The notes under the pieces: model-generated
What the model was told of the DNA's origin: nothing
Databases searched by the model: none
Seen by the model: the letters and a program-made list of their open reading frames with translations, nothing else
Assembly: GCA_035697485.1 (NCBI GenBank)
Contig: DASSCU010000005.1
Location: 62,001-126,000, forward strand
Length of the DNA: 64,000 bases
Source of the DNA: Actinomycetota bacterium
GTDB lineage: Bacteria; Actinomycetota; UBA4738; HRBIN12
Reading direction: 5' to 3'
Translations under genes and position numbers: made by a program
In this document: in pieces, positions 1 to 64,000 of the stretch
How positions within the stretch are numbered: position 1 is the stretch's first letter
How the letters are laid out: every line of letters begins with the position of its first letter

Positions 1-712
1 ATGTCGTGGCGACGTCGATCGAAGCTTCCACCTGGAGTGGCGGTTCGAGGTAGCGCCGAACGAGATCCTCGGTCTCGCGAACGGAGAGATCCTCGGCGGC
101 GACCCGGAGCGCGAGCGTGTTGACGGCATCCGCGTCGCCGAGCGCGAGCAGCGCACGAGCGTGCCCCGCCTGGATCCTCGCATCGGTGAGGAGCTGCTGG
201 GTCTCCAGGGGGAGCTGCAAGAGGCGGATCGTGTTCGCGATGTGTGACCGTGACACACCGACCCGGTCGGCGAGCTCCTCCTGCTTCAACCCGAGGTCCT
301 CGAGCAGCTGTCGGAACGCCTCAGCGAGCTCGATGGGTCCGAGGTCCTCCCGGTGGATGTTCTCGATCAGGGCCTCGCGCAGGAGGTCTGAATCCTCGGT
401 CTCTCGTAGCACCACCGGCACGGTTGCGAGCCCGGCCACCTTGGCGGCTCGCAACCGACGTTCACCCGCCACCAGCTCGTAGCCGTCCTCGCTCGAGCGA
501 CGGACCACGATCGGCTGCAGGATGCCCACCTCTCTGATCGAGGCAGCGAGCGCCTTGATCTCCTCCTCGTCCCAGTGGGTCCGTGGTTGCTTCGGATTGG
601 GCGTGACGGCGTTCACCGGCACTTCGAGCAGTCCCGAGAGCCCCTCACCGGCCTCTGGGGCTCCCGGGATCAGCGCGGACAGACCTCGCCCCAGACCACC
701 TCGCTTCGACAT
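1..712 (-). CDS. parB: ParB chromosome segregation protein, C-terminus cut by window edge
   Basis: Binds parS and spreads on origin-proximal DNA as a CTP-dependent clamp to drive segregation with ParA. About 237 N-terminal residues are present, starting [17 protein letters not shown], with the ParB box GERRLRAAK and the second conserved block ENIHREDLGP followed by a helix-turn-helix (EELADRVGVSRSHIAN). The ATG overlaps the parA TGA by one base (TGATG), so translation is probably coupled to parA. The dimerisation domain lies outside the window to the left. A perfect parS site lies about 2 kb upstream in the same gene cluster. Confidence 0.95.
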   Translation of the reverse strand, partial: MSKRGGLGRGLSALIPGAPEAGEGLSGLLEVPVNAVTPNPKQPRTHWDEEEIKALAASIREVGILQPIVVRRSSEDGYELVAGERRLRAAKVAGLATVPVVLRETEDSDLLREALIENIHREDLGPIELAEAFRQLLEDLGLKQEELADRVGVSRSHIANTIRLLQLPLETQQLLTDARIQAGHARALLALGDADAVNTLALRVAAEDLSVRETEDLVRRYLEPPLQVEASIDVATT

Positions 713-2136
713 CACTCGCCTCCCTTTCGGAACAGTCGCCATCGGCGCTTGTGTGAGCGGTCGTCCTCGAGGGTGGCGCCGATGTCGGCCACCGCGTGGC
801 CTTCCGACGGCTGAGCCTCGGGATCGTGACGGCTCGGCTGCGAGGGCGCGACGGGCTCCGCGTCCTCGTCGATGACCACCACCCGACGTTCGGGAAGGTG
901 CCCGGGTGGGGCAGGGGAACTCGGCGGGGCGACCCGAGGAGGCTCGGTCGCGGCATCAGCCTCCTCCCACACGTCCTCGTCGTCGAGGGCCGAGGCGGGA
1001 GCGGCCTGTGGGAGCGGCTCGGGCGTTGGATGCGGTTCGGGGAGCGGCTCGGGCGTTGGATGCGGCTCGGGCGTTGGATGCGGCTCGGGGAGCGGCTCGG
1101 GGACCGGCGCCGGCTCGGGGACCGGCGCCGGCTCGGGTTCCGGCTCGGGTTCCGGCAGATCGTGCACCATCGGAACCTCGCCGAGCTCCTCCTCCCGGAG
1201 CGGCTCGGCGGGGGCGGGAGAGGCGTCGATCGCCGGCACGACGATCGTCGGGAGGTCGTGGAAGGTCGGCATCGGCTCGGTCGGCGGCGGCCGGAGCGCG
1301 ACCTCCCGACCCAGTTCGCGGTAACTCGCTGCACCTTTCGACTTCGGGTCGTACACCGTGATCGGCTGGCCGAATCCCGGCGCCTCGGAAAGCCGAACGG
1401 TCCTCGGGATGATGACGTCGTAGACCAGCTCACCGAAGTAGCGTCTGACCTCCTCGACCACCTGCTCGGACAGCTTCGTCCGGGGATCGAACATCGTCAT
1501 CACGATCCCGGAGAGTCGCAGTCCCGGGTTGATGTTCTGCTGCACGAGCGAGACGTTGCGGAGGAGTTGCCCGAGGCCCTCCAGGGCGTAGTACTCGCAC
1601 TGGATCGGGACGATCAGTTCCTCCGCCGCCGTCAGCGCGTTGATCGTCAACAGGCCCAGCGAGGGTGGACAGTCCAGAAGTATGAAGTCGTACGCGCCTT
1701 CCCGGACCGTGGCGAGGGCCTTCTTCAGACGCGTCTCGCGCGAGAACTGGCTGACCAGCTCGATCTCCGCTCCCGCCAGATCGATGGTTGACGGGATCGC
1801 CGAGAGGTGGGCCACCGCGGTCGGTACGATCGCATCGTCGACGGACGCCTCCGACACGATGACGTCATACACCGTGATCTCACGAGCCTCGTGCCTGATC
1901 CCCAACCCGGTCGAGGCGTTCCCCTGCGGGTCGAGGTCGACGACCAGGACCCGGTAGCCGAGATCGGCGAGGGAGGCGCCGAGGCTGACGGCCGTCGTGC
2001 TCTTGCCAACACCGCCCTTCTGGTTCGCGATCGCGATCACGCGGGCGATGCCGGGGGTGTCGGGGGGCACAGGGATCTGCTTCTTCTTCTCTCGTTTGGA
2101 GCGCCTGGCGCTGGATGCGGTGGATGAATCGCCCAT
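712..2136 (-). CDS. parA: ParA/Soj chromosome-partitioning ATPase with long Pro/Glu-rich C-terminal tail
   Basis: Walker-type ATPase that positions ParB-parS complexes. Deviant Walker [14 protein letters not shown] is at residues 38-50, with [10 protein letters not shown] and [11 protein letters not shown] following in order; the ATPase core ends near residue 280. A tail of about 190 residues follows, with PEPHPTPEP and PAPVPEP repeats, acidic patches and a basic end ([11 protein letters not shown]); ordinary Soj proteins stop at about 260-300 residues. The ATG at 2136 is used here. A GTG at 2196 overlapping the rsmG stop (GTGA) would add 20 residues; neither start has a clear Shine-Dalgarno sequence. 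parB follows with a one-base overlap. Confidence 0.93.
1015..1156. repeat. Tandem coding repeats in the parA tail
   Basis: Three direct-repeat blocks lie side by side: an 18-base unit reading GGCTCGGGCGTTGGATGC, an 18-base unit GGCTCGGGGACCGGCGCC present twice, and a 12-base unit GGCTCGGGTTCC present twice. They encode the Pro-Glu repeats of ParA and all unit lengths are multiples of three, so copy-number change would alter tail length without frameshift. Confidence 0.85.
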
Positions 2137-2192
2137 GGTGGGCGAGCGAGTAGAGGTGTCCGGGGCGGCGCCGGCGCCGACGGAGGCCTTGG

Positions 2193-2795
2193 TCACTGCC
2201 GAGCCATGATAACCAGTGGACCCGACCGTGCAAGCGCAGACTGGAAAAGGCTTGCCGACACGCCGGTCGGCACGTCTCTGACGAAGTCGAAGGTGGCGCC
2301 GGCCCAGTAGATCAGACGCCCCGACGGGCCGAGGAGGGGCTCGGCGGCTGCCCACGACTTCGGCGCCGGGGCGAACGCCCTCGCCGTGCACGCCGCGACC
2401 CGTTCTCGAAAGGTCTCGAGACGACGCCCGTGGACGACCGCGTTATCGAGGTCCGCCGTTGCCTCGTCCAGGAAGACCGCCCGGTTCCGACGTACCTCGA
2501 TCAACACGAAGCGTAGGTCGGGCCGAGCGATCGCCAAGACGACCCCGGGCAATCCCGCGCCCGAGCCCAGGTCACAGACCGTCCCGGTCTCCGGAAGCAG
2601 CGGCGCGGCTCTGAGGCAGTCGAAGATGTGCCGCTCGCGCAACCGTGGAAGATCCGAAGCGGAAACCATGCCCCTCGGGGCTCCTCTCTCCCGGAGATCC
2701 CGCTCGAACCGCTCGAGGCGATCGATCGCTGTGTCGTCCAGCTCGACCCCAAGTGAGGCGACGCCCGACCAACCCTCATGTTTCACGTGAAACAT
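2193..2795 (-). CDS. rsmG: 16S rRNA (guanine-N7)-methyltransferase RsmG
   Basis: Methylates G527 (E. coli numbering) of 16S rRNA using S-adenosylmethionine. The SAM-binding motif is [16 protein letters not shown], followed by [15 protein letters not shown]. The start MFHVKH is encoded by the parS palindrome itself, a known arrangement in origin clusters, and gives 200 residues, the normal family size; the longer upstream reading frame is less likely. It sits between jag and parA, and the parA alternative GTG overlaps its stop. Loss of RsmG gives low-level streptomycin resistance in other bacteria (family knowledge). Confidence 0.93.
2778..2795. promoter_or_regulatory. parS site (ParB binding)
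   Basis: ATGTTTCACGTGAAACAT is a perfect palindrome containing the canonical 16-base parS TGTTTCACGTGAAACA at 2779-2794. It doubles as the first six codons of rsmG. I saw no second perfect copy in the window. Confidence 0.96.
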
Positions 2796-2868
2796 CGCCT
2801 CCCATCGACCCGAACCCACCTGCGGCGCCTGCACGGGCGTTCCAGCGCCGGTTGCGAGCGTAGGGGAC

Positions 2869-3369
2869 TCAGGAAGCGGGAACGATGACCACGAACCGCT
2901 CAGGATCGACGCCGCGGGACTCGGTCTCGACGCCATCGATATCGGCGACGGCGTCGTGAACGAGTTTGCGCTCGTACGAGTTCATGGGCTCGAGCTCTTC
3001 CTCTCGGCCGGTCTCACGCACCCGTTGGGCGAGCTCGCGAGCGTGCTCCTCGAGTCTGGCTTCCCGGCGCTTGCGGTAGTCCTCGACGTCGACGATCACT
3101 CGCACCCGCTGGTCGAGGCGACGGCCGACGACCATGCGCGTGAGCTCTTGGATCGCCTCCAGCGTCTGCCCATGTCGACCGATCAGCAGCGACATGTCCT
3201 CCTCCGGCCCATCGACGATGTCGACGTACATGTGCCCCTCGTGCGGATTCGGCTCAGCGATCGCGTCGATGTCCATCCGCGTGAGGAGCTCCTCGAGGAA
3301 GTCGGCCGCCGAGTCTGCCTGTTCCTCGAGCTCGTCGAGGTTCGGCGCGTCGTCGCGCTCAGGAGCCAC
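2869..3369 (-). CDS. jag: Jag/KhpB-type KH-R3H RNA-binding protein
   Basis: RNA-binding protein encoded next to yidC in most Gram-positive origins, implicated in cell-envelope control and cell length through small RNA or mRNA binding. A KH domain contains SLLIGRHGQTLEAIQEL and a C-terminal R3H domain contains NSYERKLVHDAVADIDGV. The N-terminus is acidic. GTG at 3369 overlaps the yidC stop by 11 bases and gives 166 residues, a usual family length. Further upstream in-frame codons exist, so the exact start is not certain. Confidence 0.88.
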   Translation of the reverse strand: MAPERDDAPNLDELEEQADSAADFLEELLTRMDIDAIAEPNPHEGHMYVDIVDGPEEDMSLLIGRHGQTLEAIQELTRMVVGRRLDQRVRVIVDVEDYRKRREARLEEHARELAQRVRETGREEELEPMNSYERKLVHDAVADIDGVETESRGVDPERFVVIVPAS

Positions 3370-4486
3370 CCTTGCCTCCAGACCCCGGTTTCTTCGGCTT
3401 GCGCTGAGCCGATCCACCCTTCTTCGGGGGGTTCTTCTTGGCCTCGGCCTCGCGGCGCTTCCGCTCCTCCTCGGCGCGCTCCGTCATGCGCGTCATGAGG
3501 CCCTGCTTCTTGGGTTTGTCGGCCTGGGCGGCCATCTTGGCCTTCTGCTCTGCCATCCGGCGGTCCAGGGCTTCCGGTCCGATGTGGCCCGCCCGAAGGA
3601 GCAGCGTCTGCTGGCCGATCATGAACAGGTTCGACACGGTCCAATACAGCACCAGGCCGGCGGGGAAGCTGAACCCGATGAACCCGAAGAACAGCGGCAT
3701 GATCCGAAGGATCATCTGCTGCTGGTTGGACGCGGCACCCTGGGGACTCGCCCGCTGGGTCTGCAGCGTCTGATAGAAGGAGGTGGCGATCATCAAGCCG
3801 AGCAGCAGCACGTAGCCGATCTTCGACGTCAGCCCGTCGGTCCCGCACGGAAGCACCGGCTTGGACTCGAAGGAGTCCAGGGGCTGTCCGTCGTCACCCT
3901 CCAACGGCAGCCCGGGGTTCACGACATTCCCCTGGCTGTCCTTGATCGTGCTGTTCTCAACGCTTCCCGCTTGCGATGCCGAGCATTGCAGGTTCAACCC
4001 GAGGAACCCGGTGCCTTCGTGGGTCACGACGCTCGCGAACAACGCGCTGTCGGTCGGAAGGTGGTTGTTCGTGATGACGTACGCCGTCACCTGATCGTTC
4101 TCCGTGACGGGCTCGTAGCCCGGCGCCCTGAGCACGGCATACATCGCGATCAGCAAAGGGAACTGCGCGAGGACGGGAAGACACCCGCCGAGGGGATTAA
4201 CCCCGGCCTCCTTGTAGAGACGCATCGTCTCTTCCTGGGCCTTCTGCTTGTTCCCCTTGTACCTCTTCTGGATCTCCTTGATCTTCGGCTGCAGCGCCTG
4301 CATCGCCTGCATCGACTTGATCTGCTTCATGCCGAGCGGGAAGAGGAGGAATCGCAGCACGAGGGTGAGGATGATGATCGCGACCCCGTAGTTGGGGATG
4401 ATGTCATACAACCACGCCAGGACCGAACCCAGGGCGTCGAGCAACCCCTGGAAGATCGGGGAGATGATGGGGATCTCGGCCAGCAT
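3359..4486 (-). CDS. yidC: YidC/Oxa1/Alb3 membrane protein insertase
   Basis: Inserts and folds membrane proteins alone or with SecYEG. The 375 residues show an N-terminal transmembrane segment, the conserved block RFLLFPLGMKQIKSMQAMQ, a basic cytoplasmic hairpin (KIKEIQKRYKGNKQKAQEE), VNPLGGCLPVLAQFPLLIAMY, then membrane helices including PLFFGFIGFSFPAGLVLYW. An extracellular insert of about 100 residues (near 125-225) contains two cysteines. The C-terminal tail is lysine-rich, as in ribosome-binding tails. It lies between yidD and jag in the ordinary origin order. Confidence 0.95.
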   Translation of the reverse strand: MLAEIPIISPIFQGLLDALGSVLAWLYDIIPNYGVAIIILTLVLRFLLFPLGMKQIKSMQAMQALQPKIKEIQKRYKGNKQKAQEETMRLYKEAGVNPLGGCLPVLAQFPLLIAMYAVLRAPGYEPVTENDQVTAYVITNNHLPTDSALFASVVTHEGTGFLGLNLQCSASQAGSVENSTIKDSQGNVVNPGLPLEGDDGQPLDSFESKPVLPCGTDGLTSKIGYVLLLGLMIATSFYQTLQTQRASPQGAASNQQQMILRIMPLFFGFIGFSFPAGLVLYWTVSNLFMIGQQTLLLRAGHIGPEALDRRMAEQKAKMAAQADKPKKQGLMTRMTERAEEERKRREAEAKKNPPKKGGSAQRKPKKPGSGGKGGS

Positions 4487-4487
4487 G

Positions 4488-4802
4488 CTAGGCGCTGGCC
4501 TCCTCGGTCACATGTATGCTGCCGTCATACATCCGGTCTTGCCCGTGGCGCGTCGGCGGGACCGGATCGAAGCCTCCCCGGCCGTACGGATTACAGCGGC
4601 CGATGCGCCAGACGGCGAGGGCCGAGCCGCGGAGCGCCCCGTGGTGACGGATCGCGTCCTCGGCGTAGCGGCTGCAGGTCGGGTAGAACCGGCACTGACC
4701 CCCCAGCCACCCGGAGAAGAGGACACGGTACACATGGATCGCCGCGGTCAGCAGGGATCGCATGGGGGCGCCGATGTGCCAGGCGAACTCATGCGCGGAC
4801 AT
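4488..4802 (-). CDS. yidD: YidD membrane protein insertion efficiency factor
   Basis: Small membrane-associated factor that assists YidC-dependent insertion. The family motif [18 protein letters not shown] is intact, followed by [17 protein letters not shown]. At 104 residues it is slightly longer than usual; an internal ATG in [16 protein letters not shown] is a possible alternative start. It overlaps the end of rnpA and ends one base before the yidC start, so rpmH-rnpA-yidD-yidC-jag is probably one transcription unit. Confidence 0.92.
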
Positions 4803-5103
4803 CGCGCACGGCCTCTCTGGGCAGTAACTCGATCATCTCGCTCACCAGATCCTGCGTCGTGGCGCCCCGGATCGCCTCGCGGGCCACCAGGACGGTGTCG
4901 AAATCCCCTGTGACCTGCGGCGATACCTGTCTCCAAGCCTCCCGCAGGATCCGCTTGGCCCGATTCCGATCGACGGCCCCGCCCACGCGGCGCGTGACCA
5001 CGACCGCCCACTCACCGGAGCCGGGCGCAAGGAACAGTACCACCCGCCTTCCGCGACGAGGTCGGCTACGATCGAGGACCGCTCGCACGTCGCGGGAGCG
5101 CAC
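4789..5103 (-). CDS. rnpA: Ribonuclease P protein component
   Basis: Protein subunit of RNase P, which removes 5' leaders of pre-tRNA. The RNR motif ([14 protein letters not shown]) and the central strand block [25 protein letters not shown] are present. A GTG at 5103, 13 bases after the rpmH stop, gives 104 residues, the usual size; the open frame runs further upstream through rpmH but that part is a shadow. The 3' end overlaps yidD by 14 bases. Confidence 0.9.
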
Positions 5104-5116
5104 GCGGCGCTCGCTC

Positions 5117-5260
5117 TCAGGCGGACAGGCGCGTGCGGCCCTTACGGCGCCGCGACGAGATGATCGACCGGCCGGCGCGCGTTCGCATGCGCAGTCGGAA
5201 GCCATGACGGCGTGCGCGGCGGCGGTTGTTCGGTTGGTAGGTACGCTTGCCCTTGGCCAT
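5117..5260 (-). CDS. rpmH: 50S ribosomal protein L34
   Basis: Basic 47-residue protein of the large ribosomal subunit with the family pattern [20 protein letters not shown] and a basic C-terminus ending KGRTRLSA. An AAGGAC-like ribosome site lies about 15 bases before the ATG. It is the first gene of the minus-strand operon toward rnpA. Upstream on the minus strand is a TTGTCC/TATACT promoter candidate. Confidence 0.96.
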
Positions 5261-5335
5261 CGAGAACGTGGGTCCTTCGTGATCGGATCGGGTGGTCGTG
5301 TCGCGTGGAGGGCCGGCGCGGGCCGGCCGGGTCGG

Positions 5336-5365
5336 AGTATACGGCTCCGCATCGCCGCAGGACAA
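5336..5365 (-). promoter_or_regulatory. Candidate rpmH promoter
   Basis: On the minus strand, TTGTCC (5365-5360) and TATACT (5341-5336) are separated by 18 bases, about 75 bases before the rpmH start codon. The -10 matches consensus well; the -35 is moderate. Confidence 0.55.
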
Positions 5366-5369
5366 AGGG

Positions 5370-5393
5370 CTTGACACGAGAAAGAGTGTCAAG
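5370..5393. promoter_or_regulatory. Inverted repeat with TTGACA on both strands
   Basis: CTTGACAC and GTGTCAAG form perfect 8-base arms with an 8-base loop, midway between divergent rpmH and dnaA. Each arm carries a consensus -35 hexamer, one per strand, but I see no good -10 at the matching distance on either strand. It may be an operator for the divergent genes. Confidence 0.45.
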
Positions 5394-5504
5394 ACCCGGC
5401 GGGCGGCCGGTAGGCCGCGAGGACGGTGTGCTAACGTGCGGCCCGCCTTCCCCCCGGCGACCCGAGCCCTCGCACGGCGCGGCGCCACGACGAACCTTCC
5501 CGTG

Positions 5505-5522
5505 TTTCCACCGGTGTGGAAA
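5505..5522. promoter_or_regulatory. Inverted repeat just upstream of dnaA
   Basis: TTTCCACCGGTGTGGAAA has 7-base arms around CGGT and ends 17 bases before the dnaA ATG. The arms resemble half of a DnaA box (TTNTCCACA), so an autoregulatory DnaA site is possible. AAGG at its right end may also contribute to ribosome binding. Confidence 0.45.
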
Positions 5523-5539
5523 GGTGCTGTGGATTCCAT

Positions 5540-6976
5540 ATGGCGGTAGCGTCCCCTGAACACGAGGCTCGGGATGCCTGGGCCCACGTGCTGGATCGGG
5601 CGCGCGAGGAGCTCCCCGAGACCACCGTCGTCATGTGGTTCGCCGACGTGCGGCCCGTGAGTCTGGCCGAGGACTCGATCACGCTGGCCGTCCCGAGTCC
5701 GCTCGTACGTGAACGTTTGCAACACAACCATCTTCCGCTGATCGAGCGGGCCGCGCACGAGGCCGCCGGCCGCCCGTTGAAGATCGAGCTCTCGGTCGAC
5801 GAGGCCCTGCGCGAACAGCCGGCCTCCCGACCCTTCGAGGGCGCGTCGATCGATCGGGGGGACCAGCCTCCCGCTTCCTACGCCACGATCGGCGCTCCCG
5901 AGGCGCCGTCGGCCGCGCCCGGCTCGACCGGCGCGCCGGGGCTGCCGTTCCCGAACTACACGTTCGACGCGTTCGTGCCTGGGCCCAGCAACCGGTTCGC
6001 CCACGCCGCGGCGATGGCCGTGGCCGAGGCGCCTCCATCGACCGCCTACAACCCCCTGTTCATCTACGGCGGGGTCGGCCTCGGCAAGACGCACCTGCTG
6101 ATCGCGGTGGGCCACCACATGTACCGGCTCGCACCTGCGCTCCGCGTGAAGTACGTGACGTCGGAGCAGTTCGTGACCGAGTTCATCAAGGCGGTCCGCG
6201 AGCGTCAGGGCGGCGACGCGTTCCGCCAGCGCTACCGCGAGGTCGACGTGTTGCTCGTCGACGACATCCAGTTCCTGGCGAAACGCGAGGAGACCCAGAC
6301 CGAGTTCTTCCACACGTTCAACCACCTGCACGGGGCCGGGAAACAGATCGTGATCGCGTCCGACCGCCCCCCGCACGAGCTCTCGGGGCTCGAGGAACGG
6401 CTGGTGAACCGGTTCCGGTGGGGCCTTTGCGTCGACGTGCAGCCGCCCGACCTCGAGACGCGCATCGCGATCCTGCAGCTGAAGGCCGAGCGAGAGCACA
6501 TCACCGTGCCCCCCGAAGTGATCGAGTTCGTCGCTTCGAAGTTCGACCAGTCCGTGCGAGAGCTCGAGGGAGCGCTTGTGCGTGTGGTCGCCTGGAGCGA
6601 ACTCACCGGTCAGCCGATCGACAATGCGCTTGCCGACCGAGCCCTCGAGGACCTGATCCCCCAGACCCAGAACGAGATCCCGCCACCCCTGATCCTCGAC
6701 GAGACCGCGAAGTACTTCTCACTCTCGCCGGCCGATCTGATGTCGAAGTCGCGGTCACGCCCGCTCACCCAGGCACGACACATCGCGATGTATCTCACGC
6801 GGGAGTGCACGGGCCTGTCCCTGCTGAAGATCGGCGAGATCTTCGGCGGCCGCGACCACACGACCGTGCTGCACGGCATCCGCAAGGTCGAGGATGAGAT
6901 GCGGGCTCGCGATGCGACCTTCCGGCAGGTGCAGGACCTCACCCGTATCATCCGCGGCCGGGTGCGCGCCGCATGA
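5540..6976 (+). CDS. dnaA: Chromosomal replication initiator protein DnaA
   Basis: AAA+ initiator that binds DnaA boxes and melts the origin. Domain I is about residues 1-85; the linker is short, with proline and alanine. Walker [10 protein letters not shown] lies at 177-185, Walker B with sensor residues is [12 protein letters not shown], and the domain IV DNA-binding signature is [16 protein letters not shown]. Length is 478, slightly short for an actinobacterium because domain II is brief. The ATG at 5540 is preferred; a GTG at 5516 in the same frame lies inside the inverted repeat. dnaN follows after 242 bases. Confidence 0.96.
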
Positions 6977-7218
6977 CGGTGCCCACCGGCCAGTTCGACT
7001 GCGTGCACGCCGGCCTGTGGACAACATCGGCGAGATCTGTGGGAACCGCCGCCCAGTTGCAGGGGATCCGGGGGAGCGACACGTTTTCCCCACGCGTTTC
7101 CCACATGTCGGACGGCCCGGCTACGCTGCGGGAACGGGCTGTTCGTGCAGGTTTCCACAGTGCCTACTACCGACGTTTCCTCTTTCTTTCCAGACAGTAG
7201 ATGCAGGGGGTGGACCGA
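6977..7218. other. Probable replication origin (oriC) between dnaA and dnaN
   Basis: No convincing gene lies here. TGTGGACAA at 7016-7024 is the exact reverse complement of the high-GC DnaA box TTGTCCACA. Weaker relatives are TGTGGGAAC 7038-7046, TTTTCCCCA 7084-7092, TTTCCCACA 7097-7105 and GTTTCCACA 7151-7159. A pyrimidine-rich, relatively AT-richer stretch at about 7160-7200 could be the unwinding element. The location is the usual one in Actinobacteria, but few boxes are strong. Confidence 0.7.
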
Positions 7219-8322
7219 GTGAAGTTCCGCTGTGACCGCGACGCGCTCTCCGAGGCTCTGCAGACCGTTCAGCGCGGAGTGTCGTCGAGGCCAGGCATCC
7301 CGGCGCTCACGGGTGTGCTGATCGATGCGACCGATGACGGCCGACTCACGTTGACGACGACCGACCTCGAGGTGTCGGCACGCCTGGCGACCCACGCGCA
7401 GGTCAGCGAGCCTGGTACCGCCCTCGTGCCCGCCCGCCTGCTCGGCGACACGGTGAAGTCGCTGTCCGACGCCCCGGTCGATGTCGAGACCGATCAGTCG
7501 CAGGCTCATATCCGCTGCGCCGCATATGAAGGCACCCTTCGGCTGCTGCCCGCCGAGGACTTCCCCGGGCTGCAGGAGCCGAGCGGCACGAAGATCACGG
7601 CCGAGGCAGGCGCGTTCGCCGATGCGGTGCACCAGGTCGCGCGGGGGGCCTCCCGCGACGAGGCGCGGCCGGTGCTCACCGGTGTGTTGATCGAGGTCAG
7701 CCGCGAGGGTGTCGTGATGGTGGCGACCGACTCGTATCGGCTCGCCGTGCGCGAGCTCGTGGCGACCGCTGACGGTGAGGGCAAGGCGATCGTGCCCGAG
7801 CGTGCCCTGAGCGAGGCGGGCCGTGGCGCGGCGGCCGACGAGAAGGCGTCGCTCGAGATCTTCGTCGACGAGTCGCAGGTGGCGTTCCGCATCGGCGAAC
7901 TCACGCTCACGTCGCGGCTGATCGAGGGCGAGTTCCCGAACTACCGCCAGCTCCTGCCCGACCAGCACGAGAGCCGGCTGACGATCAGCAGGCAGCAACT
8001 CCTCGACGCCGTGAGCCGCGTGGGGCTCATGGCGCGCGACACGACCCCGGTGCGGTTGGAGTTCAACGCGCTGGGCGTCAAGTTGTCGTCCTCGAGCCCC
8101 GATCTCGGACAGGCCGTCGAGACGGTCGAGGCACGATACGAGGGCGAGGACCTCACGGTCGCGTTCAACCCTCAGTATCTGGCCGATGGGTTGCGTGCTG
8201 CCACCGGCGAGAGCGTGCGCATCGACGTGCGCGACGGGCTGAAGCCTGGGGTCGTGCGGGGAGAGAGCGACGAGTTCACCTACCTGGTGATGCCGGTGCG
8301 CCTGCCCGCCGCGGTTTCCTGA
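7219..8322 (+). CDS. dnaN: DNA polymerase III sliding clamp (beta subunit)
   Basis: Ring-shaped processivity factor of the replicase. The protein starts VKFRCDRDALSEALQTVQRG and ends YLVMPVRLP, both typical; it has the three-fold clamp repeat organisation by length. The GTG at 7219 is chosen because GGGGGTGG at 7206-7213 is well spaced for ribosome binding and the length is 367; an ATG at 7201 would add six residues. It follows the probable oriC and precedes recF by 26 bases. Confidence 0.95.
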   Translation: MKFRCDRDALSEALQTVQRGVSSRPGIPALTGVLIDATDDGRLTLTTTDLEVSARLATHAQVSEPGTALVPARLLGDTVKSLSDAPVDVETDQSQAHIRCAAYEGTLRLLPAEDFPGLQEPSGTKITAEAGAFADAVHQVARGASRDEARPVLTGVLIEVSREGVVMVATDSYRLAVRELVATADGEGKAIVPERALSEAGRGAAADEKASLEIFVDESQVAFRIGELTLTSRLIEGEFPNYRQLLPDQHESRLTISRQQLLDAVSRVGLMARDTTPVRLEFNALGVKLSSSSPDLGQAVETVEARYEGEDLTVAFNPQYLADGLRAATGESVRIDVRDGLKPGVVRGESDEFTYLVMPVRLPAAVS

Positions 8323-8348
8323 CCGCCGTCGATCGGCCCCCATCCCCG

Positions 8349-9466
8349 ATGCGCCTCACCTGGGTCGAGCTGCGAAGCTTCCGGAACCACGATCACACGC
8401 ACCTCGATCCTCTGCTCGACGGCTTGACGGTCGTGGTGGCGCCCAACGGCGAGGGCAAGACGAACCTGCTCGAGGGCATGTACGTGCTGTACGCACTCGG
8501 TTCGCCGAGGTCCTCGGCGAACTCGGCACTGGTCCAGGACGGGCACGATGCAGCGTACGCACGCGGGGAGTTCGAGACCGCGGGGGGTAAGGTGCTCGTC
8601 GAGGTCGAGATCCCGTTGAAGGGAGCGAGTCGCGTCAAGGTGAATCGTTCGCCGGTGCGCCGCAAGCGCGATCTGCGCCGCCAGGTCCGCACGGTGTTGT
8701 TCGGGCCGTTCGACCTGCCGATCGTGATCGGCGACCCGTCGAAGCGACGAACCTTCCTCGATGAAGCGGTCACCGCCCTCTGGCCGTTGAAGGAGAGCGC
8801 GTTCGCCGCGTACGACCGCGCCCTGCGCCAGCGCAACCGCCTGCTGAAGGAGTGGGATCGACCAGGTGTGCCGGTGGGGATCGAGGCGTGGGACGAGGAG
8901 CTCGTGCAGGCGGGAGCGGCCCTCGCGCAGGCGCGCCACGAGGCGGTCGACCGTCTGGCCCCCCATGCCGCCGCGGAGTTCCGGCACCTGGCCGGCGACG
9001 AGCTCGTCGTGCGCTACCAGCCGAACGTGTGGGACGCCTCCGACCTCGGCGGCGCGTTCCGGGCACGGATCGCGGAGCGACGCGTCGACGAGCTCGCCCG
9101 GCGCACGTCGCTCGTGGGACCGCACCGCGACGACCTCACGCTCGAGGTGCGCGACCTGGGCGCCCGCTCGGCCGGTTCCCACGGCGAGACATGGGCGACC
9201 GCGCTCTGCCTGCGGATCGGACTCGCGTCGGCCGTGACCGAGGAGGTGGGAGAGCCACCCATGCTGCTCGTCGACGATCCGTTCAGCGCGCTCGATCCCG
9301 CTCGCCGCGATCGGCTGCTCACCCGGCTCGCGGAACGCCCCGGGCAGGTCTTCGTATCGGTCGCCGACGAGGCAGACGTGCCGGCGCACGCCGAGGCGGT
9401 GTGGGACGTGCATGGCGGCGCCGTGATCCCGCGCATCGCCCCGATCGGGCGAGGAGGGGCGGCCTG

Positions 9467-9467
<1 letters not shown>
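8349..9467 (+). CDS. recF: DNA replication and repair protein RecF
   Basis: SMC-like ATPase that loads RecA at gapped DNA. Walker A is APNGEGKTNLLEG near residue 32, the signature region is GARSAGSHGETWATALCLRIG, and Walker B is PMLLVDDPFSALD. 372 residues is typical. The TGA overlaps the next ATG (TGATG), so translation with dciA is probably coupled. Confidence 0.94.
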
Positions 9468-11901
<2,434 letters not shown>

Positions 11902-11953
11902 GGAGCTGATCACACACCGTGGCACGTCGGTCAACGAGGCGAAGGCGCAGCGG

Positions 11954-14401
11954 ATGAGCCAGGAAGGTCTCTTCGCCGGCAACGTCGAGCAGGTCCAGCT
12001 CGAAGACGAGATCCAGCGTTCCTACCTCGACTACGCGATGTCGGTCATCGTCGGTCGCGCGCTGCCCGATGTGCGAGACGGGCTGAAGCCGGTCCACAAG
12101 CGCATCCTCTGGGCGATGCTCGAGGCCGGCTACCGGCCCGATCGGCCCCATCGCAAGTGCGCCGCCGTCATCGGCGACGTGCTGAAGAAGTACCACCCCC
12201 ACGGCGACCAGTCGGTGTACGACGCCCTCGTGCGCATGGCGCAGGATTGGTCGCTGCGGTACCCGCTCGTCGACGGCCACGGCAACTTCGGCTCGGTCGA
12301 CGGCGACCCGGCCGCGGCCTACCGGTACACCGAGGCGCGGCTCGCGCCGATGGCGATGGAGCTGCTGCGCGACATCGAGTCCGAGACCGTCGACTTCGTG
12401 CCCAACTTCGACGGGTATGAACAGCAGCCGACGGTGCTGCCGTCGCGATTCCCGAACCTGCTCGCGAACGGCGCCGGGGGCATCGCCGTCGGCATGGCCA
12501 CGAACATCCCGCCGCACAACCTGGGCGAGGTGATCGACGGGGTCGTGCACTACCTCGACAACCCCGAGGCGACCCCCGACGAGCTGATGAAGTACATCAA
12601 GGCTCCCGACTTCCCGACCGGCGCCACGATCATGGGCCGCCAGGGCATCCGCGACGCCTACGAGACCGGGCGCGGCTCGCTCAAGGTCCGGGCGGTCACG
12701 CAGATCGAGGAGGGCTCCGGCGGCAAGAACAAGATCGTCGTCACCGAGCTCCCGTACCAGGTCAACAAGGCGCGGCTCGCCGAGAAGATCGCCGAGCTCG
12801 TGAAGCTGCAGAAGATCAAGGACATCGCCGACCTCAAGGACGAGTCCAACCGCGAAGGCATGCGGCTGGTCATCGAGACCAAGCGCGGCGCGAACCCTCA
12901 TGTGGTGCTCAACCAGCTCTACAAGCACACGCAGCTGCAAGAGAACTTCGGCATCATCATGCTCGCGCTCGTCGACGGGGTGCCGCGCACGCTGAACCTG
13001 GCGGAGATGGTCGGCTACTACGTCGACCATCAGGTCGACGTCGTCACCCGGCGCACCAGGTTCGACCTGCGCAAGGCCGAGGAACGCGATCACATCGTGC
13101 TCGGTCTGTTGATCGCGCTCGACCACCTCGACGAGGTGATCAAGATCATCCGCGCGTCGGCCGACGCCGACGCCGCGCGTCGCAAGCTGATGTCCACCTT
13201 CACGCTCAGCGAGATCCAGGCGAATCACATCCTCGACATGCCGCTGCGCCGGCTCACGAAGCTCGCTCGCACCGAGCTCGAGAAGGAGCACACCGAGTTG
13301 CTCGAGCGGATCGGGTACCTCACCTCGCTGCTCGAGGACCCGGGCAAGTTGCGCGGGGTCATCAAGGACGAGCTGCTGGAGATCAAGAAGAAGCACGGCG
13401 ACTCACGCCGCACCACGGTCAAGGCCGACGTGGGCGACCTCGACGTCGAGGACCTGATCGCCGAGGAAGACGTGATCATCTCGGTCAGCCGCGCCGGCTA
13501 CGTCAAGCGTCTTCCCGTCGACGCGTTCAAGAAGCAGAATCGGGGCGGTAAGGGGGTGCGTGGGCAGAACCTCAAGGAGGAAGACGTCGTGAAGCACGTC
13601 TTCACGACGACCACGCATCACTGGATGCTCTTCTTCACCACGAAGGGCCGTGTGTACCGCGTCAAGGCCCACGAGATCCCGGAGTCTGGCCGCACCGCTC
13701 GCGGCATGTACGCCGCGAACCTGCCCGGGGTCGCCCTCGACGGCGACGAGAAGATCAGCGCCGTGATCGACCTGAAGGAGTACATGGAGGGGCGCTTCCT
13801 GCTGTTCGCTACGCGCAAGGGCATCGTGAAGAAGACGAGGCTGCCCGAGTACGACTCCCCGCGCACCGGTCTGATCGCCGTCAAGCTGCGGGGCGACGAC
13901 GAGCTGATCGACGTGCGCTTCACCGACGGAGACGACGAGGTGTTCCTCGTCTCGCGCAGGGGCCAGGCGATCCGGTTCAAGGAGTCGCTCGTGCGGCCGA
14001 TGGGCCGTGACGCCGGCGGCGTGATCGGCGTGCGTCTGGCCGACGACGATCGTGTGCTCGCGGTCGGGCTCGCTTCCGACGGGGAGGAGATGATCAGCGT
14101 CACCGAGCATGGCTACGGCAAGCGGTCGAGGCTCGCCGACTACCCCGCCAAGGGCCGGGGCGGCAAGGGTGTGATCGGCCACCAGCTGACCGGCAAGACG
14201 GGGCTGCTCGCCGGGGCCTACATCGGGTCCAAGGACATCGACATGTTCGTGATCTCGTCGAGCGGTCAGGTCGTGCGCGTCGGCGCGGGCGACATCCGAC
14301 GGGTCGGCCGGTCGAGCCAGGGGGTGCGCACGATGCGGGTCGAGGACGACGCCACCGTCGTGGCGCTCGCCCCCGTGATCACCCAGATGGACGAGGAGTA
14401 G
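11954..14401 (+). CDS. gyrA: DNA gyrase subunit A
   Basis: Breakage-reunion subunit of gyrase. The catalytic tyrosine is in RYTEARL (Tyr125). The quinolone-determining helix reads [17 protein letters not shown]: Asp90, equivalent to E. coli Asp87, is kept, but the position equivalent to E. coli Ser83 or M. tuberculosis Ala90 is Gln86. The GyrA box equivalent in the beta-propeller domain appears as [10 protein letters not shown]. At 815 residues it is the normal size. It ends in a strong hairpin. Confidence 0.96.
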
Positions 14402-14424
14402 GGCGGGGCCGAGGCCCCGCCCTA
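14399..14424. terminator. Bidirectional hairpin after gyrA
   Basis: TAGGGCGGGGCC and GGCCCCGCCCTA are perfect arms around GA, starting in the gyrA stop codon. No T-run follows, as is common in high-GC genomes. It separates gyrA from the convergent M23 peptidase gene. Confidence 0.8.
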
Positions 14425-14440
14425 CGCCGACCTCCTGGTC

Positions 14441-15226
14441 TCAGCAGACCGCCGCGAGGTACAGGAAGGGGTCCACGGCCGCGCCGTCGCCCGGATGCCA
14501 CTCGAAGTGGTTGTGGGGTGCCGTCGCGTTCCCGGTGATCCCCACGTACCCGATCACATCGCCCGTCTGTACGGACCCGAGCTTGCCGTAGGCGGACAGG
14601 TGGGCGTTGTAGACATAGCCGCCCGCACCGTAGACCTTCACGGAGTTGCCTCCGAGATCGCTGGAGCCGGCGACGGCCTCTCCGTCGAACGGAGCGATGA
14701 TCGGTGTGCCGGTGGGAGCCATGATGTCGTTGCCCTGATGGATGTGGCGCGGCGTGCCCGGCATGTCGCGGATGTCACCGAAGCTGTCGGAGACCACCGG
14801 CGAGCCGTCGACCGGACACCGCTGCAACGGAAGAGATTCGATCCAGTCGGCGAGCTCGGTGCGCTTGGCCCTCAGGTCGCGAACCCGCGCGCGGGTCGTG
14901 CGGAACAACTCCCGTTCCTGGGCCCGCAGGTCCTGGATCCGCTCGACCTGGAGCCGACGATACTGCCGGTAGCGACCACGGTCGCCGACCTCGCCCGCGC
15001 CCGGGGCGTTCCGAAGACGCGCCTGGGTGAACCGGATGCGCTTGTGCAGCGCGACCCTGCGGAGGCGCCGGGTCTCCTGGAGCTCCTCGATCCGCCTCTG
15101 GAGATCGTGCTTCTGGCGCAGGGCGACCTGCACCGACGATTCCGCGTTGGCTGCGACCACCAGCCCGGCGAGCACCAGGCTTCCCGAGACCGCGACCGCC
15201 ATCAGTCGTGCCGTACGCTTGTGCAT
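14441..15226 (-). CDS. Secreted M23 (LytM-like) peptidase with coiled coil
   Basis: Predicted peptidoglycan endopeptidase or activator. The N-terminus RTARLMAVAVSGSLVLAGLVVAANA is a signal peptide. A basic coiled-coil region (about 35-130) precedes the M23 domain with metal ligands in HIHQGND and HNHFEWHP, so the zinc site looks intact. The last residue is Cys and another Cys (RCPVDGSP) opens the domain, suggesting a disulfide. A paralogue with the same layout lies at 28340-29155. Upstream are two CTACGTAG palindromes. Confidence 0.88.
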   Translation of the reverse strand: MHKRTARLMAVAVSGSLVLAGLVVAANAESSVQVALRQKHDLQRRIEELQETRRLRRVALHKRIRFTQARLRNAPGAGEVGDRGRYRQYRRLQVERIQDLRAQERELFRTTRARVRDLRAKRTELADWIESLPLQRCPVDGSPVVSDSFGDIRDMPGTPRHIHQGNDIMAPTGTPIIAPFDGEAVAGSSDLGGNSVKVYGAGGYVYNAHLSAYGKLGSVQTGDVIGYVGITGNATAPHNHFEWHPGDGAAVDPFLYLAAVC

Positions 15227-15308
15227 CAGCTCGTGCTCCCTCTCCCCTCGATGTCCTACTGCGGTATCGGCAGGGCGGACTGGGGCCCTTGAGCGATGCG
15301 GGTGAGAA

Positions 15309-15350
15309 CTACGTAGTCATCTCGGCCTGATGTCGATGAGGGCTACGTAG
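15309..15350. promoter_or_regulatory. Paired CTACGTAG palindromes
   Basis: The 8-base palindrome CTACGTAG occurs at 15309-15316 and 15343-15350, 34 bases centre to centre, about three helical turns. They lie in the 140-base gap between the divergent M23 peptidase and small membrane protein genes, as expected for an operator pair. Confidence 0.45.
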
Positions 15351-15366
15351 TGGATGATGCGGGTCG

Positions 15367-15624
15367 ATGGATGCGGGCGTGGTGACGATCGCGGTGACGG
15401 TGGCGTCCTTCCTGGCGGGCCTGCTCGGCGTGCGTTCGAGACGCTCGGTCGGTACGTGGTCCGTGGTGCTCGCTCTGTCGGGCGCCGGCATCGCGACCGG
15501 GTGTCTGCTCGTGCAGGACGCGGTCGAGACCGCCTCGTGGGTCATCGCCCCGATCGCCGGCGCGATCTTGGCCTTCGTACACGCACGCGTCTTGTTCGCG
15601 CCAGGGGGCCCGTTCCGTACATGA
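15367..15624 (+). CDS. Small membrane protein, unknown function
   Basis: 85 residues with hydrophobic stretches at about 4-22, 32-48 and 58-75, consistent with two or three membrane helices, and a single cysteine. No family recognised. Codon third positions are GC-rich, as in neighbouring genes. It is transcribed away from the M23 gene and toward the DUF3566 gene, 55 bases downstream. Confidence 0.65.
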   Translation: MDAGVVTIAVTVASFLAGLLGVRSRRSVGTWSVVLALSGAGIATGCLLVQDAVETASWVIAPIAGAILAFVHARVLFAPGGPFRT

Positions 15625-15679
15625 GGCTCCGGGTACTTGGCCTGGCCAGGGCGTACCCTTAGGACTTCGTCCCGAGGAG

Positions 15680-16324
15680 ATGGTGCACACGGCCGAGCAA
15701 CCGGAGACCGCCGAACCGCGTCCGCAGTCGCGCGGCCCCGACACGGGTGGGCCGGCGCCGACGCCACAACCGCGCGCTGTCGCGGCCGCGGTCGATGCCC
15801 CTGCGCCGGCATCGTCGCCGACACCGTCGCCCGCGCCGACCACCCCCACGCCGCCACCCGGCGCCGATGGGTTCGCCGCGGCCCCACAGCCGCGGCGCGC
15901 CACCCGAGCGTCCCGACCCACCCGGGCGCCGCGCGCGCGATCCGCGCCACGCCGCACGAGGGTGGTGGTGCGCAAGGTGGGCCCGCTCTCCGTGCTGAAG
16001 TTCTCGCTGCTCTTCTACCTGTGCCTGATGCTGATCGTGCTGTTCGCGATGGTGATCGTCTACGGGGTGCTGGCGGCGGCCGGGGCGATCGACTCGCTCG
16101 AGACTGTGCTCGGGTACGTGTTCGGGACTGGCACGACATCCACCGGCGGCGCGGAGCCGATCGAGATCAACGGTGGATCGCTCTTCATGTGGGGGCTCTT
16201 CGGTGGCCTGGCCTTCGTCGCGGTGTGGTCGGTGATCAACGTGTTCATCGCGATGCTGTACAACCTGATCAGCGACATCATCGGCGGGGTCGAGGTCACC
16301 CTGGCCGAACGGCCACACCACTGA
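15680..16324 (+). CDS. DUF3566 transmembrane protein
   Basis: Actinobacterial membrane protein normally encoded just after gyrA. Residues 1-95 are a Pro/Ala/Arg-rich disordered cytoplasmic region; the domain begins with TRVVVRKVGPLSVLKFSLLFY, giving one membrane helix, a small extracellular loop and a second helix ending in FIAMLYNLISDIIGGVEV. GAGGAG directly abuts the ATG, which is too close for a normal ribosome site, so the GTG at 15683 may be the real start. Function is not established. Confidence 0.88.
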   Translation: MVHTAEQPETAEPRPQSRGPDTGGPAPTPQPRAVAAAVDAPAPASSPTPSPAPTTPTPPPGADGFAAAPQPRRATRASRPTRAPRARSAPRRTRVVVRKVGPLSVLKFSLLFYLCLMLIVLFAMVIVYGVLAAAGAIDSLETVLGYVFGTGTTSTGGAEPIEINGGSLFMWGLFGGLAFVAVWSVINVFIAMLYNLISDIIGGVEVTLAERPHH

Positions 16325-16398
16325 GGGCCGAGCGTTCGTTTGACACCGGTTTCGGGCCGTGGCTACGCTGCCACGAGGGCAGAGGCCCCGATGAGTTG

Positions 16399-16473
16399 GG
16401 GCCTGTAGCTCAGCCCGGTTAGAGCGCTTCCCTGATAAGGAAGAGGTCGATGGTTCAAGTCCATCCAGGCCCA
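16399..16473 (+). tRNA. tRNA-Ile (GAT anticodon)
   Basis: A full cloverleaf is visible: acceptor GGGCCTG pairs with CAGGCCC, D arm GCTC...GAGC, anticodon stem CTTCC/GGAAG with loop CTGATAA, and T arm GATGG TTCAAGT CCATC. The discriminator is A; CCA is not encoded in full. Confidence 0.96.
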
Positions 16474-16496
16474 CCCCCGGAAGGAGGGCTCCTCCC

Positions 16497-16688
16497 ATGA
16501 CAGACGAAGCCACCGTGACGGTCGAGACCGTCGAGGAGAAGAAGAAGGGCGGATTCTTGAAGAAGCTCATGAAGATCGCCGTGATCGGCGCGATCATCGC
16601 GGCGGTCGTGGCGTTCGTGAAGCGCCGCCGTGGCGACGACCTCGACGACGTCGAGTGGCAGGAGCTGCCGCCGCCCGCCGGCGGCTGA
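16497..16688 (+). CDS. Small single-pass membrane protein (DLW-39-like position)
   Basis: 63 residues with an acidic N-terminus, a basic patch (KKKGGFLKKLMK), one membrane helix (IAVIGAIIAAVVAFV) and a conserved-looking acidic-aromatic tail DDVEWQELPPP. Short proteins of this type follow tRNA-Ile in many actinobacterial origins; I infer the relationship from position and layout. GGAAGGAGG lies upstream but can fold with CTCCTCC next to the start. Confidence 0.75.
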   Translation: MTDEATVTVETVEEKKKGGFLKKLMKIAVIGAIIAAVVAFVKRRRGDDLDDVEWQELPPPAGG

Positions 16689-16725
16689 TCAGTTCTCCGT
16701 CGGCCTCGCCGGCGTTGGTTCACAC

Positions 16726-16753
16726 GGAAGGCCCGCCTCGCGGCGGGCCTTCC
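16726..16753. terminator. Hairpin terminator
   Basis: GGAAGGCCCGCC pairs perfectly with GGCGGGCCTTCC around a TCGC loop, 38 bases after the small membrane protein stop. Confidence 0.85.
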
Positions 16754-16814
16754 CGTTGCTCGAGGGCGCCCGATCACGCCCGGCCACGCGGGCCGCCGGG
16801 CGCGGACCCGCCGA

Positions 16815-16820
16815 TAGACT
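16815..16820 (+). promoter_or_regulatory. -10 hexamer of a probable leaderless transcript
   Basis: TAGACT is followed by seven bases and then the GTG start at 16828, so the transcript would begin at the start codon. Confidence 0.5.
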
Positions 16821-16827
16821 CCGGCGC

Positions 16828-17661
16828 GTGGACGGTTCCGCGTGGGCTCTGGCGAACGACGCGGCGGGCGCGGCCGGCGTCGACCTGCGCCCCCTCACCT
16901 CCCTCGACGACGCCGACGCGCTCCTGCGCGTGATGGCGGCCACGTGGGGCGAGGCGATCCCCCGGGAGACGATCAAGGCACTGGCCGGGTCGGGCAACGT
17001 GCCGTGGGGCGCATGGGACGGGAACGAACTGATCGGCTACGTGCTGGGGTGGGCCGCCATCTCCTCGGACGACGGGCTCCACGAGCATTCGCACATGCTC
17101 GCTGCCCTCCCCGATCGACGGCATGCCGGCGTCGGGTACGCGCTGAAGCTCGCGCAACGCGCGTCGTGCCTCGATCGCGGCATCCACCTCGTGCGGTGGA
17201 CGTTCGACCCGCTCGTGGCTCGCAACGCGCACCTGAACGTGAACAAGCTGGGCGCCACGTGCGACCGGTTCCATCGCAACTACTACGGACGGATGCCCGA
17301 CACGATCAACGTGGGCGACCGCAGCGACCGGCTCGTGGTCCGATGGCCGCTCGACGCGACGCCGTCCGCCCCCGCGGTGCTCGAGGGCGCGAGGGTGATC
17401 CTCCGCAGCACGGGATCGGTCGATGCGCCCGTCCCCGAGGTCGAGGGCGATCCGCATCGGGACGAGGTGGTCGCCGTGCAGATCCCGCGCGACCACGCGG
17501 CGCTGCGATCCGCCGACCCGGCGCTCGGATCGGCCTGGCGCGACGCCGTCGGTGCGACCCTCGAGACCTGTCTCGCCGCCGGACTCGTCGTCGGCGCCTT
17601 CGACCCCGACCGCCAGGGTGGGCGCCCCGCCTACCTGCTCGCCACGGAGGCCTCGGCGTGA
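16828..17661 (+). CDS. GNAT-type N-acyltransferase (COG3375-like)
   Basis: Predicted acyltransferase of 277 residues. The domain includes LIGYVLGWAAI, HSHMLAALPDRRHAGVGYALK (acyl-CoA loop) and FDPLVARNAHLNVNKLGA. Proteins of this group are found beside N-succinylamino-acid racemases, where they make the N-succinyl substrate; here the racemase-like gene follows with a GTGA overlap. The GTG start has no ribosome site and a TAGACT hexamer seven bases before it, indicating a leaderless mRNA. Acyl donor and acceptor cannot be read from sequence. Confidence 0.82.
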   Translation: MDGSAWALANDAAGAAGVDLRPLTSLDDADALLRVMAATWGEAIPRETIKALAGSGNVPWGAWDGNELIGYVLGWAAISSDDGLHEHSHMLAALPDRRHAGVGYALKLAQRASCLDRGIHLVRWTFDPLVARNAHLNVNKLGATCDRFHRNYYGRMPDTINVGDRSDRLVVRWPLDATPSAPAVLEGARVILRSTGSVDAPVPEVEGDPHRDEVVAVQIPRDHAALRSADPALGSAWRDAVGATLETCLAAGLVVGAFDPDRQGGRPAYLLATEASA

Positions 17662-18770
17662 CCACCGTGAGGACGGTCGAGCTGCGGCTGATCGCCCTGC
17701 CGCTGGTGCGGCCGTTCCGCACGAGCTTCGGCACCTCGACCGCGAAGGAATGCGTGCTCGTGCGGATCGAGACCGACGAAGGGGAGGGTTGGGGGGAGTG
17801 CGTCGCCGACATCCAACCCGCGTACAGCGAGGAGTTCAACGAAGGGGCGTGGCTCGTGGTCCGGGACCACCTGGCCCCCGCACTCCTGCGAGCCGATCGT
17901 GTCGCGGTCGACGATCTGGACCGCCTGCTCGGTCATGTCCGTGGCAACCCGATGGCCAAGGCCGCGTTGATCGACGCGGTGGTCGACGCCCGGCTACGGG
18001 CGGACGGTGTTTCACTCGCAGCGTGGCTCGGCGCCGATCGCGGCCGGGTGGCCTGCGGGGTCTCGATCGGCATCGCCGACACCACCGAGGCGTTGCTGGA
18101 GCAGGTCGAGGGCTACCTCGCGGAGGGATACCGGCGCATCAAGCTCAAGATCGAGCCAGGCATCGACGTCGAGCGGGTGGCCGCGGTGCGTGACGCGCAC
18201 CCCGACATCGCCCTCAGCGTGGACGCCAACGCGGCGTACACGATCGAGGACCTGGACGTGTTCCGGGCGCTCGATGCCTTCGACCTGCTGATGATCGAGC
18301 AGCCGCTGCATCACGCCGACCTCGTCCGACACGCAGCGTTGCAGCGCGCGATCCGCACGGACCTGTGCCTGGACGAGTCGATCCGGTCGGCCGCCGACGC
18401 CGCCGCAGCGCTCGAGCTCGGCAGTTGTCGGATCGTGAACATCAAGCAGGGCCGGGTTGGCGGCATCGTCGAGGCGAGACGCGTGCACGACGTGTGCCGT
18501 GCCGCGGGGGTGCCGGTCTGGTGTGGGGGCATGCTCGAGACCGGCATCGGTCGTGCGCAGAACCTGGCGCTCGCGGCGATGCCGGGGTTCACGCTGCCCG
18601 GCGACACGAGCGCGAGCGCCCGTTATTTCATCGACGACCTCACCGAGCCGTTCGTGATGGAACCGGACGGCACGATGCCGGTGCCCGCGGGACCGGGCAT
18701 CGGGGTGGTACCTCGTGCGGAGCGGCTCGCCGAGACGACGCTGCGCCGGGAGGCGGTCGGGAAAGAGTGA
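17658..18770 (+). CDS. menC: Enolase-superfamily o-succinylbenzoate synthase / N-acylamino acid racemase
   Basis: 370-residue muconate-lactonizing-type enzyme. The N-terminal cap has LPLVRPFRTSFGTSTAKECVLVRIE; the barrel carries the KxK catalytic motif (RRIKLKIEPG), metal ligands in LSVDANAAY, IEQPL and CLDESI, and the opposite-side Lys in IVNIKQGRVGG. Family members make o-succinylbenzoate for menaquinone, racemise N-succinyl amino acids, or do both. Coupling to the acyltransferase argues for the racemase role; no other men gene is present in the window. Confidence 0.85.
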   Translation: MTTVRTVELRLIALPLVRPFRTSFGTSTAKECVLVRIETDEGEGWGECVADIQPAYSEEFNEGAWLVVRDHLAPALLRADRVAVDDLDRLLGHVRGNPMAKAALIDAVVDARLRADGVSLAAWLGADRGRVACGVSIGIADTTEALLEQVEGYLAEGYRRIKLKIEPGIDVERVAAVRDAHPDIALSVDANAAYTIEDLDVFRALDAFDLLMIEQPLHHADLVRHAALQRAIRTDLCLDESIRSAADAAAALELGSCRIVNIKQGRVGGIVEARRVHDVCRAAGVPVWCGGMLETGIGRAQNLALAAMPGFTLPGDTSASARYFIDDLTEPFVMEPDGTMPVPAGPGIGVVPRAERLAETTLRREAVGKE

Positions 18771-18788
18771 CAAGAACCCGGTTCGCGT

Positions 18789-18818
18789 TTGACGCGACGC
18801 CCTCGCCCGCCGTAACGT
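18789..18818 (+). promoter_or_regulatory. Candidate promoter before the repeat-protein operon
   Basis: TTGACG (18789-18794) and TAACGT (18813-18818) are 18 bases apart. The predicted start near 18825 would give a leader of about 185 bases before the gene at 19010. Confidence 0.6.
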
Positions 18819-18826
18819 TCTGCACG

Positions 18827-18873
18827 AGAGACCGCTGGGGCCCCCGGGTTCCGGCGGTTTCTCATTTCTCCGG
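18827..18873 (+). promoter_or_regulatory. Leader hairpin, possible attenuator
   Basis: GAGACCGC pairs with GCGGTTTC (with G-U pairs) across a GC-rich loop and is followed by TCATTTCTCC, immediately after the predicted transcription start. A second small hairpin GAGCC-GAA-GGCTC is at 18901-18913. It could be an attenuator or a terminator for the upstream gene; no known RNA family was recognised. Confidence 0.4.
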
Positions 18874-19009
18874 TCCGTTCGCGTGATGCGCCACGTGCTT
18901 GAGCCGAAGGCTCGCAGGGGCGACCATACGCAGACGCGTCCGCCACGCATCGTGACGTCGGCACTCCGCCGGGTCGTCGCGTCCCCACCTCGGGCGGGCC
19001 TGGAGTGAC

Positions 19010-19570
19010 ATGAAGAAGCGAGTCGTGCAGGCGGGTGAGTTCGAGGTCGTCGACGACGACGGGCGGGTCAGGGTGCGCATCGGGCTCTCGAACGACGAGG
19101 ATCCGTTCTTCTCGCTCCTCGCTCCCGACGGGCAGGTGCGCATGCGGTTCGGGCTGTCGGCCGACGGCGCCGCCGGGCTCGCCGTGGGTGATGAGAACGG
19201 CAAGGTGCGCGCGACGGTCGGGCTCTCGAGCGACGGCAGCGCGAGCCTGGCGTTCGGCGACAAGAACGGGCGGATCCGCGCCAAGTTCGGCCTCGCCCCC
19301 GAGGCGTCGCCCACGATGGGCATGCAGGTGACCGACGGCGAGCTCTCGCAGGTCTACGCCCTCGCCGAGCAGGGGTCGCCGACGCTCGGCCTCTACGATC
19401 ACTCCGGCAAGGTCCGGGTGCGGCTCGGCTTGGCCGCCGAGGGCTCGCCGGTGCTTCGCCTGCTCGATCGTGCCGGCGAGCTCCGTGCGATCGTCGGATT
19501 GGCCGGCGACGGGTCGCCGTTCGTACAGTTCCTCGATGAGACGAAGCAGCCGACCTGGACGATGCGCTGA
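19010..19570 (+). CDS. Tandem-repeat protein (about seven 22-24-residue repeats)
   Basis: 186 residues built almost entirely of repeats with the pattern D-x-(N/D)-G-(K/R)-(V/I)-R-x-x-(V/F/L)-G-L-(A/S)-x-(D/E)-G-S-P-x-(L/F), for example GDENGKVRATVGLSSDGSAS and GDKNGRIRAKFGLAPEASP. The alternation of polar turns and beta-prone stretches suggests a small solenoid or beta-roll. No signal peptide or membrane segment. It is the first gene of a probable operon with the MauD-like gene 48 bases downstream. Function unknown. Confidence 0.8.
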   Translation: MKKRVVQAGEFEVVDDDGRVRVRIGLSNDEDPFFSLLAPDGQVRMRFGLSADGAAGLAVGDENGKVRATVGLSSDGSASLAFGDKNGRIRAKFGLAPEASPTMGMQVTDGELSQVYALAEQGSPTLGLYDHSGKVRVRLGLAAEGSPVLRLLDRAGELRAIVGLAGDGSPFVQFLDETKQPTWTMR

Positions 19571-19618
19571 GGACGTGGGACGGACTGGGCGGACGGTGAT
19601 GGCCAGAGGACGGGTCGG

Positions 19619-20128
19619 ATGACGGGGTGGTGGGCGCTCGCGTTCGTCGTGCTGTGGCTGCTCGTCGTGGTGCTCTGCATCGTGGTGATCGCGCTCGCGC
19701 GGCAGGTCGGCACCCTGCATCTGCGACTCGGCCCGCGGGGCGCCCTCGAGATCGACGACGAGGGACCCGCCCTCGGCGAACCGTTGCCCGCGCTCTCGGC
19801 GCACGCCGCCGATGGTGCGGCAGTCGTGCTCGGCGGTGCCGGCCGACCTCGCCTCGTGCTGTTCGCCTCGGCGACGTGCGCCGTCTGTCGCGAGGTCTCG
19901 CCGGGAGTGCCGGCCGCCGCCGCCGCTGGGCGGCTGGAGCCGATCGTCGTGCACGATGTCGAGGCCGAGCAGGTCCTCGATGTCCCCGGGACCCCCTTCG
20001 TCGTGGTGCTCGACGAGCGGGGGATCGTGCGCGCGAAGGGTACCGTGAACAACCTCGAGCAGGTCGAAGGGCTCGTGGACACCGCCAACCGAAGGATCTC
20101 GGAGGACCGCGAGCAGTGGGCAAGCTGA
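19619..20128 (+). CDS. MauD-like membrane-anchored thioredoxin-fold protein
   Basis: Resembles MauD, which is needed for disulfide formation in methylamine dehydrogenase. A membrane anchor at about 4-27 is followed by a thioredoxin-like fold with the CxxC site in FASATCAVCREVSP and a cis-Pro loop VPGTPFVVVLDERG. 169 residues. The last codons overlap the start of the cysteine-rich Tat-exported protein, so the pair is translationally coupled; this protein is likely its oxidase or isomerase. Confidence 0.85.
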   Translation: MTGWWALAFVVLWLLVVVLCIVVIALARQVGTLHLRLGPRGALEIDDEGPALGEPLPALSAHAADGAAVVLGGAGRPRLVLFASATCAVCREVSPGVPAAAAAGRLEPIVVHDVEAEQVLDVPGTPFVVVLDERGIVRAKGTVNNLEQVEGLVDTANRRISEDREQWAS

Positions 20129-20652
20129 CCTCGATCGAACGGGCGGAACGGTCGCTCGCCACGCGGACCAGTCGCCGAAGCTTCCTCGGACGCGTCGGTC
20201 GAGGGGTGGTGGCACTCGCCGGCGGCGGGCTGGTCGCGACCGCGATCGCGCCCGACCGCGCGCAGGCGTATCACATCTGCGGGCACACCTATACGACGGG
20301 GTCCTGCCCCCATCCCTACTCGCCGTTGTCGCGGACCGATCGCTACGGCTACCCGATGCACCCGCAGTACGGATACCCGGTCGACGACGAGGGGAAGAAG
20401 TACGTCGATCCGCGGAGCCAGACGCGCCGCAAGACATGTGAACAGGTCGTGCCCGAGGCGTATCCATTCACCGGGTCGCCACGGTACGGGGGCGGGTGGA
20501 CCCGGTGTTGCTCGGGCCGGCTGCGCCACATCCAGGACTGTTGCTCCCGGTCGGACATCCGCATCAACGGGGACTACGCGGTGCGTGGGTACTGTCCTCG
20601 CCCGCTGAAGGTCTTCTGCATCTCCTTCCGGGAGCTCAACAAGACGTGTTGA
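20116..20652 (+). CDS. Tat-exported cysteine-rich protein, methylamine-dehydrogenase-light-chain-like
   Basis: 178 residues from a GTG that overlaps the MauD-like gene. The N-terminus carries a twin-arginine signal (TSRRSFLGRVGRG) with an Ala-rich cleavage region ending AQA. The mature part has ten cysteines, including TRCC and QDCC pairs, many Tyr and Pro residues, and ends in Cys. Position and cysteine pattern recall MauA, but only one tryptophan (in YGGGWTRCC) is present, so the Trp-Trp cofactor TTQ cannot form. Tat export implies folding or disulfide formation before transport, or cofactor loading in the cytoplasm. Confidence 0.8.
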   Translation: MGKLTSIERAERSLATRTSRRSFLGRVGRGVVALAGGGLVATAIAPDRAQAYHICGHTYTTGSCPHPYSPLSRTDRYGYPMHPQYGYPVDDEGKKYVDPRSQTRRKTCEQVVPEAYPFTGSPRYGGGWTRCCSGRLRHIQDCCSRSDIRINGDYAVRGYCPRPLKVFCISFRELNKTC

Positions 20653-20750
20653 CCGATCCGTTCGGTGGCGACGCCCTCGCGGCGTCGCTGCTCTTGGTCC
20701 TCGTCGGAGCGTCAGCGATCGCCGGGTGGTCGGCACTCTACGGCCCCTGA
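20646..20750 (+). CDS. 34-residue membrane peptide in the Mau-like operon
   Basis: A short frame from GTG at 20646 (or TTG at 20649, overlapping the previous TGA) encodes a peptide with a single hydrophobic helix, LAASLLLVLVGASAIAGW, ending LYGP. GGGAGCT lies about 11 bases upstream of the GTG. Overlap with the gene before and a 9-base gap to the gene after make it likely to be translated. No family recognised. Confidence 0.6.
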   Translation: MLTDPFGGDALAASLLLVLVGASAIAGWSALYGP

Positions 20751-20759
20751 GGGATCTCG

Positions 20760-21884
20760 ATGGTGGAGACCATCACCCCCGTCGTGTACGGGGGGCGCAC
20801 CCGGTGGGCCGTCGCCCTCGTGCTACACGTGGCCGGCGCCACCGCGACCGCAGCGCTCTTCGGTGCCGCGCTCGGCGCCGTCGGCGCCCTGCTGGAGGCG
20901 CCCTGGGGCCGCGCCGGCCTGCTCGCCGTCGCGGTCACGGCGACCGTCTACGCGCTGGGCGAGCTTCCCCGTGTGACGGCCACCGTGCCGCAGCTCCGAC
21001 GCCAGGTTCCCGATTGGTGGCGGGAGTTCTTCTCATGGCCGATCGCTGCAACCTTGTACGGCGCCGGGCTCGGCATCGGGTTCTTCACCTACGTCTCCCA
21101 CGGCACCCTCGTGGTCGTGGCGGTCGCCGCGCTCGCTTCGGGCGATCCGCTGGCGGGAGCGCTCATCGTCGCGCCGTTCGGGCTCGTGCGGGGCCTCACG
21201 GCCGCCCGGTCCGCCGGTGTCCACTCCCAGCCGGAGTCACAGCGGCTGGTCGACCGGCTGGCCGGCTCCCCGGAGGGCCGGCGCAACGTCGCGAACGGCG
21301 TCGTGCTCGTGACCGTGGTCGCGGCGTCGATCCCGCTGGCGATCCGGGCCGGCGACGGTTGGGCATCGCTCTCGACCGCGGTCCTCGCGATCGCGTTCGC
21401 GTGGGCGGCGACGTCGAAAGCGGTGGACATCCGAGGGTGGCGGCGTACGCTCGACGAGCACGCGCTCCCACGCGGCGTCGAGAGCGCCGCCACGTTCGCC
21501 GTGCCGGCCGCGGAAGCGATGGTGCCGCTGCTGGTCGTGGCGGGATGGACGCGCGCGGCGGGCGTGTGGGCGCTCGTACTGGTGGCGGTGTTCACTGCCG
21601 AGACGGGGCGTGCGTGGCGCCGCTTCGGCACCCAGGTGCCGTGCGGGTGCTTCGGCGGGCGTGAGGCCGTCGAGCCCGGGGCCTTGCTGCTGCGCAACGC
21701 GGCCCTCGCGGCTGTCGCGATCGTGGTCGCGCTGCGCCCCGCCCACGAGCCGGTGATCGCGTGGCCAGGATGGCCCACCACGGGGGAGTTCCTGCCGATG
21801 GTGCTGGTCGTCGCAGGGCTGTTCCTGGCAGGCTTCACGGCGTGGGCGGCGATCAGGTGGCTGGGCCGAGGGGCGCCCACATGA
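20760..21884 (+). CDS. MauE-like (DoxX-type) multi-pass membrane protein with extra N-terminal half
   Basis: 374 residues with about nine to ten hydrophobic segments. The C-terminal part (about 215-330) matches the MauE layout, including FRRFGTQ-like RRFGTQVPCGCFGG with two cysteines near the membrane, which can exchange electrons with a MauD-type thioredoxin. The N-terminal half (1-200) is a further membrane region without a family I recognise. GAGGGATC precedes the ATG. It overlaps the next gene by four bases. Confidence 0.8.
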   Translation: MVETITPVVYGGRTRWAVALVLHVAGATATAALFGAALGAVGALLEAPWGRAGLLAVAVTATVYALGELPRVTATVPQLRRQVPDWWREFFSWPIAATLYGAGLGIGFFTYVSHGTLVVVAVAALASGDPLAGALIVAPFGLVRGLTAARSAGVHSQPESQRLVDRLAGSPEGRRNVANGVVLVTVVAASIPLAIRAGDGWASLSTAVLAIAFAWAATSKAVDIRGWRRTLDEHALPRGVESAATFAVPAAEAMVPLLVVAGWTRAAGVWALVLVAVFTAETGRAWRRFGTQVPCGCFGGREAVEPGALLLRNAALAAVAIVVALRPAHEPVIAWPGWPTTGEFLPMVLVVAGLFLAGFTAWAAIRWLGRGAPT

Positions 21885-22498
21885 CCTCGGCACGCTCCTG
21901 GTGGGCTACCTCACCGTTCCGCTCGGCCATCCCGTTCCTCGTCGCCGGCCTCATCGTGGCGGTGGCCGTCGTCGCGATCGCGGCCCCCTCGTTCCACAGC
22001 AGCATCAACGACCCCAACGACACGCGGGGGCTCCTCGACGTGAGGAAGGTGCGCCTCGATCACGAGGAGGGTACCGAGTTCACGGTGATCACGTTCGCGG
22101 ACTGGACGGCCGCATCGATCTGGGACCGCGGCAACGGTTACGTCTTCCTCGACACCGAGGGTGGCGACGAGCCGGAGTACTTCGTCGTCGTCCGCAGCAC
22201 GGGCTCCGATCTGCAGGCATCGCTCTGGCGCGACCGGCGCGATCGCCGAGACCTGTTCCTACGCAACGTGAAGGTGCGGCGCAAGTCAACCGACGGCGTC
22301 TCCGTCGCGGTGCCGATCAGGTCGCTCGAGTTCGGACAGTTCCGCACCTCGTACTCCTGGTGGGCCATGACCAGCTTCACCGGCGAGGTCTGCCGGCGCA
22401 CCTGCCTCGACCGGGCACCCGACGACGGTGCGGTGGAACAGTGGCGTCCCGGCATGTCGCCGACGCCGACGAACAGTCCGTCACCCAGCGAGTCCTGA
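21881..22498 (+). CDS. Membrane-anchored exported protein, unknown function
   Basis: 205 residues starting at an ATGA overlap with the MauE-like gene. One membrane anchor (FLVAGLIVAVAVVAIAAP) near residues 19-37 is followed by an exported domain containing a Cys pair (EVCRRTCLDRAP) and a Ser/Pro-rich tail (SPTPTNSPSPSES). No known domain recognised. As the last gene of the Mau-like operon it is a candidate partner or receptor of the cysteine-rich secreted protein. Confidence 0.75.
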   Translation: MTSARSWWATSPFRSAIPFLVAGLIVAVAVVAIAAPSFHSSINDPNDTRGLLDVRKVRLDHEEGTEFTVITFADWTAASIWDRGNGYVFLDTEGGDEPEYFVVVRSTGSDLQASLWRDRRDRRDLFLRNVKVRRKSTDGVSVAVPIRSLEFGQFRTSYSWWAMTSFTGEVCRRTCLDRAPDDGAVEQWRPGMSPTPTNSPSPSES

Positions 22499-23119
22499 GT
22501 CAGCGGTCCGGGGCTCGCCCTCGAACATCGACGTCACGCGGACGAGCGCGGGCGTCGAGGGGAACTCGCTGAACCCGAACCGCGCCGCCGGGCTGGGAGC
22601 GGTGGGACCGATGTCGGCGCCGTCGACCGTGGCGCTCGCCTGCGCCTCGCGGAAGTCGTGGACCGCGTACCACTCCCGGGCGCCCGAGAGCGTCACGCCG
22701 GTGGTCCGCACGTCGGCCGCGGCGAACAACCGCCGGACGAGGGGCCGGAGCACCCGGTCCTCGATACCGATCCAGGTCTTCGCGGTGCGGAGCCGCCGCG
22801 GGCGTACCGCGAGCAGGCGTGACGCCCATGCGGGTTCGTTCGGTCGCACCGTCATCCTCACCGGCCCGGCCGACGCCTCGATCGCGCCGTCGCCGGTGCG
22901 CTCGACCGTGACCCGCTCGAGTCGCAGGTCGTCGAAGGCGTAATGTCCGGCCACGAAGTCGCGCACGCGCTCGTCGGGCGCGAGCAGCACGCGGCGCCCG
23001 TCCGGCCGGCACCACATCATGTCGGCGAACGGTCCGAACGGGGAGCGGAACCACCGACCAGCCACGATCCGATCGCCCGACGCGAACGACGCACCGAGGA
23101 TGTGGCCGTCGAACTCCAT
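22481..23119 (-). CDS. Hypothetical protein, convergent with the Mau-like operon
   Basis: 212 residues, soluble by appearance, beta-rich, with no family recognised. Codon third positions are strongly GC-rich. Its 3' end overlaps the previous operon by 18 bases in convergent orientation. It is divergent from the beta-lactamase-like fusion gene (start-to-start gap 78 bases), where a TAGGCT hexamer sits at 23159. Confidence 0.7.
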   Translation of the reverse strand: MEFDGHILGASFASGDRIVAGRWFRSPFGPFADMMWCRPDGRRVLLAPDERVRDFVAGHYAFDDLRLERVTVERTGDGAIEASAGPVRMTVRPNEPAWASRLLAVRPRRLRTAKTWIGIEDRVLRPLVRRLFAAADVRTTGVTLSGAREWYAVHDFREAQASATVDGADIGPTAPSPAARFGFSEFPSTPALVRVTSMFEGEPRTADSGLAG

Positions 23120-23197
23120 GGCGACATCGTCGCAGGGTGCCCGATCGTCGGAGCCACGTAGGCTACGCATCCGATAGAGACGGGGACGACGACGGCG

Positions 23198-25249
23198 ATG
23201 GAGACGGGGGCCGATGGAGCGGGAGATCGTGCGCTCGCCGACGTGTTCGAGCGATGGGCGCGCCGCGAGCGTATCCCCGGCATCGCGTGGGGCCTCGTGC
23301 GGAGTGGAGACCTCGCGGCTTCCGGCGGCCTCGGCACGTTGCGACTCGAAGAGCCGGCCAGGCCGGACGCCGACAGCGTGTTCCGTATCGCGTCGATGAC
23401 CAAGAGCTTCACGGGTGCCGCGCTGATGACGCTCGTCGCCGGCCGCCGGCTCCGGCTGGACGATCCGGTGTCCGAGCACGTGCCCGAGCTCGCGCCGTGG
23501 AGCGGGCCGACGTCCGACGGGCCGCCGCTCACCGTGCGGCACCTCGTGTCGATGGAAGCCGGCCTGCCCACCGACGACGCCTGGGCCGATCGCCACCTGG
23601 ACCTTTCCCCGGAGGCGATGGATGCGCTGATCGCCGCCGGGGCGGCCTTCGCATGGACACCTGGCACGCGCTTCGAGTACTCGAACCTCGGATGGGGGCT
23701 GGTCGGTCGCGTGATCGAGCGGGTGGCCGGCGAGCGCGTGCAGGAGTACGTCGCCCGCGTGCTGCTCGAGCCGCTCGGCATGACGTCGACGACGTGGGTG
23801 CGTCCGCCGTCCGGGGCGATCGCCGAACCCTACCGCCTGCAGGACGGCGCGTGGGTGCACGAAGGGGATCCGGTTGGCGACGGCACGATCGCCCCGATGG
23901 GCGGTCTGTGGACGACGGTGCGCGACCTCTCTCGCTGGGTCGCCTTCTTCCTCGACGCGTGGCCGCCGCGCGACGGGCCCGACGAGGGACCGCTGCCACG
24001 GTGGGCCCGCCGCGAGATGCAGCAGCTCCGAAGGGTGGACCAGGTGACCCGCTACCGCCCGTCGCCGGGGGGACCATCGCGCGTGAGCGTCACCGGCTAC
24101 GGCGTCGGCCTGGGTGTGCGGATCGACGAACGACTGGGCACCTCCGTCGGTCACAGCGGAGGGCTGCCGGGCTACGGCTCGCACATGCGCTGGCTGCCGG
24201 AGCACGGGGTCGGTGTGATCGGCCTCGCGAACGTCACCTACGGGAGTATGCACGGCGCGTGCATCGAGGCACTCGACGTACTCGCCGATCGCGACGAGCT
24301 GGGCGATCCGGGCGGGATCGAGCCCTCGAGCGCCCTCGTCGAGGCCGCGACGCGCGGCGTCGCCCTGCTCTCGTCGTGGGACGACGCCGGGGCCGACGCA
24401 CTGTTCTCCGACAACGTCGGTGCCGACGAGGCGTACGAGCGCCGCGCCGATACCGCGAGGGGGCTGGTCGCGAGGTCGGGCGAGCTGGATGTGGAGACGA
24501 TCGAGGCGGAGACTCCTTTGCGTGGGACCGTCTCCACCGCGGGCGCCGACGCCCGCGTCGCGATCGGACTGAACCACGAGGCTCGCGTGCAATGGCTCGA
24601 TCTCGAGGATCGGCTGGAACCGTCTGAGACTCCGATCGTCGTCGACGGGTGGAAGCTGCTCGAGGCGGCGGGCTCTGCCTTCGTGATCGTGCGGCCGGTC
24701 GGCGCCCTCGCGGAGTCGTTCACCCGGTGGCAGGGGCAGGCGCTCGATCGCATCGGGGTGCGATGCGCCGTCCCGTCCGCGCACGCGACCCTCAAGGCTT
24801 TCGGGGGCACGCGGTCGCCCCTCAGCGACGAGGACGAGCGGCATATCGTCGAGGTCGTCGGGGCGTGGGCGTCGTCGTGCGGCGGCCTCGAGCTCCGCGC
24901 AGCAGGGCTCGAGGTCTTCCGCGAGGACGGCATTCCGGTCGTCCGCCTCGAGGCGCCGTCGCTCCTCGAGGCCATCTCGAACCTGCGCTCGGCGTCCGCC
25001 GATGCTGGGCTCCCGGGTGGAGCCGGCGACCGCATCGCGATCGATGGATGGGTTCCGCATCTCTCGCTCGCGTACCCGGTCGACGACTCGTCGGCTCGGT
25101 GGGACGAGCTCGAGGCGTGGATGCGCGGCGCCGGGTCCGTCGACGCAGCGACGTGCGTCGCTCGGCACGCGGAGGTCGTGACCTACACCGGCGGCGCCGA
25201 ACGGAGTCTCGGAGTCTTCCCGCTTTCGACGGTCGATCGCAGGTCCTGA
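23198..25249 (+). CDS. Serine beta-lactamase-like hydrolase fused to a 2H phosphoesterase domain
   Basis: 683 residues. Residues 1-360 are a class-C-like serine hydrolase with SMTK (Ser66, Lys69), YSN (Tyr161) and HSG (His319), all intact. Residues about 370-480 are a linker or small beta domain. Residues 500-683 carry the paired HxT/HxS motifs of 2H phosphoesterases, HATLKAF (His529) and HLSLAYP (His621), the 2'-5' RNA ligase/cyclic phosphodiesterase fold. No signal peptide, so probably cytoplasmic. I do not know this combination as a described architecture; the substrates are unknown. Confidence 0.85.
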   Translation: METGADGAGDRALADVFERWARRERIPGIAWGLVRSGDLAASGGLGTLRLEEPARPDADSVFRIASMTKSFTGAALMTLVAGRRLRLDDPVSEHVPELAPWSGPTSDGPPLTVRHLVSMEAGLPTDDAWADRHLDLSPEAMDALIAAGAAFAWTPGTRFEYSNLGWGLVGRVIERVAGERVQEYVARVLLEPLGMTSTTWVRPPSGAIAEPYRLQDGAWVHEGDPVGDGTIAPMGGLWTTVRDLSRWVAFFLDAWPPRDGPDEGPLPRWARREMQQLRRVDQVTRYRPSPGGPSRVSVTGYGVGLGVRIDERLGTSVGHSGGLPGYGSHMRWLPEHGVGVIGLANVTYGSMHGACIEALDVLADRDELGDPGGIEPSSALVEAATRGVALLSSWDDAGADALFSDNVGADEAYERRADTARGLVARSGELDVETIEAETPLRGTVSTAGADARVAIGLNHEARVQWLDLEDRLEPSETPIVVDGWKLLEAAGSAFVIVRPVGALAESFTRWQGQALDRIGVRCAVPSAHATLKAFGGTRSPLSDEDERHIVEVVGAWASSCGGLELRAAGLEVFREDGIPVVRLEAPSLLEAISNLRSASADAGLPGGAGDRIAIDGWVPHLSLAYPVDDSSARWDELEAWMRGAGSVDAATCVARHAEVVTYTGGAERSLGVFPLSTVDRRS

Positions 25250-25262
25250 CGTGCAGGCTCGG

Positions 25263-25922
25263 TCAGGCGCGCCGAGGGGGGAGCGTCGACGGCCCGACGT
25301 TCGCCGAGAGCCAGCCGACGATCGGGCGTGACGACCGGAGGAACCGGACCACGCGCTCCTTCGCCTTGCCGGTGCCGAGCCACGGCCCGGCCGGCCACTC
25401 GCGCCAAGCCACGAGCCCCTTGTATCGCAGCAGCTCGATCCTCGGGTGGTCCTTCGGGAAGCCGCGCGGCGCGGACTTCAGCTCGTCGTGCCCCATCACC
25501 GTGAGCCCCTCGGCGCGGGCCGCCTCCACCAGGGCGACGAGCGCGGGCCCGGTGCGCGTGTCGTCGACGGCGTGTCGGTATCGCTCGAGCTGGTCCGGGG
25601 CCATCTCCCACATCCCCGCGCCGGCGGCGAGCCGGGCGGCGTCCAGCTGCACGTATCCGTCACCGACCCTCGCCCCGATGTGAGTCTTGTACGGCGACTT
25701 GTCGCGGCTGAAGCGCAGGTCTCGGTACGGGCGGAAGATCTTCCCGTCGCCGAACTCGCCCTCGAGCTCGGCGAGCAGCGCCTCCATCGGCGCTCGCACG
25801 GACCCGTCGTACACGGATCTGTTCGCCTGCCAGAACGACTTCGAGTTGTCGGCCTCGAGGCCCACGTAGAACTCGAGCGCCTCGGCCGGCCATCCCCTGA
25901 ACCGCGTCACGACTTCACGCAT
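25263..25922 (-). CDS. DUF2461 family protein
   Basis: 219 residues with the family landmarks ALEFYVGLEADNSKSFW, RPYRDLRFSRDKSPYKTHIG and the ending block WPAGPWLGTGKAKERVVRFL. DUF2461 proteins have no established biochemical role. It overlaps the methyltransferase gene by eight bases and would be co-transcribed downstream of it. Confidence 0.88.
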   Translation of the reverse strand: MREVVTRFRGWPAEALEFYVGLEADNSKSFWQANRSVYDGSVRAPMEALLAELEGEFGDGKIFRPYRDLRFSRDKSPYKTHIGARVGDGYVQLDAARLAAGAGMWEMAPDQLERYRHAVDDTRTGPALVALVEAARAEGLTVMGHDELKSAPRGFPKDHPRIELLRYKGLVAWREWPAGPWLGTGKAKERVVRFLRSSRPIVGWLSANVGPSTLPPRRA

Positions 25923-26652
25923 CTCCCTGGCCCGGGTGAGGACGACCCGACCCGGTGAGCAGCAGATCGCCGGTGGCCTGAACCTCGATCTCCCAGCCGA
26001 TCCGCAGGAGCTCCGACTCGAGCTCGGACGGCTCGAAGAACCGCTTGACGATCCGGAACTCCCTGCCGTCGTTGAGGCGCCGGGTCACCGACCCGGCGTC
26101 CGGCCCTTCCAGCTCGTGATCGATCGCGGTGGCCCATGGCGCGTACAGGCTATCGCCGAAGAAGACGCGGCCGCTCGGCGCGAGCGCGTCGGCGACGAGC
26201 CTCCAGAAGGACGCGAACCGTTCGGCCGGCACGTGGGAGAGCCAGAACGTGAAGACGACCGCATCGAACGACCGCGGAGGTTCCCACGCGAACACGTCCG
26301 CTTCCACGAACTCGATGGTCGACAGTGCGGGCCGCCGCCGCGCCTCGGCGATCATCTCCGGGGCGGCGTCGAGCGCGGTCAGCCGGGCGGCCGTCTCGGC
26401 GAGGATCGAGGTCGTCTGACCGGTCCCGCAGGCGATCTCGAGCACGTCCCCGCGTGCGCCGAATGCCCTGAGCCGATCGCGTGCCGTGGCGAATTCGGCG
26501 AACCATCGAGCGTCGGCCTCCACCCCCCGGCTGTACCGGCCCTGCCTGCGGAACCACTCCTCGTACTCGGGCGCTCGCGCTCGGTAGTACGCGACCTGCT
26601 CCTCGAGCAGACCGCGTTCGGTCACGGGGAAGGCGGCGTCCCGTCCGCTCAT
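25915..26652 (-). CDS. Class I SAM-dependent methyltransferase
   Basis: 245 residues from the ATG at 26652 (MSGRDAAFPVTERG), preceded by GAGGACGGTGGG. The SAM-binding motif is VLEIACGTGQTTSIL, motif II is LTALDAAPEMIAEA, and FDAVVFTFWLSHV follows. The substrate cannot be predicted; YYRARAPEYEEW at the N-terminus is common in small-molecule methyltransferases. An upstream in-frame ATG at 26727 has no ribosome site. Confidence 0.85.
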   Translation of the reverse strand: MSGRDAAFPVTERGLLEEQVAYYRARAPEYEEWFRRQGRYSRGVEADARWFAEFATARDRLRAFGARGDVLEIACGTGQTTSILAETAARLTALDAAPEMIAEARRRPALSTIEFVEADVFAWEPPRSFDAVVFTFWLSHVPAERFASFWRLVADALAPSGRVFFGDSLYAPWATAIDHELEGPDAGSVTRRLNDGREFRIVKRFFEPSELESELLRIGWEIEVQATGDLLLTGSGRPHPGQGDA

Positions 26653-26779
26653 CCCACCGTCCTCACGGAGTGGGCACGGCGAGGCAGCCTCTGATCGTTG
26701 CCCGCGCGGTCTCGGCATCGACGGCATGGTTCCACACCGAGACCGGGGATGGACGCGCCGATAGACTCGAGGATGGCGA

Positions 26780-26855
26780 GGGGACGTAGCTCAGTTGGTA
26801 GAGCGCCGGCTTTGCAAGCCGGAGGTCGCCGGTTCGATCCCGGTCGTCTCCACCA
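26780..26855 (+). tRNA. tRNA-Ala (TGC anticodon), CCA encoded
   Basis: Acceptor GGGGACG pairs with CGTCTCC (one G-U), D arm GCTC...GAGC, anticodon stem CCGGC/GCCGG with loop TTTGCAA, T arm GCCGG TTCGATC CCGGT. Discriminator A is followed by an encoded CCA. A TAGACT -10 hexamer is at 26762-26767. Confidence 0.96.
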
Positions 26856-26874
26856 CGTTCGTCCGCGGTGGACC

Positions 26875-26880
26875 TACGAT
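26875..26880 (+). promoter_or_regulatory. -10 hexamer of a probable leaderless transcript
   Basis: TACGAT is followed by six bases and the ATG at 26887; no ribosome site intervenes. Confidence 0.5.
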
Positions 26881-26886
26881 CGCTCG

Positions 26887-27669
26887 ATGGACCCCCACGA
26901 ACAGGAGGCCCGCGTGTCCAGACAGATGCTGAACGAGAAGACGTTCCAGAACGTGCCGCACCTGGAACCGATCACCATCCCGGGTCGACCCGACGTGGCG
27001 CCCAAGGTCATGACCCTGAACGGCACGATTTGGCGAGCGTCGTTCCTGCTCGTGCTCGCGATCGCGAGTGCGGCCTACGGCTGGTCGTTCGGCGACCAGA
27101 TCTCGGGCACGGTGGGCACGATCATGATGGTCGGGTTGCTGGGCCTCGTCGTGTTGTCGATCGTCACCGCGTTCAAGCCGCAGATCGCGCCGTTCACGGG
27201 GCCGCTCTACTCCGTCGTCATGGGCTTTTGGGCCGGCGTGATCTCGTTCGGCTACGAGCAGGAATTCGACGGCATCGTGCTGCAGGCGGTGTTCGCGACG
27301 TTCGCCGTGTTCGCGGGGGCGCTGTTCCTCTACGGCTCGCGCATCGTCAAGGTGACGAAGAAGTTCGTGGCCGTCGTGATGATGGCGACGCTCGGCATCC
27401 TGCTGATGTACGTCGCGGCGATCGTCCTCGGCCTGTTCGGCGTCGAGCTCGGCTTCATCAACGACCCCACCCCGTTAGGCATCGCGGTGAGCGTCGGCAT
27501 CTGCATCGTGGCCGCGCTGAACCTGTTCGTGGACTTCTACTTCATCGAGGAGGGCGCGAAGGCCGGTGCGCCGACGTACATGTCGTGGTACAGCGCGTTC
27601 GGGCTGATCGCGACCCTGATCTGGCTCTACCTCGAGATCCTGCGGCTGCTCGGGAAGGTGCGCAGCTGA
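26887..27669 (+). CDS. Bax inhibitor-1/YccA-like membrane protein
   Basis: 260 residues with a soluble N-terminus (about 45 residues) and seven hydrophobic segments. The family pattern is seen in YGSRIVKVTKKF and ALNLFVDFYFIEEGAKAGAP, with conserved acidic residues near the end of the sixth helix. Such proteins are pH-sensitive calcium leak channels in some bacteria (family knowledge). The start is probably leaderless. Confidence 0.85.
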   Translation: MDPHEQEARVSRQMLNEKTFQNVPHLEPITIPGRPDVAPKVMTLNGTIWRASFLLVLAIASAAYGWSFGDQISGTVGTIMMVGLLGLVVLSIVTAFKPQIAPFTGPLYSVVMGFWAGVISFGYEQEFDGIVLQAVFATFAVFAGALFLYGSRIVKVTKKFVAVVMMATLGILLMYVAAIVLGLFGVELGFINDPTPLGIAVSVGICIVAALNLFVDFYFIEEGAKAGAPTYMSWYSAFGLIATLIWLYLEILRLLGKVRS

Positions 27670-27671
27670 CC

Positions 27672-28325
27672 GTGCGACGCCTAGTCGCGATCGTGCTGCT
27701 CACCGCCGCCGTCGCGGCGTGGGGATCGCCGGCCGAGGCCAGGGCACCGGAGTACGAGTTCCGGATCGTGCCGATCGGCCCGGGCACGCGCGAGCTGATG
27801 ACGGGACGGTCGTGGCGGCCGGGCTGCCCAGTGGGCTTCGCGGATCTGCGCATCGTCCGTATGACGTACTGGGGGTTCGACCGCCGGGCTCATGCCGGGC
27901 GCATGGTCGTGCATCGGTGGTACGCGGACGACATCGCGCGGGTCTTCCACCGTCTCTACGACGACCGGTTCCCGATCAGGCGGATGCGCCTCGTGGACCA
28001 CTACGGCGCCGACGACATGCGCTCGATGACGGCGAACAACACGTCGGGGTTCAACTGCCGGTGGCGTGCCGGGGCCTGCTGCCGATGGTCGCAGCACGCG
28101 TACGGACGCGCGCTCGACCTGAACCCCGTGCAGAACCCCTTCCTGTGGAGCGGTGGCGTCTCACCGCCCGCGGGCGAGGCCTACCTCGATCGTTCCAACC
28201 ACCGCCGTGGCATGGTGCACCGCCACGACCGCGTGTGGTGGGTGTTCCACGCCGTCGGGTGGGAGTGGGGCGGCGATTGGGCGGGGGACAAGGACTACCA
28301 GCACTTCTCCGTCAACGGCCGCTAG
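27672..28325 (+). CDS. Secreted M15-type D-Ala-D-Ala carboxypeptidase-like protein
   Basis: 217 residues from a GTG two bases after the upstream stop. A signal peptide (VAIVLLTAAVAAWGSPAEA) is followed by a VanY/extensin-like domain with zinc ligands in SQHAYGRALDLN and KDYQHFS. The segment MTANNTSGFNCRWRAGACC has three cysteines. It probably trims peptidoglycan stem peptides. It faces an M23 peptidase gene with only 14 bases between the stops. Confidence 0.88.
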   Translation: MRRLVAIVLLTAAVAAWGSPAEARAPEYEFRIVPIGPGTRELMTGRSWRPGCPVGFADLRIVRMTYWGFDRRAHAGRMVVHRWYADDIARVFHRLYDDRFPIRRMRLVDHYGADDMRSMTANNTSGFNCRWRAGACCRWSQHAYGRALDLNPVQNPFLWSGGVSPPAGEAYLDRSNHRRGMVHRHDRVWWVFHAVGWEWGGDWAGDKDYQHFSVNGR

Positions 28326-28339
28326 TCTACGACGGACTA

Positions 28340-29155
28340 CTACCTCGGAGAATCGTCGCAGCTCACGGCCAGGTAGGGGTAGGGATCGACGGCCTCGCCG
28401 CCACCGGGGTGCCACTCCAGGTGGTCGTGCGCGGTCGTCGCGTCGCCGGTCGCGCCCACGTAGCCGATCACGGTGCCGGCACGCACGGCGCCGAGCGTGC
28501 CGTACGAGGAGAGGTGGGCGTTGTACACGTACCCTCGAGACCCGGTGACCCGGACCTCGAGCCCTCCGAGCACGCCGGTCGAGGCGGTCACGTATCCGTC
28601 GAACGGCGCCACGATGGGGGTGCCTGCGGTGGCGAGGATGTCGTTGCCCATGTGCCGGTGGACGGGCACGCCCGGCAAGCGCACCGTGATGCCGAAGTTG
28701 TCCGAGATCGAGTGCCAGCCGCGGATGGGGCAGTGCTCGAAGACGCCCCAGGTCGCGACCCAGGTGTCGATCGCTCGTCGGCGCGCCTGGAGCGCGCCGA
28801 TACGCCGCTCGACGAACCGCCCGGATCGTTCGATGCGACGTTCCGCCTCACGGCGCCGCTGTCGCAGCTCCACGCGGAGGTGCAGGAATCGTTCGGGGTT
28901 CGCGATCGCGCCTCGGCTCGGCATGTGCCGCAGACGCCTGGAGGTGTCGGCGATCACCGAGCGTAGATTGGTCAGGTTCCGGGCTCGGCGCTCGCGCATC
29001 TCCCCGATCGTGTCGACGATCGCGGAGCGCTCGGCCACGTGACCCTCGAGCACCGAGCGAGCGTGCGTGGGCACCACAGGGGTGAGCACGGTCGTCACGA
29101 GCACAACGAGCGCGACGAGCGTCAAGGCATGACGTATCGATCGGGGGGATGTCAT
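28340..29155 (-). CDS. Secreted M23 peptidase, paralogue of 14441-15226
   Basis: 271 residues from the ATG at 29155 (MTSPRSIRHALTLVALVV), whose hydrophobic N-terminus is a signal peptide. A basic coiled coil (about 35-145) leads to an M23 domain with HRHMGND and HDHLEWHP metal sites. Shared blocks with the first copy include GYVYNAHLSSYG against GYVYNAHLSAYG. A longer frame upstream to 29311 lacks signal-peptide character. A 16-base inverted repeat lies upstream at 29240. Confidence 0.87.
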   Translation of the reverse strand: MTSPRSIRHALTLVALVVLVTTVLTPVVPTHARSVLEGHVAERSAIVDTIGEMRERRARNLTNLRSVIADTSRRLRHMPSRGAIANPERFLHLRVELRQRRREAERRIERSGRFVERRIGALQARRRAIDTWVATWGVFEHCPIRGWHSISDNFGITVRLPGVPVHRHMGNDILATAGTPIVAPFDGYVTASTGVLGGLEVRVTGSRGYVYNAHLSSYGTLGAVRAGTVIGYVGATGDATTAHDHLEWHPGGGEAVDPYPYLAVSCDDSPR

Positions 29156-29239
29156 GAACTGCGAGGTGCCTCCGTCGGGTGTTCCGTCCTGGTATCGGAG
29201 GAGAGGCCTCGCATCTTGAGCCGCGCGACGAACGGGGTC

Positions 29240-29255
29240 GGTGACGTCCGTCACC
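29240..29255. promoter_or_regulatory. Inverted repeat in a divergent promoter region
   Basis: GGTGACG and CGTCACC flank TC. It lies between the divergent M23 gene and the coiled-coil gene at 29298, in a typical operator position. Confidence 0.4.
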
Positions 29256-29297
29256 ACGAGGGGCGCTCGGTGGTGAAGGTCCGCGGCCGATCGGCCG

Positions 29298-29810
29298 ATG
29301 ATGCAAGGCATGGATGATGCGGGGCGCCCTGCAGGGCGGTGGTGGCGTTCTCGGAGCTCGCGGTCCGGTGCTCCCGAGAGCGAGGAGGCGTCCGTCGAGG
29401 CTCACCCGGTCCCCGACGCTCCCGCCGTCGACGACGCCGACATGGCGCTCGTCGAGATGGCCCACGAGCGTGACGTGTCGATCGCTCGGGCATCCGAGGC
29501 CGAGGAGCGCGAGCGGTTGGTCCGCGATCGCCTGGCGTCGCTCGGCCCGCTCGAGCAGCGGGTCGAGATCGCCGAGCGGCGGGTCCGCGACGCGGAACGT
29601 CGGCTCGACGAGATCGGCGAGCGGATCGCCGCCGCCACACAGCATGGGGCCGCCCCTTCGCACGAGGGGACGCCGGAGCCGTCGAACCAGGACGCGACCG
29701 AGGACCCTTCCTCCGAGCCCGCCGATGACGCCGCCCGCCTGGCCGCCGATCTGCGGGAGCGGCTCGCTCGCACGGCCGCGCGGAAGCGGGCGGCGAGGGG
29801 CCGGCGCTAG
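29298..29810 (+). CDS. Predicted coiled-coil protein, unknown function
   Basis: 170 residues. A basic N-terminus is followed by an acidic helix-forming stretch (about 48-115, for example IAERRVRDAERRLDEIGER) and a low-complexity acidic region, ending in a basic tail (ARKRAARGRR). No family recognised. GC-rich third codon positions from about residue 30 onward support coding; the exact start is uncertain (ATGs at 29298, 29301 and 29310). Confidence 0.65.
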   Translation: MMQGMDDAGRPAGRWWRSRSSRSGAPESEEASVEAHPVPDAPAVDDADMALVEMAHERDVSIARASEAEERERLVRDRLASLGPLEQRVEIAERRVRDAERRLDEIGERIAAATQHGAAPSHEGTPEPSNQDATEDPSSEPADDAARLAADLRERLARTAARKRAARGRR

Positions 29811-29811
29811 C

Positions 29812-30387
29812 TCAGACCGCCAGCGGGTCGACGGCGTAGGCGTCGCGCAACCGCTGGACCACCTCTGAGGCGGGCAGCACGATCCGCGGTGACACGCCGT
29901 TGCGTCGAGCGACCCCCAGGTGCTCCTTGCACAGTGGGATCAGCTCGTCGTGCGGGAACCAGCCGACGTGGTCGGGCGTCGACCTGCGCGTATCGCTCAT
30001 CCAGAAGCAGAACTGACAGATCAACCGTAGCCGCTGCGGGTAGGCGTACTGCGCTCGGTATCCGTACTCGTGCTCGATCACCCGGCCCCAGAGCGCGACG
30101 CGCCCGAGCACGGCGGGGCACCTGGTCCGTCGGAGCACGTCGACGGAGTGCGTGGCGTGCAGCCCGCACGTGCATCCGGGATCGGGCGCATCGTGCCACC
30201 GTGACGTCCGGCACGAGGCTTCCACGATCTCGCGCGGCTGCCAGGTGCGTGCACGCTTGGCCACGGGCCGCAGCAACAGACCGGCGCCGTCACGGCGGCC
30301 CGTGAGGGCCCACGCGCGCCATGCGAGGATCGGCTCGGTGCCGACGTCGGTGGTGAGGCCCTCGAGCGTCGACGCTCCGCGGCTCAC
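29812..30387 (-). CDS. Putative zinc-binding protein, unknown function
   Basis: 191 residues from a GTG that overlaps the stop of the small gene before it (GTGA). Landmarks are CTCGLHATHS, the block LGRVALWGRVIEHEYGYRAQYAYP, CQFCFWMS and LCKEHLG; the Cys/His pairs suggest one or two zinc sites. The LWGRVIEHE-GYRA-YAYP block recurs in uncharacterised actinobacterial proteins as far as I recall, but I cannot name a domain. Convergent with the coiled-coil gene. Confidence 0.7.
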   Translation of the reverse strand: MSRGASTLEGLTTDVGTEPILAWRAWALTGRRDGAGLLLRPVAKRARTWQPREIVEASCRTSRWHDAPDPGCTCGLHATHSVDVLRRTRCPAVLGRVALWGRVIEHEYGYRAQYAYPQRLRLICQFCFWMSDTRRSTPDHVGWFPHDELIPLCKEHLGVARRNGVSPRIVLPASEVVQRLRDAYAVDPLAV

Positions 30388-30533
30388 GACGGACGATGCT
30401 CGGGAACGGCCGGCTCCGGCGCGCGATCGGGCCTGACGACGGGCTCGGGCTCGGCGTCGGGCACGAGTTCTCCCGGCAGGGGAAGCGTCGCGGGCTCGAC
30501 CTCGATGATCCGTTTGGGCTGTCCGATGTCCAA
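30384..30533 (-). CDS. 49-residue acidic Pro-rich small protein
   Basis: A TTG at 30533, preceded by GGGGGGTG about six bases upstream, opens a frame starting MDIGQPKRIIEVEP and continuing with Pro/Glu-rich sequence to the stop, which overlaps the next GTG. Codon third positions are GC-rich throughout. The N-terminal IIEVEP segment followed by Pro pairs looks like a short peptide that binds a partner. It is coupled to the zinc-binding protein gene. Confidence 0.6.
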   Translation of the reverse strand: MDIGQPKRIIEVEPATLPLPGELVPDAEPEPVVRPDRAPEPAVPEHRPS

Positions 30534-30652
30534 CGTTCACCCCCGGGGGGTGTTCCGGGTCTGTTACAGCTCGTTCTTCAAGCCTACTCCCGGCATCGCG
30601 TTCTGGGAATCGGTTCCCTGCCGCGGATCGTGTCTTCGAGCCCGTCGATCCG

Positions 30653-30658
30653 TACGCT
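30653..30658 (+). promoter_or_regulatory. -10 hexamer of a probable leaderless transcript
   Basis: TACGCT is followed by eight bases and the ATG at 30667. Confidence 0.5.
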
Positions 30659-30666
30659 GGCGCCCG

Positions 30667-31599
30667 ATGGACCCGTCGATCAGGATCGAGGGACTGCACG
30701 ACGAGGAGGAACCGCCCGTCGGGGGGCTCGCGCTCTTGATCGACGCCACCGCGAGGCACGACGGGCACCGCCCGATCGGGGAGCATGCGCTCGTCGAGCT
30801 GCAGGCAGGTCCGCGAGAGTTTCCGCATGCGGCGTTCGCCGCGCGTCTCGGTGACGACCTGGCCGGATACGCTCACCTCTCCCAGCGTGAGACGCACCTC
30901 GGCTGGCGCTTCGAGGCCTTCGTCGCGCCCGAGCACCGACGTCTCGGTATCGGGCGTGCGCTCGTCGCCGCCGTGCTCGACCACGCGGCAGACGACGGTG
31001 GGGGGGCGGTGCACGCGTGGGCCTACAACCCGGGTCCCGCACAGGCGCGGCTGGCGGCGCGCTTCGCCATGCGGCACGTACGGACGATCGCACGCATGCT
31101 TCGCTCGCTGCCCGGGCCTGATCCCCGCCTCCCGGCCGGCTTCCGCCTGCGGTCGTTCCGGCCCGACGACGTGTCCACCTGGCTCGCCGTGCACAACGAG
31201 GTCTTCGTCGATCATCCGGACGGAGGCAACTGGCGTGAGCCCGATCTCGCATGGCACCTCGAGGAGCCGTGGTTCGACCCCGAGCTGTTCGTGATCGCCG
31301 AGGACGACGCCGGTATGGCCGGCTACTGCTGGATGAAGCCTGAGAGTGACACGGCCTGGTTGTACTTCCTCGGCGTCCGTTCCACGGCCCGGGGTCGCGG
31401 GCTGGGACAGGCTCTGGCCGCGGAGGGGCTCGCGCGCGCTGCCGCCCTGGGTGCCGTCGTGGTGCAGCTCTATGTCGACGCCGACAGCGAGCCGGCGATC
31501 CGGACGTACCGGGCGCTCGCCTTCACGATCGATCACGTCGACCGTGCGTACGCCCTCGATGTGGCGCCGACGACGCGCGCCGAGCCCACCCGAGGCTAG
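30667..31599 (+). CDS. mshD: Mycothiol synthase-like double GNAT protein
   Basis: MshD acetylates Cys-GlcN-inositol in the last step of mycothiol synthesis. 310 residues hold two GNAT domains: acyl-CoA loops HRRLGIGRALV and ARGRGLGQALA. Family landmarks are LIDATARHDGHRPIGEHAL near the start, VHNEVFVDHPDGGNW, EEPWFDPELF and the ending DHVDRAYALD. No other msh gene is in the window. The ATG at 30667 has no ribosome site and a TACGCT hexamer eight bases before it. Confidence 0.85.
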   Translation: MDPSIRIEGLHDEEEPPVGGLALLIDATARHDGHRPIGEHALVELQAGPREFPHAAFAARLGDDLAGYAHLSQRETHLGWRFEAFVAPEHRRLGIGRALVAAVLDHAADDGGGAVHAWAYNPGPAQARLAARFAMRHVRTIARMLRSLPGPDPRLPAGFRLRSFRPDDVSTWLAVHNEVFVDHPDGGNWREPDLAWHLEEPWFDPELFVIAEDDAGMAGYCWMKPESDTAWLYFLGVRSTARGRGLGQALAAEGLARAAALGAVVVQLYVDADSEPAIRTYRALAFTIDHVDRAYALDVAPTTRAEPTRG

Positions 31600-32696
31600 G
31601 CGCCGCGGATCCGGTAGATCGACCCGTAGTCGCTGAAGTAGATGGCGCCGTTGGGCCCGACTTCCAAGGAGTGGATCGTCCCGCCCGGGGCGTCCAGCAT
31701 CGTGATCGGTCCACCGACGACGTCGTCGCGTGCCGCGTCGAGCGAGACCCGGCGAAGGACGCCGTCGTTGTTGGCGCCGAACAGCAGATCTCCGTCTCGC
31801 CCGGCGAGACCGCAACCGTCGCAGAAGGCCGCGCCGGTGATGCCGATCGTGTCGGAGATCGTGACCTCCGGGAGTCGACGCGGGGCAGGCCCGTCCCTGT
31901 TCGTATCGGGGCAGGCCTGCCTCGGTCCCCACGCGTAGTTGTCACCGCGCTGCACGAAGTTGATCTCGTCGTTGCACTCCGGGCCGTTCTCGGTCTCCCA
32001 GAGGTTCCCCTGCTCGGGATCGAACGTGAAGCCGAAGGAGTTGCGGATGCCGAAGGCGAAGATGCGGGTACGTCGCCCGTCGATCGTCGGGTTCGTGCCC
32101 GGTATCGAGCCGTCCGGGTTCATGCGGAGGATCTTGCCACGGAGGTTCCCTGTGAGGTCTTGGGCGTTCGAGGCATCGTGTCCGTCGCCGACGATCACGT
32201 AGAGCTTGCCGTCGGGACCGAACAGGATGCGCCCCCCGTTGTGGTACGGGCTGGAACTCGCGGGGGTCGTCAGGATCTTCGTGTAGCCCTTCCCCTCGCC
32301 GCCTCGGTCGCGGATGCGCACGATCTGGTTGCGGAGCCTCCCGTCGGCGCGGCGGGTCACGTAGACGTAGACGAACGGCTTCTCGGGCCAGCGCGGATGC
32401 AGCGCCACCCCCAAGGCTCCTCGCTCGCCTTCCCCGTTCACCCCCGGGATGCGGAAGAAGAGGCGATCGAAATCGGTCTTCGGGTTTCGGAAGCGGACCT
32501 CGCCCGTGCCCCGCTCGAGGTAGACGATCGTGCCCTTGGCCGTGAACGTGAACGCGCTGGGACCGTTCAGCCCGCCGGCGACCTTCACGGCACGTACGCC
32601 GCCGCCGGCCGCGGCCGGGCCTGCGGCGACCATGGCGATCAGGGTGGTGGCGAGCGCGACCGTCAGGGCGATCGTCTTCGCGGCTCGGATGTGCAT
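31596..32696 (-). CDS. Exported PQQ-type sugar dehydrogenase (sorbosone/aldose dehydrogenase-like)
   Basis: Six-bladed beta-propeller oxidoreductase of the glucose/sorbosone dehydrogenase family. 366 residues; signal peptide MHIRAAKTIALTVALATTLIA (first 20 residues shown in part), then GALGVALHP, SPYHNGGRILFGPDGKLYV, RNSFGFTFDP and IHSLEVGPNGAIYFSDYG. GAGGAGCAG directly before the ATG at 32696 supports this start. The frame stays open upstream to 32819 through a paralogue fragment. PQQ synthesis genes are not in the window, so cofactor use is inferred. Confidence 0.88.
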   Translation of the reverse strand: MHIRAAKTIALTVALATTLIAMVAAGPAAAGGGVRAVKVAGGLNGPSAFTFTAKGTIVYLERGTGEVRFRNPKTDFDRLFFRIPGVNGEGERGALGVALHPRWPEKPFVYVYVTRRADGRLRNQIVRIRDRGGEGKGYTKILTTPASSSPYHNGGRILFGPDGKLYVIVGDGHDASNAQDLTGNLRGKILRMNPDGSIPGTNPTIDGRRTRIFAFGIRNSFGFTFDPEQGNLWETENGPECNDEINFVQRGDNYAWGPRQACPDTNRDGPAPRRLPEVTISDTIGITGAAFCDGCGLAGRDGDLLFGANNDGVLRRVSLDAARDDVVGGPITMLDAPGGTIHSLEVGPNGAIYFSDYGSIYRIRGA

Positions 32697-32740
32697 CTGC
32701 TCCTCGGCCTCCTCGTGCGTGGTCGGTCGATCAGCGGGCC

Positions 32741-32916
32741 TCACGCCGAAGCGCGTCGGCAGATGCCTCGCCCGGCTGAAGGAGATGCGACCGTCGGGTG
32801 CGACCTCCATGGAATACACCCATGGAATACACCGCGCCGACGTGGTTCGTCAGGGGAACCTCAGCCGGCGGACCGGCGAGCGACCACCGTTCGGGGGCGA
32901 ACCGGACGCGCATCAC
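32741..32916 (-). pseudogene. Broken fragment of a second PQQ-dehydrogenase-like C-terminus
   Basis: Just upstream of the intact dehydrogenase, minus-strand residues MRVRFAPERWSLAGPPAEVP and then GAVYSMEVAPDGRISFS align with RRVSLDAARDDVVGGPITML and GTIHSLEVGPNGAIYFS at the C-terminus of the intact protein. The two parts are in different frames, separated by a 13-base tandem duplication; removing one copy joins them. No stop separates the remnant from the intact gene, and no other part of the paralogue is visible. Confidence 0.6.
32807..32832. repeat. 13-base tandem duplication
   Basis: CCATGGAATACAC occurs twice without a gap (32807-32819 and 32820-32832). Thirteen bases change the reading frame by one and account for the frameshift in the overlapping minus-strand remnant. 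Confidence 0.9.
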
Positions 32917-33052
32917 GGGGCCGACGCTCGCCCTGCAGCGGCCGTTCGAACAGCCGACGGTGCCGCTGCCAGCGCGATCGCCATGGCGGCGATGCCGTGC
33001 GTCAGCCGCCGTCGCGTGGCCGTTGCCTTCCCCCCGGTGCGCCTCTGGGAGC

Positions 33053-35416
33053 ATGACTCACGTGACGACGCTGCCTCCCTCGATGTTCGGTGTGCCGGCC
33101 CTCCGTGCTGAAGATCCACGGTTCCTGACGGGCCGCGGCCGGTACGTCGAGAACCTGCCGATCGAGGGCGCGCTGCGCGCCGTGTTCGTCCGCTCCATCA
33201 TGGCCCATGCGAGCCTGAGCGCCGTCGAGGTCGAGGTCGCTCGCGCGATGCCCGGTGTGGCGGGCGTGTTCACGGCCGCCGACCTCGACCTCGCCTGCCT
33301 GCCGGCGAGCGGCGTCGTGGAGGGCTCGTCCGACGCCCTCGAGGGACCGTTCGGTCGGGAGCCGCTGGCCCGCGGCGTCGTGCGGTTCGTGGGCGAGGCG
33401 ATCGCGGTCGTCGTGGCCGACACCCTGGCCCAAGCCGAGGACGCGGCCGAGGCCGTCGTCGGCGACTACGACCTCCTTCCGTCGGTGACCGATGTGGAGG
33501 CGGCGCTCGGGACCAGCGCCCCGTGCTTGTGGCCCGAGCACGGCTCGAACGTCGTCGCGTCGTTCGAAGCGGGCTGGGACGACGACGTGCTCGCGGGAGC
33601 CGAGGTCGTCGCGCGGGGGCGGTTGGTGAACCAACGCGTCGCCCCGGTCCCGATGGAAGGCAACGCGATCGCTGTGCGGCCGCACGGCGACGGCACGTAC
33701 ACGGCGTGGGTCTCGACGCAGGTTCCGTTCGATGTCCGCGACGACCTCGCCGACGCCCTCGGGGTGGAGAAGGAGGACGTGCGCACGATCGCTCCCGACG
33801 TCGGCGGCGGGTTCGGCGCGAAGCTCCAGGTCTATCCCGAGTACGTGGTGGTTGCCGCAGTGGCGGCCAGGCTCGGGCGTCCCGTGCGCTGGATCGAGTC
33901 GCGGTCGGAGGGGCTCCTCGCCCTCACCCACGGACGAGCGCAGGTGCAGCGCGTCGAGATCGGGGCCCGGCGCGACGGCGCGCTCGTGGGTCTGCGGGCG
34001 GACCTGATCGCGGACATGGGGGCGTACCCGATCGGGGCCTTCCTCCCGAACACGACCCACGAGATGCTCTCGGGCGTCTACGCGATCCCGCGCATCGCCT
34101 CGAGGGGCCGAAGCGTCGTCACGAACGCGACACCGGTCGCGCCGTACCGGGGAGCCGGCAGGCCCGAGGCCACCGCGCTGATCGAACGAGCGATCGATCT
34201 CGTCGCCGCCGAGCTCGGCATGGACCCGCTCGACGTGCGTCGCCGCAACCTGATCCCTCCCGACTCCTTCCCGTTCCGGACGGCGTCGGGCACCGTCTAC
34301 GACGTCGGCGAGTACGAACGAGCACTGGACGAGGCGACGCGCCTGGCCGGGATCGACGCCCTTCGCGCCGAGCGAACCTCCCGCCGGGAACGCGGCGACC
34401 ACCTCGCCCTGGGCATCGGAGTCGCGACCTACGTCGAGATCACGTCGTTCAGTTCCAAGGAGTTCGCCTCGGTCGAGGCGCACGCGGACGGCACGGTCAC
34501 GGTGGTGACGGGGACCTCGCCGCACGGGCAAGGCCACGAGACCGCGTTCGCGCAACTCGCGTCGGGCGTGCTCGGCGTGCCGCTCGGGTCGGTCCGGGTT
34601 GTGCACTCCGACACGGGTCTCGTGAGGCGGGGGGCGGGCACGTGGGGCTCGCGCTCGTTGCAAGCGGGCGGCTCGTCGGTGTTCGAGCGCAGCACCGAGG
34701 TCCTCGAGCGGGCCCGCGCCCTGGCCGCGCACCTGCTCGAGGCCGACGCGTCGGACCTCGAGCCAGCCGACGGCGGTGGCTTCGCCGTGCGGGGCGCGCC
34801 GGAGCGCGGCCTCACGCTCGCCGAGCTCGCCGGCGCATCGCGGGCGTCGACCCTTCCACCGGGACTCGAGCCGGGCCTGCTCGCCGAGGGCGTGTATCGC
34901 GAGCCCGCGTCCACCTTCCCGTTCGGAGCGCACGTCGCCGTGGTGGAGGTGGACACGGAGACGGGCGAGGTCCGGCTCGTGCGACACGTGGCGGTGGACG
35001 ACTGCGGTCGGGTGCTGAACCCGGCGCTCGTCGAAGGGCAGGTCCACGGCGGGCTCGCGCAGGGCATCGCCCAGGCGCTGTACGAGGAGGTGCGCTACGA
35101 CGAGGGCGGCACGCCGATCACGTCGACGCTCACGACCTACGCGATGCCCTCGGCGGCCGAGTTCCCCCGGTTCGAAACGGCGAGGACCGAGACCCCGACG
35201 CCCGTGAATCCGTTGGGGGCCAAGGGTATCGGAGAGTCTGCGACGATCGGCTCCACACCTGCGGTGCAGAACGCCGTGGTCGACGCGCTCTCTCCGTGGG
35301 GCGTGCGGCATCTCGACCTGCCGCTCACCTCAGAGCGCGTGTGGCGCGCCTTGGAAGCGGCACGAGCGAGGATGCAGAACCGAGACGACCCATCCTCGGT
35401 AGGCTCGCCGTCATGA
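33053..35416 (+). CDS. Molybdenum hydroxylase large subunit (xanthine dehydrogenase/CoxL-like)
   Basis: 787 residues binding molybdopterin cytosine dinucleotide. Landmarks are LRAEDPRFLTGRGRYVENL, APDVGGGFGAKLQVYPEY, the active-site loop PYRGAGRPEA (the form II-type AYRGAGR, not the AYxCSFR loop of true CO dehydrogenase) and the catalytic Glu in KGIGESATIG. Normally encoded with FAD and 2Fe-2S subunits; neither is in this window. The ATG at 33053 follows GGGAG closely. The stop overlaps the S9 peptidase ATG by four bases. Substrate unknown. Confidence 0.88.
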   Translation: MTHVTTLPPSMFGVPALRAEDPRFLTGRGRYVENLPIEGALRAVFVRSIMAHASLSAVEVEVARAMPGVAGVFTAADLDLACLPASGVVEGSSDALEGPFGREPLARGVVRFVGEAIAVVVADTLAQAEDAAEAVVGDYDLLPSVTDVEAALGTSAPCLWPEHGSNVVASFEAGWDDDVLAGAEVVARGRLVNQRVAPVPMEGNAIAVRPHGDGTYTAWVSTQVPFDVRDDLADALGVEKEDVRTIAPDVGGGFGAKLQVYPEYVVVAAVAARLGRPVRWIESRSEGLLALTHGRAQVQRVEIGARRDGALVGLRADLIADMGAYPIGAFLPNTTHEMLSGVYAIPRIASRGRSVVTNATPVAPYRGAGRPEATALIERAIDLVAAELGMDPLDVRRRNLIPPDSFPFRTASGTVYDVGEYERALDEATRLAGIDALRAERTSRRERGDHLALGIGVATYVEITSFSSKEFASVEAHADGTVTVVTGTSPHGQGHETAFAQLASGVLGVPLGSVRVVHSDTGLVRRGAGTWGSRSLQAGGSSVFERSTEVLERARALAAHLLEADASDLEPADGGGFAVRGAPERGLTLAELAGASRASTLPPGLEPGLLAEGVYREPASTFPFGAHVAVVEVDTETGEVRLVRHVAVDDCGRVLNPALVEGQVHGGLAQGIAQALYEEVRYDEGGTPITSTLTTYAMPSAAEFPRFETARTETPTPVNPLGAKGIGESATIGSTPAVQNAVVDALSPWGVRHLDLPLTSERVWRALEAARARMQNRDDPSSVGSPS
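35400..35405 (+). promoter_or_regulatory. -10 hexamer before the S9 peptidase
   Basis: TAGGCT lies seven bases before the ATG at 35413, inside the end of the upstream gene; an internal leaderless transcript is possible. Confidence 0.35.
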
Positions 35417-37221
35417 ACGCTCACATCCCTGCCTGGGAACGCCGGTTCCGCACGCCGAGCGTGTCCCTGCCCCACTGGGCGCGATCGGCTCCCGAGCGCC
35501 TCGTCTACTGGAGCACCGAGAGCGGCGTTTATCAGGTGCACGTCCGGGATCGCGTGACGGGCCTCCGACGCCGGGTCACCAACCATCCGATCGGGGTGAT
35601 CGCCGGCGAGCTCACCCCCGACGGGGAGCGCGTCCTCTTCTGGCAGGACGAGACCGGCAGCGAGGCCGGGCGCTGGTACGCCGAGCCGTTCTCCGGGGGC
35701 GAGCCGGTGCCCTTCCTCCCGGGAGTGCCGACGGGGTGGAACCAGGGCCTCGCGCAGGTGCCGGGGATGGTGGCGGCCGGCATCAGCGACGCCGACGGCT
35801 TCGCCGTGCTCGTCTCGTCCGACGGCGAGCCGGCGAAGGAGATCTGGCGCAGCACCGAGCACATCGGCATCGGGGGTTCCGAATCCGGGCGTGGTGACAG
35901 CGGCGGACTCTCAGCCGACGGGTCGATGCTCGCGCTCGAGCACGCGGAGCACGGCGACAGCATGCACACCGCCTTGCGGGTCGTCGACCCGCGGACCGGC
36001 ACGACGATCGCCGAGCAGATCGACGAGGGCATGGCGCTGGTCGCCTCGTGTTGGTCGCCGATCCCCGGCGATCAACGGCTGATCGTGACCCAAGAGCGCG
36101 AGGGCGAGGAGCGTCCCGCGATCTGGGATCTCACGACCGGCGCCTGGACCGACCTCGAGCTCGGTCTCGCCGGGCCGGTGGAAGCCGTGGATTGGTGGCC
36201 GGACGCCGCCTCGGTCCTCCTGGTGCACAACGACGAGGGCCGCGACCGCCTCTCTCGGTTCGACCTCGCGACGGGCTCGCTCGCTCCGATCGGTCACGAC
36301 CCGGGCACGATCGGCGCGGCCCGCGTGCGACCCGACGGCGACGTGTGGTTCCGGCTCTCGAGCGGGGAACGGCCGCCCGTCACGCTCGACTCGGCCGGCG
36401 CCGACGTGGTGCGCGCCGACGGTGATCGCGCGCCGGCCGGACGCCCGTTCCACTCGTGGCACTTCGACAACGGTGAGGGCGACCGGGTGCACGGCTTCTA
36501 CGTGATACCTGAGGGCAACGGGCCGTTCCCGGTGATGATGTTCGTGCACGGTGGCCCGACCGGGCAGGACACCGACGCGTGGGATCCGGAGGTCCTTGCC
36601 TACGTCGACATGGGATTCGCGGTCGGCATGGTGAATTACCGGGGCTCGACCGGTTACGGCCGGGCGTGGCGCGACCGTCTGATCGGCGACATCGGCGGCC
36701 CCGAGCTCGTCGACGTGAACGCCGGCCTTGCCGACCTCGTCGCACGCGGCGTCGCCGACCCCGGCCGAGCCGTCGTCGGCGGCTGGTCGTGGGGCGGCTA
36801 CATCACCGTGATGGAGCTCTGCAAGCACCCCGACCTGTGGCTGGCGGGTGTGGCCGGCGTTCCAGTGGGGGACTACGAGCTCGGCTACGAGGACCTCTCG
36901 CCCGAGCTGCAGGCCTACGATCGGGCCCTGCTCGGCGGCACTCCCGATCAGGTCCCCGAGCTGATGCGCGACCGCAACCCGATCCATTTCGTCGACGGCG
37001 TGCGGGCGCCGGTGATCTTCCTGATCGGTGAGAACGACACGCGATGCCCCCTGCGACAGGCGATGGCGTTCGTCGACCAGCTCGCTGCGCGGAACCACCC
37101 GCATGAGGTCGTGCTGTTCGACGCGGGGCACGGCTCGTACGACATCGACGAGGAGGTTCGTCAGATGCGAGCGATCATGGGCTTCCTCGAGCGACACGTG
37201 CCCTCCGTCGCGGTGCCGTAG
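35413..37221 (+). CDS. S9 family peptidase (prolyl oligopeptidase-like)
   Basis: 602 residues: an N-terminal beta-propeller (about 1-340) and a C-terminal alpha/beta hydrolase. Nucleophile in GGWSWGGYITV, Asp in LIGENDTRCP, His in DAGHGSYD; the oxyanion region is MMFVHGGPTGQ. No signal peptide, so cytoplasmic. It cleaves short peptides or acyl-peptides by family. It overlaps the molybdenum hydroxylase gene (ATGA), though no functional link is evident. Confidence 0.9.
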   Translation: MNAHIPAWERRFRTPSVSLPHWARSAPERLVYWSTESGVYQVHVRDRVTGLRRRVTNHPIGVIAGELTPDGERVLFWQDETGSEAGRWYAEPFSGGEPVPFLPGVPTGWNQGLAQVPGMVAAGISDADGFAVLVSSDGEPAKEIWRSTEHIGIGGSESGRGDSGGLSADGSMLALEHAEHGDSMHTALRVVDPRTGTTIAEQIDEGMALVASCWSPIPGDQRLIVTQEREGEERPAIWDLTTGAWTDLELGLAGPVEAVDWWPDAASVLLVHNDEGRDRLSRFDLATGSLAPIGHDPGTIGAARVRPDGDVWFRLSSGERPPVTLDSAGADVVRADGDRAPAGRPFHSWHFDNGEGDRVHGFYVIPEGNGPFPVMMFVHGGPTGQDTDAWDPEVLAYVDMGFAVGMVNYRGSTGYGRAWRDRLIGDIGGPELVDVNAGLADLVARGVADPGRAVVGGWSWGGYITVMELCKHPDLWLAGVAGVPVGDYELGYEDLSPELQAYDRALLGGTPDQVPELMRDRNPIHFVDGVRAPVIFLIGENDTRCPLRQAMAFVDQLAARNHPHEVVLFDAGHGSYDIDEEVRQMRAIMGFLERHVPSVAVP

Positions 37222-37266
37222 CGCAGGCCGCATGGGTTCTCCCGCGTCGCCACGACGGCGACCGGG

Positions 37267-37272
37267 TAGGGT
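37267..37272 (+). promoter_or_regulatory. -10 hexamer of a probable leaderless transcript
   Basis: TAGGGT is followed by seven bases and the ATG at 37280. Confidence 0.5.
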
Positions 37273-37279
37273 CGAGCGC

Positions 37280-38179
37280 ATGACGATCCTGGTCACCGGG
37301 GCGACCGGCGCGGTCGGCGCACGGCTCGTCGACCGGCTCGTGGCCGAGGGCCGGGAACCGCGCGTGGCATCCCGTCGCCCGTCCGCCCTGCACGATCGGT
37401 GGCCGGAACTCGCGGCCGTCGAGCTCGATGTCCTGCGTCCCGCGACGATCCGACCGGCGCTTCAGGGCGTGACGGCCGCCTACTACCTGGTCCACTCGAT
37501 GGAACCCGCGGCAGCCGGGGACTTCCGGGAGCGAGACGCCGAGGGGGCGCAGTCCTTCGGCGAGGCTGCGCGCGCGGCAGGGGTCGAGCGCGTGATCTAC
37601 CTGGGTGGCCTCGGCAGGGACGACGCGGACCTCTCCGAGCATCTCGCGAGCCGTCACGAGACGGGCCGCATCCTCGCCGAGTCTGGTCCGCCCTTGCTGG
37701 AGTTCCGAGCTGCGATGGTCGTGAGCGCCGACAGCGCCTCGTTCACGATGCTGACCGATCTCGTGAACCGGCTCCCGGCGATGGTGGTGCCCCGCTGGGT
37801 CGACACGCCCTCGCAGCCGATCGCCGTGGACGATGTCCTCGCCTATCTCGTCGCGGGGCTGGAGACGCCGCTCGACCATGACCGCACCGTCGTGGAGATC
37901 GGGGGACCCGACGTGACCACGTACCGCCGCATGATCGAGACGGTGGCGGCGGAGCGCGGACGGCATCCCGTGATCGTCGGGGTGCCGTTCCTCACCCCGA
38001 GACTGTCGTCGTACTGGTGCGGGCTCACGACGTCGGTCTCGTCCGCCTTGGCCCGCCCGCTGATCGAGGGCATGACCACGCCGATGGTCGTGCACGGCGA
38101 CGAGGCGCGGAAGCGGTTCCCGTCGATCGAACCGATGCCGTTGCGAGATGCGCTCCGCCGCGCGCTCGCGGCGGCGTGA
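37280..38179 (+). CDS. NAD(P)-binding atypical SDR / NmrA-like protein
   Basis: 299 residues. Rossmann motif VTGATGAVGARLVDRL at the N-terminus, then YLVHSM and ERVIYLGGLG. The later part GGPDVTTYRRMIETVA is typical of the group that includes NADH-ubiquinone-like and DUF2867-linked epimerase-type proteins. The canonical YxxxK catalytic pair is not evident. Probably leaderless. Substrate unknown. Confidence 0.82.
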   Translation: MTILVTGATGAVGARLVDRLVAEGREPRVASRRPSALHDRWPELAAVELDVLRPATIRPALQGVTAAYYLVHSMEPAAAGDFRERDAEGAQSFGEAARAAGVERVIYLGGLGRDDADLSEHLASRHETGRILAESGPPLLEFRAAMVVSADSASFTMLTDLVNRLPAMVVPRWVDTPSQPIAVDDVLAYLVAGLETPLDHDRTVVEIGGPDVTTYRRMIETVAAERGRHPVIVGVPFLTPRLSSYWCGLTTSVSSALARPLIEGMTTPMVVHGDEARKRFPSIEPMPLRDALRRALAAA

Positions 38180-38240
38180 TGGCCTGCGCAGCAACAGCGG
38201 ATGCGGCGGAGGGTTCCGCCGGACGGCGCGTCGTGGCAGG

Positions 38241-39650
38241 ATGGCGGTCGGTTCGGCAACGAACGAACCGGTGGGGGCGCGAGAACCGGTGGGTGAGTAC
38301 GTCCGGCGGCTGATGGCCGATGTCACGGCCAGGAACGCGAACGAGCCGGAGTTCCTGCAGGCCGTTCGCGAAGCGGCGGGCTCGATCGAGCTCTGCGTCG
38401 ATCGATTCCCCGTGTACCGCGAGGCCAAAGTGTTGGAGCGGTTCGTGGAGCCCGAGCGGGTGGTCACGTTCCGCGTCTCGTGGGTCGACGACCGCGGCCA
38501 GGTGCAGGTGAACCGCGGCTACCGGGTCGAGATGTCGAGCGCGATCGGCCCTTACAAGGGTGGCCTGCGCTTCCACCCGACCGTCTACTTGGGCATGCTG
38601 AAGTTCCTCGCGTTCGAGCAGGTCTTCAAGAACGCGCTCACGACGCTGCCCCTCGGGGCCGGCAAGGGCGGCGCCGACTTCGACCCCAAGGGCAAGAACG
38701 AGCAGGAAGTGATGCGCTTCTGCCAAGCGTTCATGACCGAGCTCCACCGGCACATCGGGCCGAACACCGACGTGCCCGCAGGTGACATCGGCGTCGGCAA
38801 GCGGGAGATCGGCTACCTCTTCGGCCAATACAAGCGCATCACGAACGAGTTCACCGGCGCGATCACCGGCAAGGGGTTGGACTCGGGCGGTTCCCTGATC
38901 AGACCGGAGGCGACGGGCTACGGCACCGTGTATTTCGCCCAGGAGATGCTCGCGACTCGCGACGATTCCCTCGAGGGCAAGACCTGCCTCGTGAGCGGGG
39001 CCGGCAACGTCGCCCAGCACACCGTGGAGAAGCTGCTCGACCTGGGAGCGAAGCCGGTGACCCTGTCGGACTCGGGCGGGTTCGTCCACGACCCGGACGG
39101 CATCGACGCGGAAAAGCTCTCGTGGGTGAAGGACCTCAAGAACGACCGCAGAGGTCGCATCATGGCGTACGCGGAGCGGTTCCCGACGGCGGCGTTCACC
39201 CCGGCCGATCCGTCCGACGACCACAACACGCTCTGGGAGGTGCCCGCCGACTGTGCGTTCCCGAGCGCGACCCAGAACGAGATCAACGGCAAGGACGCGG
39301 CGAACCTGATCTCGAACGGGGTGTTCCTTGTGAGCGAGGGCGCGAATATGCCCACCGTGCCCGAAGGCATCGATCAGTTCGTCACGGCGGGCGTCCTTTA
39401 CGGTCCGGGGAAGGCCGCGAACGCCGGGGGCGTCGCCGTGAGCGGCCTCGAGATGTCGCAGAACGCGATGCGCCTGTCGTGGACCCGGGAAGGCGTGGAC
39501 GAGCGGCTGCGCGAGATCATGCGCCGCATCCACCAGCAGTGCCGCGAGACCGCGGAGGAGTACGGCGAACCGGGCAACTACGTGCACGGAGCGAACATCG
39601 CGGGGTTCCGCCGGGTCGCCGACGCGATGCTCGCCCAGGGCGTGATCTAG
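38241..39650 (+). CDS. gdhA: NADP-type glutamate dehydrogenase
   Basis: Interconverts 2-oxoglutarate plus ammonium and glutamate. Landmarks are YKGGLRFHPTV, the catalytic Lys in LPLGAGKGGADFDPKG, PAGDIGVGKREIGYLFGQYK, GYGTVYFAQEM, and the dinucleotide fold SGAGNVAQHTVEKL. 469 residues from ATG at 38241, with GGCAGG touching the start; an internal ATG at 38313 (MADVTARN) would give the more usual length of about 445. A GC-rich hairpin lies in the 60 bases upstream. Confidence 0.93.
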   Translation: MAVGSATNEPVGAREPVGEYVRRLMADVTARNANEPEFLQAVREAAGSIELCVDRFPVYREAKVLERFVEPERVVTFRVSWVDDRGQVQVNRGYRVEMSSAIGPYKGGLRFHPTVYLGMLKFLAFEQVFKNALTTLPLGAGKGGADFDPKGKNEQEVMRFCQAFMTELHRHIGPNTDVPAGDIGVGKREIGYLFGQYKRITNEFTGAITGKGLDSGGSLIRPEATGYGTVYFAQEMLATRDDSLEGKTCLVSGAGNVAQHTVEKLLDLGAKPVTLSDSGGFVHDPDGIDAEKLSWVKDLKNDRRGRIMAYAERFPTAAFTPADPSDDHNTLWEVPADCAFPSATQNEINGKDAANLISNGVFLVSEGANMPTVPEGIDQFVTAGVLYGPGKAANAGGVAVSGLEMSQNAMRLSWTREGVDERLREIMRRIHQQCRETAEEYGEPGNYVHGANIAGFRRVADAMLAQGVI

Positions 39651-39678
39651 GGGCGGAGCCGGTTCGACGACCCGCTGC

Positions 39679-39684
39679 TAGCGT
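39679..39684 (+). promoter_or_regulatory. -10 hexamer of a probable leaderless transcript
   Basis: TAGCGT is followed by six bases and the GTG at 39691. Confidence 0.5.
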
Positions 39685-39690
39685 GGATGC

Positions 39691-39954
39691 GTGCCGGACT
39701 GGTTGCTGGTGGTCACCGCGGTCCTGATCGGTGCGCTGATCTGGCGCATCGGCATCGCGTCGTTGCGCGTGTTCTCGCCCGACCCCGACGTGGAACCCGC
39801 GCCCGCCGAGGCGGAGGACGTCGAGGCGCTCGAGGTGTACTTCGTGTGCGGAGAGTGCGGCACCGAGCTCAAGGTTTCCCGGCTCGGGGAGATGCAGGTT
39901 CCGCGCCACTGCGGGGAGAAGATGCAGGTCGAGCGGCGGCCGGCCGGCATCTGA
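39691..39954 (+). CDS. Membrane-anchored zinc-ribbon small protein
   Basis: 87 residues: one membrane helix (LLVVTAVLIGALIWRIGI), an acidic linker, then a zinc ribbon with CGECGTELK and PRHCGEKM. The cysteine spacing (CxxC and a downstream HC pair) suggests one metal site facing the cytoplasm or outside depending on topology. Family not recognised. GTG start, probably leaderless. Confidence 0.75.
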   Translation: MPDWLLVVTAVLIGALIWRIGIASLRVFSPDPDVEPAPAEAEDVEALEVYFVCGECGTELKVSRLGEMQVPRHCGEKMQVERRPAGI

Positions 39955-39966
39955 CCGACCGCCGGC

Positions 39967-40090
39967 TTCTCCACAGTCGTTCCACCGTGATCGAGGTGTT
40001 CTCGGGGAGTTTTCCACCGATCGTGCACCGGGATGTCCACAGACGCGTGAACGCGGGGGGAACGCGCGGCGGAGCCGCAGGTCGTCCACA
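39967..40090. promoter_or_regulatory. Cluster of four DnaA-box-like sites
   Basis: TTCTCCACA (39967-39975), TTTTCCACC (40010-40018), ATGTCCACA (40033-40041) and TCGTCCACA (40082-40090) share one orientation. Against TTATCCACA or TTGTCCACA, three match 8 of 9 bases and one matches 7. The 189-base gap between convergent genes has no gene. Confidence 0.5.
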
Positions 40091-40112
40091 GCGGTGGGCA
40101 ACGGGTGGATGG

Positions 40113-40128
40113 ATCACACGCGTGTGAT
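40113..40128. promoter_or_regulatory. 16-base perfect palindrome
   Basis: ATCACACGCGTGTGAT lies 15 bases after the crgA stop on the minus strand, in the convergent gap. It could be a protein-binding site or a short bidirectional hairpin. Confidence 0.5.
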
Positions 40129-40143
40129 TCCGCTCTCGGCCCC

Positions 40144-40404
40144 TCAGTACCAGAAGCTGGTGCCGACGAACCCCGCCCCGAGGATGCCGAGCCCGATCCA
40201 CAGCCAGACCGACGACGCCTGTCCATCGGTGCCCGGGATCAGCCCCATGTAGTTCGCGACGATCACGATGACCCCGAGCGCCATCAGCGTGATCAACAGC
40301 GGGCCGTACCAGCGCGGGCTCGACCGGTGGCGCTTCTTCGGCTGCTGCGGTGCGGCGCGGTAGCGCGGCGTCTTCTTCTTCTGACGTCCCTTGGAAACCG
40401 GCAT
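40144..40404 (-). CDS. crgA: Cell division protein CrgA
   Basis: Small actinobacterial divisome protein with two membrane helices. 86 residues; MPVSKGRQKKK basic N-terminus, helix SPRWYGPLLITLMALGVIVI, loop with GLIPG and second helix WLWIGLGILGAGFVGTSFWY (shown in parts). It starts one base after the S45 acylase stop, so it is the last gene of the exporter-acylase operon; in other Actinobacteria crgA usually stands alone near dnaA. Confidence 0.85.
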   Translation of the reverse strand: MPVSKGRQKKKTPRYRAAPQQPKKRHRSSPRWYGPLLITLMALGVIVIVANYMGLIPGTDGQASSVWLWIGLGILGAGFVGTSFWY

Positions 40405-40405
40405 C

Positions 40406-42718
40406 TCAGCCCGAGATGGTACCCGGCACGAGGCGTGCGAGGGTTACCGTCGCGCTCGAGACGGCCGCCTCGGTGAACGGCAGCGGGTGGGTCTCGCCGG
40501 CGAGCCACATCGCCGCCTGGTCGTTCCAGTGCGGGCTCGCCGGGTTCCCGCTGTTGCCGGTGGGCAGTACGCCGACGCTGCGGTCGAGGTCGGCGAGGTC
40601 GTACACGGCTCGCCACGACGGGATCACCGCCGCCGGATACCCGTCGCGCGCGTCCACCCCCGTCTGCAGCACGGTCTGGTCGTCGCCGCCCACGCCCGCC
40701 TCGAGCGCGACGAAGAGCGACTCGAACCCCGGGATCGCCGACAGCGGGTGCGCGAGCGTGACCCGGTGCAGGTCTCCCCAGCGCCAGTCGTCCGGGTCCT
40801 CGGCGAGGGTCGCCCTGAGCTCAGCGACCGCATCGTCGAGCGCCTCGCCGAGCAACCCACCGGCGATCTCGCCGGCACGCAGCATCTCCGGGAGCGCGCC
40901 GCACTGGAACGGTTCTCGCCACGCGTGGTACCGACGGAAGAGCTCCTCCCCGAGCATCGGCGCGAGCGCTCGATGGGCGACCCCCGAGCACCAGACCTGG
41001 TAGAGGGCCGCCGCGCTCGAGTCCGCCGTCATCGAGCCGTCCCACGATGCCAACCGGTCGATCGCCTCCACTCGATCGTGCCCATCGGGAGCCTCCACCC
41101 TTTCGAGCATCAGCCCGACGTTCCGGCGGGCGGCGAGTGAGACGACGTCCGTCTGCAGCGCAGCCATGGCGGCGACGTCGTGGTCGTCGCGGCTTGCGAG
41201 CACCTCGGCGATGCGGCGCGCCCGGAAGGACGTGTGGAAGTCATGTCCGATCAGGTGGCGGTACCCCTCGTCGTGCATGCGATGGTTCGCCGTCACGAGG
41301 TATCCACGCTCGGGGTCGGTGCCCCAAGGCAGCTCGTCGGGGGGTATGTGGTCCACCCATCGGTATTCGTCGGTCCAACCGGGCGTGGGCACGGTGCCAT
41401 CGCCCTCGGAGCGCACCGGATATCGTCCCGTGCACGCGTAGCCGGTCGTGCCGTCGACGTCGGCGTACACCACGTTCTGGCCGGGGCAGGCGAGCCCCTC
41501 GAGCGCTGCGGCCCGGAACGCCTCGAACGAGCCGGCCTGCGCGACGTCGAGGACGAGCGACGGGCGCGTACCGTGGTCGAGGCCGACCCACGAGAGGGCA
41601 TAGCTCGGTTCCTCGGGCAGCGCCACGTACTCAGGGTGGAGCGCGCCGGAGACGAACGTGTCGAGCAGTGGTCCGTGGCGAGTTTCCCGGACCTCGACCA
41701 CGACCGGCTCGTCCACGCCGCGCACGGTGATCTCCTCGGGGTGCACCGTCAGTGGCTCCCACCGCCCGAGGTGTTCTGCGGCCGTGCGCTCGGGGTTCAG
41801 GCGCTCGACGAACAGGTCCTGCACGTCGCCGCTGACGTTCGTGACGCCCCAGGCGTGGTGATCGGTGCAGCCGAGCAGCACGCCGGGGGAGAAGGGCAGC
41901 GACACGCCGCGAGCCCGGTATCCCGGAGCCGAGAGGTGGCACTCCATCCATATGCCTGGCTGCATGACGAGCAGGTGCGGGTCGTTCGCGAGCAGGGGCG
42001 CGCCGGTCGCGGTGCGGACGCCCGCGACCACCCAGGCGTTGGAACCCTGCCCCTTCGCGGGCGGCCTCGCGTCGAACAGGGCACCGGCGAGGGCGCCGGG
42101 CACGACTTCGAGCGGATCGGCCGGCAGGGGAGGGAGCAGCCGCTCCACAGCGTCGGGCCCCCCGGCCTCGCCGATCCACGAACGGAGCAGCTCGGCGTCC
42201 CAGTTCCCCGAGAGTCCCCACGCGAGGACGACGAACGCCGACGCCCACACCGCCTCGTCGTCGGGCACCCACGGGGTGACGTCGAGCACGGTGTACTCGA
42301 GCGGCGCCGTGGGCATCGCGTCGACCCAGGCGCGCACCCCCGCTCGGAACCGGGCGTGCATGATCTTCGATCGTTCGTCCCATGCGGCGGCGATGCGAGC
42401 GCCGGCCCTGTGGAAGCCGACCGTGCGCGCGAGCCGGTCGTCGTCCAGGGTGCGGTCGCCGAAGAGCTCGCTGAGGCGTCCGTTCGCCGCGCGCAGGGTG
42501 AGCTCGAGCTGGAAGAGTCGCTCGCCGGCCGTGACGACACCGTGCGCGAACCAGAGATCGTCCAACGATGCCGCCTCGATGTACGGAACGCCCCAAGCGT
42601 CGCGGCGAACGGTCACCGGTTCCCGGAGCCCGGCGACGTCGATCTCGCCCTCGGCAGGGAAGAGCGCTGCCGATGCCATCGCGCGGAGCCCGGCCATCGG
42701 GTCGGCCGCGTCGGTCAC
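40406..42718 (-). CDS. S45 penicillin-acylase family Ntn-hydrolase
   Basis: 770 residues; amidase that self-processes into two chains. The nucleophile is Ser226 in AKGQGSNAWVVAG, followed by GAPLLANDPHL and, later, LVTANHRM. No signal peptide is visible, unlike periplasmic penicillin acylases, so a cytoplasmic or unusual export route is implied. GTG at 42718 overlaps the ABC gene stop. Family members cleave acyl-homoserine lactones, lipopeptides or beta-lactam side chains; the substrate here is unknown. The two exporter genes precede it in the operon. Confidence 0.88.
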   Translation of the reverse strand: MTDAADPMAGLRAMASAALFPAEGEIDVAGLREPVTVRRDAWGVPYIEAASLDDLWFAHGVVTAGERLFQLELTLRAANGRLSELFGDRTLDDDRLARTVGFHRAGARIAAAWDERSKIMHARFRAGVRAWVDAMPTAPLEYTVLDVTPWVPDDEAVWASAFVVLAWGLSGNWDAELLRSWIGEAGGPDAVERLLPPLPADPLEVVPGALAGALFDARPPAKGQGSNAWVVAGVRTATGAPLLANDPHLLVMQPGIWMECHLSAPGYRARGVSLPFSPGVLLGCTDHHAWGVTNVSGDVQDLFVERLNPERTAAEHLGRWEPLTVHPEEITVRGVDEPVVVEVRETRHGPLLDTFVSGALHPEYVALPEEPSYALSWVGLDHGTRPSLVLDVAQAGSFEAFRAAALEGLACPGQNVVYADVDGTTGYACTGRYPVRSEGDGTVPTPGWTDEYRWVDHIPPDELPWGTDPERGYLVTANHRMHDEGYRHLIGHDFHTSFRARRIAEVLASRDDHDVAAMAALQTDVVSLAARRNVGLMLERVEAPDGHDRVEAIDRLASWDGSMTADSSAAALYQVWCSGVAHRALAPMLGEELFRRYHAWREPFQCGALPEMLRAGEIAGGLLGEALDDAVAELRATLAEDPDDWRWGDLHRVTLAHPLSAIPGFESLFVALEAGVGGDDQTVLQTGVDARDGYPAAVIPSWRAVYDLADLDRSVGVLPTGNSGNPASPHWNDQAAMWLAGETHPLPFTEAAVSSATVTLARLVPGTISG

Positions 42719-44535
42719 ACCCGATCACCGTCCCGGATGTTCCCGAGCCAGCTCTCGAAGAGCCCGGCGTACACGCCTCCCATTGCGACCAGTTCGTCGT
42801 GCGTCCCCCGCTCGACGATCTCGCCCCGGTCGAAGACGAGCACGCGATCGGCGTGTTCGGCCGTGGAGAGCCGGTGCGCGATCGTCACGGTGGTGCGACC
42901 CGCCGACAACCGCCTGAGCGCTTCGGTGATGCGTGCCTCGGTCGCCGGATCGACCGCGCTGGTCGCCTCGTCGAGGATCAACAGGCCCGGATCGGCGATC
43001 TGCGCACGCACGAGCGCGATCAGCTGTCGCTCGCCGACCGAGAGCTGTTCACCGCGCTCACCGGCGCGGGTGTCCAGCCCGTCCTGGAGCGAGCGCACCC
43101 ACTCGCCGAGTCCCAGCTCCTCGAACGCGGCGTCGACCTCGCGATCGGTTGCCCCCTCACGCCCGACCTTGACGTTCTCGCGCACCGTCCAGTCGAAGAG
43201 GAAGCCGTCCTGCGGCACCATACGGATCGCGACCCGGCGAGACGACGGGTCGATCTCTCGCAGGTCGGCGCCCCCTACCTCGATCGAGCCGGTCCGAGGG
43301 TCGGCGAGGCGGGTGAGCAGCTTCGCGAACGTCGTCTTGCCGCTCCCCGTCTCGCCCACGATCGCCACGTGTGCCCCGGCCGGGATCGCGACCCCGATGT
43401 CGTGGAGGACGGGCGGCCCTCCGCGGTAGCCGAACGTCAGGTCGCGGACCTCGACATCGAGCGCGCCATGACTCGGCAGCCGCACGCCGTCGGCAGGTTC
43501 CTCGATCTCGATCGGCAGGTCGAGCACCGCGAGGATCTTCCGCCAGCCCGCGATCGCGGTCTGGGTCTCTGAGTAGATCTCGGGCAGGTCCTCGAACACG
43601 CTCAGGAACACGTCACCGAGGAACAGGAACGCCGTCGCGGTGCCGAAGGTCAGCCCCCACTCCGGTCCGAAGACCGCGCCCACCGCGATCACCACGGCCA
43701 GCGTCAGCGCGTAGAAGACGCTGGACATCGGCCACAGGGTCGCGGCCCGCAGGTGCGCCTTGACCTCCGCGTCGTAACGGCGTCCGATCGCGCCCGTGAC
43801 CCGGTCGTGGATCGTGTCGTCGAGCCCGTAGGCACGCACAACCGCGGCGCCCATCACGCTCTCGCTGACCTCGCTCAGCATCTCGCCCACCCGGGTGCGG
43901 GCGGCATCGAAGGCGGCCGACAGGCGTGCCTGCATCGAGCCCATGATCACCACCAGGGGCACCATCAGCAGCACGACGACGATCGAGAGCTGCCAGGAGT
44001 AGTAGAGCATCACCGCGAGTGCGCCGAACGCCTGCACGAACGAGATCAACCACGCGATGCCGCCCCACTCGGTGAACTGCTGCAGCGAGTCGGCATCGGC
44101 GGTCACGCGGGCGACGAAGACCCCCCGCTTCTCCTCGCTCTGCTCGGCGATCGAGAGCTGGTGGATATGCGCGAACGTGCGCACCCGCAGGTTCATGAGC
44201 GCCTCCTCCGACGCTCGCACGAGCCGGCGTCCGGCGGTCCGTGCCGCCAGGAAGGCCATGATCACCAGCACGAACGCCAGGAAGCAGATGCCGTAGACGA
44301 ACCTCGGCTTGAACTCGGGTGTGAACCCGTGATCGAAGACCTGCTGGACCAGCACGGGGGTGACGAGGGAGATCGCGGTGATCCCGAGTGAGACGACGAG
44401 CGTGAACCCCAGGCCCTTGCGGAGCTCGGGGCTTTCGCGCACCCCGCGCCGGAGCACGGCGAACGAGCCCTTGAGCTCCTCGGGCACGGGGAGCTCGTCG
44501 CCGCGACCGCGCAGCTGGGTCAGCTCCGCGCTCAT
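42715..44535 (-). CDS. ABC exporter half-transporter, catalytically competent partner
   Basis: 606 residues: a six-helix exporter domain then an ATPase domain with Walker A VGETGSGKTTFAKLL, Walker B LLILDEATSAVD and H-loop AHRLST, all canonical. The signature is LSVGERQ rather than LSGGQ. In heterodimeric exporters the canonical-Walker subunit carries the degenerate signature, so this is the partner of 44532-46316. Overlaps that gene by four bases (ATGA). Confidence 0.92.
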   Translation of the reverse strand: MSAELTQLRGRGDELPVPEELKGSFAVLRRGVRESPELRKGLGFTLVVSLGITAISLVTPVLVQQVFDHGFTPEFKPRFVYGICFLAFVLVIMAFLAARTAGRRLVRASEEALMNLRVRTFAHIHQLSIAEQSEEKRGVFVARVTADADSLQQFTEWGGIAWLISFVQAFGALAVMLYYSWQLSIVVVLLMVPLVVIMGSMQARLSAAFDAARTRVGEMLSEVSESVMGAAVVRAYGLDDTIHDRVTGAIGRRYDAEVKAHLRAATLWPMSSVFYALTLAVVIAVGAVFGPEWGLTFGTATAFLFLGDVFLSVFEDLPEIYSETQTAIAGWRKILAVLDLPIEIEEPADGVRLPSHGALDVEVRDLTFGYRGGPPVLHDIGVAIPAGAHVAIVGETGSGKTTFAKLLTRLADPRTGSIEVGGADLREIDPSSRRVAIRMVPQDGFLFDWTVRENVKVGREGATDREVDAAFEELGLGEWVRSLQDGLDTRAGERGEQLSVGERQLIALVRAQIADPGLLILDEATSAVDPATEARITEALRRLSAGRTTVTIAHRLSTAEHADRVLVFDRGEIVERGTHDELVAMGGVYAGLFESWLGNIRDGDRV

Positions 44536-46316
44536 CGCTCACCCCGTTCGTACGCCCGGATGATGGCCCCGTAGCCGGGTTGCGTCGCGAGCAGCTCGAC
44601 GTGGGAGCCGGTCGCCTCGACCCGGCCGTTCCGCAGGAAGATCACGCGGTCGGCGAGCCGGATCGTCGACAGGCGATAGGCGACGACCACGAGGGTCGTC
44701 GAGAGCTCCCGCCGGAGCCCGCCGAGGATCTCCGCCTCGATCGACGGGTCGACCGCGCTCGTCGCGTCGTCGAGGATCAGCAGTCGAGGCTTGCGCACCA
44801 GCGCCCTCGCGAGCGCCACCCGCTGCCGTTCGCCGCCCGACAGGGTGAGACCGCGCTCGCCGACGACCGTGTCGTACCCCTGGGGGAGCGCGCGGATGAA
44901 CCGATCGCACGCCGCGATCACGGCCGCGTGCTCGACCTCGGCGTCGGTCGCCCCCGAGTCCAGCGCGATGTTCGAACGCACGCTCTCGGCGAACAGGAAG
45001 CTCTCCTGGAAGACGACAGCGACCGCTGCTCGTAGCGACGCCACGTCGACCTGGCGCAGGTCCACGCCGCCGATCGCGACGTGTCCCTGGTCGGGGTCGA
45101 CCAGGCGCACCATCAGCTGGGTGAGCGTGCTCTTGCCCACGCCGGTCGGGCCGACGATCGCGACCGATTCGCCGGGAGCGACCTCGAAGGTCACGCCCTC
45201 GAGCACGGGGGACTGCTGCTCGTACTCGAGCCGCAGGTCGTGAACCTCCAGCCCCAGCGGTCCCTCGGGAAGCGGCGTGCCCTCCCGCACCGGGGTCACC
45301 GTCACCGGCTCACGGAAGACCTCTTCGATGCGGTCGTAGCCGACGACCGCGCGTGGGAGCTCGGCGAGGATCCAGCCGATGAAACGCATCGGCCACGCCA
45401 GCAGCTGGAAGAGTGCAACGAACCCGATCAGATCGCCGAGCGTGATGTCGCCCGTCGACACGCGCCACGATCCGACGGCGAGCAGCAGCGCGATCGCGAG
45501 GGTGGGCAGGGCGTCGAGCGCGGCCTCGAAGGTCGCGCGGATCGATCCCGAGCGCACGCGCTCGTCGCGGAGCGCCCGCGCCCGCTCGTAGAGGCGCTGG
45601 GTCTCGGCCTGCTCCCGGCCGAGCGTCTTCACGACGAGCGCGCCGTCGATCGATTCGTGCGCGACGGCGCTGACCTCCCCGATTCGTTCCTGCGCCAGTC
45701 GGGTCGGCTCTTCCATGCGACGGGCGAAGATCTGGTTCATGATCGCGAGTGTCGGGAACACGAACAGTCCGACGAGCGCGAGCACCGGGTCGGTGGTCAG
45801 CAACGCGATCAGGGCCAGCCCCGTCAGCACGATCACGCCCATCGCGAAGGGCACCGGCCAGAAGACGTCGACCGCCGCCTTCACGTCGGCCTCCATGTGC
45901 GCGAGCAGTTCGCCGGTCGGCGTCTCGCGGTGGTAGCGCAGCGAGAGCGCCCGGTAGCGCTCGGCGACCCTGGTGCGCAGGGTCGCCATCACCCGTTCCC
46001 CGGCGACGCCGGAGTAGTACCGGCGCACCATGATGCCGAGGGCGCGTCCGATGCCGCCGAGCATCAGGCCGCCGACGGCGAGCCAGACCTTCGAGGTGTC
46101 GAGGTCCCCGTCGAAGGCGGGAGCGAGCACCTCGTCGGTCGCACGGGCGAGCGCCTCGGTGAGCCAGAGCGAGGCGAACGCGAACAGCACGGCACCGGCG
46201 ACCGCGGCCGCGAACGGCTTGGGGTGCATGCGGACGTACGACATGACGAGCCGCACGCCACGGCGGAAGATCGCCCGGTCGACGGTGGGCACCGGCGTTG
46301 ATGTCGCTACCTGCAT
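44532..46316 (-). CDS. ABC exporter half-transporter, degenerate partner
   Basis: 594 residues from ATG at 46316, preceded by GAAGGACC. Six membrane helices are followed by an ATPase domain with Walker A VGPTGVGKSTLTQL and canonical signature LSGGERQR, but Walker B ends Asp (LLILDDATSAVD) in place of the catalytic Glu, and the H-loop His is Tyr (VAYRLST). These changes define the inactive site of heterodimeric exporters such as TM287/288 or LmrCD. First gene of a four-gene operon; exported substrate unknown. Confidence 0.92.
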   Translation of the reverse strand: MQVATSTPVPTVDRAIFRRGVRLVMSYVRMHPKPFAAAVAGAVLFAFASLWLTEALARATDEVLAPAFDGDLDTSKVWLAVGGLMLGGIGRALGIMVRRYYSGVAGERVMATLRTRVAERYRALSLRYHRETPTGELLAHMEADVKAAVDVFWPVPFAMGVIVLTGLALIALLTTDPVLALVGLFVFPTLAIMNQIFARRMEEPTRLAQERIGEVSAVAHESIDGALVVKTLGREQAETQRLYERARALRDERVRSGSIRATFEAALDALPTLAIALLLAVGSWRVSTGDITLGDLIGFVALFQLLAWPMRFIGWILAELPRAVVGYDRIEEVFREPVTVTPVREGTPLPEGPLGLEVHDLRLEYEQQSPVLEGVTFEVAPGESVAIVGPTGVGKSTLTQLMVRLVDPDQGHVAIGGVDLRQVDVASLRAAVAVVFQESFLFAESVRSNIALDSGATDAEVEHAAVIAACDRFIRALPQGYDTVVGERGLTLSGGERQRVALARALVRKPRLLILDDATSAVDPSIEAEILGGLRRELSTTLVVVAYRLSTIRLADRVIFLRNGRVEATGSHVELLATQPGYGAIIRAYERGER

Positions 46317-46717
46317 CGATGGTCCTTCGGTGTTCGGGCGCCATGGCGCCGACGCACGTCGTGTGGACGAGGCGTCGTCGCACGGCGTCGCGTGGTGATG
46401 GCTGCGGGGCCGGGGAAGGATCGGGGCATGCACCGGGCACGCGGAGGATCCGCGACGGGAGCCGCGATCTCACCGGCGGGGACGCCCGGGGGTCAGGTCA
46501 CGTGACCGTCACCGCACCCGATCCCGTTGGTTCGTCGAGGTCGCGGCTTGACGCGTATGGAACCACCGGACCTCCTCTCGAGCCGACCTGCCGACCGACC
46601 CGATGCTCCCATCGGAACGGCCTCCGCGCAACCTCCCGGCTGGACGTCGCGATCGAGGCCATCCCAGGCTGCCGGAAATCGACGCCAGCGACCAGGTGAT
46701 CGCTCCCTGTTTTCGCG
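46317..46717. other. 400-base gap without a recognised gene
   Basis: Upstream region of the exporter operon. GGTCACGTGACC, a 12-base palindrome, is at 46496-46507. I see no open frame with native codon bias and no known RNA. A TTGACG hexamer near 46551 lacks a matching -10. Confidence 0.5.
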
Positions 46718-46751
46718 ACGGAGGGCGGCGACCTAGGTCGCCGCCCTCCGT
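46718..46751. terminator. Long perfect hairpin after the ABC-2 permease
   Basis: A 34-base perfect palindrome: ACGGAGGGCGGCGACC on the left and its complement on the right, centred on TA. It starts three bases after the permease stop on the minus strand. Confidence 0.85.
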
Positions 46752-46753
46752 TC

Positions 46754-47539
46754 TCAGATGCGCCGCCGGTATCGCACGATCGCGAGCGGAGCGAACAGCC
46801 CCACGATCACGGCGATCCACACGATCGTGCCGGTCAGCCAGCCTTCCAGCGGCAGGCCGAGCATCAGCGAGCGCGTCGCGTTGATCGCGTAGGTGACCGG
46901 GTTGACCTCGGCGAACGCCTGCAGCCACCCCGGCATGCTCTCGGTCGGCACGAAGGCAGAGCTCGCGAACGTGAGCGGCAGGATGATCATGAAGCCCCAC
47001 GTGTTGACCGACTCGGTGCTGCGCGCCGTGATGCCGATGAACGCCAGCGGCCAGCACATCGCGAGGCCGAACGCGACGACCACGAGCAATGCAGCCAGGG
47101 CCTCGGCCGCCGACCCACCGAAGCGGAACCCGAGGATCATCGAGAATCCCACGATGATCACGACGCTCCACGCGATGCGCACGCCGTCGGCCATGATGCG
47201 CCCGCCGATCACCGCCGAGCGCGCCATCGGCAGCGACCGGAACCGGTCGATCACCCCGCGCGAGAAGTCGGTGTTGAGCGCGAGCGCGGTCGTAAAGGGC
47301 AGGAAGCAGACGCTCTGGATCAGGATGCCCGGCAGCGCGAACTCCAGATACTCGCTGCTCGATCCGGCGATCGCCCCGCCGAACACGTAGACGAAGAGCA
47401 CGAGGAACATGATCGGCTGGATCGTCATCTCGACGAGCTGCTCGGGCGTGGCCTTGATGTGCAGCAGGTTCCGTCGGGCGATCGTGAGCGTGTTCGTGAT
47501 CACGTTGCCGTTGATGTGTGAGACGGGAACGGTGCTCAT
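46754..47539 (-). CDS. ABC-2 type transport permease (DrrB-like)
   Basis: 261 residues with six hydrophobic segments. TPEQLVEMTIQPIMFLVLFVYVFGGAI, GILIQSVCFLPFTTALAL and the late FVPTESMPGWLQAFAEVNPVTY blocks are typical of daunorubicin-type drug exporters (each given in part). ATG at 47539 overlaps the stop of the ATPase gene (ATGA); GAGGGCC lies before it. Together they form a two-gene exporter. Confidence 0.9.
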   Translation of the reverse strand: MSTVPVSHINGNVITNTLTIARRNLLHIKATPEQLVEMTIQPIMFLVLFVYVFGGAIAGSSSEYLEFALPGILIQSVCFLPFTTALALNTDFSRGVIDRFRSLPMARSAVIGGRIMADGVRIAWSVVIIVGFSMILGFRFGGSAAEALAALLVVVAFGLAMCWPLAFIGITARSTESVNTWGFMIILPLTFASSAFVPTESMPGWLQAFAEVNPVTYAINATRSLMLGLPLEGWLTGTIVWIAVIVGLFAPLAIVRYRRRI

Positions 47540-48537
47540 GAGGCCCTCCTGTGATTCGAGAGATCGCCGTCGGTCGCGTCGCGCGGGTCTTCCTCGCCCT
47601 CGGCGACGTGACCCGTGAGCGCGAGGAAGACCTCGTCGAGGCTCGGCCGTCGCAGCGACAGGTCGTCGACCGCGACGCGCGCCTCCTCGAGGCGTAGCAC
47701 CGCCTGCCCGAGCGCCGACGTGTCCTCGATCGGGAGCGTGACGACCTGTCCGTCGTTGAACGCCGACTCGCCCGCCTTGACCAACGGGGTCAGTGCCTTC
47801 TCGGTCGCCGGCAGGTCCTCGGGCATGACCGGCCGCGCCTGCAGCACGTGCCCGCCGACCCGGCTCTTGAGCTGGGCCGAGGTGCCGGCCGCGATCACGG
47901 TGCCGTGGTCGATCACGACGATCTCGTCGGCGAGGCGGTCGGCCTCTTCCAGGTACTGGGTCGTGAGCAGCACGGTGGTGCCGTCGGCCACGAGCCGCCG
48001 GATCATGCCCCACAGCTCGAGCCGACTCCGCGGGTCGAGACCCGTCGTCGGCTCGTCGAGATACAGGAACGCCGGGCGTCCCACCAGGCTCGCCGCCAGG
48101 TCGAGCCGCCGGCGCATTCCACCCGAGTACGACTTCACGAACTTCCCGGCGGCCTCGGAGAGATCGAAGTCCTCGAGCAGCCGGATCGCGCGACTCCTGG
48201 CCTCCGAAGCCCTCAGACCGAGCAAGCGCCCGATCATGACCAGGTTGTCCTTGCCCGAGAGCAGCTCGTCGACCGCCGCGTACTGCCCGGTCAAGCCGAT
48301 CATGCGCCGCACCTCGGCGGGTCGCTCGACGACGTCGTGTCCGCCGACCGTGGCGCGACCGGCGTCGGGCTTCAACAACGTGGACAGCACCCTGATCGTC
48401 GTCGTCTTGCCGGCGCCGTTGGGCCCGAGCAGCCCGAAGACGGTTCCCTCGCGTGCGACCATGTCGATGCCGTCGACCGCTCGCACCGCGCCGAAGGTCT
48501 TCACGAGACCTTCCACGTCGATCGCTGCGTTGCCCAT
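47536..48537 (-). CDS. ABC transporter ATP-binding protein (DrrA-like)
   Basis: 333 residues. Walker A GPNGAGKTTTIRVL, signature YSGGMRRRLDLA, Walker B FLYLDEPTTGLD, H-loop TTQYLEEAD (Gln in place of His, as in the DrrA group). The C-terminal region has the RRPSLDEVFLALTGH block of DrrA proteins. GAGGGG precedes the ATG. Divergent from the WYL regulator, which probably controls it. Confidence 0.92.
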   Translation of the reverse strand: MGNAAIDVEGLVKTFGAVRAVDGIDMVAREGTVFGLLGPNGAGKTTTIRVLSTLLKPDAGRATVGGHDVVERPAEVRRMIGLTGQYAAVDELLSGKDNLVMIGRLLGLRASEARSRAIRLLEDFDLSEAAGKFVKSYSGGMRRRLDLAASLVGRPAFLYLDEPTTGLDPRSRLELWGMIRRLVADGTTVLLTTQYLEEADRLADEIVVIDHGTVIAAGTSAQLKSRVGGHVLQARPVMPEDLPATEKALTPLVKAGESAFNDGQVVTLPIEDTSALGQAVLRLEEARVAVDDLSLRRPSLDEVFLALTGHVAEGEEDPRDATDGDLSNHRRAS

Positions 48538-48660
48538 GACGTACCCCTCCTCACTCTCGCTGATCGGCCGTGTCTCGTCCGGTGAGACCCCCCTGGGTCG
48601 TGAACATCATCGCTCGTGAACTGGCCATCCTCTGACCGGTTTCCGTGAGAAGGTTCGAAC

Positions 48661-49608
48661 ATGCGTGCCGACCGCCTCGTGGCCGCCCTGCTGATCCTGC
48701 AGGCGCGCGGACGCGTGACCGCCGCGGAGCTCGCCGACGAGCTCGAGGTCTCCGAGCGCACAGCTCGCCGCGACCTCGATGCCCTGGCCATGGCGGGTGT
48801 TCCGGTGTACTCCCAGGCTGGACGCGGCGGCGGCTGGTCGCTCGTCGGCGGCGCCCGCACCGACCTGAGCGGCCTCACCGCGGCGGAGGCCCGCACGCTG
48901 TTCCTCGTCGCGGGGCCGTCCGCGGCCGCGACGCCGCAGATCAAGGCAGCATTGCGCAAGCTCGTGCGCGCCTTGCCCGAGCCGTTCCGCGCCGAGGCGG
49001 AAGCCGCCGCCGCCGCGGTCGTGATCGATCCGACGAGCTGGGATCGCTCACCCGCCCGGCCACCGGAGCACCTGGAGGTGCTGCAGCACGCGGCCGTGGA
49101 GAATCGTCAGGTACGGCTGGGATATCAGGGTCCGGATCGTCCCGGCAGCGTGCGCGTCGTGCACCCGTTCGGCCTCGTGTCGAAGGCATCGGTGTGGTAT
49201 CTGCTCGCCGGCACCGACGCGGGCATGCGCACGTTCCGGGTGAGCCGCGTCACGTCGGCCGAGGTGCTCGACGAGCCGGTCGTCCGCCCCGTGGGGTTCG
49301 ATCTCGCCGCCGCCTGGAACGACACCGTCGCGCGGCTCGACCGGGAGCGGGCGACCTTCGAGGTCGAGGCGGCCGCCGAGCCCGAGGCGCTGCGCTGGCT
49401 GCGCGGCGCGTTCGACCGACGTCTCACCGTCGGCGAGGAACGTTCCGACGGCCGTGTCGAGGTGCGGATCAGGAGCTGGTCGGCCCATGCTGCGGCCTCG
49501 GACCTCGTCACGTTCGCGCCGTGGGTCGAGGTGCTCTCGCCCGACGAGGTCCGCGAAGAGCTGGCGGAACGAGGCGCCCACCTGACGCGGCTCTACGGCG
49601 CAGGCTGA
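48661..49608 (+). CDS. WYL-domain transcription regulator
   Basis: 315 residues. N-terminal DeoR-type helix-turn-helix (ARGRVTAAELADELEVSERTARRDLDAL), then a WYL domain with VHPFGLVSKASVWYLLAG, and a C-terminal extension block. WYL proteins sense nucleic-acid or nucleotide ligands or small molecules. It is divergent from the DrrAB-like exporter with 123 bases between starts, so control of that exporter is the simplest reading. Confidence 0.88.
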   Translation: MRADRLVAALLILQARGRVTAAELADELEVSERTARRDLDALAMAGVPVYSQAGRGGGWSLVGGARTDLSGLTAAEARTLFLVAGPSAAATPQIKAALRKLVRALPEPFRAEAEAAAAAVVIDPTSWDRSPARPPEHLEVLQHAAVENRQVRLGYQGPDRPGSVRVVHPFGLVSKASVWYLLAGTDAGMRTFRVSRVTSAEVLDEPVVRPVGFDLAAAWNDTVARLDRERATFEVEAAAEPEALRWLRGAFDRRLTVGEERSDGRVEVRIRSWSAHAAASDLVTFAPWVEVLSPDEVREELAERGAHLTRLYGAG

Positions 49609-49667
49609 CGCCGGTCTACCAGCGGGTCGGCTTGCTTGCTCGCAGCCGCCCGGGGATGATGCGCGAC

Positions 49668-51404
49668 ATGACCAGCCACCGTCCGTGGTTCGACTCGTAC
49701 CCGTCCGACGTGCCGCACTCGCTCGAACCGTTCCCCCGAGAGTCCGTGTACACGTTGCTGCGCAACGCGGCTGCCGGGTTCCCCGACAAGCCAGCGCTCG
49801 CGTTCTTCGGGGCGCACATGACGTACGCGGCGCTGCTCGCCGAGGTCGAGCGGTTCTCGGCGGTGCTCGCGGGGCTCGGGATTCGCAAGGGCGACCGGGT
49901 CGGCATGATCCTGCCGAACTGCCCCGAGTACGTGATCGCGTTCTTCGCCTGCCAGCGCCTCGGGGCCGTCGCCGTGGGCAACAACCCGCTGTACACCGAG
50001 CGCGAGCTCGAGCACCAGGTCAAGGACTCGGGCGCGAAGGTGATGATCGTGCTCGACCAGATCTATCGTCGGTTCGGGCAGATCCGCGACGACGTCAGCG
50101 TGCATGACGTGATCGCGGTGAGGCTGAACCGGTACATGAAGCCCCCGATCAAGTGGCTGGCGCCGCTGAAGTTCAAGTCGGATGCTCGCAAGCACGGCAC
50201 CCCCCTGCCCTTCATCCCGGCCGATCATCGGGTGCGGTGGTGGGCTGACGTGATGAAGCAGGCTGGTCCGGTGCCGCCCGAGGCGGTCGTCGACGACCCG
50301 GCCTCCGACGTGGCGGCCCTCGTCTACACGGGTGGCACGACCGGTCTCTCGAAGGGGGCGATGCTGTCGCACTCGAACCTCGTCTCGAACGCCCTGCAGG
50401 CGTCGGCCTGGCTGAACGTCGTGCGGCAGGGCGAGGACGGCATCGTCGCGGCGCTGCCCTTCTTCCACTCGTTCGGCACCCTCGTGATGAACTTCTCGAT
50501 GACGAAGGCCGCGAAGCTGATCCTGCTGCCTCGCTTCGAGATCGACATGGCGTTGAAGGCGATCTCCAAGGAGAAGCCGACGCTGTTCCCCGGCGTGCCT
50601 CGCATGTACATCGCGCTGAACCAGGACCCGCGGACCCCCAAGCACGACCTCGCCTCGCTGAAGGCCTGCATCTCCGGCGCAGCGCCCCTTCCGATGGCGG
50701 TGGCGAAGCGGTTCGAGGAGATCACGGGCGGCGCGACGGTGGTTGAGGGCTACGGGCTCAGCGAGTGCTCGCCGGTGACGCACGCGAACCCCCTGGTCGG
50801 CGAGCGCAAGGAAGGCTTCATCGGCTTGCCCCTGCCCGACACCGACGTGAAGCTCGTCGACCTCGACGAGCCCGACCGCGAGGTGCCTCAGGGTGGGCGT
50901 GGCGAGATGTGCATCAAGGGCCCGCAGGTGATGCTCGGCTACTGGAACCGTCCCGACGAGAGCGGTCTCGTGATCCGCAACGGATGGCTGCATACGGGCG
51001 ACGTCGCGATCATGGACGAGCAGGGCTACTTCAAGATCGTCGACCGCATCAAGGACATGATCCTGGTGTCGGGCTTCAACGTGTACCCCACCGAGGTGGA
51101 AGCCGTCCTCTTCCACCATCCGAAGATCCTGAAGTGCGCGGTCGTGGGCGTGCCCGATGACACGACCGGCGAGCGTGTGAAGGCGTTCATCGTGCTGAAG
51201 CCCGGCGAGACCGCGACAGCAGACGAGATCAAGCAGTGGTGCCGAGACCCCGACCAGGGTCTCACCGGCTACCGCGTGCCGAAGGAGATCGAGTTCCGCG
51301 ACGAATTGCCCGAGACGCTGATCGGCAAGGTGCTGCGCCGCGTGCTCCAGGACGAGGAGCGGAAGAAACGGCAGCCCCAGCAGGCGCTCCGTGAGTCACC
51401 CTGA
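49668..51404 (+). CDS. fadD: Long-chain fatty acid-CoA ligase
   Basis: Activates fatty acids to acyl-CoA. 578 residues; adenylation motifs YTGGTTGLSKGAMLSH, EGYGLSECSPV, WLHTGDVAIMDEQGYF, DRIKDMILVSGFNVYP and the catalytic Lys in ETLIGKVLRR. The start is ATG 49668 with GGGGATG before it; ATGs at 49656 and 49659 in the same frame are possible. Its 3' end overlaps the GNAT gene by 14 bases. Confidence 0.9.
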   Translation: MTSHRPWFDSYPSDVPHSLEPFPRESVYTLLRNAAAGFPDKPALAFFGAHMTYAALLAEVERFSAVLAGLGIRKGDRVGMILPNCPEYVIAFFACQRLGAVAVGNNPLYTERELEHQVKDSGAKVMIVLDQIYRRFGQIRDDVSVHDVIAVRLNRYMKPPIKWLAPLKFKSDARKHGTPLPFIPADHRVRWWADVMKQAGPVPPEAVVDDPASDVAALVYTGGTTGLSKGAMLSHSNLVSNALQASAWLNVVRQGEDGIVAALPFFHSFGTLVMNFSMTKAAKLILLPRFEIDMALKAISKEKPTLFPGVPRMYIALNQDPRTPKHDLASLKACISGAAPLPMAVAKRFEEITGGATVVEGYGLSECSPVTHANPLVGERKEGFIGLPLPDTDVKLVDLDEPDREVPQGGRGEMCIKGPQVMLGYWNRPDESGLVIRNGWLHTGDVAIMDEQGYFKIVDRIKDMILVSGFNVYPTEVEAVLFHHPKILKCAVVGVPDDTTGERVKAFIVLKPGETATADEIKQWCRDPDQGLTGYRVPKEIEFRDELPETLIGKVLRRVLQDEERKKRQPQQALRESP

Positions 51405-51948
51405 CCCGCTGCCGATCGACCTCGGCGACGGCGCCGTCGTGCGGCGCTACGTGGTGGACGACATCGATGCGCTGTGGGGCGCGGTCGTCGAAGAGCGCGA
51501 GCGCCTGGGTGAATGGATGCCCTGGGTCGAAGGCGCGACGACGAAGGACGTGCAGATGACCTGGCTCGAGCAACGCGTCGCCGAGACCGAAGGGTTCGAA
51601 GGCTGCGGGATCTTCGTCGGGGACGAGTTCGCGGGCGGTGTCGGGCTGTCGTGGGACCCGTACGGCATCGCTGGCGAGATCGGCTACTGGACCCGGGCGC
51701 CGTTCGAGGGCCGGGGGCTGGTCACGAGGTCGGCGCGGGAGTTCACGCGTGTCGCGTTCGAGCACGTGGGGCTGAACCGTGTCGTGATCAGGGCGGGCGT
51801 GGGGAACGTGCGAAGCCGTGCCGTGCCCGAGCGGCTCGGCTACGTCGAAGAGAGCGTCGAGCGCGGGGGAGGTCGAGGCCTGGGCGGGTTCTACGACATC
51901 GTCGTGTACTCGATGCTGGCGGACGAGTGGCGCGCCCGCCTGCCGTGA
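51391..51948 (+). CDS. GNAT acetyltransferase (RimJ/RimL-like)
   Basis: 185 residues. Landmarks are VVRRYVVDDIDALWGAVVEE, EIGYWTRAPFEGRGLVTRSA (acyl-CoA loop) and LNRVVIRAGVGNVRSRAVPERLGY, the pattern of ribosomal-protein-Ala-acetyltransferase-type enzymes. Substrate unknown. GTG/TGA overlap links it to the HAD gene downstream, and it overlaps fadD upstream. Confidence 0.88.
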   Translation: MSHPDPLPIDLGDGAVVRRYVVDDIDALWGAVVEERERLGEWMPWVEGATTKDVQMTWLEQRVAETEGFEGCGIFVGDEFAGGVGLSWDPYGIAGEIGYWTRAPFEGRGLVTRSAREFTRVAFEHVGLNRVVIRAGVGNVRSRAVPERLGYVEESVERGGGRGLGGFYDIVVYSMLADEWRARLP

Positions 51949-52619
51949 TCTTCGACCTGTTCGGCACGCTCGTGCACGAGCTGCCGCGGCAGGACTTCTG
52001 GGCGTCGGTCGACGCGATCGCCGATGCCGTGGGGGCCGAGCGGGGAGCGTTCCGCGCCGGGTGGGAGGCGACGACCATCGAGCGTCAGACGGGTGTGTTC
52101 GCCGACATCCAGGCCAACGTGCGGGCGATCTGTGAGCGGGTCGGCGTCTGCTATGCCGAGCCCTCGGTCATGGCCGCGCTGCAGCTGCGCCGGGCGATGT
52201 ACGAGCGATGGTTCCGGCCGCGGGACGGCGCGCTCGAGACGCTCGCGGGGCTGCGCGGGCGGGGATATGCGCTCGCGCTCGTCAGCCAGTGCGCCCCCGA
52301 TACCCCGGCGCTCTGGCGAGCGTCCCCGCTGGGCGAGTCGGTCGACGTCGAGGTGTTCTCGAGTGAGGTGGGAATCCGCAAGCCCGATCCCGCGATCTAT
52401 CGGCTTGCGGCCAGGCGGCTGGGCGTGCCGAGCGAGGGATGTGTCTACATAGGGGACGGGGCGTATGGGGAGCTCACCGGCGCAGCGGCCGTGGGCATGG
52501 TGGCGTACCTCCTGCGCGATCCGCAGGTCGATCACGAGGCGATGCTCACGCCAGAACGAGACGCATGGACGGGAGCGACCATCGCCGATCTGCGCGAGGT
52601 GCTCGACCTCGTTCCGTAG
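51927..52619 (+). CDS. HAD-family hydrolase
   Basis: About 230 residues. HAD motif I VIFDLFGTLV, motif II in LVSQCAP, and motifs III/IV in GIRKPDPAIY and YIGDGAYGELTGA are all present; the cap is alpha-helical. Probable phosphatase. GTG at 51927 or GTG at 51945 (GTGA overlap, giving MIFDLFGTL) are both plausible starts; I use the first because a strand usually precedes motif I. Confidence 0.85.
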   Translation: MARPPAVIFDLFGTLVHELPRQDFWASVDAIADAVGAERGAFRAGWEATTIERQTGVFADIQANVRAICERVGVCYAEPSVMAALQLRRAMYERWFRPRDGALETLAGLRGRGYALALVSQCAPDTPALWRASPLGESVDVEVFSSEVGIRKPDPAIYRLAARRLGVPSEGCVYIGDGAYGELTGAAAVGMVAYLLRDPQVDHEAMLTPERDAWTGATIADLREVLDLVP

Positions 52620-52645
52620 CCGGTGAGCTCTCGACCCGGGCCCAC

Positions 52646-52700
52646 TCGGCAGGGACCTCCGTCGTGGGATCGCAGGAGTCAACACGGAGGTCCCCGCCGA
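52646..52700. terminator. 17-base inverted repeat between convergent genes
   Basis: TCGGCAGGGACCTCCGT and ACGGAGGTCCCCGCCGA pair with one mismatch around a 21-base loop. It lies between the HAD gene and the convergent flippase-like gene, so a bidirectional terminator is likely. Confidence 0.65.
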
Positions 52701-52768
52701 ATCGTTGCGAAGGGTGGGACTGAGCCATCGCCCCGAAAGTGCCCGTGCCGATCCGGACCTCATCCCAC

Positions 52769-53899
52769 TCAGCCGGGCTCGGCGATGGTCTCCCGCCCTC
52801 GGTAGTGGCGTCGGTGCAGGTAGGCGGCGACACCGCCGACCGGCAACGGCAGCCAGAACGACACGAGCCGGTAGGCGAGGACCGCGAGCACCGCGTCTCC
52901 GGCCGACACGCCCGCGAGCGTCAGCAGACCGGTGAGTCCCGCTTCCACGAAGCCGAGTCCTCCCGGCGTGATCGGGATCATCGCCAGTACCATCGAGGCC
53001 GAGTACGCGAGCAGCACGAGTGTGGGACGTGGGCCCGACCCGACGGCAGTGATGGCCGCCAGCAACGCCAGGTAGTCGAAGAGCCAGTTGGCGAGCGAGA
53101 ACAGCAATGCCTTCCACCACGTGTCGCCGAGCGCCTCGCGGATCTCGTCTCGCTGCACGACGAGCCGCGCCGGCAGGTCGGTCACGGGCGGCTTTCCTCG
53201 CTGGAACCGGTTCCGAAGCCACTGCGCTCCGCGGCCGAGGCGACGCAACAGTCGGTTGTGGAACAGCAGTCGCCAACCGAACACGAATGCCGCGACGAAC
53301 ACGACGCCTCCCAGCCACGCGGCCTGGGCGAGCCCGCCCGGCACGGGCCTGCCGAGCAGCGCCGCGGGCACGGTGAGCAGGGGCAACATGAACAGCGTGC
53401 CCGTGCTGATCAGTGACGCTGCGGTGAGTGCGGTCGCCACGCGGGCGCCGTCGACGCCGGAATCGGTCAGCATGCGCCACTGCAGCGCACCGCCGGCGGC
53501 GGCACCGCCCGGCACGACCCGGCTGAAGGCGTTCGCCGCGAGCTGCGCCGTCGCCACCCCGAACCAGCGGTCGGTGACGAGCGCGATGCGCTGCAACCCC
53601 CAGATGCAGAAGAAGCTCAGGCCTTCCAACGCGACCATCGCGACGAACCAGGCCGGGTCCAGATCGAGCAGCTCCGGCCACGTCTCGAAGACCGTGAGCA
53701 GGCTGGGCCACAGGATGTAGAGGGCGATGACCATGATGATCAGGAACACCAGGCGCACGATGATCGCCCTGCGCTTCGTCCGGATCTCGACCTGGACCTC
53801 GCCGACGGCCTCCTCGACGGATCGCACGCGGGGCGGGTCCACAGGCGCGGCGTTGGGCGCCTGCGGCGAGCGAGCATGGTCGCTGGTGTGATGTGCCAT
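52769..53899 (-). CDS. Lysylphosphatidylglycerol-synthase TM-region/flippase-like membrane protein
   Basis: 376 residues with about eight membrane helices. The family patterns NAFSRVVPGGAAAGGALQWR and MIPITPGGLGFVEAGLTGLL are present. The catalytic aminoacyl-transferase domain of MprF is absent, as in the UPF0104 group. A soluble basic N-terminus of about 45 residues precedes the first helix. Lipid transport is inferred from the family. Confidence 0.85.
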   Translation of the reverse strand: MAHHTSDHARSPQAPNAAPVDPPRVRSVEEAVGEVQVEIRTKRRAIIVRLVFLIIMVIALYILWPSLLTVFETWPELLDLDPAWFVAMVALEGLSFFCIWGLQRIALVTDRWFGVATAQLAANAFSRVVPGGAAAGGALQWRMLTDSGVDGARVATALTAASLISTGTLFMLPLLTVPAALLGRPVPGGLAQAAWLGGVVFVAAFVFGWRLLFHNRLLRRLGRGAQWLRNRFQRGKPPVTDLPARLVVQRDEIREALGDTWWKALLFSLANWLFDYLALLAAITAVGSGPRPTLVLLAYSASMVLAMIPITPGGLGFVEAGLTGLLTLAGVSAGDAVLAVLAYRLVSFWLPLPVGGVAAYLHRRHYRGRETIAEPG

Positions 53900-53992
53900 C
53901 CGAAGCCTCGGTCCGGTCGTCGTCGTCTCGGCGTCGGAGACGCGTAGCCTTGCAGGAGCGTACGTGAGTCGAGCCGGAAGGAGGAAACGCGG

Positions 53993-55000
53993 ATGGCCAT
54001 AGCGCCGGGAGCCACGTTTCGCACGATCGACGAGTCGCACCCCGGCTCGAAGCTCGCCGCGGTGTTCGCGGCCCGGGCGGAGGCGTACGCCGCGTGGTAC
54101 CTGCAGGACGGTGACCAGGCCCGTCCCTCGGCGGCCGAGGGCGTCGAGGCGCTCACGGTGCACATGCCCGAGCTGTTGCCGGCCTACGATGCGATGGTGC
54201 GTGAGGTCGGCGGCGACGATCCCGTCTTCGCCCGCATGTTCACGATGTGGAAACCGCCGGGTGCAGCGATCGCGTGCTCGCAGGCGGTGCTGCAGGAGGG
54301 TGAGCGAGGTCCCCGGCTCGTGCGCAACTACGACTACCCCGCCGAGCTGATGGACGCCGTGATCCTGCGGAGCGCCTTCACCGGGAGCGGCGTGATCGGC
54401 GTGACCGACGCGGTCTGGGGGCTGTGCGATGGCATGAACGATCGCGGATTGGCCGTCTCGCTCACGTTCGGTGGACGGGCGTCGATGGGCGAGGGCTTCG
54501 GGGTGCCGATCGTGATCCGCTACCTGCTCGAGACGTGCGACACGGTCGACGACGCCCGTGCCGTGCTCACACGCATGCCGATCGCCCACACCCACAACCT
54601 CACGATCCTCGATGCGGAAGGCGGTGTGATCACCGCCTACCTGAACCCCGACCGTCCTCCGTCGTTCCGTCGGCTGCCGATCGCCGTGAACCATCAGTGG
54701 GCGGTGGAGTCCTGGGACCCGGTGCTCGCCGAGAGCACGCTGCAGCGGGAGTGGTGGCTGCTTCGCCTGCTCGACGACCCCGAGGTCGACCACGAGCGGT
54801 TCCTCGGCGCGTTCCTCGTGCCGCCGCTGTACAGCCTCGCCCACGACGTCGGCAGGGGCACCGTGTACACGGCCGCCTACGATCCGGCGGAGGGAGACAT
54901 CACCTATGCGTGGCCCACGTTCCGGCTGCCCCTGCGGTTCGACTCGTTCGCCGAGGCCGAGCACGAGGTCGTGTTCCCACCGTCTCCACCATCGGTGTAG
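53993..55000 (+). CDS. C45-type acyltransferase/peptidase (6-APA acyltransferase-like Ntn enzyme)
   Basis: 335 residues, AAGGAGG eight bases before the ATG. The probable nucleophile is Cys95 in AAIACSQAVL, with the following blocks GPRLVRNYDYP, GVTDAVWGLCDGMNDRGLAVSLTFGG and HTHNLTILDAEG typical of the family. Such enzymes autocleave before the Cys and act on acyl amides or amino acids. A second amide-cleaving Ntn enzyme is encoded at 40406-42718. Confidence 0.85.
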   Translation: MAIAPGATFRTIDESHPGSKLAAVFAARAEAYAAWYLQDGDQARPSAAEGVEALTVHMPELLPAYDAMVREVGGDDPVFARMFTMWKPPGAAIACSQAVLQEGERGPRLVRNYDYPAELMDAVILRSAFTGSGVIGVTDAVWGLCDGMNDRGLAVSLTFGGRASMGEGFGVPIVIRYLLETCDTVDDARAVLTRMPIAHTHNLTILDAEGGVITAYLNPDRPPSFRRLPIAVNHQWAVESWDPVLAESTLQREWWLLRLLDDPEVDHERFLGAFLVPPLYSLAHDVGRGTVYTAAYDPAEGDITYAWPTFRLPLRFDSFAEAEHEVVFPPSPPSV

Positions 55001-55003
55001 TTT
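54998..55003 (+). promoter_or_regulatory. -10 hexamer of a possible leaderless transcript
   Basis: TAGTTT, beginning in the stop codon of the C45 gene, is eight bases before the ATG at 55012. Confidence 0.4.
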
Positions 55004-55011
55004 GGGTGTCG

Positions 55012-55233
55012 ATGCCAGCCGAAAACATCCCATCGGAGGTCGCCGGAGCCGACGCCGCGCATGCGGCCTCGATCGAGACCGCGGAAGCGATCGAGGAGGC
55101 CGCGAAGATGAACGACGATCCAGAGGTCGCCGAAGTGCTGGACGACGCCGCCGTGAAAGCCGATCAGGCGTCCAGTCGCGTTGGCTGGTTGCGCGGGCTG
55201 CTGCACCGCCGGTTCGGCCTCCGTCAGAAATAA
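55012..55233 (+). CDS. Small acidic helical protein, unknown
   Basis: 73 residues: an acidic alanine-rich helix (about 1-50) and a basic end (WLRGLLHRRFGLRQK). No membrane segment. Codon bias is native. It has no ribosome site, and a TAGTTT hexamer eight bases before the ATG suggests leaderless expression. Confidence 0.65.
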   Translation: MPAENIPSEVAGADAAHAASIETAEAIEEAAKMNDDPEVAEVLDDAAVKADQASSRVGWLRGLLHRRFGLRQK

Positions 55234-55329
55234 CTCGACGCCCTCGGCGAGGTTTGCCGACCGGCATGGATGGACAAGACACCCTCCGACATCCATGACC
55301 GCGCGGACCGCGCGCTGAGGGAGGGAATC

Positions 55330-55527
55330 ATGTTGCAGACCGGATTGGCGCTGCTCGCCCAGAACGGGGGCAACGAAGGTGTCACGGACACGATCCTGTG
55401 GATCATCGCCGCCGTGCTCGTGGTCGCGGGCATCGTGGCCATCGTCCGTGGGGCATTGCTCTGGGGCATCCTGCTGATCATCGGAGGCCTGCTGGTCGGC
55501 CCCGGTGGCGTGAGCATCCTGGACTGA
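55330..55527 (+). CDS. Small two-helix membrane protein
   Basis: 65 residues with two hydrophobic helices (TILWIIAAVLVVAGIVAIV and LLWGILLIIGGLLVG) ending GPGGVSILD, a motif seen at the end of several small actinobacterial membrane proteins. GAGGGAGGG before the ATG at 55330 decides the start; a longer frame begins at 55270. It precedes the channel-like gene by 12 bases. Confidence 0.75.
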   Translation: MLQTGLALLAQNGGNEGVTDTILWIIAAVLVVAGIVAIVRGALLWGILLIIGGLLVGPGGVSILD

Positions 55528-55539
55528 CGGAGGGCTCTC

Positions 55540-56286
55540 ATGTTGCTTGCACAGATCGACGTCGAGCAAGGTCTCGAAGAGGCATGGGCCGACGTGGTGA
55601 CGTTCGCCCCGAAGCTGCTCGGCTTCTTCGTGATCCTGCTGATCGGCTACTTCGTCGCGAAGGCGCTGTCGAAGCTTGCTGACGCGCTGCTGGAACGGGT
55701 TGGCTTCGACGGCCTCGTGGAACGGGGTTCGATTCGCCAGGCGTTCGAGCGCAGCAAGACGGATCCATCGGACGTGATCGGCGTGATCGTCTTCTGGCTC
55801 GTGTTCCTGATCGCGCTGCAACTCGCGTTCGGCATCTGGGGTCCCAACCCGGTCAGCGACCTGTTGGAGGGACTGATCGCCTACCTGCCGAACGTGATCG
55901 TCGCGGTCGTGATCCTGGTCATCGCGGCGGTGCTCGCGAGGGCATTGACCGACGTCCTCGAGCCGATGCTCGGCGCGGTGCGGGGTGGCTCGGTGATCGC
56001 CAAGGGTGCGGGCATCGCGGTCCTGGTGGTCGGGGTGTTCGCCGCTCTCGATCAGCTACAGGTCGCACCAGCGATCGTGACCGGGCTCTTCTACGCGCTG
56101 CTGGTCATGGTCGTGGGCTCGGCGGTCGTCGCCTTCGGTGTCGGGGGTATCCCGATCGCCCGTCGCTGGCTCGAGCGCTGGAGCCATTCGGCCGAGTCCA
56201 CGGCCCGCGACGTCCAGGCCGAGGTCCTGTCACGAGGTGGCGACGACGAGGCGGTGCCCGAGGCGGGCACCGGGCGCACGGTGTAG
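55540..56286 (+). CDS. Mechanosensitive-channel-related TM_helix protein
   Basis: 248 residues with about five membrane helices, two of the conserved TM_helix repeat type (LLGFFVILLIGYFVAKAL and LPNVIVAVVILVIAAVLARAL). It lacks the beta domain of MscS proper, as in CmpX-like proteins. GAGGGCT lies before the ATG. A CsbD stress gene follows after 27 bases, suggesting a stress-response unit. Confidence 0.82.
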   Translation: MLLAQIDVEQGLEEAWADVVTFAPKLLGFFVILLIGYFVAKALSKLADALLERVGFDGLVERGSIRQAFERSKTDPSDVIGVIVFWLVFLIALQLAFGIWGPNPVSDLLEGLIAYLPNVIVAVVILVIAAVLARALTDVLEPMLGAVRGGSVIAKGAGIAVLVVGVFAALDQLQVAPAIVTGLFYALLVMVVGSAVVAFGVGGIPIARRWLERWSHSAESTARDVQAEVLSRGGDDEAVPEAGTGRTV

Positions 56287-56313
56287 CACCGACGATGACA
56301 CGGAGGGATCACC

Positions 56314-56499
56314 ATGGGTGAGCACGTGGACAAGGCGAAGGGAACGATCAAGGAGAACGTCGGCGACCTGACCGACGACGAGCGGCTCGAGCGCGAGGGC
56401 AAGATGGACCGTGCCGGGGCCGACGTGAAGGAGAAGGCCGGCGACGCGGTCGACACCGTCAAGGAGAAGGTGCGCGACGCGCTCAACGGCGACGACTGA
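56314..56499 (+). CDS. CsbD family stress protein
   Basis: 61 residues, highly charged. DKAKGTIKENVGDLTDDERLE (in part) matches the CsbD consensus, followed by KEKAGDAVDTVKEKVRDAL. CsbD-like genes are general-stress induced in several bacteria. GGAGG lies before the ATG. Strong terminator follows. Confidence 0.9.
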   Translation: MGEHVDKAKGTIKENVGDLTDDERLEREGKMDRAGADVKEKAGDAVDTVKEKVRDALNGDD

Positions 56500-56548
56500 C
56501 GCAGACGCGGTCGAAGGACCCCCGCCCGCTCCTTTGGCGCCGCATGTC

Positions 56549-56583
56549 GAACGGCCCGCCCGGCTCCGCCGGGCGGGCCGTTC
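56549..56583 (+). terminator. Strong hairpin terminator
   Basis: A 16-base perfect stem beginning GAACGGCCCGCCCGGC around a TCC loop, followed by TCTC. It ends the CsbD unit. Confidence 0.92.
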
Positions 56584-56631
56584 TCTCTGCGGCCGGTTTA
56601 CTCGCCACATTCTGGGGGAAATCGCTCGGCC

Positions 56632-57636
56632 ATGACGACGCACACTCGAGGGCCACTGAGCTCCACGGCCTGGGCCCTGATGCTCGGGGAACCGGCCGAT
56701 CCGATCGCACATGAGATCGCGGGTTCGATCACCGATCCCCTCGGAGACGACGATCTGCAGCTGGCCCTCTTCCTCTGCTACGAGCTGCACTACCGTGGCC
56801 TCGACGGGGTCGACGATCGGGCTGAGTGGGATCCCTCGCTCCTCATGTTCAGGCTGGAGCTCGAGCGGATCTTCGAGGCTGCCCTGCGCGAACGGGTGAG
56901 CGTGCATCCCTCGGCGGATCCGGTCGATGTGCAGCTTCGCGAGCTCATCGCGTCCGACGACGCTCCCTCGGTCTCGTCCTTCCTCGCGCGCGAGGGCACT
57001 ATCGAGATGTTCCGTGAGTTCCTGATGCACCGTTCCGCCTATCACCTGAAGGAGGCCGACCCGCACTCCTTCGCGATCCCGCGACTGCGTGGCCGACCCA
57101 AGGCGGCGATGGTCGAGATCCAAGCTGACGAGTACGGCGGTGGCGACGCGACCTGGATGCACTCCGCGCTGTTCGCGGGGGCGATGAGCGATCTCGGACT
57201 CGACCCGACCGAGGGTCGGTACGTGCCGCTGTTGCCCGGCGTGACGCTGGCCACCGTGAACCTGATGTCGCTCTTCGGTCTGCACCGCCGGCTGCGGGGC
57301 TCCGCGGTCGGGCACCTCGCGATCCTCGAGATGACGTCGTGCATCCCGAACCGTCGGTACGGGGATGGACTGCGACGGCTGGGCTTCGTCGAGGGAACGA
57401 CCCGGTACTTCGACGAGCACGTGGAGGCCGACGCCGCGCACGGTTCGATCGCCGCGAACGATATGGCCGGGTCGCTCGTCGACGACGACCCTCGCATGCT
57501 GGCCGACGTGCTGTTCGGCGCGTCGGCCCTGCTCACCCTCGACGAGCGGTGGGCGAAGCACGTGATCGACGCGTGGCGCGAGGGACGCGACGGGCTGTGG
57601 ACGAGCCCCGCCACCCCTCAGATGTCGGTCGTCTGA
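56632..57636 (+). CDS. Heme-oxygenase-like iron-containing redox enzyme
   Basis: 334 residues of the heme-oxygenase-like diiron oxidase group. Putative metal ligands are in LCYELHYRGLDG, MVEIQADEYGGG and YFDEHVEADAAH, in the expected order Glu-His, Glu-Asp and His. Members perform N-oxygenation, C-C cleavage or desaturation reactions (family knowledge). It is convergent with and overlaps the CDGSH gene by 19 bases, a pairing that suggests a functional link. Confidence 0.88.
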   Translation: MTTHTRGPLSSTAWALMLGEPADPIAHEIAGSITDPLGDDDLQLALFLCYELHYRGLDGVDDRAEWDPSLLMFRLELERIFEAALRERVSVHPSADPVDVQLRELIASDDAPSVSSFLAREGTIEMFREFLMHRSAYHLKEADPHSFAIPRLRGRPKAAMVEIQADEYGGGDATWMHSALFAGAMSDLGLDPTEGRYVPLLPGVTLATVNLMSLFGLHRRLRGSAVGHLAILEMTSCIPNRRYGDGLRRLGFVEGTTRYFDEHVEADAAHGSIAANDMAGSLVDDDPRMLADVLFGASALLTLDERWAKHVIDAWREGRDGLWTSPATPQMSVV

Positions 57637-57851
57637 GCCCGATCAGCCTCCGGGACGCTCCGCTTCGCCGCAGACGCCTCGTGAGCTCCGTCGCACAAGG
57701 GCTGCGTCCTGGAACGTCCGCATCGGCAGAGCGGCACGACGGTCCGGCGAACCTCCAGCTCTCGACCCTCGTCGTCGATCACGACGATCGGTCCTCGAAC
57801 GAGGAAGGGTCCATCCCGGTAGGCCGTGACCGTCGGTCGTGGTGTCGTCAC
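57618..57851 (-). CDS. CDGSH iron-sulfur domain protein
   Basis: 77 residues from a GTG. The 2Fe-2S binding motif CRCGRSRTQPLCDGAH is intact, with three Cys and one His. The preceding strands RDGPFLVRGPIVVIDDEG and the C-terminal tail complete the small domain. Its 3' end lies inside the convergent diiron enzyme gene. It may serve as an electron carrier for that enzyme. Confidence 0.88.
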   Translation of the reverse strand: MTTPRPTVTAYRDGPFLVRGPIVVIDDEGRELEVRRTVVPLCRCGRSRTQPLCDGAHEASAAKRSVPEADRAQTTDI

Positions 57852-57960
57852 GGGAGGGGCGTACCCCTTCCGGGGCGTTGCCACACCCGTTTGCACGCGC
57901 CGGTGCCGGGAAAGATGGTTCCGGCTCTGCGCACGGCTCGTGAGCCGGGAAGGAGCCCAC

Positions 57961-58131
57961 ATGGACGTGGAGACGCCACGACGCGAGATGCCCGAAGAAC
58001 TGCCGGAGGGCGTGCGCCCCGAGGAGCTGCCGGAGCGCGAGGACGACGCGCTCGAGCGCACGCTCGAACCCGAGAGCCCGGAGATCGGCCAGCCGGTGCC
58101 CGGCCCGACCGAGGACGAGGAACCCCCTTGA
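57961..58131 (+). CDS. 56-residue acidic Pro/Glu-rich protein
   Basis: GAAGGAG sits nine bases before the ATG, which supports translation. The product is very acidic, with REMPEELPEGVRPEELPERE (20 residues) near the start, and probably disordered. No family recognised. A strong terminator follows three bases after the stop. Confidence 0.7.
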   Translation: MDVETPRREMPEELPEGVRPEELPEREDDALERTLEPESPEIGQPVPGPTEDEEPP

Positions 58132-58133
58132 CA

Positions 58134-58182
58134 GCGAACGGGCGCGAGGGTGTGAACCTTTGCCCGCCTCGCGCCCGTTCGC
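58134..58182. terminator. 16-base perfect stem with 17-base loop
   Basis: GCGAACGGGCGCGAGG pairs with CCTCGCGCCCGTTCGC. It lies between the small acidic gene and the convergent YtxH-like gene. Confidence 0.85.
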
Positions 58183-58188
58183 CCTTGG

Positions 58189-58638
58189 TCAGGCGGTGGT
58201 CGTCGTGTCGGACGGTTCCATGGCCGTCCGCGCCGAGTCAGGGCTCGATACCTGCCACGGTGCCTGATCGTCGCTCGATCGCTGTCGGTCCTGCACGGAA
58301 GACTTCATCGCGCGCAGCTTCTCCGTGATCTGGTCGTAACGCTCCCGGCCGGCTCGGGTCCCCAGCAGGTAGGCGCCGCCGCCGATCACGATCGTGCGGA
58401 CGATCCTGCCGCGGCGCTTCGGCGCCTTGGTCTCCACGGTGATGTGCTCGTTCCGAGCCAGCGCATCGAGCGCACGTGCCAGGGAGCCACGCTCTTCGTG
58501 CAGGTCCTCGCGGAGCAGACGAACCTCGTGCTTGAGGCGGTCGTTCTCCCGATCCATCTTGTCGAGACGTGTCTCGGTCATGCGTTCCCGGGCTCGATCG
58601 CCGAGATCGCCCATGCGTTCGGCCATGCGACTCGCCAT
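58189..58638 (-). CDS. YtxH-like coiled-coil membrane-associated protein
   Basis: 149 residues. A basic coiled coil (about 1-70) is followed by a short hydrophobic stretch in TIVIGGGAYLLGTRAGRERYDQI, the YtxH-type motif, and a disordered C-terminus. GGGAGAATC precedes the ATG. It follows the siroheme operon by 56 bases on the same strand but is probably separate from it in function. Confidence 0.75.
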   Translation of the reverse strand: MASRMAERMGDLGDRARERMTETRLDKMDRENDRLKHEVRLLREDLHEERGSLARALDALARNEHITVETKAPKRRGRIVRTIVIGGGAYLLGTRAGRERYDQITEKLRAMKSSVQDRQRSSDDQAPWQVSSPDSARTAMEPSDTTTTA

Positions 58639-58694
58639 GTCGATTCTCCCATCACTCGTGCCGGGCGAGATGCCCAGCGGTCGATACCAGGGAG

Positions 58695-59477
58695 TTACCC
58701 ACGAAGGGTTCGGTCCACACCACCCGTCGCCGCGCGATGCAGGTATCGGGCGAGCGCAGACCTCGGCACCGAGACGACGTCGCCGACCACGAGCGTGGCG
58801 GGCGGGCCGATACTGGCCGCGGCGGCGAGCGTGGGCAGGTCGTCGAGGGTACCGACCACGGTGCGCTGCTCGTCGGTCCACGCCCACTGCACGACCGCGG
58901 CGGGCGTCGACACGTGCCGGCCCGCCTCGATGAGGGTGGAGCAGGTCTCGGCCAGCTTCCCAGCCGCCATCAGGACGACCAGGGTGTCGGTCGCCGTCGC
59001 CATGCGCGTGAGGTCGACGGTGTCCTCGGCGTGCGCGGTCGAGCCGGTGACGACGGCGAACGACCGGGCGACCGAGCGATGGGTCATCGGGATGCCGGCC
59101 GCAGCCGGCGCAGCGACGGCGCTCGTGATGCCAGGGACGATCTCGACGGGGATGCCGGCCTCGTCGCACGCGAGCATCTCCTCCCCGCCGCGCCCGAACA
59201 CGAATGGATCCCCTCCCTTGAGGCGCACGACCACGTGGCCGCTCGCGGCCTCGTGCACGAGCAGGGCGCCGATCTCTCGCTGCTCCATCGCCTGCCTGCC
59301 CGGTTCCTTGCCGACGTAGATGCGGCGGGCGTCGGGCGGCGCCAGGTCGAGCAGGGCCGGGGCGGCGAGGCGGTCGTAAACGACGACGTCGGCCAGCGCG
59401 AGGACCCTTGCTCCCTTCACCGTGATCAGGTCGGGATCGCCGGGGCCCGCACCGACCAGTACGACGCGTCCAGTCAT
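58695..59477 (-). CDS. cobA: Uroporphyrinogen-III C-methyltransferase (SUMT)
   Basis: Makes precorrin-2, the first step from uroporphyrinogen III to siroheme. 260 residues; motifs GAGPGDPDLITVKG at the N-terminus, VYDRLAAPALL, LKGGDPFVFGRGGEE and VPGITSAVAAPAAAGIPMTHR are all present. Its ATG overlaps the stop of the met8-like gene by four bases, and it is the last gene of the sulfite-reduction operon. Confidence 0.93.
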   Translation of the reverse strand: MTGRVVLVGAGPGDPDLITVKGARVLALADVVVYDRLAAPALLDLAPPDARRIYVGKEPGRQAMEQREIGALLVHEAASGHVVVRLKGGDPFVFGRGGEEMLACDEAGIPVEIVPGITSAVAAPAAAGIPMTHRSVARSFAVVTGSTAHAEDTVDLTRMATATDTLVVLMAAGKLAETCSTLIEAGRHVSTPAAVVQWAWTDEQRTVVGTLDDLPTLAAAASIGPPATLVVGDVVSVPRSALARYLHRAATGGVDRTLRG

Positions 59478-60124
59478 GCCGGCGCCTCTTGGAGCAGACG
59501 GTCCCTGAGCCTCGCCGCGAGCTCGTCGGCGCGACCGTCGCGGATCAGGGCCGCCGCCTCGCCGAGGTCGAGCGCGTCGGCCCAACGGCGCGCGCGCGTC
59601 GCGAAGTCGGGCAGCGACGGCGTCGTCTCGGCGCGCACCGTGCGCAGCACCGCCAGGACCTCGGACCATTCCTCGCCGAAGGAGGCAGAGAGTTCCGCGC
59701 GTAACTTCTTCGCCAAAGCCGGTGACGCGCCACCGGTCGCGATCGCCAGCACGAGCTCGCCGCGACGCACGACGCTCGGTGCCGACCAGTCGCAGTTGGG
59801 GATGTCGTCCATCACGTTCACCAGTGCCCGGCGGCTCCGGGCTTCGCGGGCGATCGCGTCGCGCTCGCCGGCCTCACGGCTCGCCGCGACGACGAGGAAC
59901 GCGCCGTTCAGGTCGTCGGCGCGCCACGCTCGGCGTTCCACGACGACGCCGTCGACGCGCTCGAGTTCGTCGAGCCGAGCCGCCGGGACGGGCGAGACCA
60001 CCAGCACGTCGTCGGCGCCGGCCCCGATCATCGCTTCGACCTTGCCCTCGCGCACGGCGTCGGCACCGATCACGACGCACCGCCGCCCCGACAGCTCGAG
60101 CATCACGGGATAGCCGAACGGCAT
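59474..60124 (-). CDS. Precorrin-2 dehydrogenase / siroheme synthase N-terminal domain
   Basis: 216 residues of the Met8/CysG N-terminal type. The Rossmann loop is CVVIGADAVREGKVEAMIGAG, then a conserved NCDWSAPSVVRRGELVLAIATGGASPALAKKLR (in part) with the Asp important for dehydrogenation. It converts precorrin-2 to sirohydrochlorin and may insert iron. It overlaps cysH and cobA genes (ATGA each). A separate chelatase gene is not in the window. Confidence 0.9.
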   Translation of the reverse strand: MPFGYPVMLELSGRRCVVIGADAVREGKVEAMIGAGADDVLVVSPVPAARLDELERVDGVVVERRAWRADDLNGAFLVVAASREAGERDAIAREARSRRALVNVMDDIPNCDWSAPSVVRRGELVLAIATGGASPALAKKLRAELSASFGEEWSEVLAVLRTVRAETTPSLPDFATRARRWADALDLGEAAALIRDGRADELAARLRDRLLQEAPA

Positions 60125-60951
60125 CACGAGCCTCCCTCGACGGTGGCCTCCGCCTTCTCGCGATCGCTCCGAGACCCGGCGAGCTCCACGCTGCAGTGGA
60201 TGCCGCACTCCTTCGCGGTGTCGTGCTCCCACCACCAGCGGCCGGCTCGCTCGGGCTCCCCCGGCTCGACCGGTCGGGTGCACGGCGCACATCCGATCGA
60301 GGCGTACCCGTGATCGAAGAGCTCGTGGTAGGGCACCTCGTGCGTGCGGACGTAGTCCCAGACCTCGTCGAGCGTCCAGTCCGCGAGTGGGTTCAGCTTC
60401 ACGATGCCGCCGTGGTCGCGGTCGAGCTCGACCTTCGCGATATTGCGCCGCGAGGCCCACTGCTCGCGGCGAAGGCCGGCGATCCACGCGTCGAGCGTGG
60501 CGAGCTTGCGCCGCAGCGGCTCGACCTTGCGCACGGCGCAACACGCGAGCCGCAGATCGACGTCGCGATACATCAGATTCGGACCCTCCCGATTCACGAG
60601 CGAGGCAACCGCCGCCGTGTCCGGGTACTCGAACTCCACGGCGATGCCGTACCGCTCCCGCACCTCCTCGAACAGGGTGTACGTCTCGGGCGGCAGGCGT
60701 CCGGTGTCCAGCGTGAAGACCCGCACACCGGGGTCCAGCCGCCACGCCATGTCGATCAGCACCATGCCGTCGACGCCCCCTGCGGCGCTGATCGCGAGCT
60801 TCGGGTGGAACCGCTCGAGCGCCCACTCGAGCAGCTCCTCGGCCCGCGAGTGCTCGAACCGTTCGGCCGCGTCGTGCACCCACATCGCTTCCTCGGCGAC
60901 CACCGGCATCGTCGGCTCGTGCCACGGTGCCCGCGGATCGGAATCGGCCAT
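60124..60951 (-). CDS. cysH: Adenylylsulfate reductase, iron-sulfur type
   Basis: Reduces activated sulfate (APS or PAPS) to sulfite. 275 residues. The nucleotide loop is LAISAAGGVDGMVLIDMA; the 4Fe-4S ligands appear as RLACCAVRKVEPL and GCAPCTRPV, marking the assimilatory APS-reductase type; the catalytic cysteine motif ECGIHC is near the C-terminus. ATG at 60951 overlaps the zinc-ribbon stop. Sulfate adenylyltransferase genes are not in the window. Confidence 0.93.
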   Translation of the reverse strand: MADSDPRAPWHEPTMPVVAEEAMWVHDAAERFEHSRAEELLEWALERFHPKLAISAAGGVDGMVLIDMAWRLDPGVRVFTLDTGRLPPETYTLFEEVRERYGIAVEFEYPDTAAVASLVNREGPNLMYRDVDLRLACCAVRKVEPLRRKLATLDAWIAGLRREQWASRRNIAKVELDRDHGGIVKLNPLADWTLDEVWDYVRTHEVPYHELFDHGYASIGCAPCTRPVEPGEPERAGRWWWEHDTAKECGIHCSVELAGSRSDREKAEATVEGGS

Positions 60952-61100
60952 CAGCCCGCACCCCCCACGGTGATCGCGGTCAGCTCGAACCCGCGCTCGC
61001 ACGACTCGCATCGCCATGCCGACCTCGCGGCGTCGTCGGGTCGGATGCCCTGCTCGCCGCAGAACGGGCAGTAGAACGGCACCGCACGCTCGCCCGTCAT
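60951..61100 (-). CDS. 49-residue zinc-ribbon protein of the sulfite reductase operon
   Basis: A small protein with two CxxC pairs (FYCPFCGEQG and WRCESCERGF), a complete zinc ribbon. The ATG overlaps the nirA stop by four bases and its stop overlaps the cysH ATG. Small genes of this kind sit between sulfite reductase and cysH in other Actinobacteria, so it is probably conserved; function unknown. Confidence 0.82.
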   Translation of the reverse strand: MTGERAVPFYCPFCGEQGIRPDDAARSAWRCESCERGFELTAITVGGAG

Positions 61101-62818
61101 TGCAGCTCGCCGTGGTCGGGCGCCGGCTCGGCGAACCGGGCGAGCGCGGCGGCGTCGAGGGCGTTCACGAACGACGAGAATGTGTCGTCGTCGGCTCGTT
61201 GGCCGGCGTAGCGGCGCAGCAGCAGCTCGAGGTAGTCGGCCGCGTCCTCCGCGTAGATCTTCACCCCACGGACCTTGCGGCCGAAGGCCGCACCCTCGCC
61301 CATCGTCCCTCCCAGGTGCACGAGGAACGCATCGCTCTTCGTGCCGTCGGGTCGCGTGCGCAGCGCCGACATCAGCCCGATATCGGCGACCTGGAAGCGC
61401 GCGCACGAGTTCGGGCACCCGTTCACGTGGATGCGGACGTCCTCGTCGAAGCCCGGCAACCGAGCCTCGAGCTCCGTCGTGATCCAGGTGGCACGCCCCT
61501 TCGTCTCGCCGATCGCGAGCTTGCAGAACTCGATGCCCGTGCACGCCATCGTCGAGCGGCGGAAGACGCTTCCACGGGCTCGGAGATCGAGTCCGTCGAG
61601 GGCGGTGACGAGCTCGTCGGACCGACCGGCCGCCACGTCGACGATCACGAGCTTCTGCTGAGCGGTGGCGCGGACCGACCCCGATCCGTACGCGTCGGCG
61701 AGATCGGCGACGAGCCGGAGTTGGTGCCCGGCGATCCGCCCTGCTCGCGGGGCGAACCCCACCGACACCCGTCCGTCGCGCTGCGGCATCACGCCGAGGT
61801 GCTCCCGAGCCCCCATCGGCGCCGGTCGTGGTGGAGGCCCATCAGGCAGGGGTCCCCGCTCGAGGAACTCACCTTCCAGCACCTCACGGACGCGCTCGGG
61901 ACCCCAGTCCTTCACGAGGAACTTCAGCCTGGCATGGTTGCGCGATCGCCGATAGCCGTACTCACGGAACAACGAGGTGACGCCCGCCCAGACCTCCGGT
62001 GCGCGCTCTCGAGGCACGAACGCGCCGAGGCGCTGGGCGAACATCGGGTTCGTCGACAACCCTCCGCCCACCTGCAGGTCGTACCCGAGCTCGCCACCGG
62101 GCCCGGCCACGCCCGCGAGCGAGACGTCGTTGATCTCGTGGTTCGTGCACCCGACGAGGCACCCGCTGATCGAGGTCTTGTACTTGCGCGGGAGGTTCGA
62201 GAACGCGGGATCGCCGACGAACCGCTCGGCCACCGCACGGATGTCCGGGGTCGCGTCGAACGCCTCGTCGGCGGTGACCCCTGCGAGCGGGCATCCGAGG
62301 ATCACCCGCGGGGTGTCGCCGCAGGCTTCCTGCGTCGAGAGCCCCACTGACTCGATGCGCTCCCAGATCGCAGGCACGTCCTCGATGCGGATCCAATGCA
62401 GCTGCACGTTCTGCCGGTCGGTCACATCGGCGACGTCGCGGCCGAACCGTTCGCTCGCCCACGCGATCGCACGGAGCTGCTCCGTGGTCATCGCACCGCC
62501 GTCGATGCGGATGCGCATCATGAAGAACTCGTCCTCGAGCTCCTCGTGTTCGGCGCTCCCCGTGCGTTCGCCCGGCACGCCCTGCTTCCGCTGCGTGTAG
62601 AGGCCCCACCACCGCATGCGATTGCGCAGGTCCTGCTTGCCGATCGAGCGGAAGCCGCGGGGCGCGAAGATGCGCTCGATGCGCTCGCGCACGTTGAGAC
62701 CGTCGTCTTCCTTCTTGATCTGCTCGGCCGGGTTCAGCGGCTCGTGATACCCCAGTCCCCACTGCCCCTCGCCGCGACGACGCGGGGTGCGGGTGACGGG
62801 GGTCGTGGTGTCGGTCAT
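61097..62818 (-). CDS. nirA: Ferredoxin-dependent sulfite reductase
   Basis: 573 residues. Siroheme and 4Fe-4S cluster ligands are in CTGIEFC and CPNSC, with the upstream siroheme-binding Arg/Lys blocks DRQNVQLHWIRIED and KTSISGCLVGCTNHEINDV; Tyr in LYTQRKQG and Cys in ACGDTPR correspond to the Tyr-Cys pair of NirA-type enzymes. The operon with cysH favours sulfite over nitrite as substrate. GGAGGT lies three bases before the ATG and is part of a hairpin. The leader contains a cysteine-rich upstream ORF. Confidence 0.93.
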   Translation of the reverse strand: MTDTTTPVTRTPRRRGEGQWGLGYHEPLNPAEQIKKEDDGLNVRERIERIFAPRGFRSIGKQDLRNRMRWWGLYTQRKQGVPGERTGSAEHEELEDEFFMMRIRIDGGAMTTEQLRAIAWASERFGRDVADVTDRQNVQLHWIRIEDVPAIWERIESVGLSTQEACGDTPRVILGCPLAGVTADEAFDATPDIRAVAERFVGDPAFSNLPRKYKTSISGCLVGCTNHEINDVSLAGVAGPGGELGYDLQVGGGLSTNPMFAQRLGAFVPRERAPEVWAGVTSLFREYGYRRSRNHARLKFLVKDWGPERVREVLEGEFLERGPLPDGPPPRPAPMGAREHLGVMPQRDGRVSVGFAPRAGRIAGHQLRLVADLADAYGSGSVRATAQQKLVIVDVAAGRSDELVTALDGLDLRARGSVFRRSTMACTGIEFCKLAIGETKGRATWITTELEARLPGFDEDVRIHVNGCPNSCARFQVADIGLMSALRTRPDGTKSDAFLVHLGGTMGEGAAFGRKVRGVKIYAEDAADYLELLLRRYAGQRADDDTFSSFVNALDAAALARFAEPAPDHGELQ

Positions 62819-62841
62819 GGGACCTCCGGTGCTGCCGGTCC
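62819..62841 (-). promoter_or_regulatory. Hairpin covering the nirA ribosome site
   Basis: On the minus strand GGACC (62841-62837) pairs with GGTCC (62823-62819), placing the nirA Shine-Dalgarno GGAGGT in the stem. AGGTCC can alternatively pair with GGACCT at the end of the upstream ORF (62908-62903). Confidence 0.5.
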
Positions 62842-62853
62842 GGGGAACGCGAA

Positions 62854-62875
62854 GGGCCGCCGGTGGCGGCGGCCC
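62854..62875 (-). terminator. Candidate attenuator hairpin before nirA
   Basis: GGGCCGCC and GGCGGCCC form a perfect 8-base stem with a six-base loop on the minus-strand transcript, followed by TTCGCGTT, about 20 bases after the upstream ORF stop. Confidence 0.5.
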
Positions 62876-62899
62876 GGGCGATGCGTGAGGTGTGGAGGA

Positions 62900-62974
62900 T
62901 CAGGTCCGCGCGCGCGCGTCGGCGCACGAGGCGCCGCAGGCCGCGGGCATGCCGCAGAGGCGCGAGGGGATCAT
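62900..62974 (-). CDS. 24-residue cysteine-rich leader peptide
   Basis: ATG at 62974 follows GGTGGGGG three bases away. The frame begins MIPSRLCGMPAACGASC, then ends ADARART, with Cys codons (all TGC) at positions 7, 13 and 17, and stops 81 bases before nirA. Three cysteines in 24 codons before a sulfite-reductase operon suggest a peptide whose translation senses Cys-tRNA. It lies within a transcript starting near 63040. Confidence 0.7.
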   Translation of the reverse strand: MIPSRLCGMPAACGASCADARART

Positions 62975-63046
62975 GGCCCCCACCAGCCCGGCCGTGCGCG
63001 TGCGGATCACGGTGATTCGTACCCCTCAGGTCGGATTTGCAGGTGC

Positions 63047-63076
63047 AACGTATCCGCGTCGCGGAACCGATGTCAA
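63047..63076 (-). promoter_or_regulatory. Promoter of the sulfite-reduction operon
   Basis: On the minus strand, consensus TTGACA (63076-63071) and TACGTT (63052-63047) are 18 bases apart; transcription would start near 63040, 66 bases before the leader-peptide ATG. Confidence 0.75.
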
Positions 63077-63153
63077 ACCCGGTTTGCCCGTCGGCTCGAC
63101 CGGGAACCACTCAAACGGTCCGGCCAACGCGTGGGTCCGACGAGGGGGGATCG

Positions 63154-63501
63154 ATGCCGCAGAAGGCGTGGAGCGCTCAGCGGGAACGTCAGTACGAGCA
63201 CATCAAGGAAGGGCTGCGTGATCGCGGCCGCTCCGAAGAGACGGCCGAGGAGATCGCGGCGCGCACGGTCAACAAGGAGCGTGCCCGCTCGGGGGAGGCG
63301 AAGACGAGCTCTCGCGCGTCACGCGAGGACATCTCGAGCGGACGCCGTGGGGGCGTCCGATCGCGCCGGGGTGCCGGCGGTCGTACCCGGGATCAGCTGT
63401 ACGAGGAAGCGAAGGATCTGAACATCGAAGGTCGATCTCGGATGAACAAGGAGCAGCTGCTGCGGGCGGTGAATCGCCGCACCGGTCGACGAAGTCGGTG
63501 A
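63154..63501 (+). CDS. Small basic protein with Rho-N-like C-terminus
   Basis: 115 residues. GAGGGGGGATCG precedes the ATG. The N-terminal half is charged (WSAQRERQYEHIKEGLRDRG), a Arg/Gly-rich linker follows, and RDQLYEEAKDLNIEGRSRMN with EQLLRAVN resembles a Rho N-terminal/SAP-type helical hairpin that binds nucleic acid. Similar proteins are often labelled plasmid stabilisation proteins without evidence. It is coupled to the next gene by a GTGA overlap. Confidence 0.78.
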   Translation: MPQKAWSAQRERQYEHIKEGLRDRGRSEETAEEIAARTVNKERARSGEAKTSSRASREDISSGRRGGVRSRRGAGGRTRDQLYEEAKDLNIEGRSRMNKEQLLRAVNRRTGRRSR

Positions 63502-64000
63502 GTGATGTGGCCCAGGGGGGGAGCACCACATCGACCCGGCCCGACGATGCGCCGATCGATCGTCAGCGCCGGTCGCGAGCGATGCGTCGCCTCGGTGTCG
63601 GGGCACTCGGTGCGCTCGTGCTGCTCGGCGCCGCGAACATCGTGGGTGTGCGGGTCGCTCGCTCGTCCGTCGTAGCCGACGGCACGAGCTTGGCGGTGAC
63701 CTACGCGTCCGTCACGAGACCCGGCCTCTCGACTCCGTGGAACCTCGAGATCCGCCGCACCGGCGGCTTCCCGGGGCCGGTGACGATCGTCACCACCTCC
63801 AGCTATTTCGCATCGTTCGACTTCAACCAGTGGTACCCGGAGCCTTCGGACACCGCGGTCCGCGGTGACGACCTGGTGCTGACGTTCGAGCGCCCGGAGG
63901 GCGAGGTCTTCGAGCTCTCGTTCGACGGTCGTGCGACACCGACGTTCAACATCGGCGCGCGCGCCGTCACCGCGATCCAGACCGAGGGACTTCCACCCTT
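63498..64000 (+). CDS. Membrane-anchored protein, 3' end cut by window edge
   Basis: Begins at a GTG overlapping the previous stop (GTGA). About 167 residues are present: a basic N-terminus, one membrane helix (LGVGALGALVLLGAANIVGV), then an exported beta-rich region (TPWNLEIRRTGGFPGPVTIV and onward). A PrsW-, DUF421- or similar partner cannot be judged. No family recognised from this portion. Confidence 0.75.
   Translation, partial: MSDVAQGGSTTSTRPDDAPIDRQRRSRAMRRLGVGALGALVLLGAANIVGVRVARSSVVADGTSLAVTYASVTRPGLSTPWNLEIRRTGGFPGPVTIVTTSSYFASFDFNQWYPEPSDTAVRGDDLVLTFERPEGEVFELSFDGRATPTFNIGARAVTAIQTEGLPP

Follow-up and report, generated by a model that had tools for sequence, protein, structure and literature searches.

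The locus at 19010-22498 (+ strand) of the window, the 64,000-nucleotide stretch of actinobacterial DNA analysed here, raises the question of what Mau-type genes do around an exported, cysteine-rich protein that cannot form the tryptophan-derived cofactor TTQ. The answer we favour, with a probability of roughly 0.85, is that this operon serves specifically to export a light-chain-like protein and to mature its disulfides, and that its MauF is a selenoprotein. ORF calling on the sequence confirmed the genes originally predicted, namely a repeat protein, a MauD-like protein, a Tat-exported protein containing ten Cys and a single Trp, a MauE-like protein and an anchored protein with a Cys pair; adjoining genes overlap or sit at short spacing. 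The computed gene order, all on the + strand, starts with a 186 aa protein with GxVRxxxGL repeats (19010..19570), which shows no signal peptide, has nothing over cut-off in Pfam or NCBIfam and, among the 56 loci compared, is restricted to the window's own clade (the window, L065, L066, L067 and L069). A membrane-anchored thioredoxin of 169 aa with a CAVC motif follows (19619..20128). It matches the MauD equivalog model TIGR02661 with E 6e-23 and 81 bits, under the cut-off of 188.6, and its designation as MauD-like rests on homology and the CxxC motif. Next come the ten-Cys protein (178 aa, 20116..20652, GTG start assumed), the MauF and MauE genes (20646..21884) and the anchored protein (21881..22498). 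As the original prediction required, the neighbourhood is conserved: the light-chain/MauD/MauE/MauF gene set recurs throughout Actinomycetota, far beyond chance. MauD homologues were found in 54 loci, and the other two of the 56 (L077 and L118) end at a contig edge.

Two parts of the original prediction did not survive analysis of the reading frame: that a membrane peptide of 34 residues is encoded separately and that no MauF lies nearby. The ORF of 34 residues (20646-20750) lies in the same frame as the next ORF, with the UGA at 20748-20750 as sole interruption, and read-through of 20646-21884 yields one MauF-MauE fusion of 412 residues whose assumed GTG start overlaps the stop of the light-chain-like gene. 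We therefore rejected the separate peptide, which shares the frame of MauF and ends in a UGA placed on a conserved Cys, and regard it as the MauF N-terminus forming the first helix. Likewise, the ORF described as "MauE-like" consists of MauF in its first half, joined to MauE. The family MauF HMM matches Paracoccus denitrificans MauF with E 3.2e-33 (database of 586 ORFs), and its UGA column aligns with the Cys of the WSPCG helix motif, this Cys being replaced by UGA in the window. The read-through protein also matches PF07291 (MauE; E 3.5e-21, 76 bits against a cut-off of 27) over residues 242-363 (21369..21734), a domain that carries a CGCF motif; the ORF without the read-through part had given E 3e-21 with this model. 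That a UGA occupies the conserved Cys position of MauF had been missed in the earlier description of this DNA.

Among the window and the 56 loci, this MauF codon was readable in 53 (it could not be read in L075, L079, L100 and L104) and was TGA in 32, TGC in 19 and TGT in 2, with nothing else observed. For comparison, the light-chain genes of the 32 UGA loci stop with TGA in 26, TAG in 4 and TAA in 2 cases. The in-frame UGA thus stands where 21 homologues have Cys codons. The sequence context is LWSP-TGA-GLS in L020, L040 and L041, and Thermomicrobium roseum, a member of another phylum, has SALWSP-TGA-GYSMVD at the same codon. Judged from this interchange, MauF of the operon appears to be a selenoprotein with Sec35 at the UGA in the P-C-G motif.

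If the UGA were instead a true stop, MauF would be split into the 34-residue peptide and a MauF-MauE core produced by re-initiation at the ATG located 9 nt downstream. Such a start (GTG in L096) lies 9 nt past the UGA in 32/32 UGA loci, and these loci contain 66 cases of gene-like ORFs that adjoin in the same frame on either side of a stop, which makes the arrangement common; same-frame adjacency was therefore not used as evidence. However, UAA and UAG never occur at this codon, and the UGA sits exactly where the homologues have Cys. Moreover, the downstream Met codon is also kept in most Cys-type MauF genes, and is Ile in the UGA locus L040, so that it is not a feature specific to UGA. We consider a split MauF very unlikely, also in view of the RNA structure found downstream.

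The sequence CCCCCGU-CGUGU-ACGGGGG at 20776..20794, starting 25 nt past the UGA, is predicted to form a SECIS-like hairpin. Counted over distinct sequences, at least 6 of its 7 pairs are possible in 27/32 UGA sequences and in 0/20 Cys sequences; the five other UGA loci lack it in the common register. Covariation was computed for both sets. In the UGA set, 21 doubly changed cells were found compared to 9.0 in shuffles, a value reached in 0/500 of them, and 198/224 cells were paired compared to 154.6 +/- 4.7 under the synonymous-codon null. The Cys-type genes gave no covariation signal at this position and their paired cells remained at their own synonymous-codon null. Restriction of the covariation to UGA genes argues against a plain stop codon. 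A UGA clade that branches from within the Cys genes has its own hairpin at a different position, and folding of T. roseum MauF revealed no clear simple hairpin.

Selenocysteine machinery was detected by computation in the window genome: SelA (E 5e-125) and SelB (322 bits over cut-off) adjoin on contig C48, and a tRNA with anticodon TCA scores 74 bits against the tRNA-Sec model and is called SeC by ARAGORN. Reassigned tRNAs of the tRNA-Cys(UCA) kind are known in bacteria, and with such a tRNA or another suppressor the UGA would be recoded as Cys rather than as Sec. The fit of the UCA tRNA to the tRNA-Sec model, the adjoining SelA and SelB genes and the hairpin, which would be needless for recoding as Cys, make this explanation extremely improbable. 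Across genomes, SelA was present in 32/37 with a UGA-type MauF and absent or under cut-off in five, all of them MAGs (G247, G400, G403, G413 and G430). As it also occurs in 13/22 Cys genomes, the link between machinery and codon is only loose. A convincing tRNA-Sec was found in 17/22 plus 8/15 UGA genomes. These counts leave aside G131 and G091, whose MauF codon is unreadable, and take G077/G396 and G118/G428, with identical loci, once each. In the tree, parsimony gives four changes between UGA and Cys, of which the starred branches force just one; L093 (same species as L091) and the short L071 and L119 were left out of the trees.

The presumed client of this machinery is the ten-Cys protein, in which the Cys pattern, the Trp and the DCC motif are kept in 56/56 loci (L071 has one Cys extra). 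Its structure model (pLDDT 93) gave as top chain in VIA-align 1mda_L, a methylamine dehydrogenase light chain, with a middling Z of 4.0 over 72 residues at 3.0 A; this chain ranked first among 996 aligned PDB chains, the next having Z 2.8. By this structure match and by alignment, W128 and F167 fall at the putative positions of the TTQ residues Trp57 and Trp108, and Asp141 at that of the catalytic Asp76. Trp128 and Asp141 are invariant in 56/56 loci. The Trp108 position, by contrast with that of Trp57, is never Trp: it is Phe in 53 and Tyr in 3 loci. Because the second TTQ Trp is replaced in 56/56 loci, TTQ is excluded. This bears out the original prediction that the cofactor is impossible here, and an assignment as TTQ protein, which needs both Trp57 and Trp108, was rejected.

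A rather unlikely alternative is that the ten-Cys protein is unrelated to light chains and that the Mau-type genes were co-opted to serve a novel Cys-rich exported protein. The window protein stays under cut-off for PF02975, without a sequence match, and for TIGR02659; PDB sequence searches gave no matches, Foldseek found none at E <= 0.001 and comparing profiles with proteobacterial light chains gave no significant result (P 0.2-0.3). On the other hand, besides the rank of 1mda_L, the light-chain pair of T. roseum gave a profile match (P 7.6e-4), these intermediates aligning GGAWYVCC...RYRDCC with GGGWTRCC...IQDCC. TIGR02659 matches 18/26 family members with a best value of 5.8e-6, the match of the window protein spanning the signal region only, and the operon partners are the same. 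Taken together, sequence and model suggest that the ten-Cys protein is probably a distant, diverged relative of the methylamine dehydrogenase light chain. The operon, which appears undescribed, fits the original prediction of a disulfide-maturation and export system that makes a Cys-rich Tat product of its own; what changes is the nature of the product, probably a light-chain relative.

The components that a TTQ amine dehydrogenase (MauA/AauA) requires besides its light chain were not detected in the window genome by model searches, consistent with what had been predicted. The heavy-chain model PF06433, which matched the P. denitrificans plasmid at 2e-212 as positive control, found nothing in the window genome and in 0/16 genomes overall; the MauG model PF03150 had no match in the window genome and was present in 1/16 genomes. 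A two-Trp light chain was not found in the window genome with PF02975, a weak test since no control genome matched either. In 396 genomes of the phylum nothing exceeded the PF02975 cut-off, and weak matches in 35 of them were dismissed as chance. These results also bear on whether the light-chain-like protein is an enzyme with a new Trp-derived cofactor, for instance Trp-Cys or a mono-Trp quinone, instead of a structural protein. The invariant Trp128 and Asp141 at cofactor and catalytic positions, the Cys pair directly after this Trp (W-x-R-C-C) and a propeller-like partner in Thermoleophilia speak for it, but a MauG-like peroxidase went undetected in 15/16 genomes and a heavy chain in all 16, and no obvious electron carrier was recognized by eye among the recurrent neighbours. 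We regard such an enzyme as rather unlikely.

In Thermoleophilia, the propeller-like domain is fused to MauF. In the window, the corresponding partner may be the membrane-anchored beta-sandwich protein at 21881..22498, whose Cys pair (CxxxC, C171/C175) is invariant in 15 aligned sequences. VIA-align of its model (pLDDT 82.7) gave 1ug9 (Z 11.1, 134 residues, 3.1 A), the ethylbenzene dehydrogenase gamma chain 2ivf_C (Z 9.4, 141 residues, 3.7 A) and the CBM9 structure 7nwn (Z 8.3), and Foldseek returned no confident match. A partner probably retains the light-chain-like protein at the cell surface; this role would fall to the CBM9/DOMON-like protein in the window and to the propeller-like domain in Thermoleophilia. 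It is unlikely that Sec-MauF, MauE and MauD, as a selenium-dependent machine, build a new class of single-Trp cofactor protein there, namely a light-chain relative with the Trp57 and Asp76 positions retained, an undescribed Trp-derived cofactor and one of these membrane-tethered partners.

Selenium-assisted maturation of a non-TTQ light-chain-like protein is the best reading of the system, its disulfide and final functions being inferred. The ten-Cys protein would exit by the Tat route, after which MauD with its CxxC thioredoxin motif, MauE with CGC and MauF would oxidise and fold it at the membrane. MauF is a CcdA/DsbD-like membrane protein whose conserved first-helix Cys is here putatively selenocysteine. 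SelB and tRNA-Sec would insert this residue at UGA 20748, directed by the hairpin at 20776-20794. The product would keep the Trp57 and Asp76 positions, with Phe for Trp108 and hence no TTQ.

The mau operon of P. denitrificans (mauF, B, E, D, A, amicyanin, J, G) likewise combines MauD, MauE and MauF with a Tat-exported disulfide-rich light chain. In contrast to it, the window lacks MauB (the heavy chain), MauG and amicyanin, its MauF and MauE are fused, UGA replaces the MauF Cys, and the light-chain-like protein has 10 instead of 12 Cys and no second TTQ Trp. The light-chain cluster on the T. roseum plasmid NC_011961.1, where PF06433 found no match, shares the GGAW(Y/W)xC(C)...DCC pattern and the UGA at the same MauF codon, whereas its light chains keep both Trp positions. 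CcdA has a paired second membrane Cys, which is not evident in window MauF, where helix 1 carries the one conserved Cys/Sec. Taken by itself, the MauF half matches PF13386 (DsbD_2) weakly (E 3.3e-4, under cut-off).

UGA/Cys interchange at a redox position, a SECIS-like hairpin and SelA, SelB and tRNA-Sec in the genome are shared with bacterial selenoproteins. Table 1 of a 2026 inventory (PMC13188914) gives 119 families; this table, including its entries from Haft and Tolstoy 2025, has no MauF/CcdA-type family, the nearest entry, by name alone, being the rhodanese/DsbD fusion-like selenoprotein TsoB. A term search of PMC9312934 gave no match, and no report of a MauF selenoprotein was found in literature listings. 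Selenoproteins would thereby gain a membrane-embedded MauF/CcdA-type family that switches between UGA and Cys, has a covarying hairpin and includes a member from a second phylum. Assembly of an exported protein rich in disulfides would be tied to selenium, and Mau-type disulfide maturation would be separated from TTQ formation. The natural exchange of sulfur for selenium would directly test why MauF needs one conserved Cys. As in the earlier description of this DNA, such genes are likely to be taken for a small ORF followed by a truncated MauF or MauE.

The plasmid collection contained no match to the window light-chain-like protein or to the L040 type, and in L079/L027 a light-chain-like gene is present with no recognisable MauF downstream. 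In L102, L104, L106, L107 and L116, the MauE, MauD and light-chain matches lie within one open frame.

The operon at 19010-22498 (plus strand) has, in outline, the gene order of the original prediction: a repeat protein (19010-19570), a MauD-like protein, a Tat-type protein with ten cysteines (20116-20652), a short hydrophobic ORF, a MauE-like protein and an anchored protein (21881-22498). The MauE identity is certain (PF07291), and the MauD match is clear though divergent. With 374 residues, the MauE ORF is about twice as long as MauE of P. denitrificans (186 residues). Its first half alone matched DsbD_2 (E 3.3e-4), and an HMM built from the family recovered P. denitrificans MauF (3.2e-33), which identifies this half as MauF and contradicts the claim that MauF is absent. 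Similarly, the 34-residue membrane peptide, previously regarded as a separate gene, lies in frame with the MauF-MauE ORF, which resumes straight after an in-frame TGA (20748-20750), and is thus the predicted start of MauF; the read-through fusion covers 20646-21884.

Read through this codon, the window sequence ...IAGWSALYGP-U-GISMVETITP... aligns with ...VTGAWSP-C-GFSMVETLAP... from Solirubrobacter and LSTWSP-C-GYSS from P. denitrificans. Among the window and 56 genome loci, 53 were readable at this site and carried 32 TGA, 19 TGC and 2 TGT codons, and no others. TGA also replaces the conserved Cys codon in MauF of Thermomicrobium roseum (L129:4324-4326, minus strand).

With the first base of the UGA as nt 1, a hairpin of seven pairs occupies nt 29-47. 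Of 32 UGA genes, 27 form six or seven of these pairs, 20 of them all seven; none of 20 Cys genes does so. UGA genes showed 21 doubly changed, still-paired cells compared to 9.0 in shuffles, with 0 of 500 shuffles as high, in a control that ignores the relatedness of the sequences; the same test gave no covariation signal for Cys genes. Sliding the hairpin partners lowered pairing from 88% to 41-64%. Under a null redrawing synonymous codons, 198 paired cells were observed in UGA genes vs 154.6 +/- 4.7 expected, whereas Cys genes fitted their own null (54 vs 55.1).

The genome of the window encodes SelA, with SelB adjoining it on contig C48, and a tRNA that has a TCA anticodon and a tRNA-Sec score of 74 bits. 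SelA exceeded the cut-off in 32 of 37 UGA genomes (in G209 just a fragment, located where a contig ends) and in 13 of 22 Cys genomes, once weakly; the five UGA genomes lacking a SelA match above the cut-off are all MAGs, and one of them, G247, has tRNA-Sec. The association of UGA with SelA thus runs in one direction and is not tight, as would be expected in genomes with further selenoproteins. In a rapidly built tree with 56 rows (35 UGA, 21 Cys), parsimony required four codon changes, only one of which is forced by strongly supported branches alone. The UGA clade L086, L087, L095 and L099 is nested within the Cys group and has its best hairpin at about +17 to +34 rather than +29 to +47; because of this placement and its own hairpin position, it looks like an independent gain of selenocysteine (Sec). 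Conversely, locus L039 looks like a loss, since it carries a Cys codon but groups within a UGA clade, and its genome, G039, gave no SelA match and shows only tRNA-Ser at the tRNA-Sec place. Sec insertion at the MauF UGA rests on these computations. The 119-family selenoprotein table of PMC13188914 contains no MauF-type entry, neither NCBIfam nor Pfam returned a selenoprotein model match for MauF, and a literature search, with the key recent paper of Haft and Tolstoy 2025 outside its scope, yielded no report of a MauF selenoprotein.

The ten cysteines of the light-chain-like protein follow one pattern in all 56 loci (G[GSA]WxRCC...DCC...R[IV]NGD...GYC...V[FY]C...C), one locus having an eleventh, and 24 of 26 family members scanned matched a Tat signal model. 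Its structure was modelled confidently (pLDDT 93), and VIA-align placed the methylamine dehydrogenase light chain 1mda_L first among PDB chains (Z 4.0, 72 residues, 3.0 A; next 2.8), a Z of 4 being weak if taken alone. T. roseum light chains bridge the family and methylamine dehydrogenase light chains. In this mapping W128, D141 and F167 take the places of Trp57, catalytic Asp76 and Trp108 of the dehydrogenase. As the Trp108 position holds Phe in 53 loci, Tyr in the other 3 and Trp in none of the 56, the Trp-derived cofactor TTQ is excluded, as anticipated. The expected lack of a heavy chain was borne out by model searches in 16 of 16 genomes, in which the positive control matched; that of MauG held in 15 of 16 genomes, and one genome gave a match. 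A CCP_MauG-type protein (5e-44; L172, G404:C399:76574-77041) is encoded in one Solirubrobacter genome on a contig other than that of the operon.

In P. denitrificans, MauF, MauE and MauD serve light-chain maturation. Most likely, the ten-Cys product would leave via Tat export, MauE/MauD would then form its disulfides with Sec-MauF supplying an exchange step in the membrane, and the outcome would be a surface-held protein; we infer all steps beyond Sec insertion. The anchored protein of the window's clade, predicted to fold as a CBM9/DOMON-like sandwich, may hold the product there. No cytochrome or cupredoxin was seen by eye among the recurrent neighbours listed. Among the loci inspected, only those of the window's clade carry the repeat protein.

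The neighbourhood is conserved, as MauE, MauD, the light-chain-like protein and MauF recur together in reshuffled arrangements: MauF is fused to MauE in the window's clade, another clade has unfused genes with MauE divergent, and Thermoleophilia have MauE-MauD fusions. In five loci (L102, L104, L106, L107, L116) MauE, MauD and the light-chain-like protein share a single open frame, and an internal twin-arginine motif is retained at L102:2490-3869 and L107:9158-10528. Among the 38 loci L083-L120, 30 have an ORF that runs 434-521 residues beyond the UGA/Cys codon, about 250 past MauF; judged by eye from ten sequences, this extension looks like a beta-propeller, reminiscent of the methylamine dehydrogenase heavy chain, which is a propeller. 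Locus L038 has a propeller-like ORF after the light-chain-like gene and no MauF. Likewise, no MauF was found in the locus of S. phytolaccae (L100), and none is recognisable downstream of the light-chain-like gene in L079 and L027, the genome of the latter (G131) having SelA and tRNA-Sec. In Solirubrobacter sp./S. deserti (L091:14250) and S. taibaiensis (L098:14233), MauF is displaced, with some 3.7 kb between it and the light-chain-like gene.

At least two light-chain-like genes (L064:10501-10953 and 5902-6318), one unannotated, are located on a T. roseum plasmid, which also bears the MauF with UGA; they have two Trp positions and adjacent proteins of about 400 aa. A second Tat-exported Cys-rich family (L020:137-586, L040:1483-1932, L041:1486-1935) has the motif VCGQSGVxPKC...WGxCWY...GCC...ICDCC...CIVESCG, and its members carry a longer fused part at the C-terminus. 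In all three loci it adjoins a MauF with TGA at the same codon, and L040 and L041 also gave MauD and MauE matches.

Follow-up and report, generated by a model that had tools for sequence, protein, structure and literature searches.

Upstream of nirA, the window (the whole 64,000-nucleotide stretch of DNA analyzed) contains a small open reading frame (ORF) with several Cys codons. This raises the question of whether expression of the genes that follow is tied to cysteine supply through a translated leader and, if so, by which mechanism.

Operon, promoter, and leader reading frame at nirA

All features of the locus lie on the minus strand. The gene nirA (61097 to 62818) encodes a ferredoxin-type nitrite/sulfite reductase (Pfam NIR_SIR; the best NCBIfam match, PRK09566, was below the cut-off) and is preceded by the Shine-Dalgarno (SD) sequence GGAGGT at 62822 to 62827. 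Downstream are cysH, encoding a (P)APS reductase (60124 to 60951; Pfam PAPS_reduct, NCBIfam PRK02090), a gene for a Met8-like siroheme synthase (59474 to 60124; Pfam NAD_binding_7 and Sirohm_synth_M), and an ORF judged by its sequence to be uroporphyrinogen-III C-methyltransferase-like (58695 to 59477). A 49-aa zinc-ribbon-like ORF between nirA and cysH (60951 to 61100; weak HVO_2753_ZBP match) overlaps each of them by a few bases, and its product is possibly a redox or metal partner. The coordinates and the Pfam and NCBIfam matches bear out the first-pass annotation, in which nirA heads a sulfite-reductase operon, and the Pfam assignments place the regulated pathway at nirA in sulfate/sulfite reduction towards cysteine.

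A consensus promoter had also been proposed. The -35 hexamer TTGACA (63071 to 63076) was indeed perfect, and TTGAC occurs at the equivalent place in the rhodanese and nirA leaders of relatives, but the -10 element was weak, and a sigma-70 promoter scan called no site at threshold. The candidate -10 is TACGTT (63047 to 63052), which has 18-nt spacing and aligns with TAGGAT, TAGCAT, and TACGGT in relatives; GATACG (63049 to 63054) is an alternative.

The small ORF had been described as 24 codons long, starting at the ATG at 62974, with its own SD sequence. Comparison with relatives retained the ORF and its SD sequence but altered its start and length: the ATG corresponds to a conserved internal Met13, and the frame extends from a GTG at 63010 to the TGA at 62902 to 62900, giving 36 codons (62900 to 63010; MIRTRTAGLVGAMIPSRLCGMPAACGASCADARART) and an N-terminal sequence of VIRTRTAGLVGAMIPSRLCG. 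The SD sequence is GAGGGG (63022 to 63027), relatives having a purine-rich SD sequence at the same place, and the putative 5' untranslated region is ∼30 to 40 nt. The three TGC codons previously noted are codons 19, 25, and 29 of the longer frame (62954 to 62956, 62936 to 62938, and 62924 to 62926, respectively); in the same-genus relative, Cys25 is absent and Cys29 is retained. Codons 19 and 20 read Cys-Gly, unlike the Cys-Cys of most copies, and the nirA leader has no Cys run.

Distribution and conservation of the leader peptide

A search of the same genome with the leader DNA located two further paralogous places, one upstream of tusA (MICTREAGIVGAMIPDRICCSC) and one upstream of a rhodanese gene (MVRTRCIGEVAAMIPSRLCCPATGADPEMHT). 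The first-pass annotation, with its single leader before nirA, had overlooked both, together with the operator palindrome described below. A pattern derived from the conserved core was present in 17/27 genomes of the class, including all eight near-complete ones, while the reversed-control pattern gave zero matches in the same search. With a 20-residue profile, 45 copies were found in 20/27 genomes of the source organism's actinobacterial class, with up to three copies per genome. Among 370 actinobacterial genomes outside the class, the profile returned only two matches (G155 and G316), neither convincing, which were rejected as chance at an E value of about 0.005. Scanning 84,980 species genomes returned 24 contigs, all metagenome-assembled, of which 23 were labelled Actinomycetota, Actinobacteria, or Actinomycetes and one only "bacterium." As far as the records examined show, the source class is represented only by metagenome-assembled genomes, and the leader provides a handle on sulfur control there.

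The genes following the leaders, almost all connected with sulfur, were nirA, cysH, tusA, and those for rhodanese, a carbonic anhydrase, and a single small unknown protein. The carbonic anhydrase-like gene, of the beta type, follows leader L038, and the small protein, which starts MSLFVV(E/R)H, is encoded downstream of leaders in two genomes of the order (L099 and L102). No family in NCBIfam or Pfam covers the peptide, and an Rfam search of the leader for a riboswitch or known leader gave no match at the gathering score. It is well supported that these peptides form an apparently undescribed family, M[IV]RTRxxGxV[GA]AMIPxR[LI]C[C], whose 20-codon core, defined from the alignment and codon table, occupies 62951 to 63010 at nirA.

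Most family statistics were calculated on 44 of the 45 copies, with L027 left out. Across 44 distinct cores, pN/pS was 0.42 in the leader frame, falling to 0.21 at conserved positions, whereas the other two frames gave 1.24 and 1.58; the leader reading frame is thus a conserved coding frame under purifying selection. Thr4, Arg5, Gly8, Val10, Met13, Pro15, Arg17, and Cys19 were invariant in the alignment. Codon 19, the putative regulatory codon, specified Cys in 44/44 leaders (TGC in 40), and codon 20 specified Cys in 36/44, with TGT used in 35 of these 36 (for example, L059 and L032). Within the window, TGT accounts for 25/148 Cys codons (∼17%, by a rough gene call in a GC-rich genome), and one possibility is that TGT at codon 20 is a slow, supply-sensitive codon. 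The absence of the small ORF or its Cys codons from related genomes, named in the first-pass annotation as an outcome that would count against it, was not observed. Instead, in 20 genomes both were conserved and preceded sulfur genes, and this recurrence strongly supports the proposed cysteine-responsive leader peptide.

Simple codon counting does not account for the strong N-terminal conservation or for the near-fixed UGC-UGU pair, which suggest that the nascent chain or codon kinetics play a part. A conceivable, though rather doubtful, extension is that MIRTRxxGxVGAMIPxR acts as an arrest peptide. Cysteine, or a sulfur metabolite related to it, would then be sensed directly by the nascent chain within the exit tunnel together with the UGC-UGU pair, and this one sensor would have been coupled to different outputs (terminator, Rho, or translation) throughout the class's sulfur regulon.

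Terminator-like hairpin and mechanism of control

The GC hairpin previously noted as 8 bases long is present at 62875 to 62854, although its stem is actually 9 bp, with a loop of 4 (GGGCCGCCG-CCAC-CGGCGGCCC; 62854 to 62875). It is followed by a T-enriched tail, TTCGCGTTCCCC (62842 to 62853), resembling those of relatives; the T tract after the hairpin is interrupted (4 T in 14). RNA structure prediction, suggested earlier as a check, gave a divided result: the post-stop hairpin surpassed all of its shuffled counterparts (0 of 300), whereas the nirA leader folded as a whole was not more stable than shuffled sequence (z +1.1). GC-rich post-stop hairpins with T-enriched tails were found in the copies upstream of nirA and cysH and in roughly half of those upstream of rhodanese genes. 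In this terminator class, 17/17 leaders had a hairpin at p<=0.05 (p 0.00 to 0.04, dinucleotide shuffles of each leader's own region), values that are partly circular because the class is defined by the hairpin itself, and the distance from hairpin to stop codon was 22 to 42 nt in 16/17. The hairpin core GGCCGC/GCGGCC is nearly constant while the flanking pairs vary, and across 15 leaders the variable stem pairs stayed matched beyond shuffles, 7 of 5000 reaching the observed level. Searched genome-wide as terminators, GGCCGC...GCGGCC hairpins gave fewer matches than the reversed control and were uninformative, as was a rough search for other terminators in the window.

The spacing between Cys19 and the stop codon was at least 39 nt in 17/17 terminator leaders compared with 7/27 others (Fisher p 7e-7, uncorrected for relatedness). 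Such spacing is needed for attenuation, because ribosomes at the stop codon and ribosomes stalled at Cys must cover different segments. A further hairpin, P1 (CGGCGC-CTCGT-GCGCCG; 62920 to 62936), was predicted in the ORF tail by the centroid fold and has 8 bp in the same-genus relative; tested alone against shuffles in the terminator leaders, it was individually weak (p 0.00 to 0.61).

Because a conserved Cys leader ORF is combined with a terminator-like hairpin after its stop codon, the best reading of the leader is a ribosome-mediated transcription attenuator responding to cysteine supply, which we consider fairly probable. Elements characteristic of trp/his-type attenuators were found, namely, an ORF that by its sequence is of the translated type, codons for the end product, and a predicted terminator-like hairpin before the first gene. 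The nirA operon would be transcribed from TTGACA/TACGTT, with a ribosome trailing RNA polymerase and translating the 36-codon leader. With charged tRNA-Cys plentiful, the ribosome would reach the stop codon and cover the surrounding sequence, so that the GC hairpin would form and transcription would end before nirA. With cysteine short, the ribosome would stall at Cys19 or at one of the Cys codons beyond it, and the freed stop-codon segment GCGCGGACC would base-pair with GGGCCGC in the 5' arm of the terminator-like hairpin; the resulting antitermination would allow transcription to read into the nirA-cysH-siroheme genes. In this scheme, we infer stalling, termination, antitermination, and the cysteine signal at the nirA leader.

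The putative antiterminator strand, GCGCGGACCUGA (62900 to 62911), spans the stop codon, and a GCGG-rich stretch recurs at this position among leaders (GTGCGGTAG, GTGCGGCCGTAG, and GCGCGGACCTGA) and can pair with the terminator 5' arm. The energy of the antiterminator duplex was not stronger than that of shuffled sequence (z near zero), and for this reason the strand is treated as a candidate. When a ribosome was modelled at the stop codon, the terminator was formed in 17/17 leaders (probability at least 0.87). A modelled stall at Cys19/Cys20 abolished it in 5/17 leaders (three cysH and two nirA); in most leaders, including the nirA copy of this window, the terminator persisted in the equilibrium stall model (0.97 to 0.99).

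The switch proposed in the first-pass annotation was a different one, with a hairpin hiding the nirA SD sequence and the end of the small ORF able to pair with that site instead. Both pairings are possible on paper (GGACC/GGUCC in the case of the hairpin), but AGGUCC is missing at the SD sequence of the same-genus relative, whose sequence also differs where the ORF end would pair. Since this relative does not share it, sequestration of the SD sequence was rejected as the principal switch at nirA. The masking switch is left unsupported; the conserved element is instead the terminator-like hairpin between leader and gene. Translation attenuation more generally, in which the nirA ribosome site is masked by leader RNA until a ribosome stalling at the Cys codons exposes it, draws some weight from the tusA and some rhodanese copies, which are without a terminator, from the drawable hairpin over the SD sequence, and from its being the mechanism reported for the Cys upstream ORFs (uORFs) of M. 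smegmatis (Canestrari 2020, as cited in PMC13236596). We nevertheless judge it unlikely, since the conserved hairpin of the terminator copies (nirA, cysH, and rhodanese) lies well 5' of the SD sequence, the same-genus nirA leader lacks the masking sequence, and predicted SD accessibility showed no pattern, its values lying between 0.01 and 0.69.

Somewhat less likely again is a Rho-dependent, tna-like control, in which release of a ribosome that has not stalled would expose C-rich leader RNA to Rho and a stalled ribosome would shield it. The strong hairpin of the nirA copy speaks against it, and the tusA copies are its most likely case: most tusA leaders have no significant hairpin, 7/16 end two or three codons past codon 20, and the RNA 3' of them is C-rich and G-poor (about 0.5 C and 0.2 G), although base composition provides little evidence of a rut site. 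Control by Rho has also been suggested for mycobacterial cys leaders (PMC1262725). That the peptide is instead a functional small protein, such as a sulfur carrier or partner, and not a cis-acting leader would account for the conservation of its first 20 residues beyond the needs of attenuation, but it is highly improbable given that the peptide precedes unrelated genes, occurs in as many as three copies per genome, has a variable tail, and is located in leaders with terminators. Transcription attenuation is thus the likeliest mechanism at nirA.

No terminator follows the tusA leaders or the remaining rhodanese copies. Many tusA leaders begin almost at the inferred transcript start, and only the tusA copies look near-leaderless. 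In the terminator-less copies, stalling of the ribosome probably affects either the access of Rho or how the following gene is translated, and it seems that one cysteine sensor drives more than one output. Copies with and without terminators therefore offer a natural comparison of transcriptional, Rho, and translational outputs of a single sensor.

Cysteine attenuators are already known; what is new is this peptide family and its terminators. Mycobacterial Cys leaders before cys operons were predicted in 2005, without terminators (PMC1262725), their translation was found (PMC4633059), and they were later reported to be translational attenuators (Canestrari 2020, as described in PMC13236596). 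Like the present leaders, the mycobacterial uORFs (cysA2 and cys operons) are short, carry Cys codons near their end, precede actinobacterial sulfur genes, and have a proposed or reported cysteine response. They differ in lacking a conserved terminator hairpin (PMC1262725) and in being, as described, leaderless and translational, whereas the nirA and rhodanese ORFs have SD sequences and are followed by a terminator-like hairpin, and the profile search of the 370 genomes sets the peptides apart, with no detectable relation outside the class. The leaderless ORF with a Cys run near the stop codon that marks the mycobacterial type was not found in the nirA copy. In Rhodobacterales, cysS is preceded by a Cys uORF with an intrinsic terminator, uORFC-8-2 (PMC8632094), which shares with the present leaders tandem Cys codons followed by such a structure (here, a terminator-like hairpin). 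It belongs to another phylum, precedes cysS, and has its Cys codons at 14 and 15 with UGC dominant, whereas the present family almost always has UGU at codon 20, together with a long, conserved N-terminal part. The trp attenuators of Corynebacterium and Streptomyces (PMC1262725) also have a leader peptide, a GC-rich gGCC...GGCC terminator, and a stop codon between the regulatory codons and the terminator, but their amino acid and genes differ, and the antiterminator is only a candidate here. The present leader thus appears to work like the mycobacterial and Rhodobacterales systems, while membership in either is unsupported, since no relatives of the peptide were detected beyond the class and the nirA copy is neither leaderless nor endowed with a Cys run. 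Bacterial cysteine attenuation has been documented in few places, and the terminator-free mycobacterial form left the mechanism open; the present leaders add an unrelated family of peptides that recurs within a single genome and has conserved terminators in only part of its copies.

Promoter palindrome and Fur-family gene

The palindrome TTGCACCTGCAA (63037 to 63048) is a probable operator overlapping the transcription start of nirA, and further copies are found at the promoters of sulfur genes and at a gene of the Fur family. Genomes with the leader family contain 1 to 7 occurrences of TTGCANNTGCAA. Perfect sites in this genome were found at nirA, tusA, a JAMM/MoeB operon, a single rhodanese gene, the Fur-family gene, a CbiM-like gene, and one other place; the rhodanese leader of contig 43 has the variant TCGCACCTGCGA. 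The position of the palindrome relative to the -35 and -10 elements is variable and both orientations occur, as expected of a DNA operator. Judging from these sites, TTGCANNTGCAA probably adds a second control, at the level of initiation.

The site at the Fur-family gene (Pfam FUR; L138, G000:C64:33782-33793) precedes the gene here and in relatives, recurring in at least six of them. This arrangement makes the palindrome genes a candidate Fur-type sulfur regulon with autoregulation, and we infer that the Fur-family protein regulates them. Near the Fur-family gene, a TTGCAACTGCAA site also lies 5' of the gene for a CbiM-like cobalt/nickel transporter (L139, G000:C64:36917-36928), a possible link between sulfur/siroheme metabolism and metal supply.
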